Below, piece after piece: positions 1-64,000 of a stretch of 64,000 bases of DNA; positions within the stretch are counted from its first letter, which is position 1, and the number at the start of each line of letters is the position of its first letter. The notes below the pieces were generated by a model. That model was not told where the DNA came from. It searched no databases and saw only the letters and a list, made by a program, of their open reading frames with translations. The stretch is from Methanosarcina barkeri 3. GTDB taxonomy: Archaea > Halobacteriota > Methanosarcinia > Methanosarcinales > Methanosarcinaceae. The DNA lies in contig NZ_CP009517.1 in NCBI RefSeq assembly GCF_000970305.1, forward strand, positions 3,410,001 to 3,474,000. Reading direction: 5' to 3'. The position numbers were made by a program, and so were the translations under genes.

Positions 1-1063
1 TAATCTTTTCCGGATCAAATTTCTGATATTCTAGCTTTCCTGATACCACGCCTGATGTGAAAATACGGTCTCCTGCCGGGCTCTTCGGGTCGTATCCGTC
101 CTTGTACTTGTAGTATCCACCATATGCAACGAAGCAGATCTTTGAGGGATCCTTGTACCCACCGATGGTATCATGCTTAAGGCTTGCTGGAAGGCCAAGA
201 ATCTTTTCTCCTACAAGTTCCGAACCGAAAGCTGCATAGAACTCTACATCTCCCCAACCTGCGTCTTTGGAGAAGTCATTTGAACTCGTTGATTTGTTAA
301 TAAGGTCAGTCAGGTGTTCGGTAACAAAGCTTACTGCTTTTTGAGGAGAACTTGCCTTATAAGTATTTTCGATCCAGGTATTGAAATCAACTTTCAGAGT
401 ATGTTTGGACACGAAGTCCATGACCTGCAGATAGTAAGAGGAAAGTTTGGTTATATCTGCGACAGTAGCCGGGTAAGTATATCCACCTGGGTAAAGGGAT
501 GAAGGACCAGGCATTCTACCGGCAATAAGTGCAATAGCTTCCTGAAGGCGTTTCTTTTCAGGGATTGCTGCAAGATAGGAACTTCCTACCGGTACAGCCA
601 CACCATCCATCTTGTAGCTGATTGGGGCAAACCTTCCGACCATTTCTTTCCAGACTGCGTTTCCGGTGTCTCCCAGTGTTGTAAGTACCTTTTTGTACGC
701 CGGGTTTGCAAGGTCAGGACCAAAGAGGACATATATATGAGTTGCATGGCTTGCAACCATATTCAGGCCCTGGAAAATATTCCTCATCATCAGAGCGTCT
801 TTTGGAACGCTTTCGGCCACGCCATAAAGATTGTCAAGAGCGTTTGTGGATGCCAATCCATGAGAAAGAGGACAGACACCACAAATTCTCTGTGTAAGAA
901 AAGCTGCATCTCTTGGGTCCTGATTTTGAAGGATGCGTTCAAAACCTCTGAATATAAGGGAAGATGACTGGGCATCGGTAATAAAACCGTCAGCACCTAC
1001 TTCGGTGGATATACGCTGGTGGCCTTCAATTCTGGTTAAGGGATCAACTGTAACGTTTACCAT
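1..1063 (-). CDS. vhtA: Methanophenazine-reducing [NiFe]-hydrogenase, large subunit (partial)
   Basis: This is the large catalytic subunit of the membrane-bound F420-nonreducing hydrogenase, which oxidises H2 and passes electrons through a cytochrome b to methanophenazine. About 354 N-terminal codons are visible and the C-terminal end, with the second cysteine pair, lies beyond the left edge. The protein begins [15 protein letters not shown] and carries the first nickel-ligand motif RICGVC (C61, C64) followed by PLSHGLAS, as in group 1 [NiFe]-hydrogenases. It starts 7 nt after vhtG stops, so the two are cotranscribed. The subunit is exported together with the Tat-bearing small subunit. vhtC (cytochrome b) and vhtD (protease) would be expected further left but are not seen. 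The vht and vho isoenzymes cannot be told apart here. Confidence 0.95.
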
Positions 1064-1070
1064 TTTTCAC

Positions 1071-2228
1071 TCACTCTCCTTTTCCCATTCTCCTAACAGC
1101 ATGTACGCCTGCAGCAACTGCAGCTGCTCCGACCGCAACTTTGGCTACTGTGTCAATATTTGTTCCGGCAATTCCCACATCTTCACGTTCAACATATAAG
1201 GGCCTTGAGGAATCTGGGAAGCCAGGCTCGACACAGGCAATACAGGGTCCGCCTGCCTGGGTACACATGCTTACCGAACCATTCCATCTGCGAATTCCAC
1301 AGTCTGCGTGAGAATAGGGAGCTTTACAGCCTAATTTCCACAGGCACTTCTCTCCACCGACCTCAGTATCGAATTCTCCACGGTCATAGTATCCGCGGCG
1401 TGGGCAGTTTTCGTGCACTGTGTGATCAGGGGGGAAGAAAACCATTGGCCTGCCGTAATCGTCCACAACTGATGGAATATCTTCAAGCTTAATCTTTCCA
1501 AGGATTACCGCTCCCAGGGTCAAAAGAACCCAGTCAGGGTGAGCAGGGCAACCAGGAATATTAATTACTGGTTTATCAATCCCAAGTTCCTTAAGCATGC
1601 CTTTTGAAGAATCTTCCTTTGCAAAAGCTACTCCTCTGTAGTCAGTATCCTTGGCAACCTCGCTATCTGCAGAAGTGATTCCTCCCCAGCAGGCACAGGC
1701 TCCGACTGCAATGACAGCAATTGCGTTCTTTGCAGCCTCTCCAAGGCTTTCCTTGAAAGTCTTGTTTCCAATAACCAGATAGCGTCCGGAACCATCCGGA
1801 CCGTTTGGAATTGAGCCCTCAACGACCAGGAAATATTTGCCTTCTTTATAAAGGTCTTCAAGGAGAATCTCAGAGTTAAGCTCGGAGGTGTTTACAAGCT
1901 TACCATCGTTCCAGATTCCCTGCTGTGCACAAAGAGTCTCATGGAAAGCGAGATTGACATTGAGCTTTTGTAGTGCCTGTACAAGGTCAGGATTGCCTGC
2001 ATTTAAGACCGATTCGGAGCAGCCAGTGCATTCAGAGCCGTGAAGCCATACAAGCTTGGTCTCTGCAAATTCAAGCGCACTTACAATCTCAGACTTGTAT
2101 GTGCCCAGGAATGTAGCTGCGCCCATTGCACCCAGTGCTTTCATGAAAGTGCGTCGATCCATTTTTAAGAAGTCCACACTGTCCAGTGTACGGACAAGGT
2201 TTTTTATTCCAGTACTCATCTCTACCAC
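1071..2228 (-). CDS. vhtG: Methanophenazine-reducing [NiFe]-hydrogenase, small subunit with Tat signal
   Basis: This is the electron-transferring small subunit, carrying three Fe-S clusters between the NiFe site and cytochrome b. The N-terminus has a twin-arginine motif, DRRTFMKALG (from residue 23), followed by a short hydrophobic stretch. The mature part opens with a proximal-cluster motif, GSECTGCSE, and further Cys/His-rich segments lie near the C-terminus (CRRG-like and ACVEPGFPDSS). The last 30 residues form a hydrophobic anchor, as in membrane-bound hydrogenases. The length of 385 aa fits the family. Starts at 2228 or at an ATG nine bases downstream are both possible and neither has a strong Shine-Dalgarno. 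It is the first gene of the vht operon, divergent from hypCDABE, whose products mature its partner subunit. Confidence 0.95.
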   Translation of the reverse strand: MVEMSTGIKNLVRTLDSVDFLKMDRRTFMKALGAMGAATFLGTYKSEIVSALEFAETKLVWLHGSECTGCSESVLNAGNPDLVQALQKLNVNLAFHETLCAQQGIWNDGKLVNTSELNSEILLEDLYKEGKYFLVVEGSIPNGPDGSGRYLVIGNKTFKESLGEAAKNAIAVIAVGACACWGGITSADSEVAKDTDYRGVAFAKEDSSKGMLKELGIDKPVINIPGCPAHPDWVLLTLGAVILGKIKLEDIPSVVDDYGRPMVFFPPDHTVHENCPRRGYYDRGEFDTEVGGEKCLWKLGCKAPYSHADCGIRRWNGSVSMCTQAGGPCIACVEPGFPDSSRPLYVEREDVGIAGTNIDTVAKVAVGAAAVAAGVHAVRRMGKGE

Positions 2229-2285
2229 ATCTTGATTTTACCCAAATTATACATCCGAAAGAAAATTTTAAAATAATTGTCCACA

Positions 2286-2351
2286 GTAATTATATAAATG
2301 CATACATAAATTTACCACTAATGTTTTTCAATGAGGGAATAGTATATAAGG
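2286..2351 (-). promoter_or_regulatory. Candidate TATA boxes for the vht operon
   Basis: Read on the minus strand, two TATA-like elements lie upstream of vhtG: CTTATATAC around 2342-2350 and TTTATATAATT around 2287-2297. They are about 115 and 60 nt before the vhtG start. Either could be the archaeal box A. The choice is inference and no purine-rich BRE is clear. Confidence 0.35.
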
Positions 2352-3406
2352 TTTTTTACACGCTCCGACAAATATATTAATTGGCTGCATTGAAGGTAAA
2401 TGATTCATTGATAAATATAATAGGTTTTCAATATAAGCAATATAATTCAATGTACATTGTTGTGAGTTATAGTACATATATGTCGGATTGAGGTCTTTTG
2501 AAAGAGAAAAGAGTATCAAAAGAATTAATTAAATTTCAAAAGTTAAAAGTTACTAATGAAGTAGTAGTTCATATTTAAAAACTTATCTGTATTATGACAA
2601 AACACATAAAAGTAAGATAAAATGCAGAAAAGTTTTGAAAAGCAAAGAAAGAATCATTTATTTCAAAGAGATATTTTTGTAGATTGGGCTTCTCAAGCAG
2701 AATTAAAATTCATAGGAAAGAACTATATTGCCGTAGCTAACCCTGTTTAACTGTCAGAGATCCAGGAGAATACTGATCTTACTAAAAACTGAAGAGTTTT
2801 AATCCTGGATTTTCTCAATTAAAACTATGATCCTCAGTGCTCTGAAAAACACATTTAAGAGAAACTTAAAATGGAAAAAAAGCGTTGAAAAACCTTATAT
2901 TATTAAATCTTATATTATTCAAACCTTATCTCATTGAAACTTATCTCATTGAACCTTATCTTATCATATGATTTTGCAGAAAAATGCTATCCATTTCAAT
3001 TATCCATATTTTTCAGAATCTGGAGTATTCCACCTCAAATAGAACGATTTTGGAACCCTTTCTAAAACATTTCTACAGCAAACCCAAAACCAGAATAAAG
3101 AACATTTTTAAATTATGCAAGTGAAATGAAAAAACAAAAAGAATATAAAATAGAACCATAGAGTTTTAAAAAATAATTTTCGACAATAGATTTATTCAAA
3201 ATACGGAATTAGGCTCTTGTTTATGATATCTCTATTTTCCTATCTGCGGCAAGTTGCAAAAGAAAAAAATGAATATTTAAAAGCAGCAGTAGATAAATGA
3301 AAATAATTAAGGGGATAGAAACTGTTTAACCAGTTAAGGAAATAAAACTGGAGGATTTTTTACTAAGTTGGGACCTGTAAATATATATACCTTGCAAATA
3401 TATATC
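2352..3406. other. AT-rich divergent spacer between vht and hyp operons
   Basis: About 1 kb with no convincing gene. Short degenerate repeats of the type AACCTTATCTCATTG occur around 2890-2960. The size and AT richness suggest long leaders or regulatory DNA for two divergent hydrogenase operons, but nothing beyond the sites listed separately can be identified. Confidence 0.5.
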
Positions 3407-3453
3407 TTTTGTAAAATAATTTTTGTAAAACCCTTAATATGAGTTTTGCAAAA
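3407..3453. promoter_or_regulatory. Three operator-like TTTTGYAAAA palindromes upstream of hyp operon
   Basis: TTTTGTAAAA occurs at 3407-3416 and 3421-3430, and the perfect palindrome TTTTGCAAAA at 3444-3453. The last two sit inside 23-bp direct repeats that agree at 18 positions. They lie 35-85 bp upstream of the probable TATA box, where an archaeal activator could bind. A regulatory role is inference. Confidence 0.4.
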
Positions 3454-3486
3454 CTCTTAATACAGGAATTTCCCTCATGAAAAATG

Positions 3487-3497
3487 AATTATATAAA
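3487..3497 (+). promoter_or_regulatory. TATA box of the hypCDABE operon
   Basis: The sequence ATTATATAAAT lies about 40 bp upstream of the hypC start. That spacing fits an archaeal box A with a transcription start some 25 bp downstream and a short leader containing the GAGG ribosome-binding site at about 3525-3530. Confidence 0.5.
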
Positions 3498-3533
3498 TTA
3501 ATAGGATTTTAAAACAAAAGAGTTTGAGGAAAC

Positions 3534-3794
3534 ATGTGTATAGCTATTCCTGGAAAAGTAATATCCATTGTAAATGAGAATACTGCAACGATTGACATGG
3601 GCGGAATCTGCAGAGATGTGAATATGGACCTTATGGGAGGAGCTGACGAATCCCAGATAGGGAAACACTTTCTTGTCCACGTTGGATATGCAATATCCGA
3701 AATCTCGGAAGAAGAAAGTGAAGAAACAATGCACCTTCTCAGACAGATTGCGGGACTTGAAGAGATAGATACCCCAGAAAGCAAATCTATCTGA
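3534..3794 (+). CDS. hypC: [NiFe]-hydrogenase maturation chaperone HypC
   Basis: HypC is a small OB-fold chaperone that works with HypD to assemble the Fe(CN)2CO group and deliver it to the hydrogenase large subunit. The 86-residue protein starts with the diagnostic MCIAIPGKV, whose Cys2 is the iron-binding residue exposed after Met removal. A GAGGAAAC sequence directly precedes the ATG, giving a good ribosome-binding site. It is the first gene of a maturation operon that is divergent from vhtGA, the likely client. The length is normal for the HypC/HybG family. Confidence 0.96.
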   Translation: MCIAIPGKVISIVNENTATIDMGGICRDVNMDLMGGADESQIGKHFLVHVGYAISEISEEESEETMHLLRQIAGLEEIDTPESKSI

Positions 3795-3813
3795 AAGCGG
3801 ACGCTGATGAAAA

Positions 3814-4932
3814 ATGGAAAACGGGAATTCACCTTCAAAGCTAGCGGCTCCTGAACTTGAAAGAAAGCTCCTGGAAAGAATCAGAGGCTCGGATAAACCA
3901 CTTCGCATAATGCATGTATGCGGGACTCACGAGCGAACGATAGCAAAATATGGGTTAAGGAGTGTCCTTCCGAAAAATATTGAGGTAATAAGCGGTCCCG
4001 GATGCCCTGTTTGTGTGACTCCTGAAGAAGACGTTAATATTGCTATTGCCCTTGCGAAAAGTGGAGCAACCGTTGTCACTTTTGGAGATATGATGCGGGT
4101 TCCTGGCTCGGGCGAAAGTTTGCTGGATGCAAAATCCGAAGGGGCAAACGTAAAAATGGTCTATAGTATTGATGATGCAATTGCCCTTGCGGAAAAAAAA
4201 CCAGAACTTGAAGTAGTCTTTTTTGGAATAGGCTTTGAGACCACGGTTCCCGCAAATGCGGCCGCTCTTTTAAGAAAGACCCCTGAAAACTTCAGCCTCC
4301 TTACCTCGCAGAAACAAACTCCTCCTGCAGTTGAATTTCTTGCCAGGGATGCAGATGTCGATGCCTTTATAGCTCCTGGACACGTGGCAACCATAATAGG
4401 CACAAAACCTTTTGAATCTCTTGCAGAAAAAGGCTTTCCTGTCGTCGTAAGCGGATTTGAACCGGGAGACATTCTCCTTGGAATCAACCTGTTACAAATG
4501 CAGGCAGAAAAAGGAATCTCAAGGGTAGATAACGGCTACCCGAGAGCTGTAAAACCTGAAGGAAATCAGATTGCCCTTAAAATAATGAAGGAAACATTTG
4601 AAACTTCGGACTCTGAATGGCGAGGCATAGGAAAAATAAAGAACTCGGGACTTGTGCTCAGGAAAGAATTTGAGGAAAAAGACGCCGCAAAAAAGTACGA
4701 AGACCTGTATGCTTCTGCCCTTGAAGATGTCCGAAAGAAAACAGGGAGAAAAGACAAAAAACGCTGTATCTGCGCAGCTATCCTTACCGGGAAAGCAAAA
4801 CCTTCACAATGTCCGAATTTCGGGAAGGACTGTACCCCGAAAAGCCCTGCAGGTCCCTGTATGGTAAGCCAGGAAGGCATGTGTTATAACTGGTTCAGAT
4901 ACTCAAGAGAAGGAGGTAACAGGGTTGCATGA
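3814..4932 (+). CDS. hypD: Hydrogenase Fe(CN)2CO scaffold protein HypD
   Basis: HypD is the iron-sulfur scaffold on which cyanide and CO ligands are attached to iron, in complex with HypC and using cyanide supplied by HypE. The sequence has the conserved CGTHE (C36) and GPGCPVC (C63, C66) motifs, the GFETT segment, and a C-terminal cysteine-rich region (residues about 330-360) that binds a 4Fe-4S cluster. The length of 372 aa is typical. Its last 8 nt overlap the start of hypA, and an AGGAGGT sequence inside its end serves hypA, so the two are translationally coupled. Confidence 0.96.
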   Translation: MENGNSPSKLAAPELERKLLERIRGSDKPLRIMHVCGTHERTIAKYGLRSVLPKNIEVISGPGCPVCVTPEEDVNIAIALAKSGATVVTFGDMMRVPGSGESLLDAKSEGANVKMVYSIDDAIALAEKKPELEVVFFGIGFETTVPANAAALLRKTPENFSLLTSQKQTPPAVEFLARDADVDAFIAPGHVATIIGTKPFESLAEKGFPVVVSGFEPGDILLGINLLQMQAEKGISRVDNGYPRAVKPEGNQIALKIMKETFETSDSEWRGIGKIKNSGLVLRKEFEEKDAAKKYEDLYASALEDVRKKTGRKDKKRCICAAILTGKAKPSQCPNFGKDCTPKSPAGPCMVSQEGMCYNWFRYSREGGNRVA

Positions 4933-5326
4933 GTTTTCCATTGCATGTGAAATTTTCGAGCAGGTTATGACTACTGCCAAAGAACACGGAGCCACGGAAG
5001 TTAAGCACGTAACCCTTCAGATGGGAAGACTGTCTCATACTAATCCGGAACAACTTAGTTTTTGTTTTAAAGTCCTTTCCGAGGAAAGCATTGCCGAAAA
5101 TGCGGACTTTATTGTAGAAATGATACCACCCTCGCTTGAATGCGAATGTGGATACACGGGAACAGTAGACGAAGAAAAGATACGAGAGAACTGTGAGTTC
5201 AAAAGCGAACTTCTGGCTTATGCGGCAGTCATGGAATGCCCAATCTGCGGAAAACCTGCCCAAATTACAGGCGGTAGAGAGCTTATAATTAAAAGCATCG
5301 AGATCGAAACTGAAGACCAGAATTAA
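4925..5326 (+). CDS. hypA: Hydrogenase nickel-incorporation metallochaperone HypA (TTG start)
   Basis: HypA binds nickel and works with HypB to insert it into the hydrogenase large subunit. The protein begins MHEFSIA, and His2 is the essential nickel ligand of the family. This fixes the start at the TTG codon at 4925, which sits 7 nt after a perfect AGGAGGT. Zinc is held by two cysteine pairs: C73 and C75 in LECECGYTG, and C105 and C108 in CPICGK. At 133 aa it is slightly longer than bacterial HypA because of a charged tail. It overlaps hypD by 8 nt. Confidence 0.95.
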   Translation: MHEFSIACEIFEQVMTTAKEHGATEVKHVTLQMGRLSHTNPEQLSFCFKVLSEESIAENADFIVEMIPPSLECECGYTGTVDEEKIRENCEFKSELLAYAAVMECPICGKPAQITGGRELIIKSIEIETEDQN

Positions 5327-5378
5327 AACGCAAAAATGTAAAATTAGAAATAAAATTTTCCAAGTGATGTTTATGTTA

Positions 5379-6041
5379 ATGCACGTAATCGATATGGGAC
5401 ATGATGTCTACAAAGCAAATGACAAAGTTGCTGAAAAAAACAAAAAGAAACTTGACAAGTATCAGGTCTTTTCGGTAAATGTTATGGGTGCAATAGGATC
5501 AGGAAAGACCACTCTGATTGAAGAGGTTATTCGGCAACTTAAGGATAAATATAAAATAGCTGTGATCGCAGGGGATGTAATCGCTGAGATGGATTCCTCA
5601 CGTTTCAGGAAACTCGATGTCCCTACTATTCCTGTAAATACCGGGAAAGAGTGCCACCTGGATGCAAAACTGGTAGAAAAAGCCCTGGATGAAATCGATC
5701 TTAACAACACGGATCTCCTGCTAATTGAGAACGTAGGTAACCTGATATGCCCTGTGGACTTTAAACTGGGAGAACACCTGAGGGTTGTAATTGTGAGCGT
5801 GACCGAAGGAGACGACATTATCCTTAAACACCCCATGATATTCAAGACTTCGGATCTTGCAGTAATAAATAAAGTTGACATTGCACATGCTGTTGATGTA
5901 GATGCTGAAAAAATGCGAGATGATATTCTTTCCTTAAACCCGAACGTGCCGGTTATCCTGACTTCAAAGCATGATTGGGAAAGTCTGGAAACCTGGATTA
6001 GCTTCATCGAGCTTGGAGTTAAAGAGTCTCAGAATAGATAA
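5379..6041 (+). CDS. hypB: Hydrogenase nickel-incorporation GTPase HypB
   Basis: HypB is a SIMIBI-class GTPase that powers nickel delivery together with HypA. The P-loop GAIGSGKTT is near residue 37, and later segments contain the metal-binding ECHLDAK and ICPVDF motifs, the Cys/His ligands at the dimer interface. The N-terminal histidine-rich tract of some bacterial HypB proteins is absent. In-frame GTG/ATG codons begin at 5364, but an AGTGATG sequence covers them and the family-like start MHVIDMGHDV at 5379 is preferred. The length is 220 aa. It follows hypA by about 50 nt in the same operon. Confidence 0.94.
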   Translation: MHVIDMGHDVYKANDKVAEKNKKKLDKYQVFSVNVMGAIGSGKTTLIEEVIRQLKDKYKIAVIAGDVIAEMDSSRFRKLDVPTIPVNTGKECHLDAKLVEKALDEIDLNNTDLLLIENVGNLICPVDFKLGEHLRVVIVSVTEGDDIILKHPMIFKTSDLAVINKVDIAHAVDVDAEKMRDDILSLNPNVPVILTSKHDWESLETWISFIELGVKESQNR

Positions 6042-6220
6042 AAAGTTAAAGGCATTAAGGTGGAAACCAGGTTAATAAGGATAAAGTTAAAAAAACTAGG
6101 TTAAAGAGAAATAAGGTAGAAACCAGGTTAAAGAAAAATAACTCGAAAACCGGATTAAGAAGATTTTAGGTGGATTGAGAAGATCCAGCGGGTTTAAAAG
6201 GCGGAAAAAAGGAGACTTAT

Positions 6221-7264
6221 ATGAAATCCAATACCATTTCTCTTGAGCACGGTGCAGGCGGAGAAGTAATGCAGGCACTTATAGGAGAAATAATTCTTAA
6301 AAACTTTCGTAATAAAAGTGCAGGCTCGATAGGGCTCGAATGTCTTGATGATGGATCCACGATCAAACTTGAAGACTTCAATAAGGGATGCGAACTCGTA
6401 CTGACTACTGATAGTCATGTGATTACACCTGCCTTTTTCCCGAATACCAATATAGGAAGACTTGCAGTTGCAGGGACTGTAAATGACCTTACGGTTATGG
6501 GAGCAAAACCCCTTGCCCTTACCTGTGCAGTCATAGTCCCTGAAGGTTTTTCACTCAAGGAGTTTGAGGAAATAATTAAAACAATGGACGAAACTGCTGC
6601 AGAGGTTGGCGTACCCATAATAACAGGCGATACTAAAACCGTGGAGAAAACTGCGCTGGACTCGATTATCCTGAATACTGCAGGCCTTGGAATTACGGAT
6701 AGCCCTGTAAGAGACTCAGGACTTCAACCTGGAGACAAAATCCTGGTTACAGGAACTATCGGCGACCATGGAATCTCGCTTATGGCTCATAGGGAAGGTT
6801 TTGACTTTGATACCGACCTTGCCTCGGATTCAGCTCCACTCTGGAAACTCATAGAACCTCTTCTGAAACTCAGAACTCCGGAAGGTGAACCCGTAATCAC
6901 GGCAATGAAAGACCCGACCCGAGGAGGGCTTGCAAATGCCCTGAACGAGATGGCATCAAAATCCGGAGCAGGTATTCTTATTGAAGAAGACTGGATTCCC
7001 TTCAAATCAGCCGTTTCCGCAGCCTGTGAGATGCTGGGCCTGGACCCCCTTGAGGTTGCAAACGAAGGAAAAGCAGTTATGGGAGTCAAAGCCGGCTTTG
7101 AAGAAGAAGTGCTTTCAATCTTGAGGCAGCACCCTTACGGTAGGGACGCAGCTGTTATAGGAGAAGTTACTCCGGATAAGAATGAAGTAGTCCTGAGAAA
7201 CCGTTTCGGCGGTATGCGTTTTGTAGATGTACCTGCAGGAGACCCGATTCCCAGAGTATGCTAA
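6221..7264 (+). CDS. hypE: Carbamoyl dehydratase HypE (cyanide ligand synthesis)
   Basis: HypE is a PurM-like ATP-dependent dehydratase. It converts a thiocarbamate on its own C-terminal cysteine, put there by HypF, into thiocyanate, which supplies the CN ligands of the NiFe site. The 347-residue sequence ends exactly in the diagnostic IPRVC. The internal segments LEHGAGG, GDTKTVE and DPTRGGLANALNE are the ATP-binding elements of the family. A GGAG sequence precedes the ATG. The 180-nt gap after hypB holds short degenerate repeats. hypF is not in this window. Confidence 0.95.
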   Translation: MKSNTISLEHGAGGEVMQALIGEIILKNFRNKSAGSIGLECLDDGSTIKLEDFNKGCELVLTTDSHVITPAFFPNTNIGRLAVAGTVNDLTVMGAKPLALTCAVIVPEGFSLKEFEEIIKTMDETAAEVGVPIITGDTKTVEKTALDSIILNTAGLGITDSPVRDSGLQPGDKILVTGTIGDHGISLMAHREGFDFDTDLASDSAPLWKLIEPLLKLRTPEGEPVITAMKDPTRGGLANALNEMASKSGAGILIEEDWIPFKSAVSAACEMLGLDPLEVANEGKAVMGVKAGFEEEVLSILRQHPYGRDAAVIGEVTPDKNEVVLRNRFGGMRFVDVPAGDPIPRVC

Positions 7265-7862
7265 AAATCATTAGACTTCAGTCGAGATTGATTCAAGGTA
7301 AGGGACTTTGGAATTGAGTTTAGAAGTACAGTTGTTTCCTCTCATTTAACCGAATTTACTTTTTATTTTTCCTATTGATTTTATACTACATTTTTATCTT
7401 ATTTTTTTACTTTACTTTCGCAGTGTCTCTTTTCAGTCTCTGTTTTTATTCTCTCGTCCGTAGTCTCTTTTCAGTCTCTGTTTTTATTCTCTCGTTCGCA
7501 GTCTCTTTTCAGTCTATATTTTCAATTTACATTTTTAGAAATATCTCAGTTACCAGTATTAACTAATGTTTAAAAGTAAATTGCCATATAGAAATTCATA
7601 ATGTAACGATAAAATAAATTAAAAAGATGTTAAGAATAAGGCAATCCGATGGGAACAATAACATATAGAAAATATTCATGGAAGTATATTTAGAGGAATA
7701 GTTACTGAAAAGGATGGAAGTTGAAGCATGAACCGAGATTCAATTGTGGAACAGGAACTATGGCGCTCAGTTGCAGTATATTTTGCATCTTTTTGATATT
7801 TGGACCTCTGAATAGTTTAAGGGTAAATATTAGTAGAAGGTATTGATACTTTTGAGGCCTTA
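7265..7862. other. Spacer after hypE with T-rich tracts and a tandem repeat
   Basis: T-rich runs at about 7355-7410 could act as an archaeal terminator for the hyp operon. Between about 7424 and 7525 a unit of about 38 bp, beginning AGTCTCTTTTCAGTCT, is repeated about 2.5 times. No convincing gene is seen; a hydrophobic 63-aa reading frame here is a by-product of the T-rich repeats. Confidence 0.5.
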
Positions 7863-7988
7863 ATGAAGATCAAAGTTTCCTGTACAGGAAATAAACCATC
7901 CCATTGCGGCGCTATTATCCTGAGCAGTCAGGGCTTTGCAAGGGTTATGTATGTCTGCGATAGAATTCTTCTACATACATATTATTAA
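7863..7988 (+). CDS. Possible 41-residue small protein
   Basis: This is a short open frame of 41 codons. It starts at an ATG five bases after GAGG and ends at TAA. The translation begins MKIKVSCTGNKPSHCG and contains three cysteines (C7, C15 and C32). Nothing recognisable in function can be named. The ribosome-binding site and balanced composition in an otherwise AT-rich spacer are the only support. It could be chance or a remnant of a longer gene. Confidence 0.25.
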   Translation: MKIKVSCTGNKPSHCGAIILSSQGFARVMYVCDRILLHTYY

Positions 7989-8090
7989 AAATGTTTTTAA
8001 ACTGGAAAGGAAATCCGTTTTTTAGCTTTTTCCTTTAATACTTTAACACATATAAAGAGTTATAGAATTTGGCACGGAGATGAAACGAAA

Positions 8091-8510
8091 ATGAGAAACA
8101 TAAATATCCTGTATTACGGGAAAGTGAAACCTGTAGATATATATGAAAGCATGTTTGAGTATATAAAAAGTTCCGGAACTTCGGACTGCGAAAAAGATTA
8201 CATCGAAGACCAACCCGAATATTTTGTAGAAGAATGGCAGGTGACACTCGACTGCGAGGTGTGTTTTGGATACGATCCGATGAAAGATGCAGGAGAACTC
8301 GAAATTGACGGACAAAATTATACCCGTGTAGGTAGGGGGTTAAACGAGTTAAGTTATGTGCCCACTGATAGCCTGGCTGACATCCTGTATATTATTTACC
8401 ATTGTGACCATAACACGAGAAAATGTATATGTACCAGTGAAATCTTCCGAACAAAAGAAGAAGCAGAAAAGAGAGCAAACGAACTTAGAGGAAGTAATGA
8501 GTTATCCTGA
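8091..8510 (+). CDS. Uncharacterised 139-aa protein
   Basis: I do not recognise this family. The protein is acidic and soluble, with no signal peptide or membrane segment. Its middle has a CEVC pair (in TLDCEVCFGYD) and its C-terminal third a CDHNTRKCIC cluster, so five closely placed cysteines and a histidine could bind a metal. The last 25 residues form a charged helix (KEEAEKRANELRG). A GGCACGGAGATGAAACGAAA leader precedes the ATG and contains a GGAG-type ribosome-binding site. It stands alone with large spacers on both sides. Confidence that it is a gene is good; its function is unknown. Confidence 0.7.
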   Translation: MRNINILYYGKVKPVDIYESMFEYIKSSGTSDCEKDYIEDQPEYFVEEWQVTLDCEVCFGYDPMKDAGELEIDGQNYTRVGRGLNELSYVPTDSLADILYIIYHCDHNTRKCICTSEIFRTKEEAEKRANELRGSNELS

Positions 8511-9058
8511 TCTTTCTTGTTTTAGAAATATTATAAATAAAAAATTAAAAAAATTGGCCTTATTTACAGGTAGAATTACCTGACCTGTGATATTAGTTGC
8601 TTACTGGATACCTGAAAAACAAGAGAAAAGCTGCTTATAAAAATTTTAAGATTTCTACTCAGAATTTCAAGCCAGGAGTTTAGACTGCTGAACTTTATTT
8701 TTTTCTATTTTTATCAACACTAATACAGAATTTGGATATTTGCCACCTTTTTCTATTTTTATATTAGCTTCATTTGTATTTGAACAAGCGACCTAAATCA
8801 CTGCTGTCCCAATAATACATATTAATTTTTGGCAACCATGGCCTTGTAAACTGAAATATTGAGATGCCATTCCGGGCTGCGTGTGAGTCAGAGTGGAATC
8901 ATGTAAAATGTCTGCTATTTTGTACAAAGAAATTGAAAACAACGTCACATTACTGTTGAATATTTATTTATATGTACGAAGTCTATTATTTAGCGAGTTT
9001 AACGTTTATGCGTTAATTTCGCAGTTAAACAGGATAAATTAAACGTAGAGGTTATGGT
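8511..9058. other. AT-rich spacer
   Basis: About 550 bp between the 139-aa ORF and the repeat protein. There is no gene or clear repeat. The segment from 8935 to 9050 is AT-rich and probably holds the promoter of the downstream repeat gene; ATTTATTTATATG near 8962-8974 is TATA-like. Confidence 0.4.
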
Positions 9059-9952
9059 ATGCATAATAGACATGAACTAAAAGAAGAAGCTGGCAAAACA
9101 ATCAGGAGGGTAAAAACCGAAATCAAGGAGACTCACAGGACAAACGAGAAGTCTAGCTCCAGATCCTGTTACGTTCCTGGTTCCTGGGAAGGAATAAAAA
9201 AGAATCCAAAAATTGAACGGATCAGGAACAAGCAGCGTTATGTGCCAGGATTCTGGAAAGGGACTATAGAAACACGGGTAGAGAAACCCGACTATAAGCA
9301 AAAATACATACCCGGGTTCTGGAAAGCGACAAAAGAGAACCCAAAGCTTGAGAAAATAAAGTACAGACAACGTTACATTCCCGGACTCTGGAAAGAAACT
9401 GCAAATACCAGAAAAATAAATAAAGATGATTATGAGCCACGTTATATTCCCGGCTTATGGAGAGGAACAAAAGAGAATCCGAAAATAAGTAAGATCAGGT
9501 ACAGACAGCGTTACATCCCAGGATTCTGGAGAGGAAACACCGAGAATTCAAAAACAGATAAGATCAGTCATAAGCCAAAATACGTACCTGGATTCTGGAA
9601 AGGAACAAAAGAGAATCCAAAGCTTGAGGAAATCAAGTATAAACAACGTTATATTCCCGGACTCTGGAAAGGAACAGAAAAAACTCCAGAAACAAAGAAA
9701 GTTGACTATAAAGCGCGTTATATTCCCGGTTCATGGAAAAGTACAACAAAGACTCCGAAAATAAGTAAAATCAGGTACAAACAGCGTTACATTCCCGGGC
9801 TCTGGAAAGGAAATGCGAAGAAGGATAGCTATAGACCTCGTTATGTGCCTGGCTCCTGGGAAGGAATAAAAGAAGCACCTAAGAGAAGTGAAAAATTTAG
9901 TTACAAGCCTCGCTATGTACCTGGATTCTGGAAAGGAATACCGAGAATCTAA
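9059..9952 (+). CDS. Repeat protein with 12 Y-[VI]-P-G-x-W modules
   Basis: After a charged 36-residue N-terminus the whole protein is made of 12 tandem modules of mostly 23 residues. Each opens with [RK]Y[VI]PG[FLS]W[KR]G and continues with a lysine/glutamate-rich linker. Odd-numbered modules carry a TKENPKxxKIxYxQ-type linker and even-numbered ones a TxxTxxxKxDYxx linker, so the true period is about 46 residues. Module 10 is shortened to 18 residues and the last stops after 13. The protein is very basic, with no signal peptide, membrane segment or cysteines beyond C37. The motif faintly resembles bacterial WxxGxW (YXWGXW) repeats, but I cannot assign it to a named family. Function is unknown. 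Confidence 0.85.
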   Translation: MHNRHELKEEAGKTIRRVKTEIKETHRTNEKSSSRSCYVPGSWEGIKKNPKIERIRNKQRYVPGFWKGTIETRVEKPDYKQKYIPGFWKATKENPKLEKIKYRQRYIPGLWKETANTRKINKDDYEPRYIPGLWRGTKENPKISKIRYRQRYIPGFWRGNTENSKTDKISHKPKYVPGFWKGTKENPKLEEIKYKQRYIPGLWKGTEKTPETKKVDYKARYIPGSWKSTTKTPKISKIRYKQRYIPGLWKGNAKKDSYRPRYVPGSWEGIKEAPKRSEKFSYKPRYVPGFWKGIPRI

Positions 9953-10374
9953 AGGAACTGTGGCACCTGAAAAGAAAAAAATAAAACGCTGGCAGGCCTA
10001 TAATAGATATAATAATTGAACAGTTATGAGTGAAACTTGAAGGCTCTTATTATCGTTTTTCAGTTCAGTTGTATAAATATGAGAGGTATAGTTATGAGAG
10101 TCTCCAGAATCAGACAAGCATCTTAAGCGAAAAAGTCAGTGAGAAGATAAAGTATAGAAATTAGTGGGAGTCTTTGGCTAAATCTGAAAATGCACACACT
10201 TACTTTGTTTGATCGGATTTGAGAGCCTTCCTTTTGATTATTAAGTCACAGGAAATGACTCCCATAGTCAAACTTTTATGACCTTTTATTACTAGTCTAT
10301 TTAAGTCTCTTATTAGATCATTCCACCTTTTCATAATTAACCAGTATTAAAAATCATCGTTAATTTACGCTTAT
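9953..10374. other. Spacer downstream of the PGxW repeat gene
   Basis: No gene is visible in this AT-rich stretch. A TGACTCCCATAGTCA-like imperfect palindrome occurs near 10257-10270. It leads into the 27-bp tandem repeat described next. Confidence 0.4.
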
Positions 10375-10482
10375 GATAAACCATCTTTAAGTTACGTATT
10401 TGATAAATCGTCTCTAATTTATGTTTTTGATAAATCGTCTCTGATTTATACTTTTGATAAATCGTCTTTAATTTAGTTTTTG
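10375..10482. repeat. 27-bp tandem repeat, four to five copies
   Basis: Units beginning GATAAATCGTCTCTAATTTA start at 10375, 10402, 10429 and 10456, with a degenerate copy just before the first. The first full unit is the most diverged. The repeat is non-coding, lying downstream of the convergent 97-aa gene. Confidence 0.8.
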
Positions 10483-10716
10483 ATCCCAGTCTCAAGTTTC
10501 AGTTCACAGTCCCCGTTTTTAACTCATAATTTTAACCTTTACTTTGACCCCGGTTTAATTGTACAGTTTTAAACGTACATGTGTCTGCGAAACTCACCTC
10601 CAGAGTTTAAGCTGTGCAAGTTCCCGGAAAAATAAAAATACTTAAATTCTCGTTCGGGGGATAATGCCTGAAATATTACCAGCGATTCCAGGGGTTACCG
10701 GGAAAATTTTAAAAGA

Positions 10717-11010
10717 TTATACATTTTCTGAGACTGCATTCCTAAGGCAGGTTTCCCAATCTTCAGGATTGTCTATGTTATCGCATTGCCACTCAAACTC
10801 GCGCCTTGCAAGCCTGATAGTTGCACGTGCTTTTTTGAGTGGGACCAGCTCTTTTCCGACATCGCCGATTCCCCCGACTTCCAGGCAGCTTACGATATCA
10901 ATCATAAATTTTTCCAGGCTCTCCGGTGGTATCGATTCGTTTCTTGCATGAATTTCTGCGCATTTCGCAAGATATTCTGCAAGTACTCGCATCAGTTTCG
11001 TGTCACGCAT
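10717..11010 (-). CDS. Uncharacterised 97-aa helical protein
   Basis: I do not recognise the family. The start at 11010 is chosen because AAGGAGT lies 7 nt upstream; a longer frame from 11043 would include that site. The protein (MRDTKLMRVLAEYLAKCAE...) looks all-helical and soluble. It has three cysteines (CAE, CLEVGG, CDNID) plus a fourth in ETCLRN, and a PPESLEKFMIDIVSCL segment. No signal peptide or membrane helix is seen. It stands alone. It is probably a lineage-specific methanogen protein of unknown role. Confidence 0.6.
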   Translation of the reverse strand: MRDTKLMRVLAEYLAKCAEIHARNESIPPESLEKFMIDIVSCLEVGGIGDVGKELVPLKKARATIRLARREFEWQCDNIDNPEDWETCLRNAVSENV

Positions 11011-11577
11011 GGTTCTAACTCCTTTGTACGATAAGTGGGGCAATTCACCTCGTCACACTTGACTTTAAGATTTGATGATCACAACTAATAAGAATATTAA
11101 TAAAAATGCAGACATATCTTCCTGAGTTTAGCCCAGGATACCCTTATATCCTGATTTTCCAGGAACAGTATCTCAAACAGCAATTAAAAATATGTGTTTT
11201 CGAGGCTTAAAGTTTTCTAAATAATCGTATTTGAGAGAAACTATGTACACTTGAGTATCGATCTAAAGTTCATAAAGTCGTATAAAATATTTTTTCTACT
11301 ACTTTCTATTACTGTATTTATAAAATAAGTTTACAAGTAGATAATTAATACTCTTCTTAGCATAAATTTCTCTTTATCCTCTTTCTGATTAGCCAGGATG
11401 CCTGAATATCTAATCCGGATGATTCTTTTAGTTGCCTGGCGTTAATATAGAGAAATATTAAATCTTAAGTCTTTACAAGTCTCCAGATATATCAATTGAT
11501 TACTAAGGAAGACCAATAATAATCATATCTTTTTATTGACTTGAGCCTAACGCAGTTAAAAATCAGGAGTGATTTAA
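11011..11577. other. AT-rich intergenic region
   Basis: Divergent promoters of the 97-aa gene (minus) and the GyrI-like gene (plus) must lie here. I see no gene. AATATAGAGAAATATTAAATC at about 11442-11462 includes a possible TATA-like element for the plus-strand gene. Confidence 0.4.
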
Positions 11578-12210
11578 ATGCCTGGAATAGATTTAAAAAA
11601 AGAGAATAAAGAATTATACAATCCATCTGCAAAAGAAGTATCAATTGTAAATGTTCCTGAAATGAATTTTCTAATGATAGATGGTAAAGGCGACCCAAAT
11701 ATATCACAGGAATATCAGGACTCCATAGAAGCATTGTTTTCAGTATCTTATAAAATTAAATTTATCTCTAAAAAAGAGAACTCGCAAGATTATGTGGTAA
11801 TGCCTCTTGAGGGACTCTGGTGGGTTGAAAATATGAAAGAATTCACCGTTCAAGATAAAAGTGGCTGGAAATGGACCGCAATGATAAGACAACCAGACTT
11901 CATAACAAAAGATGTGATAAAAGAAGCCGTAAAAGAAGTCGAAAAAAAGAAAAAACTGCCTGCACTTTCCAGGATAAAATTTCAAAGCCTGCATGAAGGC
12001 TTATCAGCCCAGATAATGCACATTGGTCCATATTCTCAGGAAGACCCGACTGTAGAGAAACTACATAATTTTATTGAAGAAAAAGGATATGAGTTTAATG
12101 GAAGCCTGCCTGGTGAGAAACACCATGAGATATATATAAGCAACATGCTCAGAACAGAGCCGGAAAAACTTAAAACTATCATAAGGCAACCCATGAAAAA
12201 AAGAAGTTAA
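11578..12210 (+). CDS. GyrI-like small-molecule-binding domain protein
   Basis: The 210-residue protein matches the stand-alone GyrI-like (SOUL/AraC effector-binding) fold. It has an N-terminal KEVSIVNVPEMNFLMIDGKG strand region, a middle VMPLEGLWW segment, and a C-terminal half with SAQIMHIGPYSQEDPT and HHEIYISN, which are typical of this domain. Such domains bind small, often cationic ligands; no DNA-binding domain is attached, so it may act as a sequestering or hydrolase-like protein. CAGGAGTGATTTAA before the ATG is a good ribosome-binding site. There are no operon partners. Confidence 0.8.
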   Translation: MPGIDLKKENKELYNPSAKEVSIVNVPEMNFLMIDGKGDPNISQEYQDSIEALFSVSYKIKFISKKENSQDYVVMPLEGLWWVENMKEFTVQDKSGWKWTAMIRQPDFITKDVIKEAVKEVEKKKKLPALSRIKFQSLHEGLSAQIMHIGPYSQEDPTVEKLHNFIEEKGYEFNGSLPGEKHHEIYISNMLRTEPEKLKTIIRQPMKKRS

Positions 12211-12220
12211 AATAACGAAT

Positions 12221-12405
12221 TGATGGCAAAATAATGAAAAGGTAACAGACAATAAACGGATAACAAGCAATAAAAAAATAACAAACAATGAAAAGATAAC
12301 TAGCAATGAGCGGATAATAAACAATGAAAAGATAACAAGCAATAAAAGATAACAAACAATAAAAGATGACAAACAATAAAAGATGACAAACAATGAATAA
12401 AGATT
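12221..12405. repeat. AAYAAACAATRAAAGAT-type low-complexity repeats
   Basis: Directly after the GyrI-like gene, about ten degenerate copies of a 16-18 bp unit (for example GATAACAAACAATAAAA) follow each other. They are nearly free of pyrimidines on the plus strand, which produces long open but meaningless frames on the minus strand. Confidence 0.75.
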
Positions 12406-12634
12406 GAAATCCATTGAGAGTTGCTTAAGATACCTCTTTTGTTCAGGTTTATGTTTACCTTATTTTTCTACAATTATTAAACTTAAGGAAAATTTATTCT
12501 ATCGCATTTATTTAGTTTCCAGCTATCTAATATATAGATAGGCAGGAGCAAAATTTACTTTTTATCAGAAAAATGACATTTGTTAAAGTCCTATATAAGA
12601 ATTTCAATAATTTATGATATTTGAAGGAACTGAA
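12406..12634. other. Leader and promoter region of the HD-domain gene
   Basis: A non-coding stretch. TCTAATATATAGATAGG near 12526-12542 could be a TATA element for the downstream gene. Nothing else is apparent. Confidence 0.35.
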
Positions 12635-13195
12635 ATGTTGACTGAGGATGAAATCTTTGCCAACGAAACTTATATTCTTGATCTCTTAAATGAAATTGAG
12701 AGAGAAGGAGTTAAAGATTACATCCGGTACATTGAAAGCTCTGATTTCTTTTCTGCACCAGCAAGTACAAAATATCATAGAGATTATCCTGGCGGACTTG
12801 CGGAACATTGCCTCAATTTATTAGAACCGCTGAAATTATCGAACTCCCGCCTTAAGGAAAAAGAGCAACTTTCCGAAGATTCTTTAATAATTATTGCTTT
12901 GTGCCACGACGTCTGTAAAGAAGGATTATATACTGGGGATTATGGAAATTATCGGACGTTACCAGATCATCCTGCAAATAATAAGCATTCAATTCTTTCT
13001 ATTGAGAGAGTTAAAAAGTATATAAAACTTACACGCAACGAAAGGGACATAATCCTTTATCATATGGGACTTTTTTCGTGCTATGAATATGGTATGGAGT
13101 ATACTCCAGAAGATTTGATGAGAGCTATAAAAAGACACCCTCTTGTACAGATTTTTGCAGCTATTGATATGGAAGAAACTCACTGGCAAAGGTAA
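12635..13195 (+). CDS. HD-domain phosphohydrolase
   Basis: This is a metal-dependent HD-superfamily hydrolase. The metal-binding histidines and aspartate are visible in GLAEHCLNLLEP, in the signature ALCHDVCKEG and in ILYHMGLF. It resembles the HD part of YhaM-like exonucleases and phage-type HD hydrolases, but no OB domain is present, so a nucleotide or phosphate-ester substrate is only inferred. The start at 12635 follows GAAGGAACTGAA; an upstream in-frame ATG at 12614 has no ribosome-binding site. The length is 186 aa. It is not in an operon. Confidence 0.8.
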   Translation: MLTEDEIFANETYILDLLNEIEREGVKDYIRYIESSDFFSAPASTKYHRDYPGGLAEHCLNLLEPLKLSNSRLKEKEQLSEDSLIIIALCHDVCKEGLYTGDYGNYRTLPDHPANNKHSILSIERVKKYIKLTRNERDIILYHMGLFSCYEYGMEYTPEDLMRAIKRHPLVQIFAAIDMEETHWQR

Positions 13196-13199
13196 AGAT

Positions 13200-13312
13200 C
13201 AAGCTTTTTAAGATAAGCTTTTAAGCTTTTTAAGATAAGCCTAACCTTTTAAGATAAACCTTTAAGCTTTTAAGATAAACCTTTAAGCTTTTAAGATAAA
13301 GCCTAAGCTTTT
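13200..13312. repeat. TTTTAAGATAAACC tandem repeats
   Basis: Five to six degenerate units of about 20-22 bp, each containing AAGCTTTTAAGATAAACC, follow the HD gene. AAGCTTTTTAAGATAAGCTT pairs can also form weak hairpins. They are non-coding and may coincide with the transcript end. Confidence 0.7.
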
Positions 13313-13567
13313 ACGAACTATCACCTTACTGACCTGAGTAACCCTCTTTTAACAAACATTTGATTTGAATTCTTTTTATATTAAACTAGAGTAGTAGTAA
13401 AGAGGGAATAAAAGAGGGTGAGAAATTAAATTGGGAAAGGCTTTGGAAACCTAAATTTAGAAAATGAACTTATCAAACAAGGAGTAAAACAGGTTGAGAT
13501 CGAAAGGAACTCCGAGAAAATAGAGTCACAATATTGGGAAAAATCATAATATGGGGGAGAAAAAGTA

Positions 13568-13939
13568 ATGCAAGCAAGCACTACTGAAGTTCAGAGCATT
13601 TTAGGAAATGTAAAATATCCTGCAACGAAGAAACAGGTCATCGATGAAGCCCGAAAACAGAATATTAGTGGCGACACAATGCAGACTCTTGAGAACATTC
13701 CAGACAGGGAATACAACAGCGCTGATGATGTAGTCAATGAATTTGAAGGTTTTCAAAAAGCTATGGAAGTTTTCCATAAAAGGAAATATCCTGCAACAAA
13801 GCAGGAGCTAGTCAATGAAGCTAGAAATCTTCATGTCCGCGATGTAATAATAAGAGCTCTTGAGGCCTGCCCGGATAAGGAATACTCCAGCCCTGATGAT
13901 GTTATCAAAGAATGCAGAGCCAGAATCCAGAACCGATAA
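13568..13939 (+). CDS. Tandem DUF2795 protein
   Basis: The 123-residue protein is an internal duplication of a DUF2795 module. Each copy has the pattern KYPATKxxxxxEAR, then about 12 residues, then P[DS]xEY[NS]S[AP]DDV; they lie at about residues 16-58 and 72-117. The family is small, helical and widespread; its function is unknown, though it often occurs with stress-related genes. GGGGGAGAAAAAGTA before the ATG is a strong ribosome-binding site. There are no cysteines, signal or membrane helix. It is probably monocistronic. Confidence 0.85.
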   Translation: MQASTTEVQSILGNVKYPATKKQVIDEARKQNISGDTMQTLENIPDREYNSADDVVNEFEGFQKAMEVFHKRKYPATKQELVNEARNLHVRDVIIRALEACPDKEYSSPDDVIKECRARIQNR

Positions 13940-13973
13940 TTCGATTTTAGACAGGTAGCCGCTAAAAGCGAAA

Positions 13974-14105
13974 GATTAAAACAGAAATTAAAGCAGAAGA
14001 TTAAAACAGAAATTAAAGCAGAAGATTAAAACAGAAATTAAAGCAGAAGATTAAAACAGAAGGTTAAAGCAGAAGATTAAAACAGAAGGTTAAAGCAGAA
14101 GACCA
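13974..14105. repeat. 25-26 bp tandem repeat, five copies
   Basis: Units of the form GATTAAAACAGAAATTAAAG plus CAGAA begin at 13974, 13999, 14024, 14049 and 14075. The first three are nearly perfect and the last two share an AAGGTT variant, which shows stepwise duplication. The repeat lies between convergent genes. Confidence 0.85.
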
Positions 14106-14292
14106 AAAACAAGATGGAAAAACTATAAACTTCGGTTCAGACCGCCTTTGGTCTTGAATTTTTAAGAGGGGAAAGAATCCCTTAAATTTTCCTCAAAAGA
14201 TTTTTCCTCAAAAGACAATACTTATCCATCAAGATATGAGTCTGGAAAGAAATATATTAGGGAAATAAACAAATAATTGATTCTTCATCCTT

Positions 14293-15351
14293 TCAGGTAA
14301 TTGGTTTTTTGTCCTCCCCAAGTTTATGAAGAATAGAGTTTTTGAGATTCAAAGCATTTGTGTCTTCCGCATTAATTCTTAAAGTGTTCTCTACTGCAGC
14401 CAGTGACTGCTTATATCTTCCGAGTTCAAAGAGAATAGACCCTTTGTTGAACCAGGCTTCAGGTCTGTTTGGGTTACCCTGCAGCGTTTTATCAAATGCC
14501 TTTAATGCTTTTTCAGGCCTATCAAGCATATAAAGAGTAGAACCTTTGAAACTCCAAACGTTTTCATTTTTAGGGTTAATCTCAAGAGACTTATCAAGTG
14601 CTTCTAAAGCCTCTTCATATCTACCAAGAGTATAAAGAGCAGAGCCTTTATAGCTCCAGATATCTGCATTATCCGGGTTGATTTCAAGACATTTATCAAA
14701 TTCTTTCAGCGCTCTCACATACTTATCCGATTCGTAAACCTGCCTGTCTCTGTACCCCTTACCGGACACTTCAGGAGAGTTATATGGGAGAGTATTCAAC
14801 TCTTTAATCAGACTTTCATCTTGTAGTGTAGACAACATATTTTTATATTTCTGGATTTCAACGTCCTCTGGATAGAGTGAAAGGATCTCATTAAGTGTAT
14901 CCAGTGCCTCTTTATATCCTCCAAGCTTGAATAAAGCAAGAGCCTTGAACTTAAGTGCATATTTGTAGTTTATATTGTCACTCTTTTTCCATAGGTACAG
15001 GTTTTCTTTAGAAATTACCTCTGGTATAGTTTCCAGGGCATTGTCAAAAGCTTCTATTGAACCTCCGTACTTGCCGGTTTTATAGAGTACTGTACCTTTA
15101 ATCAGCCAAGCCTCAGTAAAATATTGATCGTCAGTTATTTCTTTCTCAAGAAAAGCAAGTATTTTCTTAATAGTAAAGCTGCTCTCATCTTCTAATGAAA
15201 AGTCTTCATCCTGCATTAAAGACCCGATGATGTCAATGACTTCAATATCTTTTTTTCTTCCTTCATACGTTTCTAATCCGATAAACTCCTCTTCATAAAA
15301 TGAGTCTCTCTTAGAGTGATGAAACTCACGACCTTTATCCGTTGCACTCAT
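14293..15351 (-). CDS. Tetratricopeptide repeat protein
   Basis: The 352-residue protein has an acidic N-terminal 65 residues followed by at least six TPR units. Examples are AWLIKGTVLYKTGKYGGSIEAF, WSYKGSALYTLGRYEEALEAL and AWFNKGSILFELGRYKQSL, each spaced about 34 residues with NP at the unit boundary. TPR arrays are protein-interaction scaffolds; the partner is not indicated. There is no signal or membrane segment, so it is cytoplasmic. Its start lies only about 28 bp from a 16-copy 13-bp repeat, which therefore occupies its promoter region. Confidence 0.85.
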   Translation of the reverse strand: MSATDKGREFHHSKRDSFYEEEFIGLETYEGRKKDIEVIDIIGSLMQDEDFSLEDESSFTIKKILAFLEKEITDDQYFTEAWLIKGTVLYKTGKYGGSIEAFDNALETIPEVISKENLYLWKKSDNINYKYALKFKALALFKLGGYKEALDTLNEILSLYPEDVEIQKYKNMLSTLQDESLIKELNTLPYNSPEVSGKGYRDRQVYESDKYVRALKEFDKCLEINPDNADIWSYKGSALYTLGRYEEALEALDKSLEINPKNENVWSFKGSTLYMLDRPEKALKAFDKTLQGNPNRPEAWFNKGSILFELGRYKQSLAAVENTLRINAEDTNALNLKNSILHKLGEDKKPIT

Positions 15352-15378
15352 ACTATCAGAACCCGAAAATATGCTTGT

Positions 15379-15587
15379 CAGAATTCATTGCCAGAACTCA
15401 TTATCAGAATTCATTGCCAGAACTCATTATCAGAATTTATTGTCAGAATTCATTATCAGAATTCATTATCAGAATTTATTGTCAGAATTCATTATCAGAA
15501 TTTATTGTCAGAATTCATTATCAGAATTTATTGTCAGAATTCATTATCAGAATTCATTTGTCAGAATTGATTATCAGAATTTTACTT
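15379..15587. repeat. 13-bp minisatellite, 16 copies
   Basis: The unit CAGAATTCATTAT, alternating with CAGAATTTATTGT, begins every 13 bp from 15379 to 15548, then at 15562 and 15575. Because 13 is not a multiple of 3, all three plus-strand frames are open and encode the same rotated peptide, so these frames are artefacts. It lies directly upstream of the TPR gene and could affect its promoter. Confidence 0.9.
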
Positions 15588-15589
15588 AA

Positions 15590-16021
15590 TCACTTGTCAA
15601 ACGAGATTTGTTGGCTTTACTAAGCTCGCTGACCTTAAACCTGCACTGGTTCTCATTAACCCGAAATATTTCCCAAGAAGATATATTTCCCACGGATATA
15701 TATTTGCAATGTAATATTAAAACATACTTTTTGAAAAAAGATATTGGAAAAAGTAGAGCTCCCTGATAAAAAGGTTTGATGAAAAAAATCAAGATTTACT
15801 TAGCCGCTGATGTCGGATTCTGAGAGAATTTGACAAATTCAAAAATAAATCAGATTTCAATTAAAGTCTTGGAGTCACTTTTGTTATTAAATAATCGATG
15901 GTCGTTTGAAATTTGACTAAGAAAAGTAAATTTAAATTGTTGGATTAGCAGTTCCTTATATGATCCACCAGTTCTTTTACGCTTTAACTCTCTATTAGGC
16001 TCTTTTACGTTTAACTTTCTG
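15590..16021. other. Spacer between TPR promoter region and the SMC-like ATPase gene
   Basis: No supported gene. A degenerate duplication of GTTCTTTTACG/GCTCTTTTACGTTTAAC occurs near 15971-16015, just after the ATPase gene stop. Short minus-strand frames here have no ribosome-binding site and unremarkable composition. Confidence 0.4.
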
Positions 16022-19000
16022 TTATACTGCATCAAGGTCTACAGCTCTGGCTTCAGGAAAACTTTCAACGAGCATCCGTACGGTTTCGGGATGACAAGTG
16101 AAATAAAAAATCTGGTTGTCCGATGCAAGATCCTTTATGGCTTCACAGGTACTTTTGCAACGTACAGGATCAAAGTTCACCAGAACGTCATCAAAAACAA
16201 TTGGAAGAGATTCCGAATGTCGGCCGAATTCTCTAATGAAACCGAAGCGTAGAGAGAGATAAAGCTGTTCGGCCGTTCCCCGACTGAGTTCCTGGATGCT
16301 CTTTTGATGCCCATTCCGGTCTTCAACATAAATTTCGGTAGAGTTGAGTGGAGAATAAATCCTTGTGTACCTGCCTCCGGTAATTTTTAAGAAAAAAGCC
16401 TGGGCTTCCACGATAACTGCAGGCTGTCTTTCCTTTTCATAGACTTTGACTGCTTTAGCAAGGATTTCCCGGGCTAAAACCAGAGAAGCCCATTCCCTTG
16501 ACTTTTCGTGGAGTTCTTCCAGCAGGCTTTCCTGCATTACCCTTGCCAGGGAACCTTCACTTCCATGTTCAAGCTGTTCAATCTGGTTTCGTATCGCTCC
16601 ACGACTGTCTATAGCATTCGAGATCTCCTGTTCCAGGGTTTTCAGGCACTCCTCAAGCCTGCAATTCTCGTCTTTCAGGCCTGAGAGATCAGAGGCTTGC
16701 AGCTCTTCCACTAAAAGCTTGTACTCTTCGTCATCTCTGGAAACCCGCCGGATTTGCTGTTCAGCTTCTCTTTTCCTGTTTTCCAGCTCGGTTCGTTGAG
16801 TCCAGAACCGAGCGTTTTCGTAGAATTCTTCTTCCGTCTCTGCATAACCGGAATTAAGAAGAAACGCAAGCTCTTCTGCAGCCTCTTCATACTTATCCCT
16901 GGCTGCCTGAAGTTCAATATTGAGTTCTTTCGATTTCGTTTTCAGCTGCTGAAGGTTTCTTGCCTCATCGGATGCCTTTTCAAGGTCTAAACGGAGTTTT
17001 TCAACCTGGGAGTCAAAAGAGAGTCCGGAAAGAGGAAGTCCACACTCTTGCAGGACTCCAGCCACCTTTGCTTCATAGGCTTCTATCGAGTTTTTGCTGG
17101 AATCTATCTGTTCTTCAAGTTTTCGGATAGCTCGCTGTCTATCAAAGCATGTCCGAATTACCGAAAATATTTCAAGCACACTTTCTACTGAAAGCGAGGG
17201 GTCAAGCCCGTAAGTCTCAAGCCAGTTATTCCACTTTTCTGATATGGTTTCACGTACTCTTTTTTCCTCTTGGAGCCGGGCTTCTAGCTCTTGTTTTTTA
17301 CGGTTAAGGTCTTCAGACTCAACCTCAAGTTTTCTCACTCTTTCAGCCTGGTTAAATGCAAAACTTACATCCTCCCGCAGCTTTGCGATTTCACTCTCTA
17401 GTGTAATTCCTGAAAAGAACCTTCCACAAGCCTCCAGAATACTAAAGGTTTTTTCTTCGTATTTTTTAACAGCAGCTTCTTTGAACTTTACCTGTTTTTC
17501 CAGTTCTATTATATTCTTTTGTTTTTCCAGGCAGGAACTGATCGCAGAAAGGAGTTCAAGCACATGCTCGGGAGAGAGCTCAGGGCTGAGCCCTGAAGAA
17601 ACAAGCCACACTTTCCATTCCTGGAGAACTTCTTCCTGCTTTGCCTCTTCGGCCCTGAGAGTTTCCTTGAGTCCGATGTAACTTGCATTTAACTTATCCA
17701 GCTTCTTCTGGAGCTTTTCCTCCCTCTGGAATAGCTCCGAGGCAGTCTTTAACTCAACCATGACTTTCTGCAACTCATTGGCTTTCTGTTCTCGTATTGA
17801 GGAATCAGGAATGTCTTCAAAACCACACTTTTTTGCACAGGTTTTCATGGATACTTTCAATGTAGTAATCTCTCGGTATAACTTTTCTTTTGAGTCCTGC
17901 ACACTTTGTTTTCGGGATTCGGTGTTCTCCGGGTGTTCTCCTCCGGCGAGGGGGATCGAGGAGTTATTAGTTGCTTTCAAGAAATATACAGCCGCCGTAG
18001 CAAAAAGAAGTAAAAATATCACAAGTCCGGAAAGCAGAGTGCCGTTAATGCTCTCGTAAATCAGGCCAATGCAGCCTGCAAGCAGAATCATTCCTGCAGG
18101 CCAGAGGGGAAGTCCGCCTTCATGTTCGGTTTCCCGGTGTCCTAAAGCTGCAAAAAACATCTCTTCTTTTTCCAGGTTTTTGAGTTCACCTTCTTTTTCC
18201 TTCAGTAGAGGTTGAGTAACCCTGAGATAACTTACAGCTTCAAGCTCCTGTTTTACCTCTTCAAGTCTGGGAAGAGTCAAGTATACCTCAAATCTCTCTT
18301 TCAGAGCCTCGATTTCCTCGCAGACTTCTCTAATTTCCTCAAAAGCAAGTTTAAGCCTGTCATGGTACCTCTCAATTGTTTTTTCTGCCTCATCCATTTC
18401 CCTTCGTTTTCTGAGTACAGTTTCTTTTGAAAAAGTGGAGTACTCGAAAAGATCAAGGACAGTTTCATCCCATCCCTCCTCAAGTCCTGAAAGAGTTTTC
18501 CTGAGTTCAGACTTTCTGTCCTGAAGTTCCTGAGTTCCGGAAAGGAGAAAGTCCTTATCAGCCTGGTATTTTTCGATTCCGTTTCCAAGTTCGATAACCC
18601 GGTCTCTGTGTACAAGGAGGCCTTCTTCAAAAAGATCATTTTCCTGGAGTATCCTTTCGATGCTGTTAAGGACTTGCTGAAGTTCGTTTCTGGTCTCTTT
18701 TACTTTATCTTCAATTTCCTCTACTGACCTTCGCATCTGAATAACTGATTCCTTTGCAGGGATAGAGCGGTCAAAGCGATCCAGAGCATCTTCATTCCAG
18801 GTTGGACCGAGTTCCAGAAGAAGCTCAGTAAGCCCGGCTTTTTCCTGCCTGAGGTTTATTTCCAGAGAAGGAAGCATTTTTTCTTCAGACCTGTACTTTT
18901 CAATTCCGCTTCTCAGTTCCAGCACCGAATCTTTTTGCTGCAGAAGGTTTTCGTCAGGGGAAAGGCTTATTTCTTTAACAGCATTTTTATCCAGTTCCTG

Positions 19001-19876
19001 CTGCAGCCTCGAGATAGTCTCCCTTATTTCCCCAATTCGCTCCTGGAGCCTTGTAAGCTTTTCCTCCCCTTTTTCAGGGAAACTTTCAAGCTCAGGTAAG
19101 CTTTCAAGGGTTGTTTTTGATTCATTGAGGACTTTCCAGTCTTCCCAGACGGAAATCAAGTTTTGCATGTGGTTTAGTTTTTTCCTTATATTCTGAGACT
19201 TTTGTTTTAATTGGTTAATTTCCAGAGTTTTCTGTTCCATTTCGAAATGAAGCGAATCGTATTTCTTCTGGGCTCCCTCAAGTTCTGAAATTTTTACTTC
19301 AGTTTTTCCTATTTCCCTTAATAGCTCATTTATAAGAGGTTTGCTACCTCTAGGCCTATACAGATTGTTTTCAATGCTGCTGATCGAATTCATCAGTCCT
19401 GAAATAGGAACTCCAACTCCTGTACCAGCACTGTAGAGTTTACTGTTGATGCTCCGGTCGTTAAGGGTTTCGAAATTCTGTAATTCTTCAAGGCCAAAGG
19501 CATAGATATTTTCAAAGACATTTCTGTCCGCATAGCCTAGTAGTTTAAGGAGGTCAGCCCTGCCTCCTATATTCCCATCCGGAAGTAAAACCTTTACATC
19601 TTCTTTTCTGCCTGCATTTCTCTCTATGACCCATCGGTCTCCGGTAGAATCAATCACCGCAAGCCTTCCTCCATGCTTTCCCCCTTCAAGTGGAGGATAG
19701 AGGTTGCAAAGCCTTGTGTTAGGTGTACCGAAAAACATTCTACGAATAAAAGTAAATAATGTCGATTTTCCTGCCTCATTTGCCCCTGTAAAAACGACCA
19801 GACCTGAGGGAAGATCTTCCATAGAGAAGCTGGAAAACTTGCCGAAGCCATCAATGTGGATGGCATTAATTTTCAT
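16022..19876 (-). CDS. Rad50/SbcC-like ATPase of the YhaN type
   Basis: A 1284-residue SMC-family ATPase, partner of the nuclease encoded just upstream. The N-terminal Walker A is GANEAGKST (about residues 31-39). The C-terminal lobe has the ABC signature ELSRGTAEQLYLSLRFG and Walker B LPIVFDDVLVNFDP. Between them are long coiled coils. Near the middle, two hydrophobic helices (from LWPAGMILLAG to TAAVYFL) suggest membrane anchoring, as in YhaN proteins, and there is no Rad50 zinc hook CxxC. The start at 19876 follows GGAGG by 6 nt and overlaps the nuclease gene by 11 nt, so the pair is coupled. It probably works in DNA-end processing; the substrate is inference. Confidence 0.9.
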   Translation of the reverse strand: MKINAIHIDGFGKFSSFSMEDLPSGLVVFTGANEAGKSTLFTFIRRMFFGTPNTRLCNLYPPLEGGKHGGRLAVIDSTGDRWVIERNAGRKEDVKVLLPDGNIGGRADLLKLLGYADRNVFENIYAFGLEELQNFETLNDRSINSKLYSAGTGVGVPISGLMNSISSIENNLYRPRGSKPLINELLREIGKTEVKISELEGAQKKYDSLHFEMEQKTLEINQLKQKSQNIRKKLNHMQNLISVWEDWKVLNESKTTLESLPELESFPEKGEEKLTRLQERIGEIRETISRLQQELDKNAVKEISLSPDENLLQQKDSVLELRSGIEKYRSEEKMLPSLEINLRQEKAGLTELLLELGPTWNEDALDRFDRSIPAKESVIQMRRSVEEIEDKVKETRNELQQVLNSIERILQENDLFEEGLLVHRDRVIELGNGIEKYQADKDFLLSGTQELQDRKSELRKTLSGLEEGWDETVLDLFEYSTFSKETVLRKRREMDEAEKTIERYHDRLKLAFEEIREVCEEIEALKERFEVYLTLPRLEEVKQELEAVSYLRVTQPLLKEKEGELKNLEKEEMFFAALGHRETEHEGGLPLWPAGMILLAGCIGLIYESINGTLLSGLVIFLLLFATAAVYFLKATNNSSIPLAGGEHPENTESRKQSVQDSKEKLYREITTLKVSMKTCAKKCGFEDIPDSSIREQKANELQKVMVELKTASELFQREEKLQKKLDKLNASYIGLKETLRAEEAKQEEVLQEWKVWLVSSGLSPELSPEHVLELLSAISSCLEKQKNIIELEKQVKFKEAAVKKYEEKTFSILEACGRFFSGITLESEIAKLREDVSFAFNQAERVRKLEVESEDLNRKKQELEARLQEEKRVRETISEKWNNWLETYGLDPSLSVESVLEIFSVIRTCFDRQRAIRKLEEQIDSSKNSIEAYEAKVAGVLQECGLPLSGLSFDSQVEKLRLDLEKASDEARNLQQLKTKSKELNIELQAARDKYEEAAEELAFLLNSGYAETEEEFYENARFWTQRTELENRKREAEQQIRRVSRDDEEYKLLVEELQASDLSGLKDENCRLEECLKTLEQEISNAIDSRGAIRNQIEQLEHGSEGSLARVMQESLLEELHEKSREWASLVLAREILAKAVKVYEKERQPAVIVEAQAFFLKITGGRYTRIYSPLNSTEIYVEDRNGHQKSIQELSRGTAEQLYLSLRFGFIREFGRHSESLPIVFDDVLVNFDPVRCKSTCEAIKDLASDNQIFYFTCHPETVRMLVESFPEARAVDLDAV

Positions 19877-21182
19877 TATCTTCCTCCGTAAGTAAGGCAT
19901 CAAGCAGGATATTTTCAGCTCGCTGAAGCAGAGAATTCATCTCTTCGTTATCAATTCTGGAAATATATTTTCTTCCGTTCCTGGAACTAAAAAATAGAGG
20001 TGAAAGAAACTCACGGAACTCATTTCGGGCTTTTTCATCAGTCTTCAAGCCCTCTACAATTTTTACCAGATCTCCTACAAAATCTTCCCTTTTCAGAAGA
20101 AGCTCTCTTTCTACCGGAAAGAACGTCTCATTTTCAATGCGCTCTATCCAGATGAACTGTTTACTCCAGGTTTCTCCTTCCCTGAGCAAACGCAGGAGAT
20201 CCTCAAGAAATCCCTCCTGCCTGAGAATGTAATGCAGTGGTCCCCTTCCTTTAAGAATAAACCTGCAAATAGCAGATCTTCCTCCTGACTTTTCCCTTAT
20301 ATCGTCAAGCTGGCTTTGAAGACTTTCTATTAACTCCCCTTCTTTTTCCAGACCTTCTATGGAAATTTCCCTGATATGCCAGCGGACAGAATCGGTCTCT
20401 ATAAACCTGGTAGAAGTATCTCCTCCTGAGGAAACATCCACAAAAAAGCATCCCCTTGCCCCGGTTTCACCGGGATGCCTGCCCTGCGGATTTCCGGGAT
20501 ATATCACAACCGGAGCTTCTTTGCAAACTATAGAAGGAGTATGGATGTGGCCAAGAGCCCAATAATCATAATTGAGCTCCCTGAGGTCCTGCAGGGTACA
20601 GGGTGCATAAGGATCATGTTCAGGGTTACTTCCCACGCTGCAATGCAGCAACCCTATAGTAAACGGCCAGTTATCTTCTTTTCTTGGAAAGTCTTTTACA
20701 AGATTTTTCACTATGTGCTGTGTCGGATAGCTCATCCCCACTATGACGGCGGCAGTTTCCCCTTCTTTATTGAATTCCACAACCTCGGCCCCTTCCCCAC
20801 TCATGATATGTACATTTTCGGGCCATGTAAGGCTTGCAGACCAGCCGTCAAGAGGATCGTGGTTCCCATGGCAGATAAAAACCTGAATTCCGACGGTTTC
20901 GAGCCTTCTGAGCCCCTCTATAAACTTCACCTGAGCATAAAGACTCTTATCGGCACTGTCATACACATCTCCCGCAATAAGCAGAAAGTCGACTTCTTCA
21001 TCCACACAGAGATCTATAATTGCCTCATAAGCCTGAAAGGTAGCTTTCGCAAGCCTTTCCCCAAGCTCAGGATCAATACCGGAGATCCCAGTAAATGGAC
21101 TGTCAAGATGTAAATCCGCAGCATGAACAAAACTCAAAGTTCCGGCTCTGCCAACATCCGCCGACATATTTGTTTTTTTCAT
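19866..21182 (-). CDS. Mre11/SbcD-like DNA repair phosphoesterase (YhaO type)
   Basis: A calcineurin-like metallophosphoesterase with the Mre11/SbcD motifs in order: HAADLHLDSP, AGDVYD, CHGNHDP, LLHCSVG and GHIHTPS, which provide the two-metal nuclease site. A C-terminal region of about 170 residues would contact the partner ATPase. The start at 21182 is preferred because GTGGT lies 8 nt upstream; an in-frame ATG at 21200 also exists. The length is 438 aa. The following ATPase gene overlaps it by 11 nt, which together with the domain types supports a YhaO-YhaN-like complex. Canonical archaeal mre11-rad50 with herA/nurA is a different locus. Confidence 0.9.
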   Translation of the reverse strand: MKKTNMSADVGRAGTLSFVHAADLHLDSPFTGISGIDPELGERLAKATFQAYEAIIDLCVDEEVDFLLIAGDVYDSADKSLYAQVKFIEGLRRLETVGIQVFICHGNHDPLDGWSASLTWPENVHIMSGEGAEVVEFNKEGETAAVIVGMSYPTQHIVKNLVKDFPRKEDNWPFTIGLLHCSVGSNPEHDPYAPCTLQDLRELNYDYWALGHIHTPSIVCKEAPVVIYPGNPQGRHPGETGARGCFFVDVSSGGDTSTRFIETDSVRWHIREISIEGLEKEGELIESLQSQLDDIREKSGGRSAICRFILKGRGPLHYILRQEGFLEDLLRLLREGETWSKQFIWIERIENETFFPVERELLLKREDFVGDLVKIVEGLKTDEKARNEFREFLSPLFFSSRNGRKYISRIDNEEMNSLLQRAENILLDALLTEEDNEN

Positions 21183-21756
21183 TGGAGATACCACTAACAT
21201 ATTTATAATATTTATACCTCCAACTGTATATAAACCCAGTTAAATGTTCTGATTTGAAAGCTTTAAAAACAGATAATTAAACTCATATTCCAGCAGTATT
21301 TTTTCGAAAATCAATATTTTTCCAGATAATGTTTTTGAGGCAGACAGATTAAAACAGGAAAAATTCAGAAATATGAAGTTTTATTGCAGAAAATGGGAAA
21401 AAATGTGAAAACAAGATAGAAACAGAATATAAAAACAGCATGAAAAAAGATGAAAAACGAGATTTTTAACCCTACGTTGAAAAATAAAATCATACTTTCA
21501 AGTAAAAATGTACAGATCGATTACCTTTTTAGAAATTCAATAACCTCTTTCTCAGACTTTGCATATCGAGATATAGGAGGTTTGGATTTTTCATTCTTCT
21601 CAAATAGAAAATGTAACTTATTAATGGCAACAGGGTCTGATATGTATAAAGTGTTTTGTTCCAGATATCTCGAAGCCATTTCTACACCCCTTATCGTTTA
21701 GTCCTGCCTTTTAACAACTATATGTGTTCTTATTTGATATATGTTCTTTCCCCTAA
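21183..21756. other. AT-rich spacer
   Basis: Probably holds the promoter of the nuclease-ATPase operon near its right-hand start (TATTATAAATATG-like sequence about 21190-21210 on the minus strand). The remainder is AT-rich. An 83-codon plus-strand frame at 21450-21701 has unusual composition and no ribosome-binding site and is not called. Confidence 0.4.
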
Positions 21757-22050
21757 TCATTCCCTATTTAAATATTTTACCAATTGCATTCTCTCTACCC
21801 CGTCCTCCTGCAATTCTGACTGTAATTCTATAAATCCATTGTCTTTATAAAATTTCACCACAGAAGCGGCTTCTTTATTTGCTTCAAGCCAGACAATGGT
21901 TCCTCCCAATAACCCCATGCAGTCATAAACAATGTTTACGGCTTCATCAAGCAGGTATCTTCCTTCAAAATTGTGTTTAAACATGTCATTTTTCCCTAAT
22001 TGGGCAATAAAGTACGAAGGAATACCTTCCTGTTCTCTAAGCAGGTTCAT
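21757..22050 (-). CDS. GNAT acetyltransferase, C-terminal fragment (after a frameshift)
   Basis: This frame holds the second half of a GNAT N-acetyltransferase fold. It has IPSYFIAQLGKND, which matches the P[SA]YxIxQLG strand before the acetyl-CoA site, then LLDEAVNIV, GGTIVWLEA and VVKFYKDNGFIEL, the usual last strands and helix. It lacks the first half of the fold, which is encoded in the preceding frame. The two frames overlap in ATGA at 22047-22050, with a run of six A just upstream. It might restart translation at its ATG, but half a GNAT fold would not be expected to act alone. Confidence 0.6.
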   Translation of the reverse strand: MNLLREQEGIPSYFIAQLGKNDMFKHNFEGRYLLDEAVNIVYDCMGLLGGTIVWLEANKEAASVVKFYKDNGFIELQSELQEDGVERMQLVKYLNRE

Positions 22051-22700
22051 ATCCTTTTTTGCTTCCTGCTCAACTTGCTCTGGTCTACTCTTAGTATTTT
22101 CAAAGCCAGGGCAAAAAATCCAAGGACGCAGAAGTTTTCGTCGTCGCTATTCTTCCTATCAAGTATAAGATATGACCTGCATATTGATTTGTCATCAAAT
22201 TTGTTCATGTTGCGCCGCACAAAATCCTGAATATCAGGGTCCTTTACGCAGTAGAAACTGCTCAGTGTCCTGTTTACTTTCTCTTTATCAGCGAACTCTG
22301 TAAGTTGTTTATACGAAACAACAATCGGATCAAGCTCAAGCTCAAAAGAGTTAAAATAATCCTTTATCCCAATCAGCTCAATATCTTCCAGTTTGCTTTC
22401 TCCAGGTAACTGTGAATTTAAAAACTCCATGCCTTCAGAACTTATGCAAATTAGCCCATCTAACCCATCCTGAATGAACCGTATCATTTTCAGGTACTTG
22501 AAAACCCAGTAGATTTCCTCCTTGAATTCAAAGATCTCATCACCCGAACCTTCCTGCCGAAAACCAATCTTAACTTTAAAGTCCTCAACCAGTTTTGCTT
22601 CAAGGTCAGAATACTTGTACCCCTCAGACCTGCACATATTCTTGATCATCTGACTGATGACAGTTTCAAAACACGGCAGCTTAACGTTTTGTCCGCTCAA
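22047..22700 (-). CDS. N-terminal part of a split GNAT acetyltransferase with a wHTH-like extension
   Basis: The 217-residue frame has about 140 residues of unrecognised, probably winged-helix-like sequence. This is followed by the start of a GNAT domain (SFYCVKDPDIQDFVRRN, then SYLILDR and FCVLGFFALALKIL), ending in LSRKQKRI at a TGA. In related GNAT proteins this is followed by a short linker and a PSYLIAQLGKN-type strand, exactly what the -1 frame supplies (Q-K-K-D-M-N-L-L). One A too few in the six-A run at about 22055-22060 explains the break. It may be a pseudogene, a sequencing or assembly error, or a translational shift. Confidence 0.65.
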   Translation of the reverse strand: MSGQNVKLPCFETVISQMIKNMCRSEGYKYSDLEAKLVEDFKVKIGFRQEGSGDEIFEFKEEIYWVFKYLKMIRFIQDGLDGLICISSEGMEFLNSQLPGESKLEDIELIGIKDYFNSFELELDPIVVSYKQLTEFADKEKVNRTLSSFYCVKDPDIQDFVRRNMNKFDDKSICRSYLILDRKNSDDENFCVLGFFALALKILRVDQSKLSRKQKRI

Positions 22701-22942
22701 AGTTATCAGGTCCCTGAGAATGAAGAAAAATAGTAAGCAGTAAATGCTTCAACCGGTATTAAATTTTACCAACGCCAATAAAAAGAATACTAAAATATCT
22801 CCAAGGTAAAAGAAAAAGCCCTTTTAATTCCTTCTTATTTATAAGCCATTAGTTATGTCTTTGCAAATGTTTGAAGGAAATATCAACAATACCTAAACAA
22901 TTATAGATAACTCTCTTCAAAGCCTCCTCTGAAAGATTCTAT

Positions 22943-23713
22943 ATGCATGAACTGCGAACCCTGAATATGGATAAAAAAATGTTTGTTGGTGTAGACGGGT
23001 GCAAAGCTGGTTGGTTTGCAGTTGCACTAACAGAAACTGACAGTTTTGGTGTATTTCAGTTTTCTAAAATCTCGGATCTCTGGAACTATTTTTATGACGG
23101 CAAAATTAATGTGCGTATACTTGTGGACATTCCTATTGGTTTAATAGACAGCAAATCTAATTTCAAGAGAAGATCCTGTGATGTAGAAGCTCGAAGATTA
23201 CTAAGACCCTACAGGCAATCCAGCGTTTTTCCAACTCCCTGTAGGGAAGCCATCTATGCAAAAAGTTATGAAAATGCTTGTGACATCAACGAAGAAATTA
23301 CAGGCAAACGGCTTACAAAACAAACATGGGGAATCGTTCCGAAAATAAGAGAAATGAATGATTTTCTTATAGCCGCAGATTCTGCGAAGGAAAAAATAAT
23401 AGAAACCCATCCTGAAATTTGCTTCTGGGCTCTTGCCGGAAAACCAATGGAACATTCTAAAAAGGAGCGGGAAGGTTTTAACGAAAGAAAGAAGCTGTTG
23501 CAAGAAATTTGCACTTCCACAGACGAAATCGTGCAGGATGCTCTTTCCAAATACAGGCGTAAAGATGTGGCAAAAGATGATATTCTTGATGCTCTGGTCG
23601 CCTCTGTAACAGCAAAATTATCTTTTCAGAGGGGACTGAGATCTGTTCCTGAAATTTCTGAAAAAGATTCTCAAGGGCTTCCTGTGCAGGTGGTTTATAC
23701 AACGGTTTGCTGA
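22943..23713 (+). CDS. DUF429 protein (predicted RNase H-fold nuclease)
   Basis: The protein opens with MFVGVDGCKAGWFAVAL, the hallmark GVDGCxxGW of DUF429. It continues with ILVDIPIGL, a basic CDVEARRLLR segment, SSVFPTPCREAI, IIETHPEICFWAL and DDILDALVAS. These acidic positions match the RNase H-like fold predicted for the family, suggesting a metal-dependent nuclease, though the biochemical role is not established. The length is 256 aa from 22943; a second ATG at 22967 is equally possible and neither has a strong ribosome-binding site. It is divergent from the split GNAT gene and monocistronic. Confidence 0.85.
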   Translation: MHELRTLNMDKKMFVGVDGCKAGWFAVALTETDSFGVFQFSKISDLWNYFYDGKINVRILVDIPIGLIDSKSNFKRRSCDVEARRLLRPYRQSSVFPTPCREAIYAKSYENACDINEEITGKRLTKQTWGIVPKIREMNDFLIAADSAKEKIIETHPEICFWALAGKPMEHSKKEREGFNERKKLLQEICTSTDEIVQDALSKYRRKDVAKDDILDALVASVTAKLSFQRGLRSVPEISEKDSQGLPVQVVYTTVC

Positions 23714-24466
23714 TAGGATTCACAGTTTCGGAAACTGAAGTTACAAAGATCAAGCCCAGGGATTGCAAGATCAAAATGAACCTTCAATAAGGAAAGAAAA
23801 CTCTCATTATTTTAAAAACACGTATAGAACTTATTCATCCAATTGTCCAAAACAGTCAAAACATGAGATAATTTTTAATTTACTACCACATTAAGATGAT
23901 TAATGGCACCTTTGTGCATATCTACGGAGGGTGGGCTGATAATTATAGTTTAGTAATTCTTGCTGATAATTTTAGTAGATTGATCGTTTGTGTTTCTATA
24001 CTGCTAAGTATTTTTCAGAACCTAAACACTACTGGTTTTTTCTATATTTAAAGTCTAAGCTCGATTTGCCCACACCAGATCCAGGCGTAGTCAAATATTC
24101 CGTAATTGTTCAAAAAATTCATTTTTAAATAATTACCTGGAAAATATATTTTTATCAGATTTAAGCAATATAATAAGTGCGGTAAGCTAGTAAAAAGTTA
24201 TTTGAATTCCACTAACTATGAGCTTATCCCAAAACCGATTAATTCCCAAACCTATGAAATTCCAAAATTATTTTCGTGATCAGAAAATCGGTTGATTCTT
24301 TGGAATCTGGATTCTGGGAAATGATGTTAAGTTTTGGGGTTAGCTCTATTACAAGTTCAAACATATACATCAATTACATAACAAACTTGGGGTAACCTTC
24401 ATTTATCGAGAATACATATGGCAAAAGTATCGTAATGACTAGATTTAGCATAAGGGATGCAAAGGT
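23714..24466. other. Spacer upstream of the CheB-CheR gene
   Basis: No gene is supported. It includes the 125-bp imperfect inverted repeat described separately and, at about 24375-24465, the probable promoter and leader of the CheB-CheR gene. Confidence 0.45.
24221..24345. repeat. 125-bp imperfect inverted repeat
   Basis: AGCTTATCCCAAAAC (24221-24235) pairs with GTTTTGGGGTTAGCT (24331-24345). AATTCCC (24241) pairs with GGGAAAT (24316), and ATTCCAAA (24259) with TTTGGAAT (24299). The centre is TGATCA at 24277-24282. All pairs share nearly one midpoint, so the segment can fold into one long hairpin. It could be a small non-autonomous mobile element or an RNA hairpin; no transposase is nearby. 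Confidence 0.65.
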
Positions 24467-26662
24467 ATGGTCACAGATAAAATTACGGGCAGAAAGAAAA
24501 TACAAGCGCCAATAGGTAAGCAGATACCAAAAGGAAAACAGGTGCTAAAAGGGAAAAAAACACCAGAAGAGAGTCCGAAACCGGAAGGGGAGAAAGAACC
24601 TAAAGGGGAAAAAGAAGCGGAAGGGGAAAAAAAACCAGAAAGGGAAAAAGGACCGGAAGGAAAACAAAAGATAGAAGAAAAAACAAAACTCGAAGATCAA
24701 CAGAAACAAACAGAAAACTTTCCTATAGTGGGCATTGGCGCATCTGCTGGTGGGCTGGGGGCGTTTGAAGCATTCTTTTCAGGTATTCCCAAAAAGGTCA
24801 ATCCTGGAGTAGCCTTTATAATAGTACAGCATCTTGACCCAAAATACAAGAGCATTCTCACTAGCTTAATAGGGCGCTACACAGACCTGCAGGTTTATGA
24901 GATAGAGGAAGGGATGAAGGTCAAGCCTAACTGTGTCTATGTTATTCCGCCTAACAGCGACTTGATTTTCCGCGAGGGTCTGCTCCACTTAATCGAACCG
25001 GTCGAGCCACATGGTCGCCGTATGCCTATCGATTTCTTCTTCCGCTCCCTAGCTGAGGAAAAAAAAGAGTCAGCTATCGGTATTATACTCTCAGGTACCG
25101 GCAGTGACGGAACATTAGGAATACGGGCAATCAAAGCTGAAGGCGGCATGGTAATGGCCCAAACTCCCGAGTCCAGTGAATATGACAGCATGCCGCGCAG
25201 TGTCATCAACACAGGTCTGGCAGACTATGTTCTGCCGCCAAAAGAAATGCCTGCCCAGCTCATTTCCTATTTAAGCCAGGTTTTTGGGAAAAAGTCCTAT
25301 CCGATAAGAAGGACAGAAGATTCGATGAACAGGATATTCAACCTATTATTTACCCAGACAGGTCATGACTTTTCCCATTACAAAAAGGGCACTATCACCC
25401 GGCGTATCGAGCGACGTATGGCCGTTCACTCAATTAAGCTTGTGGATGAGTACTTGCACTATTTAGAGCAAAAACCTGCCGAAATAGAAGCGTTATTCCG
25501 TGACTTCTTAATTAGCGTCACCAGTTTCTTCCGTAATCCCAAGGCTTTCGATGCGCTTCAGGAAGAAGTTATCCCTAAAATTTTTGCCGAAAAGAACATA
25601 CACGAAACAGTACGAATTTGGGTACCTGGCTGTTCCACAGGTGAAGAAGCTTATTCAATCGGCATCTTACTCCAGGAACATATGGAGGCATTGAGACGGA
25701 CTTTCAAAATACAAATTTTTGCAACGGATATTGACAGTCGGGCTATCGAACGTGCCCGTACAGGTATATATCCTGCCAGTATAGCCGTCGATATATTACC
25801 TGAACGGTTGGAACGCTTCTTTGCCATAGGTCCGGATGGAAACTATCGCATTCATAAAAATATCCGTGAAATGGTAATTTTTTCCGAGCATGATCTTACT
25901 AAAGATCCACCATTCTCAAAGCTCGACCTGTTAAGCTGTCGCAATGTACTGATTTACATGGATGGGGAACTGCAGAAGAGACTTATTCCCATCTTTTACT
26001 ATGCATTGAACCCCGGTAAGTTTCTGTTTCTTGGTTCTTCCGAGACCATCAATGGGTTCACGAGCCTATTTGATACACTTGATCGCAAGGCAAAGCTATA
26101 TCAAAGAAGGCAGAACATTGGAACAGGACAGATCCATTCCATAGCGTCATATATTCCACCAAAATTGGGGATTAAAGAGGTTCAAAAAAATCCAGATGAG
26201 ATTCTTATTCCAAGCAAACCTAAATTTCGAGAGGTAGCTGAAAAGATCTTGCTTCAAAATTATGCTCCTGTAGGTGTGCTAGTAAACGAAAAAGGAGACA
26301 TCCATTATATACATGGGCGTACTGGCATGTACTTAGAACCAGCTCCAGGTGAAGCTGAAATAAATAATATTCTGAAGATGGCACGCGAAGGACTGCAACA
26401 GAGGATGTCCATTGCCCTGCACAGAGCAGTAAGTGATAAAAAACCGTTATTCTACCATGGAGTACAGGTCAAAACGAATGGCGATTTTACTAGTATTAAT
26501 CTGACAATAATACCTGTAGTTGCGACTCCTTACGCAGCTGAAGGGCCAGACCTGTTCTTAGTCATATTTGAGGAGCCTCCAAAATGGGAGCAGAAAAAAA
26601 ATAGAGGAGGAAGCTTCCGAAAATGGAAAGGGCGAAGCTTATGGATGCACAACAGAAACTGA
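24467..26662 (+). CDS. CheB-CheR fusion (methylesterase-methyltransferase), front part of a split gene
   Basis: A lysine/glutamate/proline-rich low-complexity N-terminus (residues 10-80) precedes a CheB methylesterase domain with the catalytic triad visible as GASAGG (S93), QHLDP (H122) and GTGSDG (D214). A CheR methyltransferase domain follows (about residues 285-550: [40 protein letters not shown]). Such fusions are parts of large hybrid sensory proteins that are continuous with coiled-coil and PAS domains. Here the frame leaves homology after [11 protein letters not shown] at an A8 run (26594-26601) and stops at 26662, while the expected continuation is in the +1 frame. It lacks the response-regulator receiver domain of classical CheB. 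Confidence 0.9.
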
Positions 26663-27644
26663 TACAAAAACCTTGAAGTTGATGGAGAAATTGCGGATTA
26701 AGGAAGAGGAACTCAAAGCCACCAATGAGGAACTGGAGACATCCACAGAAGAACTCAAATCCTCCAATGAAGAAATGCAGTCGGTAAATGAGGAATTACA
26801 GTCCTCAAATGAGGAACTGGAGAGCTCAAAAGAAGAGCTGCAGTCAGTTAACGAGGAACTATCTACTGTTAATGCTGAACTACAAAATAAGGTAGCCGAT
26901 CTATCTCAGGCTAATAACGATATGAACAACCTGCTTGCTGGTACGGATATAGGTACTATTTTCGTGGATTATGGAATGCGCATTATGCGTTTTACTCCTG
27001 CAGTCACAAACCTGGTTAACCTTATCTCGACTGATGTGGGAAGGCCAATCTGGGATATTGTCCCTAAAATTTTGGGATATGACCGCCTGATAGAAGATAT
27101 AAGAGAAGTACTTGACAAACTGACGACCAAAGAACTTGAAGTCCAAACCAAGGACAATTTGTGGTTCCTGATGCGCATCAAACCTTATCGTACCCTTGAT
27201 AACATTATAAAAGGAGCGGTGGTTACCTTTATTGACATTACCGAGTTGAGAAAGTCGAAGGAAGCACTGGAGGAATCTAAGGTTATAGTTGACCGCCTTG
27301 CCCGCCTTGCCGTGGTTGTGCGCGATTCTAACGATGCCGTAACTCTTCAGGATCTTGAGGGCCGCATCCGTGCCTGGAATCCAAGGGCCGAGAAAATGTA
27401 CGGATGGAGCGAAGCCGAGGCTCTAAAAATGAACATTAGCAGCTTGATTCCTGAGAACCGGAAGGAAGAAGAGTTGAATATGGTGAAAAAGCTTAGCCAG
27501 GCCGAATTTCTGGAACCTTACCAAACTCAGCGTCTCACGAAGGACGGTAGGATAGTGGATGTGTGGCTAACTGCCAGTTCATTAGTGGACGAAAACAATA
27601 ATGTATATGCTATTGCGACCACAGAGAGAGAAATCAAAAAATAA
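26568..27644 (+). CDS. Coiled-coil and PAS part of the CheB-CheR fusion, separated by a frameshift
   Basis: The open frame begins at a weak TTG inside the upstream gene. Its meaningful part starts after the A8 run. It encodes a coiled coil of NEEL repeats ([20 protein letters not shown]..., about residues 45-105) that characteristically follows CheB-CheR domains, then two PAS domains (about 110-225 and 235-355: [16 protein letters not shown] and [21 protein letters not shown]). It ends after the second PAS without a histidine-kinase core. With the preceding frame it makes one typical CheB-CheR-PAS protein; no good independent start exists, so it is expressed only by frameshifting or is inactive. 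Confidence 0.8.
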
Positions 27645-27751
27645 AGTATGGAAAGGAAAGACCGTGACTAAAAAATCTATCCAGACAGATAGCTGAGTTT
27701 CTCTTGTTCTGATTAGGATGGCCACGATCTTTTTCACTACGCCCAAGATAA

Positions 27752-28507
27752 TTAATACTCAACTGGTTCAATTGGGGCAGAATTCTCGTTCTCATTTTTT
27801 AAATACTTTATAATCCAGTCTTTTATTTCCACGTAAACCTCATCGGCTACATTGTCTAATTCATGTCCAGCTTTAGCGTCATATATTTCTATTCTTTTAG
27901 GTTCATGTGCCAGATCATAGGCTTGTACTGAAATATCAGGAGATAGAATTTCATCCTCCTCACCGTGAATCAGGAACACTGACGTGCTTTTTGGAAGAAA
28001 AGAGATTGGAGCAGTTCCATATCCTTGAGTTGAGAGCATAACTATGGTTTTTACATTCTCATTGTTAAAGGCAGCCTGAACAACGACTGCACTTCCAAAA
28101 GAGTGCCCTATCAAACCAAAAACTCCAACATTTTCTGATTTTAAAAACTCCATTCCTACAAGAACATCTATTAAAGCTTCTGACAAATCTTTTGGATTCC
28201 TGAATTTAATCCTTAGTGAACTTATGCCTACCTCTTTTAGATCGACAGACAAACGTGGGTACAGTTTGTCTGCAGGGCTGTCAAAGCCTCCGGTTACTCC
28301 CGTAACCATAATTACTCCTTTATCTGTCCCCTCTGCCCTGTAGTAAGCACAATCTACCCTGCCACGGCTGGTATCTATCTTGACGAATTCATACGAATCC
28401 TTTTGTTCTCTTTCTACGTCGAGAATAACGGTTTGGATCTCTTGTTTTTCGATTTTAACTATCTCTGTTCCCTGTAGTTTTGTGCCCCTCAATCCCATAT
28501 TCTGCAT
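27752..28507 (-). CDS. Alpha/beta hydrolase
   Basis: An alpha/beta-fold hydrolase of dienelactone-hydrolase-like architecture. The nucleophile elbow is GHSFGS (S136), the acid is in HGEEDEI (D185) and the histidine in AGHELDN (H215), giving a complete triad. There is no signal peptide, so it is cytoplasmic. The protein is 251 aa and the substrate cannot be inferred. Start codons at 28507 and 28498 are both in frame. It is convergent with the CheB-CheR-PAS region and has no operon partner. Confidence 0.85.
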   Translation of the reverse strand: MQNMGLRGTKLQGTEIVKIEKQEIQTVILDVEREQKDSYEFVKIDTSRGRVDCAYYRAEGTDKGVIMVTGVTGGFDSPADKLYPRLSVDLKEVGISSLRIKFRNPKDLSEALIDVLVGMEFLKSENVGVFGLIGHSFGSAVVVQAAFNNENVKTIVMLSTQGYGTAPISFLPKSTSVFLIHGEEDEILSPDISVQAYDLAHEPKRIEIYDAKAGHELDNVADEVYVEIKDWIIKYLKNENENSAPIEPVEY

Positions 28508-28610
28508 AGATGTAGTTCAGACTTTTACCTATTATCACTTTTGGATAACATTAAATTTTTAACAATAACTCACTCTTAAAATAAGTGATATGTAGGCAGT
28601 TTACCCTGGA

Positions 28611-31022
28611 TTATAAATCTTCCGTTACTTTAAAAGTAATTACAAATTCTGTCCCACAATCTCGATTAAGTTTAATTTCTCCGTCCAGCTGATCAACAAG
28701 AAGGCTTACTAATTGTAATCCGAGAGACTCAACATTTTCGAATTCCACATTTTCAGAAATTCCTTTTCCGTTATCCGAAATTGTCAGGTTGAAAAGAGAT
28801 TTGTGCGTTTCATTATTCTTTTCTTGCCTGCAAAGCCGGATTTGGATTTCACCCTTTTCACCTTCATTAAATGCATATTTGAGTGAGTTAGAAAAAAGTT
28901 CATTGACAATTATTCCTAGGGGGACAGCAATATCCATATCAAAGAATGCATTCTCTTCCAGGTCCATATTCAGGTGGACATTTTCACTTCTAAGGCTGTA
29001 AGTCTGCAAAAGATTTTTAGCTAAATTTTTGATGTATTCCGAAAAGTTTAGTGTATCGGTCCCTTTCCCTTTATAAAGTTCTTCATGGATAAGAGACATC
29101 GAAAGAACTCTGTTTTGACTTTCTCCAAAGGCTTCGAGAATCTCCGAGTCTTTAATACACTCTTTATCCTGGAACTTTTCAGCCTGTAGATCAAGAAGGG
29201 ACGAAATTACCTGCAGGTTATTCTTGATTCGATGATGAATTTCCTTTTTACGAGCAGTTTCAATATTTTGAAGAGTTTTTTCTGTCTCTTTTTTTTCAGT
29301 CACATCATAAATCGTACCCTGGTAGAACTCTGATTTTTGATCTGTTTCTTTGATTTTCTGGAAAATTTCATGAATCCATCTGATTCTTCCATCCCTGTGT
29401 CTGATTCGATATTCAATGTTTCCATAACCTGTGGATGGAAATTTGTGGACTTTTTCTTCTTCTTTGAAAACGAGAGGTAAGTCATCTTCATAGATTAAGT
29501 CTTTCCACTTGATCCGTGTAATTAGCTCCCTTTCCGTATACCCGGTGATTTCTTCAACAGCCCCATGAAGAAACATAGGAACAAAGTTTTCATCACGCTG
29601 GTAAATAATCCCCTGGAAATTCTGTGCAAAAGATCGGTATTTCTCTTCACTCTCTTCTACTTTTTTAATTGCAAGTTTCCAATCCGTAATATCTTTAATT
29701 ACTCCTATAGCCTCGTAAGGCCGACCCTCATTATCCGTAAGGTAGATCCCTTTATTTTCTATATAAATATATGTTCCATCTTTTCGTCTCAACCTTAGTT
29801 CTTCTTTAAATCTATTTGTAGTCTCTCTGATATTCTGGTGTTTTACGTCTACAAAGTTCCCATTTAAAGACTCAATATTTGTACTCCAAACATACTTGCC
29901 AAGCTTCTGAAATTCTTCAAATTTATATCCTGTAACTTCTTCTATGGCACCTACCCAACTACATTTATCTGTTATTAAATCATAGTCATATATCAACTGC
30001 CCTGTCTGTTGTGTGACAACTCTATATATTTCCTCACTTTTCTGGAATCTTTCTTTTGATCTTTTACTTTTAGATAAATCCTTAGCGATGATTAAAACAG
30101 CCATTGGATTTCCAGAATCCTCGAAAATTGGAGAAAGAGTGAGTGAGACGTCTATTATTTTACCGTTTTTTCTTAACTGTAAAGTCTCATAATGATGTAT
30201 TCTGTCTTCCTGTTTAACGAGTTCAGTTAATTCTTTTACTTCTTCAACTAATATGGGTGGATCAAGGATAGATACGGACTTTCCCAAAATTTCTTTAGCC
30301 GAATAACCATAAATTCGCTCCGCACCTCTACTCCAGCTGGTAATAGTTCCATCGAGGGACTCAGTTATAATTGCATCATCAGACAACTCCATAATATCTG
30401 CAAGTATCTGAGTATTGTACTCTGCCTTTCTCCACCTGGAGTTTTCAATCTGTTCCCACTTCCCGTCTCTCTTGATTAAAGCAAATTTATGTTTGGAAAC
30501 CACGTCAATAACTTCAGTTGCACTAAGTCTGTCAAGAGAATAGGTGCAGAGATATGTTATATGGTAGTTACCGATGATTCTATCTATTTCTTTGTTATAA
30601 TTGTCAAGATCATTCCAGTTTTCTTTTTTCAACCATGAAACGTCTTCGGTCAGCCTCACTCCGTCATAACCTTTGATTAAGGCCTGGTTAAGCTTCTCAA
30701 TCCAGACATTTAGGACTTTCTCGGAATTAAGAATTCCATTTTCAGAGTACCAGCTCATGCAAGAGATAAACTCAATTTGCCCTTTTTCAAGACAAGTATC
30801 AATATCAGGAACGACTTTTCTAAGAGCTTCTTTTGCTTCTTCTATATCCAAAAGCTGTGAGGTGATCCAGAGGCAAAATTCATTGTTTTCTAATCCTGCT
30901 TTGAAATAAGAAACTAAAGTATCTACTAAATCTTCTTTTGTCTGATAGAGTTGACAGAAATGTGTTCCCCAAAAAATATCTTTAGTAATATCAGTACCGG
31001 AGACCCTACTATCGTGTCCCAT
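28611..31022 (-). CDS. MEDS-PAS-PAS-PAS histidine kinase
   Basis: A soluble sensor kinase of about 803 residues. Residues about 12-190 form a MEDS (DcmR-type sensory) domain (GTHFCQLYQTKEDLVDTLVSYF, DGVRLTEDVSWL). Three PAS domains follow, each with its PAC tail (for example RIRHRDGRIRWIHEIF). The phosphoacceptor is in EIHHRIKNNLQVISSLL (near residue 595), the HisKA_2 type common in methanogens, followed by an HATPase domain with a GKGIS-like G-box. The start at 31022 is preferred because TTTTGGAGAAGAAAA lies just before it. No membrane helix is present. No response regulator is adjacent. Confidence 0.92.
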   Translation of the reverse strand: MGHDSRVSGTDITKDIFWGTHFCQLYQTKEDLVDTLVSYFKAGLENNEFCLWITSQLLDIEEAKEALRKVVPDIDTCLEKGQIEFISCMSWYSENGILNSEKVLNVWIEKLNQALIKGYDGVRLTEDVSWLKKENWNDLDNYNKEIDRIIGNYHITYLCTYSLDRLSATEVIDVVSKHKFALIKRDGKWEQIENSRWRKAEYNTQILADIMELSDDAIITESLDGTITSWSRGAERIYGYSAKEILGKSVSILDPPILVEEVKELTELVKQEDRIHHYETLQLRKNGKIIDVSLTLSPIFEDSGNPMAVLIIAKDLSKSKRSKERFQKSEEIYRVVTQQTGQLIYDYDLITDKCSWVGAIEEVTGYKFEEFQKLGKYVWSTNIESLNGNFVDVKHQNIRETTNRFKEELRLRRKDGTYIYIENKGIYLTDNEGRPYEAIGVIKDITDWKLAIKKVEESEEKYRSFAQNFQGIIYQRDENFVPMFLHGAVEEITGYTERELITRIKWKDLIYEDDLPLVFKEEEKVHKFPSTGYGNIEYRIRHRDGRIRWIHEIFQKIKETDQKSEFYQGTIYDVTEKKETEKTLQNIETARKKEIHHRIKNNLQVISSLLDLQAEKFQDKECIKDSEILEAFGESQNRVLSMSLIHEELYKGKGTDTLNFSEYIKNLAKNLLQTYSLRSENVHLNMDLEENAFFDMDIAVPLGIIVNELFSNSLKYAFNEGEKGEIQIRLCRQEKNNETHKSLFNLTISDNGKGISENVEFENVESLGLQLVSLLVDQLDGEIKLNRDCGTEFVITFKVTEDL

Positions 31023-31040
31023 TTTTCTTCTCCAAAACAA

Positions 31041-31703
31041 AGGTTCGAAGTAAAAGATCCCTATTTTACCAATTCCAATTTATATTGTAATTATATTGTA
31101 ATTTAATTTCTTTTTATTTAGTTCTTTTTTAATTAGATTAAAAAGTGTTTTTATATTTAATTACCATAATATAACCGACCATATCCTAAGAAGGAATGTA
31201 AAAAGGCAGTAACAAAGTTTGAAAAGAGAAGCCCAGGATCACATCCATTTGCTGAGTTTATAAATGAGTTTCTTTTAGTTTATACTCTTTCAAGCAAATA
31301 AATTGTTTAGAGGAAAGACTAACGATTCCCAGGTAATTATTTTAGTGGAAAATGACATCCTTCCCAGTTCTACTACCTAACTTCACCATATACAAAAAAG
31401 AGAAATTATTTTAAATTAATTATATAAAATATTGTTTCCAAGCAAATAATGTTTTCACACAAGAAGTTTTAAAGGCATTGAAAATTTAGGCGTTAACTGA
31501 TAGTATAATGAGAATTCCGATAAACCTAATAATATCAAGAAGTTACTGATATACTATTTATAAATAACCAGCCATAAATTGGAGTTTATCGAAATTCCCT
31601 AATGATTATTTTGAAAATAGTGCAGGTTTCATATAGCACTTAAAAGCAGTAACTTTGATTTCGTAATCCGAACCACTGCAAACTAATGAAAAGAAAAATT
31701 TAG
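31041..31703. other. AT-rich spacer between sensor kinase and tRNA genes
   Basis: No gene is seen. The left end should contain the promoter of the sensor kinase (AT-rich TAATTATATTGTAATT at about 31085-31101). The right end lies downstream of the tRNA-Leu gene. Confidence 0.4.
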
Positions 31704-31788
31704 TGCGAGGGATGGGATTCGAACCCACGAATTCCTACGAAACTAGGCCCTCAACCTAGCGCCTTTGACCTGGCTGGGCAACCCTCGC
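31704..31788 (-). tRNA. tRNA-Leu (GAG), copy 1
   Basis: Read on the minus strand this is an 85-nt type II tRNA. The acceptor stem is GCGAGGG/CCCTCGC, the anticodon stem CTAGG/CCTAG with loop TTGAGGG gives anticodon GAG (leucine CUC/CUU), the variable arm is long and the T-loop is TTCGAATC. The CCA end is not encoded. It is identical to the copy about 200 bp to the right. Confidence 0.95.
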
Positions 31789-31906
31789 ATAGCGATATCT
31801 TACAAATAAAGAATATGAAATTCTTTACAAAAGTAACTTTTAGAAACGTATTAAAATTAAAGTTTTTGAAGTTAAGTATTTTAAGTTGACAGATTAAGAA
31901 ATTTAG

Positions 31907-31991
31907 TGCGAGGGATGGGATTCGAACCCACGAATTCCTACGAAACTAGGCCCTCAACCTAGCGCCTTTGACCTGGCTGGGCAACCCTCGC
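31907..31991 (-). tRNA. tRNA-Leu (GAG), copy 2
   Basis: Same 85-nt sequence as the neighbouring copy, including about 9 flanking bases on the 3-prime side (minus-strand sense). The spacer between the copies is unrelated AT-rich DNA. A tandem duplication of a tRNA gene is the simplest explanation. Confidence 0.95.
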
Positions 31992-32180
31992 ATTTCGTGT
32001 TAATCTGTGTTATAAATCTATGTTTAGTGCTGTTTCGTTATGAATATCCGGCGCGCTTTACGCCTTGCACTCCCTCACAATATCATGGATAATATATAAA
32101 CATTTCGAGTCGTGAAGGTCACAGGGAATAAGTTTTGGAAGAATAACTAATTAGACAAAATGACTTCTATAGTATTCAGG

Positions 32181-32222
<42 letters not shown>

Positions 32223-32327
32223 GATTAAGTGTAGAGAGTCCAGAGAAATGTCTACTCATTGAAATATTCAGGGCTCTATGTACCTTTAACTCCAAAAAAT
32301 TGGGTATGGGCCTATCCGAGCTTGAGC

Positions 32328-33122
32328 TCAGAACTGGTCCAGAATGCTTAAGAGTTCTTCAGCTTTGCCTTTGACCACATCTGCTGCATTAAGGGCAAGG
32401 TCTTTAGCTGTGTAAGAACCATCGGACTCCATTGTAAACACAAAAGCATTCTCATCGAAGCTAATATTTATCGCGTTAATATCACAGACCTGTTCGCAGA
32501 GCCTGCAAAGTGAGCATTTCAGGACATCTTCGCTAGAAACTTTAGCCCCTGAGTCCTCAAACCGTATAATGCCTTTCGGACATTCGACTGCACAGTGCCC
32601 GCATGCATCACAGTTTTCAATGGTTATAACAGGCACGTTCTTGTAACCGCAAGCAACTCCTGCCTGCCATTTAACACTGTCTCTGCCGTAGCCCATATGA
32701 GCAATAGCCTCAAGCACAAGCTTCTGACCTTTTTTCAGCTCAACGATCGGGATATTTGGATCAGCAGGCTGTATTTTCGGGTCAGAGGAGATAAGATCCC
32801 GTGAATAAACCGTGCCCGGACCTTCTGCGCTCAGGGTTAAGGAAACCTCGCAGGCAGGACAGCCCTCTCCTCCGCAGACGTCGCATTCTGCCTGTGGCAC
32901 ATACGTCTCTACATCCGTAACAAGCGGGATTAAGGACAGACGTAGAGCCAGCTGCTCATCATAGAGTACCGAGGTGTTGTCATAAAGGTTCACATATTCA
33001 ATCGCAAGCGTTGGTACATCTGCGACCATCGCGCGCCGAATGCCGTTGGCAAAAGATGTGCTAACTTTTGAAAGCACGAATTTTGCAGATCTATCCGATA
33101 ACTCCAGAATGTCTACTTCCAT
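32328..33122 (-). CDS. rpoD: DNA-directed RNA polymerase subunit D with two [4Fe-4S] motifs
   Basis: Archaeal homologue of the bacterial alpha N-terminal domain and eukaryotic Rpb3; it nucleates polymerase assembly with subunit L. The N-terminal part has the alpha-like FANGIRRAMVADVPTLAIE. An inserted ferredoxin-like domain (about residues 165-225) contains CDACGHCAVECP and CSLCRLCEQVCD, enough for two [4Fe-4S] clusters, plus an earlier CDVCGGEGCPAC. Methanosarcina RpoD is known to bind such clusters, which affect dimerisation with L. The start at 33122 has AAGGAAT eight bases before it; an ATG 6 nt upstream is an alternative. It is last in the rps13-rps4-rps11-rpoD operon. CAATTTTTTGG after the stop may terminate. 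Confidence 0.96.
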   Translation of the reverse strand: MEVDILELSDRSAKFVLSKVSTSFANGIRRAMVADVPTLAIEYVNLYDNTSVLYDEQLALRLSLIPLVTDVETYVPQAECDVCGGEGCPACEVSLTLSAEGPGTVYSRDLISSDPKIQPADPNIPIVELKKGQKLVLEAIAHMGYGRDSVKWQAGVACGYKNVPVITIENCDACGHCAVECPKGIIRFEDSGAKVSSEDVLKCSLCRLCEQVCDINAINISFDENAFVFTMESDGSYTAKDLALNAADVVKGKAEELLSILDQF

Positions 33123-33212
33123 CGTCATATTCCTTAATTTCCCTTATATTTTGATAACATTGAAAAAGAGAGTTTTAGGAGAATTTCTTCAGAAATTCTC
33201 TGAAAAATTCTC

Positions 33213-34249
<1,037 letters not shown>

Positions 34250-34270
34250 TTAAAATCACCTGACCGGAAA

Positions 34271-34831
<561 letters not shown>

Positions 34832-34872
34832 TTACAGCACATACTGATGAGTTCATTTACATGAAGTTACCA

Positions 34873-34880
34873 GTATATAA
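34873..34880 (-). promoter_or_regulatory. Candidate TATA box for rps13-rps4-rps11-rpoD
   Basis: On the minus strand the sequence reads CCTTATATACTGG, a good archaeal box A, about 145 nt upstream of rps13. A promoter is needed here because the preceding genes (tRNA-Ser and the ABC pair) interrupt the usual continuity with truB. Confidence 0.45.
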
Positions 34881-35101
34881 GGATATCTGCGTTTAACCCC
34901 AACTGAAAGCGGATGTTCAAAAGGACTGAAAGTTGATAGCAGTTATGCTGGCCGTGGCTTGATATCAGGCATGCTGTAAAAAAGTCGAAAAATATTCTTC
35001 ACCGTCAGCAACCTAATTTCAAAGAAATAAAAAGAGGGCGATTAAACATCTGTCACCATTTTTAGTATATATAAAGCCGCTGTTTTTACATAAAGCCGTT
35101 A
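34881..35101. other. Spacer between rps13 promoter and ABC permease
   Basis: About 220 bp without a gene. It marks the left boundary of the inserted ABC transporter segment. No direct repeat matching the other side of the insertion was found by eye. Confidence 0.4.
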
Positions 35102-36670
35102 TTACCGCAGCTTAAATGTCTTCGGTGCAAGCCTGTATGCAAGAATCAAGGCAACGGCGATATATGCAATGCAAAATACTGAAATCAACGTGCCGAAAAT
35201 CAGAGTCTGGACTTTCTTACCAATGGCAAAATAACAAACGAAATAAGTAAAAGAATTAAGAATGGAAAAAGTACCGTTTTTTATTTCAAGACCGATATTG
35301 TAAGGCTGCAAAAGATAATACAACACCATATTGTGCACCGAAAAAAATACCGACATAGCGACAATGGAAACAAACAGTAACACATAATTCAGTACATTGT
35401 CCGTTCCGCCTGTAAGCCATAACAGAAGCGGCAACCCGAATGCAATTACCGAAGCGGGCATCAAATTTATCCATATAATGGATTTCAGCCGTTCCGTAAA
35501 GAGAAACAAAATTGCACGTGGCTGCCTGTAAAACCGGTAGGTAAGCATACTGTGGTCACAGTTCATGAACATGGCCTGGGTGATAACCTTGCCGCGATTA
35601 ATAAAATACATGACAAACAGAAAATAAGGCAAAAAAGTCAGCATCATCCCGTTTATTACCGGTTTTGCCTCGTGGATAAGAAAACAGGCCGTTATTGAAA
35701 ACGCAAGCACCGTAAGAGAAATTAAGGTGATATATTTGGCCGATTTGGTAAGCAACATACTGTGCCGCTGAACAAAAAGGTCGTTGAAATACTGATAGCC
35801 GCTTTTGCTGCTTGTTGCCTTAATGTCTATATTAGTTTGTAAAGATTTTTGAACAGCTTGTGCAGCCATATCTTTTTTGTTCATAGCAAAACTGTCCGCT
35901 GTGAGAAGCTCCTTGCAAATTCTTCGGTACTCACGGAATTTGAGCACATAAGAAAAGGAGAATACAGCCATAACAGCAGAAATGACAAACAACGTAAGAA
36001 AAATAGTTTCATTCATAGCATAGCCAAGAAAAGGCAGAAGATATGCTGCAACCAATGATGCGGCAATGCCAATCAAGGCAACCGGATTGAGCTTATTTTC
36101 ATTTTTTGCATGGCCGGTTCTGACATAGCTATGAAGCGCGAAGGCAGTAAAAACCAGTTTTACGGAAACTACCAAAAGCGGCATCAAAAGGCAGATAACC
36201 ACAGGTACCCCGGAAGGCAGTCCGAGAAGCAGCGTGAAAGGCAAAAATCCGACAACGATTTTCAAAAGGAAATAGAAATAATTCGAAAGCATATACTTCC
36301 GCGCGCTCATTCGCATTAGAAAAATGGCGTAATACTTGTCTCTGGTGGGATCAAATATTTGCGTGTTGAGAAAACCGCCAGCAATGGTAAGAAAAAAAAA
36401 TATATGCATGAAGCTGTCCGCAGGGCTGCCTTTCATGTGGTCTTTTAGAAGAAAGATCATAATAAACAAATAAAGCAGCTTGCTTAGAAAAGTCGAGACT
36501 ATCTCCCATAAAATGCTGACAAAATTGGCAAGTCTTTTCAGCCCAGGACTTCTATAGAGTGAGACCGGGAGCAGCTTTTTGATAACAGGGATGGATTTGA
36601 GAGAATAGATAATGCCGTTAGTTTGGTATGCGTTTTTAAGCCTGAAGGACATGAGGAAAGTATCAATCAT
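35102..36670 (-). CDS. ABC exporter permease (multi-spanning)
   Basis: A 522-residue integral membrane protein with about 12 hydrophobic segments, such as FLYLFIMIFLLKDH, VALIGIAASLVAAYLLPFLG, YILISLTVLAFSITACFLI-like and TLISVFCIAYIAVALILAY. It pairs with the ATPase encoded just upstream. The start at 36670 overlaps the ATPase stop by 8 nt and is preceded by GGAAGGATGAAA, indicating translational coupling. The sequence resembles bacterial, particularly Firmicute, two-gene exporters of antimicrobial peptides or drugs, but the substrate cannot be named. It interrupts the conserved order truB - tRNA - rps13, suggesting acquisition by transfer. Confidence 0.8.
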   Translation of the reverse strand: MIDTFLMSFRLKNAYQTNGIIYSLKSIPVIKKLLPVSLYRSPGLKRLANFVSILWEIVSTFLSKLLYLFIMIFLLKDHMKGSPADSFMHIFFFLTIAGGFLNTQIFDPTRDKYYAIFLMRMSARKYMLSNYFYFLLKIVVGFLPFTLLLGLPSGVPVVICLLMPLLVVSVKLVFTAFALHSYVRTGHAKNENKLNPVALIGIAASLVAAYLLPFLGYAMNETIFLTLFVISAVMAVFSFSYVLKFREYRRICKELLTADSFAMNKKDMAAQAVQKSLQTNIDIKATSSKSGYQYFNDLFVQRHSMLLTKSAKYITLISLTVLAFSITACFLIHEAKPVINGMMLTFLPYFLFVMYFINRGKVITQAMFMNCDHSMLTYRFYRQPRAILFLFTERLKSIIWINLMPASVIAFGLPLLLWLTGGTDNVLNYVLLFVSIVAMSVFFSVHNMVLYYLLQPYNIGLEIKNGTFSILNSFTYFVCYFAIGKKVQTLIFGTLISVFCIAYIAVALILAYRLAPKTFKLR

Positions 36671-37376
36671 TTTCATCCTTCCTGAGAGCCTGAATGATCT
36701 TATCCTTGAAAGCTTCGTTGCTGAGGTCATCCTTTTCCATATTTTCCAGAACCCCACCGCTCAGGATCACGATCTCGTCGCATAAATCCAGCGCAAGCTC
36801 CATGATATGAGTGGAAAAAATAATAACATGGTCTTTTTTGATTTGGCGCAATAGCCTCTTCATTTCATCGGCAACCACAACGTCAAATGAGGTCAGCGGT
36901 TCGTCTAAAAGTAGAATGCAGGGATTTGCTATGAAGCTTACAAGCATTTGCATCTTACTCTTCATGCCATGAGAATAGTCCTTCAAAAGCCTGTCACGGT
37001 CCTCTATTCCTATTTTCATAAAGTTGAAATATTCGTCAATAGGCTTAATGTCAGGAATCTTTTTCACGTTGATGTCAAGAAAGAACTTTAAAAACTCTCT
37101 ACCTGTTAAGAACTCCGGAACGACTGGTGTTGATAGAACATATCCGATATCGTCTGGACAAAGTTCTCTCTTCATTCCGTTTTCTTCAAGGAGAATTGAG
37201 CCGTTGTCAATCTTCAAATCTTCATTGATGCAGTTAAACAGTGTGGTTTTACCTGAGCCGTTTCTACCGAGGAGTCCGTAAATTTTTCCCTTTTCAAAGG
37301 CAAAGCTCGCACCCCGTAAAACCTCTTTTTTATCAAAACTTTTTACGATATGGTTCAGGATCAATTTCATTTTCAA
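36663..37376 (-). CDS. ABC transporter ATP-binding protein
   Basis: A 237-residue ABC ATPase with Walker A GRNGSGKTTL, the signature region YSHGMKSKMQ (a degenerate form of LSGGQ), Walker B CILLLDEPLT and the switch histidine in FSTHIMEL. It has the short single-domain form typical of exporters of the CcmA/BcrA type. It couples to the following permease through an 8-nt overlap. The surroundings are ribosomal genes with no functional link, and the protein looks bacterial in style, so lateral transfer is likely. There is no adjacent sensor kinase or immunity gene. Confidence 0.88.
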   Translation of the reverse strand: MKMKLILNHIVKSFDKKEVLRGASFAFEKGKIYGLLGRNGSGKTTLFNCINEDLKIDNGSILLEENGMKRELCPDDIGYVLSTPVVPEFLTGREFLKFFLDINVKKIPDIKPIDEYFNFMKIGIEDRDRLLKDYSHGMKSKMQMLVSFIANPCILLLDEPLTSFDVVVADEMKRLLRQIKKDHVIIFSTHIMELALDLCDEIVILSGGVLENMEKDDLSNEAFKDKIIQALRKDEND

Positions 37377-37835
37377 TATTCCTTATCTATTTGTTTCCGT
37401 TTATTTTTTCTCGTTTCCGCCTGAAATCAATCGATCATTTTTCAATGGGTTTCTTACCTTGACAGTGTCAGATTAACTTCTTTTTTCGATCATAATTTCT
37501 GTATTATCCCATCTCACTCATGGTTTTAAAAGATTTTTATTCAGATTCTCATTCTGCAAATACTAACTTTTTTAATAGAGAAACTTTTTTTTCATAAATT
37601 TGCAACCTGTTTTAGAAAAAAATATAGACTTACCAGCTTAAGGAGTAATAATTTACTTAATTTCAATCCAAAATCGGAAATATCTACAGATTTAAACATA
37701 ATTTAGAAAAAGTTTGTAAACAGAATTTAGAAAAGATATATAAAATAATTAGAAAAATATATAAAATAATTAGAAAAATATATAAAATAATTAGAAAAAT
37801 ATATAAATATAATTCAAGAAAGGTTTAAGAAGATA
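37377..37835. other. Spacer between ABC genes and tRNA-Ser
   Basis: AT-rich non-coding DNA that should include the promoter of the ABC operon. Its left part holds the 21-bp tandem repeat listed next. No integrase, att-like duplication of the tRNA end, or transposase is visible. Confidence 0.45.
37727..37811. repeat. 21-bp tandem repeat, about four copies
   Basis: TTAGAAAAATATATAAAATA plus one A begins at 37749, 37770 and 37791, with a slightly different copy before. It lies just beyond the 3-prime end of tRNA-Ser, between the tRNA and the ABC genes. Each unit contains a TATATAAA box, so it could also act as multiple promoter-like sites. Confidence 0.85.
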
Positions 37836-37918
37836 CGCCGAGGGGGAGATTCGAACTCCCGAGGGGCTAGGCCCCACAAGCTTTCCAGGCTTGCGCCCTA
37901 CCACTAGACTACCTCGGC
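37836..37918 (-). tRNA. tRNA-Ser (GGA)
   Basis: On the minus strand this is an 83-nt type II tRNA. The acceptor stem is GCCGAGG/CCTCGGC, the anticodon stem CAAGC/GCTTG with loop CTGGAAA gives anticodon GGA (serine UCC/UCU), there is a long GC-rich variable arm, and the T-loop is TTCGAATC. CCA is not encoded. It lies between cbf5/truB and the ABC genes. Confidence 0.95.
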
Positions 37919-38136
37919 ACAAAACTTCAATACAACTCGTTTATGCCACATCTTTATACGTGAATTATACCTAGCCTTTGGTCAAGCTTTCTTTTAGAAA
38001 GGTTGTGGTCAAGCTTTCCTTTGGAAAGATTGCTTTGAAAGGTTGCCAAAAAGCTTATGGCACGACTTATACCATAACGGAATAGTGATATATAAACTTT
38101 ATTCTAAAAGAAGGATTTCTAAAAGAGTTTTATAGG

Positions 38137-39153
38137 TCATGACTTAACACCATGCTCTTTTTTGTCCCAACCTTTCGGATAAGTTCCTGCTTCCATCATA
38201 ACCCGGACCGAAGTCGCTGCAAGTCCGGCCGAGGCTTTGAGGAGCTCTTCTGTACTCATTTCAGCTTTTGCAAGGGCAATGAGTTCACCTTTAAGGGTAA
38301 ATAACGCTGTCAGTTCGCCTTTCTTCAGGTTTGCATCCAGACTTGTTATACCCGGAACTGCAAGAGCAGCCCCTGAACAGACTGCATCTACTGCACTGTC
38401 CCGCAGGATAATTTTGGGAAGGTGGGACACAGCCGTTTCCATTGGCATAATTACCCGTCGGATCTCGGACTCATCTCCGTCTTCCTTCCAGAGTACATAT
38501 GCATCTTTGAGATCCTGAAGGGTGACAAGCGTCTCCTCGGTAAACGGGCCTGCTTTTGTCCTCCTGAGTTCCTGCATATGTCCGCCACAACCAAGAGCAA
38601 GCCCAATGTCATGGCAGAGTTTCCTGATATAGGTTCCGGCTTCACATCCTACGCGGAAGAGCACAAAACTGCCTTCAATTTCCAGCACTTCAAGGTAATA
38701 GATCGTCCTTACCCTGACAACGCGTTTGACAGCTGATTTGATAGGAGGCATCTGGTAGATAGGACCTGTAAATTCCTCACAGACCTTCCTTACCAGCTTT
38801 TGAGGCATTTCTTTATGAAGCTTCAGAAGGCAGACATATTCCTTTCCGGAAAGGCGCAGAGCAGGAACCGCTTTTGTAGCCTTTCCGAGTAAAGTTGGCA
38901 AAAGCCCCGTAACCTTGGGATCAAGTGAGCCTGCATGCCCTGCCGTACTCACACCCAGAATAGCTTTTACCCAGGCTGCAACCTCGTGGCTTGTCGGTCC
39001 CTTTGGCTTATCAATATTTACAACACCTTTCTCGATGTACTCAAGAATAGGGCGATTTTCCGGATGAGAGCCGTAAGAGGGATTTGACCAGGCAACGGAT
39101 TTCCGGACAAGAGTTCTTTCAGCTTCTGATGGCAATTTGCCGGCAGGTGACAT
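38137..39153 (-). CDS. truB: tRNA/rRNA pseudouridine synthase Cbf5 (archaeal TruB)
   Basis: Catalytic subunit of H/ACA ribonucleoproteins; it makes pseudouridine in rRNA and can act on U55 of tRNA. The catalytic aspartate lies in STAGHAGSLDPKVTG, the active-site lid in MPPIKSAVKR, and a C-terminal PUA domain covers about residues 250-325 (GAALAVPGI, KGELTALFTLKGELIALA). The length of 338 aa fits archaeal Cbf5. AAGGAG precedes the ATG, somewhat distant. In archaea it sits in the ribosomal superoperon after cmk, as here; the usual downstream neighbour rps13 is displaced by tRNA-Ser and the ABC genes. Confidence 0.95.
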   Translation of the reverse strand: MSPAGKLPSEAERTLVRKSVAWSNPSYGSHPENRPILEYIEKGVVNIDKPKGPTSHEVAAWVKAILGVSTAGHAGSLDPKVTGLLPTLLGKATKAVPALRLSGKEYVCLLKLHKEMPQKLVRKVCEEFTGPIYQMPPIKSAVKRVVRVRTIYYLEVLEIEGSFVLFRVGCEAGTYIRKLCHDIGLALGCGGHMQELRRTKAGPFTEETLVTLQDLKDAYVLWKEDGDESEIRRVIMPMETAVSHLPKIILRDSAVDAVCSGAALAVPGITSLDANLKKGELTALFTLKGELIALAKAEMSTEELLKASAGLAATSVRVMMEAGTYPKGWDKKEHGVKS

Positions 39154-39441
39154 AGTTTTTCAAAAACTCCTTAACTGAATTTATAGACGTAGATACGATA
39201 GTATGCAGTAACCCGTAACTCATGACAAGTGAAAATAAATGCGATTTAAGGAAATTCCCGCGATGCATGTAAGAAGGAAACTCGGGCAGTATTATTAAAG
39301 AGAGATTTAAATTAAAGAGAGATTTAAGAGAGATCATATGCCGAAGACTCATAATGCTATAGTATATCAGTAATATCAGCTTCTGGCAAATAAAACTCTA
39401 CGCTTTGTATAAAAATCCAGCCTTTCAGAACTTGTGGGAAG

Positions 39442-39984
39442 TTATTCCGGGCCGACAAGAGAATCAACAGCGGTCCTGAGAATGTCAAGGATCTGATACT
39501 GGTTCCATTTTTCAGAATCAATAACGATGTCGTAAACTGAGAGGTCATTAATATCGATATTATAATAGCTCATATAACGGAGGGCTTCGGATTTTTCCCG
39601 TTTAATTGTTCTTTCGAGCTCTTCGTCAAAAGAAATTGATTTTTCCCGCCTCAGGATTCGTTTTACCCGGGCAGGTAGCGGAGCCTTTATCCAGATTTTA
39701 AGTACATTCGGGACATCTTTAGCCATATGACCCGCAAGCCTGCTTTCGAGTATCAGTTTTTCGTGACTATGGATAACAGCTCTCTGATTATTATCAATAG
39801 CCAGGTCAATAGAAGGGTCTTTTTCGGCCATAGCCCCAAATTCTGCCAGGCTCATTCCCTTCTCCCTGGCTATCTTCCTGAAAATTTCACCCGAGGAAAT
39901 CAGTTCAAATTCATAATATTCTGCAAGGAGTCTTGAGACGGTTGTCGTTCCACTTCCGGGAAGCCCGCTAACTGTTATCCGCAT
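39442..39984 (-). CDS. cmk: Cytidylate kinase (archaeal type)
   Basis: Phosphorylates CMP and dCMP with ATP. The P-loop SGLPGSGTTTVSRLL starts at about residue 6. SSGEIFRKIA and ESRLAGHMA are the NMP-binding elements, and RVKRILRREKSISFDEELERTIKREKSEALRY is the lid region (given in part here). The protein is 180 aa, standard for the short archaeal family. Its ATG overlaps the stop of the EMC3-like gene in TGATG, so the two are cotranslated. Confidence 0.93.
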   Translation of the reverse strand: MRITVSGLPGSGTTTVSRLLAEYYEFELISSGEIFRKIAREKGMSLAEFGAMAEKDPSIDLAIDNNQRAVIHSHEKLILESRLAGHMAKDVPNVLKIWIKAPLPARVKRILRREKSISFDEELERTIKREKSEALRYMSYYNIDINDLSVYDIVIDSEKWNQYQILDILRTAVDSLVGPE

Positions 39985-40628
39985 CAGACCCCACCGATAT
40001 TCAATGCCTTTCTGATAAATTGGCTAACTCCGAGAGAACAAATAAAATACCAGTATAGCCAGTGCTGGAAGTACAAAAAAGCATGAGAAGTCAGCAACTG
40101 TTTACCCCAGAAAGGAAAAACCATCGTGGCGTTCCCATGTCCACTGATGTAATAATAAGCCCACATAAAGAGAGGAACGGAAATGATACTGATGTAAGCC
40201 ATAGGTTTGAACTGCTGCTTGGACATCTTCATCTGGTCTTCCATCATTTCCTGGCGTTGTTCTTCCAGTTTTTTAAGCATATAAGTGTTCTGGGAAAGCT
40301 GCGCCTCCCGGAATTCCTTCTGGAAAGCTTTCATGCGTTCCTGGGTATTCTTCATAAGGTCCCAGTCAATTGTGTATTTCTGGATAACGGATGCGTAAAT
40401 AGCAGTAATAGACGCCATTACCAAAAGGATTAGATAGAAATTCTCCTGCCCGATAAGAGCAAGTATGGGATTCATTAAAGTCCCTACGACTTTTCCGACA
40501 GCCTCTCTGAAACCCTGCCCAAGAACCATAATCCCGATCATAAGGGAAAAACCGAGAGCTAGCAGGAACCGGTCTATTTGATTTTTTAATGTCTCCGAAA
40601 CCAAGTTGTTCTCACCGTTCAGATTCAA
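39984..40628 (-). CDS. EMC3/TMCO1-like membrane insertase (DUF106)
   Basis: An archaeal member of the Oxa1/YidC/EMC3 superfamily that helps insert membrane proteins. It has an N-terminal hydrophobic segment (LLALGFSLMIGIMVLGQG), a helix at FYLILLVMASITAIYASVI, a charged cytoplasmic coiled coil (MKAFQKEFREAQLSQNTYML) and two more helices (AYISIISVPLFMWAYYYI, LYWYFICSLGVSQF). The length is 214 aa. It normally follows secY-adk, consistent with a role in cotranslational insertion; here it is separated from adk by about 1.9 kb holding two unrelated genes. Confidence 0.9.
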   Translation of the reverse strand: MNLNGENNLVSETLKNQIDRFLLALGFSLMIGIMVLGQGFREAVGKVVGTLMNPILALIGQENFYLILLVMASITAIYASVIQKYTIDWDLMKNTQERMKAFQKEFREAQLSQNTYMLKKLEEQRQEMMEDQMKMSKQQFKPMAYISIISVPLFMWAYYYISGHGNATMVFPFWGKQLLTSHAFLYFQHWLYWYFICSLGVSQFIRKALNIGGV

Positions 40629-41074
40629 TAGTTATTCTGAGATCTTCAAATGTAGAAGAATTCCGATAATAAAAGCTTGACAAGCTTAAAGTATTTTAAA
40701 GTCGTGATAAATCAGCTCGATTACGGAGCCAATTTTAAACGATTACAGGTTGTTCTGGTTAATAAGTGTCGATGTATATATAAGTTATACTATTCTATGA
40801 AATTCAGATTGAACCTTCCCGAACAACTCCGGACAAGTAGCAGTCAAAGATAAGCATACAATCACTAACTCTCAAGTATAATTTTTAGCTTGCTTCTCTA
40901 ATTGTTAACCTACTACAGCCACATATAACTGCACTCTTGTAAACTACCATTCAGCTAAATATGTTTAAACAAAAAATGTTTAAATATCTTTTCATAAATT
41001 ATCATAACAAGAGACTACAGCCTGGAAAGTTGAGAGATAAACTCATACTACAGGCTTTAGGAGGAATTTGAAAA
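40629..41074. other. Divergent promoter region between the EMC3-like and carbonic anhydrase genes
   Basis: No gene. ATGTTTAAA occurs twice (about 40959 and 40974) within a T/A-rich stretch, and TTTAAATATC there may be the box A of the carbonic anhydrase gene, about 95 nt before its ATG. The EMC3-cmk-truB group must have its own promoter in this region. Confidence 0.4.
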
Positions 41075-41689
41075 ATGCAGTTTCCAAACCCCAGTGGACA
41101 GTTTCCAAAAATAAGCAGTAAAGCCTTGATATTCGACACCGCGCTTATAATAGGAAATGTAACTATAGAAGGAGACGTATTTGTTGGCCCTAATGCCGTA
41201 ATTAGGGCAGACGAACCTGGGTCTTCAATAGTTATCCGAAGCGGCTGTAACATTCAGGACAATGTAATAATTCATTCCCTTTACAATTCACAAGTGGAGA
41301 TAGGTAATAACACATCTCTTGCACACGGGTGCATCGTACATGGTCCCTGTGAGATAGGAGAAAATTGTTTTGTAGGTTTTGGAGCCTTGACGTTTGACTG
41401 CTCTCTGGGAAAAGATACTCTGGTTCTTCACAAGGCTGTTGTTCGCGGAGTCGAAATTCTTCCACACAAAATGGTACCCGACGGAGGGGTTATCAATGAT
41501 CAAAGAGCGGCAAATGCACTTGAAGATATCACAACAGATCTTGCAGAGTTCAAAGAATCTGTTGTCAGGGCAAATCTTGAACTGGTGGAAGGATATAAAA
41601 GGCTTCAACTTGAGAATCAAGATCTACCTTTAAGAATATTACAGGAAAATAAGATCGAAAAAACCGAAGTTTTTGAAAATACAGAGTGA
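41075..41689 (+). CDS. Gamma-class carbonic anhydrase-like protein (Cam/CamH family)
   Basis: A left-handed beta-helix protein of the gamma carbonic anhydrase family, which interconverts CO2 and bicarbonate. Hexapeptide-like repeats fill residues 20-150. The active-site residues of Cam are visible: R and D in VIRADEPG, H in NVIIHSL, and two H in SLAHGCIVHGP. The C-terminal LELVEGYKRLQ matches the Cam end helix. The acidic loop of Cam that carries the proton-shuttle glutamate is absent and there is no signal peptide, so it is the cytoplasmic CamH-like type. GGAGGAATTTGAAAA precedes the ATG. It is the only plus-strand gene within the translation block. Confidence 0.88.
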   Translation: MQFPNPSGQFPKISSKALIFDTALIIGNVTIEGDVFVGPNAVIRADEPGSSIVIRSGCNIQDNVIIHSLYNSQVEIGNNTSLAHGCIVHGPCEIGENCFVGFGALTFDCSLGKDTLVLHKAVVRGVEILPHKMVPDGGVINDQRAANALEDITTDLAEFKESVVRANLELVEGYKRLQLENQDLPLRILQENKIEKTEVFENTE

Positions 41690-41763
41690 TAAATTACCTG
41701 GAGTCCGGTAGTAATGTGACTGAGAACCAATCCGAAAAGTCAATAATAACGTATTTTAAAGTT

Positions 41764-41865
41764 ACAACAGATTTTAAGCTACAACAGATTTTAAGCTACA
41801 ACAGATTTTAAGCTACAACAGATTTTAAGCTACAACAGATTTTAAGCTACAACAGATTTTAAGCT
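41764..41865. repeat. 17-bp tandem repeat, six perfect copies
   Basis: ACAACAGATTTTAAGCT is repeated six times without a mismatch (41764-41865). Degenerate CTACAACACTTTT pieces follow to about 41965. The repeat lies between the convergent carbonic anhydrase and wHTH genes. Perfect identity points to recent slippage. Confidence 0.95.
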
Positions 41866-42047
41866 ACTATAGATCTGTAGTATCAGTATCATTTCTGATT
41901 ACGGTACTATTAATTTTAAGATACGTTAGGCCACAACACTTTTCATCAGGCTACAACACTTTTCGGATAGTTCCAATTACCAATTAACACATTCAGCTAA
42001 AGATCTTATTAACATTTGGTTAATAGAGACTTCAATTATTTCAATAA

Positions 42048-42326
42048 TCAAAGGTATTTTCCATCCAGTTTTTCTAAAATTGTTTTTCCCTCTTCTGTCA
42101 GGGTATACTTTCTCCATGTTGTTTTCTCAGGAGTCAAACACTGAATTAAACCCTTGCTCTCAAATTCCTTTAAAGCGTGACTGATATTCTGTGTAGATCG
42201 ACTTGCCTCGTGGGCAATATCCGAAGCTCTTACAAAGGGGTGCCTTTTCATGGAGCCCATAAGAATCAAACGGCGATCAACGCTGATAACCCAGTTAACC
42301 AGTTCATCGATCGAGTTTTCAGTCAT
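42048..42326 (-). CDS. Small winged-helix transcriptional regulator
   Basis: A 92-residue winged helix-turn-helix protein. The recognition unit is RASDIAHEASRSTQNISHALKEFESKGLI (given in part as RASDIAHEASRS then NISHALKEF), followed by a wing WRKYTLTEEGK. It has the MarR/ArsR-like archaeal layout without a ligand domain. The ATG follows a weakly matching ribosome-binding site. It is convergent with the carbonic anhydrase gene and downstream of adk on the same strand, but the 200-bp gap suggests its own promoter. Its target is unknown. Confidence 0.8.
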   Translation of the reverse strand: MTENSIDELVNWVISVDRRLILMGSMKRHPFVRASDIAHEASRSTQNISHALKEFESKGLIQCLTPEKTTWRKYTLTEEGKTILEKLDGKYL

Positions 42327-42520
42327 ACTAACTCAGCTTCTCCGTAGTGTAGTTCTTGGTAACATAAATAGCTACATATTATTTAAATCAAATTATTTGA
42401 ATCAAGATGATACGAAAAAAACTAAAGTATTTCGAAAAATATAGATGACTTAACAGAAAATCGAAGTGACAAGAAAGTATTAAAAAGAAAAAAGAAATGA
42501 AGATAAAAGAAATAAAGATT

Positions 42521-43168
42521 TTAAGCAAATTTCGCAAGAACTGCCTTTATTTCTTCAAAAACTTCATCTATATCTTTTGTACCGTCAAGAGTTATCAGAA
42601 CTCCCTGCTTTGCATAATAGTCAATGAGGGGTTCGGTCTGCTTTTTATAAACACTGAGACGGGTCTTAACAGCCTCTTCTTTGTCGTCAGCACGCTGGAA
42701 AACCTTACCACCGCAAATATCACAGATCTCATCTTTTTTTGGCGGATTAAAAGTCCTGTGGTAACTCGCACCACAGTTGCACATTAGACGACCGCTTATT
42801 CTTTCAACCAGTTCTTCATCAGGCACTTCAAGGTTAAGAACAGCATCTATGGGCTTATTGATCTCATCAAGGATGACTGCAAGAGCATCAGCCTGAGGTA
42901 TTGTTCTTGGATACCCATCAAGAATGAAACCCTTTTCACAGTCCTGTTCTTTCAGACGGTTCTTAATAATTCCTATAAGTACCTCATCGGGAACAAGCTC
43001 TCCTTTGTCCATATATTTCTTGGCTGCAAGCCCAAGTTCGGTTCCTTCCCTGACATTTGCCCGCAGGATATCACCTGTGGAAATCTGAGGGATTCTATAA
43101 TAGTCAACCATTTTTTTGGCCTGGGTGCCTTTTCCGGCACCAGGGGGGCCGAAGAGTATTATATTCAT
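42521..43168 (-). CDS. adk: Adenylate kinase with zinc-binding lid
   Basis: Catalyses ATP + AMP to 2 ADP. The P-loop is GPPGAGKGTQAKK, the AMP-binding part QISTGDILRANVREGT, and the lid holds four cysteines (CNCGASYH and ICDICGGK) for a structural zinc, as in Gram-positive Adk. The family is the long bacterial-like AdkA type of 215 aa, as used by Methanosarcina, rather than the short archaeal form. It follows secY by 82 nt in the ribosomal superoperon. Confidence 0.95.
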   Translation of the reverse strand: MNIILFGPPGAGKGTQAKKMVDYYRIPQISTGDILRANVREGTELGLAAKKYMDKGELVPDEVLIGIIKNRLKEQDCEKGFILDGYPRTIPQADALAVILDEINKPIDAVLNLEVPDEELVERISGRLMCNCGASYHRTFNPPKKDEICDICGGKVFQRADDKEEAVKTRLSVYKKQTEPLIDYYAKQGVLITLDGTKDIDEVFEEIKAVLAKFA

Positions 43169-43250
43169 TCGAAGATCCCTGTATTTTGGTTTGTTTACAT
43201 TACATCTAAATTCGATTCTTTTTTATACCTTTTTGCAATCCAAAGCGGGT

Positions 43251-44729
43251 TTACTGCTCTCCAAAGAAGGAACGTATCATCGGGTGCATCTCCATCATCT
43301 GCTCGGATGCGATGTCCTCGTACAGCCTGTATACAATACTTACAGTAAGTAGCAACCCTGTACCTCCAGCACTTCCAAGAGTACCTAGCAGGCTAGCAAC
43401 CAGAGTAAGTAATCCTATGAAAGCTCCGCCGATTACGGTAACTTTTGGAATATAGCGCTGCGTAACTTTTTCAATACTGCTAATATTCCGCCTGAAGCCC
43501 GGAATCTGCATACCGGAATTGAAAATCTTCTGGGCTGTAGGTTTAGCCCCCATGCCTGTAGTTTCTATCCAGAAGAGGGAAAAGATAATCCCGCCTACAA
43601 TAAGCATGAAAGCATCTGTAAAGACATGAAGCCCTATCTGCCATCCAGCAGGAGCGGTCGCACCATAACCTGAAAAGGAATCCCTCACAAGAGACGGGAC
43701 CCAGTCATAAGGACTGTGTATGGGAGCAAGGTAATACATAATCCCGTTTAGAGGTGTGGACCCATTGAACTCTCCAAGGAAAGTGATTCCCCTGCCTGCA
43801 AGAATAATCCCTATCATCTGGATGTTAGCCTGAAGAGCTCGGACAAGGATCATTGGCAACACCGAAGAGTATATGAGCTTGACAGGAAAACGGCCTCTGG
43901 CTCCTCTAACTGCACTGTGCGCGAGAGGGATTTCAATCCTTGTACTTTCCACATATACTACAAACAGGAAGATAATAACTGTACTCAGTAGTGCCAGAAT
44001 TCCTCCTCTGACCAGCATGAATATCACGCCGTCACCTGAGAAGAGGTAATCCGCTCCGACAGTCTGCGCAATATAAACCCATTTCGGAATCAACCCTACC
44101 GGAAAACCCGTTGAATCACGTTCCCAGCTAACGAGCCCTGTAACAATCTGTTGTGAGATTCCCGCAACAATGAAAAGCCCGACTCCTGAACCAATACCCC
44201 ATTTGGAAACTACTTCATCCATAAACAGGATGAGTACGCCTCCAATGAAGATCTGTATAAGGAGCAGAAAGGTGATTACTCCCAGGCCTACACCGAGAGC
44301 AGAAGCAAGCCCTGGATCCGGTTGGATATATCCACCAAGCAGCTGCGGCAGCGCTTCCAGTATGATCATGATAAACACAAGGAATTTCTGTGCTCCCTGA
44401 AAGAATGCCTGGTCTTTGGGATCCGACAGGTCCAGTTTGATAATATCTGCTCCAACAAGAAGTTGCAGGACAATCGAAGCCGTGACAATAGGCCCGATAC
44501 CTAGGAGAACTAGAGATCCAGACGCGCCCGCAAAGAAGGCACGGTAAGATTCAAAAAGGTCAACCGAATCCTGGGACATCCCAAAAAGCGGTACATTTGC
44601 CAGAGCAAAGTACAGCAAAAGGACTCCCAGAGTCCACCAGAGCTTATCCTTAAAATGGACGTGTTTTTCCGGACTTGCTACTGCAGGTAACTTGTTAAAA
44701 AACGGTTCTAACGTATCCCTGAGAGTCAT
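43251..44729 (-). CDS. secY: Protein translocase subunit SecY
   Basis: The pore subunit of the Sec translocon (Sec61 alpha homologue). The 492-residue protein has ten hydrophobic helices. A plug region contains LFESYRAFFAGASGSLVLLG, followed by LGIGPIVTASIVLQLLVG; ALVESTRIEIPLAH-like sequence precedes the large cytoplasmic loop, and the C-terminal arm ends HPMIRSFFGE. It lies between rpl15 and adk, its standard position in archaea. An in-frame start at 44729 follows an AT-rich leader with weak ribosome-binding features. Confidence 0.96.
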   Translation of the reverse strand: MTLRDTLEPFFNKLPAVASPEKHVHFKDKLWWTLGVLLLYFALANVPLFGMSQDSVDLFESYRAFFAGASGSLVLLGIGPIVTASIVLQLLVGADIIKLDLSDPKDQAFFQGAQKFLVFIMIILEALPQLLGGYIQPDPGLASALGVGLGVITFLLLIQIFIGGVLILFMDEVVSKWGIGSGVGLFIVAGISQQIVTGLVSWERDSTGFPVGLIPKWVYIAQTVGADYLFSGDGVIFMLVRGGILALLSTVIIFLFVVYVESTRIEIPLAHSAVRGARGRFPVKLIYSSVLPMILVRALQANIQMIGIILAGRGITFLGEFNGSTPLNGIMYYLAPIHSPYDWVPSLVRDSFSGYGATAPAGWQIGLHVFTDAFMLIVGGIIFSLFWIETTGMGAKPTAQKIFNSGMQIPGFRRNISSIEKVTQRYIPKVTVIGGAFIGLLTLVASLLGTLGSAGGTGLLLTVSIVYRLYEDIASEQMMEMHPMIRSFFGEQ

Positions 44730-44871
44730 CGATTACACCATTCAAAATATAATTTATTATAATAGTTAAAATGTAAGATCACGTTTTACCGTAAGATATT
44801 GGTAAGTATAGTACATCTAATATGAAAAAGTTACCAAAAGAATTAAAATAAGTAATGCTAGATGACATTAC

Positions 44872-45766
<895 letters not shown>

Positions 45767-45767
45767 A

Positions 45768-46394
<627 letters not shown>

Positions 46395-46403
46395 TTAATC
46401 ACC

Positions 46404-47837
<1,434 letters not shown>

Positions 47838-47847
47838 CATAACCACC

Positions 47848-48378
47848 TCAGGGCTTCTGCACAATGTAGATTCCGTCCAGGAAAATCCTTGGGTCGAATC
47901 TCTTGATCTTGGTCTTCTGTTCAATATTTGCAGCAGTTTGCCCGACATCTTCCTTGTTTATTCCGGAAACAGTCACCTCATTTCCGGATACCTTAACCTT
48001 TGTCTCGCCAAGGATTTTTGCAACTCTTGGCTTCTTTTCTCCAAGGAAGTTTCCGATTATGAGAGTCTTCCCATCAACTTTTACCTGCATAGGGAAGTGA
48101 GCGTACAGAATAGTCATCTTGCACTCAAAACCTTCATTTACGCCTTTCATCAGGTTTTTGATGTGGGAAGTGAAAGTGCCCACCATGGCTTTCTGTTCTT
48201 TCCTGGAAGAGTGAGCATCCACCACTACTTCGCCTTCCCTGACGTCGATCTTGATTCCAGGGTACCATAGTTTTCTTTCTACAGTTCCCATGGGGCCACT
48301 GGCTGTAAACACATCCTGAGAGAAAGAGACGGAAATTCCTTCAGGAATCTCTATTGTTCTTGCAATTTCCTTAACCAT
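47848..48378 (-). CDS. rpl6: Large-subunit ribosomal protein uL6
   Basis: A 50S protein near the sarcin-ricin loop and the factor-binding site. It has two related domains. The first begins [29 protein letters not shown] (quoted in part: [12 protein letters not shown]), and the second contains [31 protein letters not shown] (part: [15 protein letters not shown]). The length is 176 aa. It follows rps8 by 17 nt with a GGAGG-type site before the ATG. Confidence 0.97.
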
Positions 48379-48395
48379 TTCCTGTTCCCTCCAGC

Positions 48396-51586
<3,191 letters not shown>

Positions 51587-51597
<11 letters not shown>

Positions 51598-51790
51598 TTA
51601 GCTCATGCTGAATTGTCTTTATCCGGGCAATTGTTCTCCTGATTTCTCCGATTCTTCCCGGATTTTCAGGAGCTCCGCCTGCGGAAGTAAGAGCACGTTC
51701 CCTGACCAGTTCACTATTAAGAGTCTCGAGTTCGTCAGCCCGTTCGTCAAGTGACATGTCCCGGATTTCTCTGGATCTGAGGATTGCCAT
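51587..51790 (-). CDS. rpl29: Large-subunit ribosomal protein uL29
   Basis: A two-helix protein at the exit tunnel rim that helps bind SRP and chaperones. The 67-residue sequence [20 protein letters not shown] and [14 protein letters not shown] matches archaeal uL29. Its ATG overlaps the rps3 stop (TAATG), and its end overlaps rnp1 by 11 nt. Confidence 0.97.
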
Positions 51791-52722
51791 TATTCCTTAG
51801 CCTCCTTATGAACCCGTGCCATGGGATGCCAGTAGTCGTAACCCTCATGCTTGTGCTGCCAGACTCCGTTAACCTGTCTTCGCAGTTCTTCTGAGCCTTC
51901 AACCTGAATGATTTCAGCCTCTTCAAAGTCTTCTGCTACTTCAGCCTGAGGTTCTTCCTCGGCCTCTTCAGGTTCTGCAACTTCAACTTCTACTGGTTTA
52001 GCAGGTGCTGCTGCAGGAGTTTTGGGTTTTGCCGCACTTTCCTTTTTAGGAGTTTCAACAGGTTTTTCGGTCGGTTTTGCAGCCGGCTTTTCGGCAGGCT
52101 TTTCAACCGGTTCGGTTACAGGCTCACTTGGTTCCCTGGTTGTGTATGAATCAGGTAGGACAACACCTGGCTGAATGATCCTGACTTTGCAGCCAAGAGT
52201 TCCAAGCTTTTTGATTGCTACTGCAAATCCTTCGTCAACGACCTCTTGTACAGGGTTTCCGGAGTGTTTTATGTACCCATCAACGAATTTTTCAACTCTT
52301 GACCTTGCACCTGTGAGTTTCCCGGAAATAACAACTTCACAGCCAAGTGCGCCTGCGTTCATGACTGCACGAAGTGTGTTGTGTCCGGCTTTTCTGAAGT
52401 ACCAGCCTCTCTCAATTGAAGCTGCAAGCCTTGATGCCATCATCTGAGCGTTAAGTTCAGGTTTCTTAACTTCCTGAGCATCAATCTGCGGGTTTTCAAG
52501 ATTGTATTTAGTTGCAACGTCCCTGGTAAGCTTTCTGATGACCTTTCCGGCTTTTCCGATTACCATTCCAGGCTTTTCAGAATAGATAATGATTTGGGTA
52601 CCCATAGGAGTCCTGTTAAGCTCCATACCGCCATATCCAGCTCTGTTCAGCTGGTCTGCGAAATACTCATCCATGGAGGCTTTAACATACCCATCATTGA
52701 CGAATTTTCTTTCTATTGCCAT
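51790..52722 (-). CDS. rps3: Small-subunit ribosomal protein uS3 with long low-complexity tail
   Basis: A 30S head protein lining the mRNA entry. The KH domain is in [20 protein letters not shown], and the C-terminal domain includes [27 protein letters not shown] (part: [17 protein letters not shown]). From about residue 190 a tail follows, made of [15 protein letters not shown]-type repeats, then an acidic [21 protein letters not shown] stretch, and a final aromatic [20 protein letters not shown] segment. At 310 aa it is some 80-100 residues longer than most archaeal uS3, the extra part being this tail. Confidence 0.95.
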
Positions 52723-53184
<462 letters not shown>

Positions 53185-53189
53185 TCACC

Positions 53190-53612
<423 letters not shown>

Positions 53613-53615
53613 TCA

Positions 53616-54332
53616 TCAGCGCTTCATTCCGGTCCTTCTAGCTGCAATCAGTCCGACCTTTCTTCCAGGCGGAGCGTTTCTGCTAACTGTTGTAGGCTTG
53701 CCCGGATGCTTCCATGCACCTCCACCGAATGGGTGGTCACGCGGGTTCATGGCAACTCCTGAAACCCTGGGATACTTTGCAGCTCTTGTTTTCATTTTGT
53801 GGTACTTTTTCCCGGCTTTGAGCCATGGCTTGTCAACCCGGCCTCCTCCTGCAACAATACCGACAACTGCTCTGCATTTCGGATTTAACCATTTAATGTT
53901 ACCTGAAGGCATTGACACTGCAGTCCTGTTAGGCTCATGGGTTACGACAGTTGCGTATACACCGGAAGAACGCACGAATCTGCCACCGTCATTTGGCTTC
54001 GACTCGATGTTGCAAATAAAGAAACCTTCAGGCACCTTTCCTATAGGAACTATGTTTCCTGGCTGGACATCGGCATCGTCTCCACACTCGATTGTGCTCC
54101 CTACTGCAACCCCTTCAGAAGCAAGCAGGAGAAGTTCTTCCCCATTTTCAAAGGCGACTTTTGCTATAGGAGCTGAGCGAGCAGGGTCGTGCTCGAGGTC
54201 AATGATTTTCCCCTGAATCGACGTATTCTCGTCAACGCGAGGATGCCTCAGTTCTGCCTTGTACTTGTGAGAAGGAGCTCTATAGGTCGGAGTACCTCTA
54301 CCCCTGTTTTGTGATATGATTCTTTTACCCAT
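53616..54332 (-). CDS. rpl2: Large-subunit ribosomal protein uL2
   Basis: A core 50S protein required for subunit joining and peptidyl transfer. It starts [20 protein letters not shown], contains [17 protein letters not shown]-like and [21 protein letters not shown] sequences, and has the catalytically important C-terminal block [17 protein letters not shown], including the histidine. The length of 238 aa is standard for archaea. Confidence 0.98.
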
Positions 54333-54342
54333 ACATCACACC

Positions 54343-57040
<2,698 letters not shown>

Positions 57041-57050
57041 AGCACATCTA

Positions 57051-57060
57051 ATATATAAAG
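57051..57060 (-). promoter_or_regulatory. Candidate TATA box for the rpl3 superoperon
   Basis: On the minus strand CTTTATATAT is a strong archaeal box A match, and no other good TATA lies nearer to rpl3. It would start transcription near 57025. Confidence 0.45.
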
Positions 57061-57253
57061 CCTTTGTAGGGCAAGAAGAGAATTCAGAAAGAAAAAATCC
57101 GTTTCAGGTAAGAGACAAGTAAATAGATTAAAGAGTTAAGCTTATTGTTACCCAGTTGAAGTTGAAATATAGAAACTATAATCAAAAGAATACTAGCTCT
57201 ACTTCTCGGCCGGCAAATGCCCATATGTCGGTTTAGAAGTACATATACTATGC

Positions 57254-57439
57254 TTACTATAACTAGAGAAGATGTATACTAAACCTACTATAATTAGAGT
57301 AGACATATACCAAGCCTACTATAATTAGAGTAGACATATACCAAGCCTACTATAATTAGAGTAGACATATACCAAGCCTACTATAATTAGAGTAGATGTA
57401 TACCAAGCCTACTATAATTAGAGTGGACATATACCAAGC
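57254..57439. repeat. 31-bp tandem repeat, six copies without spacers
   Basis: Units beginning CTACTATAATTAGAGTAGAC start at 57285, 57316, 57347, 57378 and 57409, with a degenerate copy at 57254. Adjacent units abut, so this is a minisatellite and not a CRISPR array. The unit contains the palindrome-like CTACTATAATTAGAGTAG. Confidence 0.95.
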
Positions 57440-58397
57440 CTGTATTAGATTATACGCAAACTTGTAAACTATAAGTTTTAAGTTGTAATCGATCACCCTT
57501 TACAAAAACATTTTTGGGATCGGATGAATTTGTCAGTTAAAGTTTGCTTAAAACTCTATAATTCTTGTTTAGATATTGTGCTAGTGTTTTGAGTTTTATC
57601 TATACTTTTTTATATTTAAGTTTTGGGCACCTGCATGTGAGACTATGATCCAATACTAAGGTTATAGTCCGCCTGGACTGTGCAAATAATAAAAGAGAGA
57701 TATATTTAATTCTTTCTTTATATATTTCATTTTTTGGAAGACATTTTCAAAAAATTGTATATTCTAAATTTATAATCTGGCAAATAGTGTAGTACGTTTG
57801 AGCTAAAACATTTAAGAATTTGTTTTATAATATAATATCTTGGAATTGAATTATTATATGGCCTTTGAAGGATAAGAGATTCTTTATTTTCCTTGTGTAG
57901 GCTTATTGAAATTCAAGATTCTGTTATAACATCCAAAATCTTGATATATATAGCCTTTTCAGAAACATTTACTTCGGTATCTATGAAGTTATTATGCAGG
58001 ATATGATTGTTGGATATATTATCCAACAAGTCATCCAGCAATCTGCATAAAACCTGGCTCTAAAAGTAAAATTTCTATTAAACCAAGTTAAATCCATAAG
58101 GAAAAGTCATTAAGAGAGTTTGAACTAAGAAAGAATACTTTAAGTAATGAAAAGTCAAGATAGGTAGACTTAGAATTCTTAATGATATTATTATTACTAT
58201 AGTGTTATTCAAAGAGAAAAAATTTGAAAAAAGAAAAAGCTTTTACAGAAAATAGTTCATTAAAAATATTTAATCGGCTTTAAAATTCCTTTAAAAATCA
58301 TTGCAATAAAAGAGATTTAACTTAATAAATTTACAAAATAACAAATCGTGTTAAAACAAAATTTAAAATTATGCATAACTGTATAAATAAATACGGA
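57440..58397. other. AT-rich non-coding region
   Basis: About 950 bp with no gene. It contains a strong hairpin at 57994-58048, listed separately, and several AT-rich TATA-like stretches. TTGTATATTCTAAATTTATAATC and similar sequences are too common here to choose a promoter. Confidence 0.5.
57994..58048. other. 55-nt hairpin with perfect 10-bp inner stem
   Basis: TTGTTGGATA (58007-58016) and TATCCAACAA (58020-58029) form a perfect stem with loop TAT. Outside this, ATGCAG (57994) and CTGCAT (58043) can also pair. It could be an RNA hairpin, an operator or a small insertion remnant; no promoter or gene is clearly attached. Confidence 0.6.
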
Positions 58398-58580
58398 AGT
58401 AGAGGCTTAAGCAGAAACCCGAAATTAAGCAGAAACCCGAAATTAAGCAGAAACCCGAAATTAAGTAGAAACCCGAAGTTAAGTAGAAATCCGAATTAAG
58501 CAGAAACCCAAAGTCAAGCGGAAGCCCAAAGTCAAGCAGAAACCCGAAATTAAGCGGAAACCCAAAGTTAAGCAGAAAAG
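58398..58580. repeat. 18-bp tandem repeat, about ten copies
   Basis: Copies of TTAAGCAGAAACCCGAAA, increasingly degenerate to the right (GTCAAGCGGAAGCCCAAA), run to within about 25 bp of the surface-protein start codon. The repeat therefore makes up the leader or promoter-proximal DNA of that gene. Confidence 0.85.
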
Positions 58581-58603
58581 AGAATAATTAAGGGGTGTAG
58601 TGA

Positions 58604-61600
58604 TTGAAGAGAAAAACAGGGATTCATAACGAAACACATGGTAGGAAGTGGAGATTAATCTTTATTGCTCTTATTCTTGTTTTGTTAGTAATATCAGTAT
58701 CGGCTACAGGAAAAGAAAGCAGCACAAATAGCAAGGCAAGCGACAGAACAGTACACGAATCAAATATTAAAGTAAGTAATGAGACTGAAAATAATTGTTC
58801 TTACTGTATAGTAAGTAAAGAACGAGGTAACACAGAGGATACTGAGTCAAAAACAGGAAAACAAAATTACACGAAAACTCAAAAGATAGTAGGGGAAGAT
58901 AATCAGTCAAAAACAGGAAAACAAAATTACACGAAAACTCAAAAGATAGTAGGGGAAGATAATCAGTCAAAAACAGGAAAACAAAATTACACGAAAACTC
59001 AAAAGATAGTAGGGGAAGATAATCAGTCAAAAACAGGAAAACAAAATTACACGAAAACTCAAAAGATAGTAGGGGAAGATAATCAGTCAAAGACAGGAAA
59101 ACAAAATTACACAGGAAAACAAAATTACACAGGAAAACAAAATTACACAGGAAAACAAAATTACACAGGAACTCAGAAAATAGTAAAAGAGAATAATGAG
59201 TCAATAACAGGAAAAGGAAATTACACAGGAAGTCAGGAAACAGTAGAAGAGAATAAATCAAAAACTGGAAGAGGAAATTACACAAGGGCTCAGAAAATAG
59301 TAGAAGAAGAGAATGAGTCAAAAACAGGAAGAGGAAATTACACAGGGACTCAAGAAATAGTAAAAGAGAATAATGAGTCAATAACAGGAAAAGGAAATTA
59401 CACAGAGATTCAGGAAACAGCAAAAGAAGAAAATAAGTCAATAACAGGAAAAGGAAATTACACAGGATATCAGGAAACAATAGAAGATACTAAACCACAA
59501 ATTCCTCTTTTAAATTTCGAAGTATATAAAATAAAAGAAAACAAAAGTACAGAAAATCAGGAAACAGTAGAAGAAGTCACTAAGTCGCCAATTCCTCTTT
59601 TAAATTTTGAACTGTACAAAATAAAAGAAAACAAAAGTATAGAAAATCAGGAAACAGTAGAAGATAATAAGTCAAAGACAGGAAATGGAAATTACACAGA
59701 GACTCAGGAAACAATAGAAGATAATGAGTCAATAACAGGAAAAGGAAATTATACAGGAAATCAGGGTAATAAATCAATAACAGGAAATGGAAATTATACA
59801 GAAAACGGAAATTACACAGGAATTCAAGGTAATGAATCAATAATAGAAAACGGAAATTACACAGGAAATCAGGAAACAATAGAAGAAAATGAGTCAAAGA
59901 CAGGTAATGAAAATTACACAGGGATTCAGGGTAATGAGTCAAAGACAGAAAATGGAAATTATACAGGAAATCATAGTAATACGTCAATAACAGGAAATGG
60001 AAATTACACAGGGAACCAGGGTAATAAATCAATAACAGGAAATGGAAATTACACAGGGAACCAGGGTAATAAATCAATAACAGGAAATGGAAATTACACA
60101 GGAAATCAGGGTAATAAATCAATAACAGGAAATGGAAACTACACAGGAAACCAGGGTAATAAATCAATAACAGGAAATGGAAACTACACAGGAAACCAGG
60201 GTAATAAATCAATAACAGGAAATGGAAATTACACAGGAAATCAGGGTAATGAGTCAAAGACAGGAAACGGAAATTACACCGGAATTCAGGATAATGAGTC
60301 AAAGACAGGAAATGGAAATTATACAGGAAATCAGGAAGCAGTAGAAGAAGATAATGATCTAGAAACAAATAATGATACAGACAATCAAGAAAATACTGGA
60401 GAAAATGAGTCAAACCATTCAAAAAGCAGTGGATCGAACTGGAAATATAAAACAAAAATAATTAATACGACAATTACTCAAAAAAATGACTCAGAGAGTT
60501 CAGAAAGCAATAATGTATCAAACTTGAAAGATAAAACAATAACAGTAATTAGAACAGTTGCCCAAAACAGTACCAGAACGAAAAACGAAACAAAAACCGG
60601 AACAGTCAATGGCTCGAAAAGTCTGAAAAGTGTAGGAGTGAACGCTACAACCGGAAATAAGTCCTATAACGGAACCTCTAGCGACGTAAAGAATGTGACA
60701 AGTGAAATATTGGAACCCGACGTAAACTTGACGAACAGTTTGGAAAGTCAGGAAGTAAATGCTGAAGTAGAAGTATATAACTGGACAGATACTCAGGGAA
60801 ATGAATCGGCAATACCTGAGATAAAAACGGAGAAGAATAGCTGGAACAATATGAAATTCATATTGTCATATTCCTGTTCTCTTCGTTCATTTTATACTGC
60901 AAACGAAAGCGTAAATTTAAGTTATAATGGGCCTACTGCTTTAGAACAGCAGGATGTGGATATATACCTCATCAAGGAACACAGCCCGAGTTCTCCGGAA
61001 AATGAGATTTCATCTGGTATGAGTAAGAGCACTATTAACCTCGAAGATGTATTAAGTAATGATACGGAAGCTTATGTCAAGATACCTGCAACCCTGAACA
61101 AAGAAGGAGACCTTACCCCCCTTACACTGGATCCTCTTCAGGCAGGTTACTACTGGATCCTTATAACACATGCAGGAAATGAAACGGTAAAAACCGAATC
61201 AGAAAAAGAGATCTATTTGGCAAAATATTTTGAAGTTCTCGAATATCAAATGGAAACCAGGGCTCCGGATGCCCTTCAAGAAGGCAAAAACTTAGAAGTC
61301 AACATGGATCTGAAGAATGCACCTGCAGAGAAAAATTACACTTACTGGGCTGTACTGATAAAGGATAGTGCCTATATATCATCTGAAGGCACGAACCCAA
61401 GGTGGAGGATGACCACGGGAATCAGGCCTATTGTGAACGGAGTTGACATTATCGGTAGTCTGGAAACAAGTTTAAACGGACATGAATCCGAAAATGGGAA
61501 CAACGAACTTAAGAACGAAATCCAGACTATTATAGGAAAAGAGAATGGTACGATAAGCATAAGTGAGAAAAATCAGAGTAAACTTTCCCTGAAAAGCCGG

Positions 61601-61963
61601 GAACTTCCTCCAGGAGACTACCTCTTAGTTACGGGTGCATATGAAGATAGTGAAGGTCTTACAGGTATATTCCAGAAAAAGGTAAGAATATCATCCGAAA
61701 AATTATACGGGTCGGGCTTAGAATCCAGCTCAGGAAATACCTTAGGTAGCCGATCTTCGATGAAATCCAAAGTTTCTCCTCTTATGGAAATTAAGTCCAT
61801 TCTCGAAAATCCAAAAGCGTTCATATTCGAAGATATCAAGCCATACATTCAGGCAAACTCGTTAGCAGAAGTCTTAAGAAATCCTCCAAAAGCCCCCTCC
61901 TTCCTGTTAGGCTTTGCAGTAACTCTACTGATAGGGGTTGCGGTACTGAGGAAAAAGAAATAA
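58604..61963 (+). CDS. Large cell-surface protein with N-glycosylation-sequon repeat stalk
   Basis: A 1119-residue exported protein. It opens at a TTG 7 nt after AGGGGTG, with a signal peptide (WRLIFIALILVLLVISVSA). Residues about 85-590 are tandem repeats in blocks: four perfect 20-residue SKTGKQNYTKTQKIVGEDNQ units, GKQNYT hexapeptides, degenerate NYT units, and six perfect SITGNGNYTGNQGNK units. About 28 NYT sequons plus NKS, NES and NQS make an extreme density of N-glycosylation sites. The C-terminal third is a beta-rich domain (about 710-1060) typical of Methanosarcina surface proteins, followed by FLLGFAVTLLIGVAVLRKKK, a membrane anchor. Probably a glycosylated stalk or adhesin in the envelope. 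The domain family TIGR04279 is my best guess. Confidence 0.85.
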   Translation: MKRKTGIHNETHGRKWRLIFIALILVLLVISVSATGKESSTNSKASDRTVHESNIKVSNETENNCSYCIVSKERGNTEDTESKTGKQNYTKTQKIVGEDNQSKTGKQNYTKTQKIVGEDNQSKTGKQNYTKTQKIVGEDNQSKTGKQNYTKTQKIVGEDNQSKTGKQNYTGKQNYTGKQNYTGKQNYTGTQKIVKENNESITGKGNYTGSQETVEENKSKTGRGNYTRAQKIVEEENESKTGRGNYTGTQEIVKENNESITGKGNYTEIQETAKEENKSITGKGNYTGYQETIEDTKPQIPLLNFEVYKIKENKSTENQETVEEVTKSPIPLLNFELYKIKENKSIENQETVEDNKSKTGNGNYTETQETIEDNESITGKGNYTGNQGNKSITGNGNYTENGNYTGIQGNESIIENGNYTGNQETIEENESKTGNENYTGIQGNESKTENGNYTGNHSNTSITGNGNYTGNQGNKSITGNGNYTGNQGNKSITGNGNYTGNQGNKSITGNGNYTGNQGNKSITGNGNYTGNQGNKSITGNGNYTGNQGNESKTGNGNYTGIQDNESKTGNGNYTGNQEAVEEDNDLETNNDTDNQENTGENESNHSKSSGSNWKYKTKIINTTITQKNDSESSESNNVSNLKDKTITVIRTVAQNSTRTKNETKTGTVNGSKSLKSVGVNATTGNKSYNGTSSDVKNVTSEILEPDVNLTNSLESQEVNAEVEVYNWTDTQGNESAIPEIKTEKNSWNNMKFILSYSCSLRSFYTANESVNLSYNGPTALEQQDVDIYLIKEHSPSSPENEISSGMSKSTINLEDVLSNDTEAYVKIPATLNKEGDLTPLTLDPLQAGYYWILITHAGNETVKTESEKEIYLAKYFEVLEYQMETRAPDALQEGKNLEVNMDLKNAPAEKNYTYWAVLIKDSAYISSEGTNPRWRMTTGIRPIVNGVDIIGSLETSLNGHESENGNNELKNEIQTIIGKENGTISISEKNQSKLSLKSRELPPGDYLLVTGAYEDSEGLTGIFQKKVRISSEKLYGSGLESSSGNTLGSRSSMKSKVSPLMEIKSILENPKAFIFEDIKPYIQANSLAEVLRNPPKAPSFLLGFAVTLLIGVAVLRKKK

Positions 61964-62240
61964 AAAACGTAAATAAATCCGGAAAACAAGACTGGAAAAT
62001 TCTTAGCTTTAATAAAAACCGGAAAGTTTGAAAAATATAAAGAAAAGGAATGTAGGAAACTACAATCCTTCCTCTTGACAGCAATATGTAAAAACCTGTA
62101 TATTGGAATGCTTTACTGAAGCGATATAGGACGCAAAAAAGAAAAAATATATAAACTAGTTTTATTATTTGTCCTATATCTGTCTAGAATTTTTATAATT
62201 AGTCCAGATGTAAGAGGTATACTTACATTACAGCTATTCA
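61964..62240. other. Spacer between the two surface-protein genes
   Basis: About 275 bp. AAAAAATATATAAACTAG near 62144-62161 is a good TATA candidate for the downstream gene. A 30-nt gap between AAGAGGTATAC and the next ATG leaves the exact ribosome-binding site of that gene unclear. Confidence 0.4.
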
Positions 62241-64000
62241 ATGGACAATAGCCTTTCTAGTCAAGAAAAATACCAGGAAGAGAGGTTAGAATATTTGCTT
62301 TCCGAAGAAATTAAGTCAGTGAAGCCAGTTTTTACATTTATCAAAAATCCGGAAAATAAGGGAAGTTTAAGACTTCTGCTTTTGCTTTCCGTTTTCCTGT
62401 TCGTCATTATTTCTCCCGGAGCAGCTGCTTCAAGCAATTGGGAACTTACTCCCCAAAATCCGGTTGTTGGAGATGTAATGAAGATAAGTGGAACCGGGTT
62501 TGAGGGAGATACTGCGAAAGTGCTGGTAACCTTTGAAAAGGATGTGACGGTCCAGGACGGAGAATATGAGTATACGCTTGAAGATGTAGTAATCCCCTCT
62601 GGCTTTGACAATAGTTTTACCGTGAAAGCGGAAGGAGCCGACGACTTAAATGTGAGAGCAAAGATGCTCTTATGGTTAACTAAAAGCGCAGAGGCAAAAG
62701 ATGGCACTGCTACAGTTTCCCAGACACATGTCCCTCCAGGAAAATATAAGATCAGAATCGATGGAAAAGCAAGTGGTTCCGAGGTCAAACTCAAGATAAC
62801 AGCTATGCAAGAGATAGAGGTAAATTCTGACGGAAGCCTCAGTTATGAGTATAATACTAAATCTATACCGGCAGGCGATTTTGAAGTAAAAGTTGGGGAT
62901 TTTGAAAAACAGATAGAGTTACAACCCTCAGAAAACCTTGACTCGGAAACAAGTTCCTCGGAACAGAACTTGAGTGAAGAACAAAATAATGAAAGACTGT
63001 CTTTAGAAGTTAACTCTTCGGAACAGAACTCAAGTGAAAGAAAAGGTAACGAATGCCCTGGAGATACACCTGAAGTAGACGTATATAACCGGACAGATGC
63101 TCAGGGGAACGAGTCAATAATACCTGAGACAAAAACGGAGAAAAATAGCTGGAACAATATGAAATTCATATTGTCGTACCCTTATTCCCTTCGTTCATTT
63201 TATACCGTAAATGAGAGCATAAAGTTAAGCTACGATGGGCCTACTGCTTTAGAACAGCAGAATGTGGATATATACCTTATCAAGGAGCGCAGCCCGAATT
63301 ATCTGGAAAATGAGATTTCATCTGGTATGAATGAGAGCACTATTAACCTCGAAGATATTTTAAACAATGATACGGAAGCTTATGCCAAGATACCTGCAAC
63401 CCTGAACAAAGAAGGAGACCTTACTCCCCTTACACTGGGTCCTCTTCAGGCAGGTTACTACTGGATCCTTATAACACATGCAGGAAATGAAACGGTAAAA
63501 ACCGAATCAGAAAAAGAGATCTATTTGGCAAAATATTTTGAAGTTCTCGAATATCAAATGGAAACCAGGGCTCCGGATGCCCTTCAAGAAGGCAAAAACT
63601 TAGAAGTCAACATGGATCTGAAGAATGCACCTGCAGAGAAAAATTATACTTACTGGGCTGTACTGATAAAGGATAGTGCCTATATATCATCTGAAGGTAC
63701 GAACCCAGGGTGGAGGATGACCACGGGAATCAGACCTATTGTGAACGAAGTTGACATTATCGGTAGTCTGGAAACAAGTTTAAACGGACATGAATCCGAA
63801 AATGGGAACAACGAACTTAAGAACGAAATCCAGACTATTATAGGTAAAGAGAATGGTACGATAAGCATAAGTGAGAAAAATCAGAGTAAACTTTCCCTGA
63901 AAAGCCGGGAACTTCCTCCAGGAGACTACCTCCTAGTTACGGGCGCATATGAAGATGGTGAAGGTCTTACAGGTATATTCCAGAAGAAGATAAGAGTGGT
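62241..64000 (+). CDS. Second surface protein with the same C-terminal domain (partial)
   Basis: This frame starts at 62241 and is open to the right edge (586 complete codons). Residues about 1-40 are charged, followed by a hydrophobic signal or anchor LRLLLLLSVFLFVIISPGAAA. A domain of about 170 residues (WELTPQNPVVGDVMKISGTGF...) with beta-sandwich character follows, then a short serine/glutamate-rich linker with SSEQN repeats. From about residue 277 the protein is closely related to the C-terminal domain of the preceding gene, with long stretches identical in DNA. It lacks the NYT stalk. Its end is not in the window. Confidence 0.8.
   Translation, partial: MDNSLSSQEKYQEERLEYLLSEEIKSVKPVFTFIKNPENKGSLRLLLLLSVFLFVIISPGAAASSNWELTPQNPVVGDVMKISGTGFEGDTAKVLVTFEKDVTVQDGEYEYTLEDVVIPSGFDNSFTVKAEGADDLNVRAKMLLWLTKSAEAKDGTATVSQTHVPPGKYKIRIDGKASGSEVKLKITAMQEIEVNSDGSLSYEYNTKSIPAGDFEVKVGDFEKQIELQPSENLDSETSSSEQNLSEEQNNERLSLEVNSSEQNSSERKGNECPGDTPEVDVYNRTDAQGNESIIPETKTEKNSWNNMKFILSYPYSLRSFYTVNESIKLSYDGPTALEQQNVDIYLIKERSPNYLENEISSGMNESTINLEDILNNDTEAYAKIPATLNKEGDLTPLTLGPLQAGYYWILITHAGNETVKTESEKEIYLAKYFEVLEYQMETRAPDALQEGKNLEVNMDLKNAPAEKNYTYWAVLIKDSAYISSEGTNPGWRMTTGIRPIVNEVDIIGSLETSLNGHESENGNNELKNEIQTIIGKENGTISISEKNQSKLSLKSRELPPGDYLLVTGAYEDGEGLTGIFQKKIRV

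Follow-up and report, generated by a model that had tools for sequence, protein, structure and literature searches.

The stretch of DNA analyzed here, a window of 64 kb from a host genome of 4.56 Mb in a single contig, carries on its plus strand an open reading frame with an ATG start (window:9059-9952) that encodes a PGxW repeat protein of 297 residues, homologues of which are found in 12 Methanosarcina species. The first 35 residues (9059-9163) are rich in lysine, probably form a short helix and show no apparent signal peptide, and both the start and the pattern xKxEAxKTAKxxKxEV are conserved in the two forms in which this gene occurs. From residue 36 onward (9164-9949, plus strand), the protein is built from 12 Y[VI]PGxW modules that combine into six odd–even pairs of about 46 residues each. 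Specifically, the module lengths are 23, 22, 23, 23, 23, 23, 23, 23, 23, 18, 24 and 14 residues, the last module being shortened, and the core Y[VI]PGxW is present in all 12. Six-frame translation of the whole 64-kb window returned 12 matches to this core, every one of them inside the open reading frame. A sequence-only reading of this DNA had described 23-residue modules with the extended pattern [RK]Y[VI]PGxW[KR]G; the core stood throughout, whereas the length of exactly 23 residues holds for 8 of the 12 modules and the full pattern for 7, with C, E, A or S at an edge position in modules 1, 3, 4, 9 and 11. The same reading had called the protein highly basic, in agreement with a composition of 51 Lys and 27 Arg (78 basic residues) versus 30 Asp and Glu, a pI of 10.2 and a net charge of +48; the protein also contains 12 Trp and 21 Tyr. 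The G+C content of the repeat gene (40.6%) matches that of the window (40.5%).

With respect to module order, same-parity modules of the window protein are 52% identical, versus 43% for modules of opposite parity (p = 0.003 by label shuffling), and the same preference is seen in window-type proteins generally (p 0.003-0.06). In the other form of the gene the period is visible as an alternation in length, odd modules having 23 residues and even modules mostly 9-20, and in one such copy (L076) this alternation is present although the parity identity test was negative (p = 0.54). Across the homologues, even modules span 9-23 residues and all modules together 9-24. The module counts of the ten complete copies are 8, 10, 10, 10, 10, 10, 12, 12, 14 and 18, every one even, although these ten share ancestry and are not phylogenetically independent; the copies from G004, which ends after module 10, and G021, which is interrupted by a contig end, were left out of this series. 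Exactly two modules (138 bp) were recently duplicated in G030, where modules 8-9 and 10-11 share 96% identity over this length, against 64-68% for neighboring modules. Relative to the window gene, two modules have been lost in L069 and four in L071, with hybrid modules at the joins, and within the window gene itself the closest module pairs (3/7, 5/9 and 4/8) lie four apart. The even counts, the alternating linkers and the duplication in G030 all support the earlier proposal of a two-module evolutionary unit. The opposite pattern, single-module insertions or deletions without odd–even order, was also looked for: the counts of the ten complete homologues are all even, but the 18-module copy of G007 shows two local breaks, namely one odd–odd and one even–even neighbor pair. 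Single-module events must therefore have occurred in G007, where the total is nonetheless even; such events happen but are rare. The even counts are in themselves no proof of selection for pairs, because the greater similarity of same-parity DNA would let recombination alone preserve parity.

Selection at the level of the protein, which had been suggested from codon differences between modules, was corroborated. The codons indeed differ, the core being written as CCTGGT, CCAGGA, CCCGGG, CCCGGA or CCCGGC, and dN/dS values calculated by the Nei–Gojobori method for the window gene versus seven orthologues are 0.19-0.33 overall. In the motif columns, the ratio falls to 0.05-0.12 for all but the nearest pair, where it is 0.27 with very few changes, whereas the linkers give 0.24-0.36 and exceed the motif in every pair except the nearest. 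By this measure purifying selection is strongest on the motif, and every copy has an open reading frame unless an element or a contig end interrupts it. The charge is also preserved: despite diverged linkers, all 12 homologues have a net charge per residue of +0.16 to +0.20, corresponding to +35 to +65 for the whole protein.

In terms of structure, AlphaFold2 predicted no secondary structure for four modules modeled with 53 aligned sequences (pLDDT 52, pTM 0.12), and for the full-length protein modeled with 12 homologues (pLDDT 39, pTM 0.10) it drew a low-confidence helix over residues 4-21 and otherwise no more than some short turns; such low pLDDT values may also stem from a shallow, repetitive alignment. 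On a charge–hydropathy plot, all 12 homologues fall on the disordered side, with H of 0.34-0.40 versus boundaries of 0.47-0.49. These predictions suggest that the window protein is probably a disordered chain with recurring motifs, in which a fold may form on binding. The homologues also show the repeated, conserved short aromatic motif within variable spacers that is expected of a multivalent sticker-and-spacer protein.

Upstream of the gene lies a promoter, ACTGTTRAAYATTTATTTATATGT (8950-8976, plus strand), that contains a TATA-like element and is conserved, being near-identical in all 12 homologues at two chromosomal sites. It is followed by a 5′ leader of about 80 bases (8977-9058, plus strand), conserved in the alignment, that ends in AGAGG and could form a hairpin of 11 predicted pairs; we do not regard this hairpin as a proven RNA element, since compensatory changes are absent from the alignment. 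Promoter and leader (window:8950-9058) show unusual conservation between the two chromosomal sites. The two gene forms have the promoter and parts of the leader in common, and therefore gene and promoter either moved together or are ancestral with a later relocation. A regulon sharing this promoter was also considered and rejected, as promoter and leader have no second copy in the genome. Similarly, hydrophobic stretches upstream of the homologues in L006 and L011 had suggested a secreted protein, but were rejected as signal peptides because they fall within the conserved non-coding leader or promoter and are closed by stops in other homologues.

In the clade to which the window belongs, labeled barkeri-like by inference, the repeat gene sits between a 139-residue ORF (window:8091-8510) and a 108-residue ORF on the minus strand (window:10717-11043), both encoding conserved Methanosarcina proteins and neither with a Pfam match. 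The 108-residue ORF is present in 19 of the 31 species, and the 139-residue ORF was not found beside the repeat gene in G014. Genes further upstream in this clade are, as we read their sequences, presumably hypA-hypB-hypE-like. In the other clade the repeat gene is flanked by what we take to be an aminopeptidase-like gene on one side and, on the other, the gene of a cysteine-containing protein. The neighboring genes gave no functional hint, and no conserved neighbor suggests a partner. Elsewhere in the window, a small protein of 123 residues (window:13568-13939) has two stretches matching DUF2795 (PF11387).

A protein search placed homologues in 12 of the 31 Methanosarcina genomes, with one copy per genome in the carriers, which include Methanosarcina spelaei MC-15 and two Methanosarcina metagenome-assembled genomes. 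A two-module profile recovered the same 12 and, in G002 and G016, short remnants; scans at the level of the family (112 genomes), the class (238) and the phylum (393) added no further relatives. Searches of phages, plasmids and viral contigs likewise yielded no relatives, one of them giving only chance matches at E 9. Among the genomes searched, the family thus appears to be restricted to the genus. The remnant in G016 is weak and doubtful, whereas in G002 a single final module is left as a relic of the gene (L075:9300-9750), adjoining what we take to be an IS630-like transposase. The G004 copy (L067, region below 9520, minus-strand reading) is missing its last two modules where it adjoins a transposase ORF that, from our reading of it, presumably resembles IS256, and the 108-residue ORF has moved elsewhere in that genome. 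In G003, a close relative of G030, 1.7 kb including the repeat gene is cleanly absent. Both chromosomal sites occur empty in many species, and in a tree of a neighboring gene (the cysteine-containing protein of locus B) the two gene forms make up two clades with gene-less species interspersed. This distribution indicates that the gene has been lost repeatedly, including in close relatives, from which it follows that its function is dispensable; the gene is thus under selection where it is retained and yet dispensable. As a separate observation, two directly repeated segments of about 130 bp (L072:9161-9290 and L072:10970-11097, 75% identical) bracket the gene in G007, and recombination between them would excise it.

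Comparison with known families agrees with the earlier judgment that the protein is undescribed. No match exceeded the cut-off in Pfam, NCBIfam or PHROGs, a PDB search returned no relatives, and a literature search for the motif strings found no paper containing them. PHROGs matches of 4e-6 for the window protein and 3e-8 for the G007 protein were set aside, as no stretch, or hardly any, passes on its own. The Pfam family WXXGXW (PF12779), proposed earlier for comparison, resembles the window protein in having a short repeat with a Gly-x-Trp core, but the position three residues ahead of the Gly is Trp in that family and Tyr in all 12 modules of the window protein. The family was absent from an hmmscan of the window protein at E up to 10, which gave only weak unrelated matches, and none of 58 candidates scored in the host genome reached E ≤ 0.001 in a search run without a positive control (the Pfam cut-off is 18 bits). 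Membership in PF12779 was rejected on both counts, the lack of a profile match and the replacement of the first Trp by Tyr. Taken together, these comparisons identify a real tandem-repeat family, built on a two-module unit, that is undescribed and confined to the genus among the genomes searched.

We consider the most probable description of this protein, at a probability of about 0.42, to be a disordered, multivalent sticker-and-spacer protein of the cytoplasm that most likely binds RNA, DNA or another polyanion. A cytoplasmic multivalent binder is favored because the aromatic–basic motifs are conserved, the basic spacers vary freely, no fold is predicted and no signal peptide is apparent. 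In such a protein, 8-18 copies of [RK]Y[VI]PG[SFL]WK would serve as stickers, a Pro-Gly turn presenting Tyr and Trp next to Lys or Arg, while the variable lysine-rich linkers would act as spacers that keep their charge but whose exact sequence is of little importance. Charge and stacking of the aromatic residues would bind RNA, DNA or another polyanion, which the many sites together could compact, bridge or condense. A precedent is PYCO1, a disordered protein with repeats in which Trp and Tyr act as stickers and which undergoes phase separation (PMC10288592). The cytoplasmic location, disorder in vivo, type of ligand and condensation are what we infer from these features. A nucleic acid or other polyanion is placed first as ligand because the charge is conserved; the strict motif puts docking to a partner protein second, and glycan binding looks least likely given the absence of an apparent signal peptide at the conserved start. 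Counting against a polyanion ligand is the near-invariance of Y-P-G-W, which is stricter than charge-driven binding alone requires, and a dispensable function fits poorly with a core role in chromatin or RNA biology. The tandem-repeat proteins STAR, MOON and pTERF bind DNA (PMC11417379); set beside the window protein by description, they resemble it in kind only, being tandem-repeat proteins with the nucleic-acid binding that is proposed for it, and the main text of that report mentions no archaeal member. A more specific proposal, a hitherto unrecognized archaeal condensate or nucleoid scaffold particular to Methanosarcina, in which the paired YxPGxW stickers would draw nucleic acid or an enzyme into a cross-linked, dense body and copy number would be tuned by twos, seems to us rather unlikely.

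The strictness of the motif relative to its spacers is also what would be expected of an array of linear docking motifs for one folded partner, the leading though tentative alternative, in which each Y-P-G-x-W motif or odd–even pair would fill a pocket and the protein would cross-link many copies of the partner, in the way that Rubisco is cross-linked by EPYC1 and PYCO1. Condensation of PYCO1, a disordered repeat protein, is driven by its Tyr and Trp motifs, and the Trp motifs also bind Rubisco; positively charged mussel-foot proteins have been cited as its physical analogue (PMC10288592). It therefore offers a precedent for a tryptophan motif, and the varying copy number, the variable spacing of one branch (9-20 residues for its even modules) and the kept pairing, which suggests that two adjacent motifs act jointly, all suit docking. 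However, a docking array would not need the high conserved charge, and no conserved neighbor points to a partner. The linkers PYCO1 and EPYC1 are moreover eukaryotic plastid proteins with no sequence relation to the Methanosarcina protein, the PYCO1 motif being KWSPR (PMC10288592) rather than [RK]Y[VI]PGxWK, so that a likeness in disordered repeats, short motifs with a critical Trp and separate Tyr motifs would be one of working principle and not of descent. A folded or ligand-induced repeat structure, such as a β-hairpin solenoid, with the 46-residue pair as one structural unit of two motifs, could instead underlie the strict pairing and the even counts of the ten complete homologues. We consider this unlikely, as recombination between the more similar same-parity DNA also explains the even counts, hydrophobic residues are few outside the motif, even modules range from 9 to 23 residues and AlphaFold2 found only a few short turns in the repeats.

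Carriage by 12 of the 31 species, the existence of two chromosomal sites, the cut by the IS256-like element in G004, the single module beside the IS630-like element in G002 and the clean absence in G003 would also suit an accessory gene of mobile origin that is close to neutral, with repeats that gain and lose modules and little function in the cell. The dN/dS of 0.19-0.33, the retention of promoter and leader in all 12 homologues and the open frames of all uncut copies make this improbable. Least probable of all is distant kinship with the bacterial Alvin_2107 family of sulfur-globule oxidation (NCBIfam NF049856), whose 59-residue profile would correspond to roughly one odd–even pair. Four of the seven homologues tested matched this profile by hmmscan (E 2.3e-10, 1.2e-9, 5.7e-8 and 5.6e-8), the best-scoring stretches span an odd–even pair, and four motif-keeping shuffles gave no match. 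Nevertheless, the scores of 33-41 bits are summed over repeats and lie below the cut-off of 60 bits, and the best single unit reaches 19.3 bits while two unrelated haloarchaeal proteins without PGxW reach 18 bits among the 393 phylum genomes, where no match exceeded the cut-off. Only 3 of 26 single odd–even pairs match (best E 0.0013), and no mazei-type copy tested does. Although the best E-value looked strong at first, we therefore do not regard this homology as established and retain it as a low-probability lead: nearly identical repeats add up to the total score while their single units are at noise level, and the profile similarity is a weak one.

With a multivalent polyanion-binding protein as the preferred reading, the new tandem-repeat family offers a natural series of 8, 10, 12, 14 and 18 motifs with modules of 9-24 residues. 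To our knowledge, multivalent disordered proteins have hardly been studied in archaeal cells, and some Methanosarcina-type archaea are genetically manipulable. The series would allow the effects of motif number, pairing and charge on a multivalent disordered protein to be tested in an archaeal cell.
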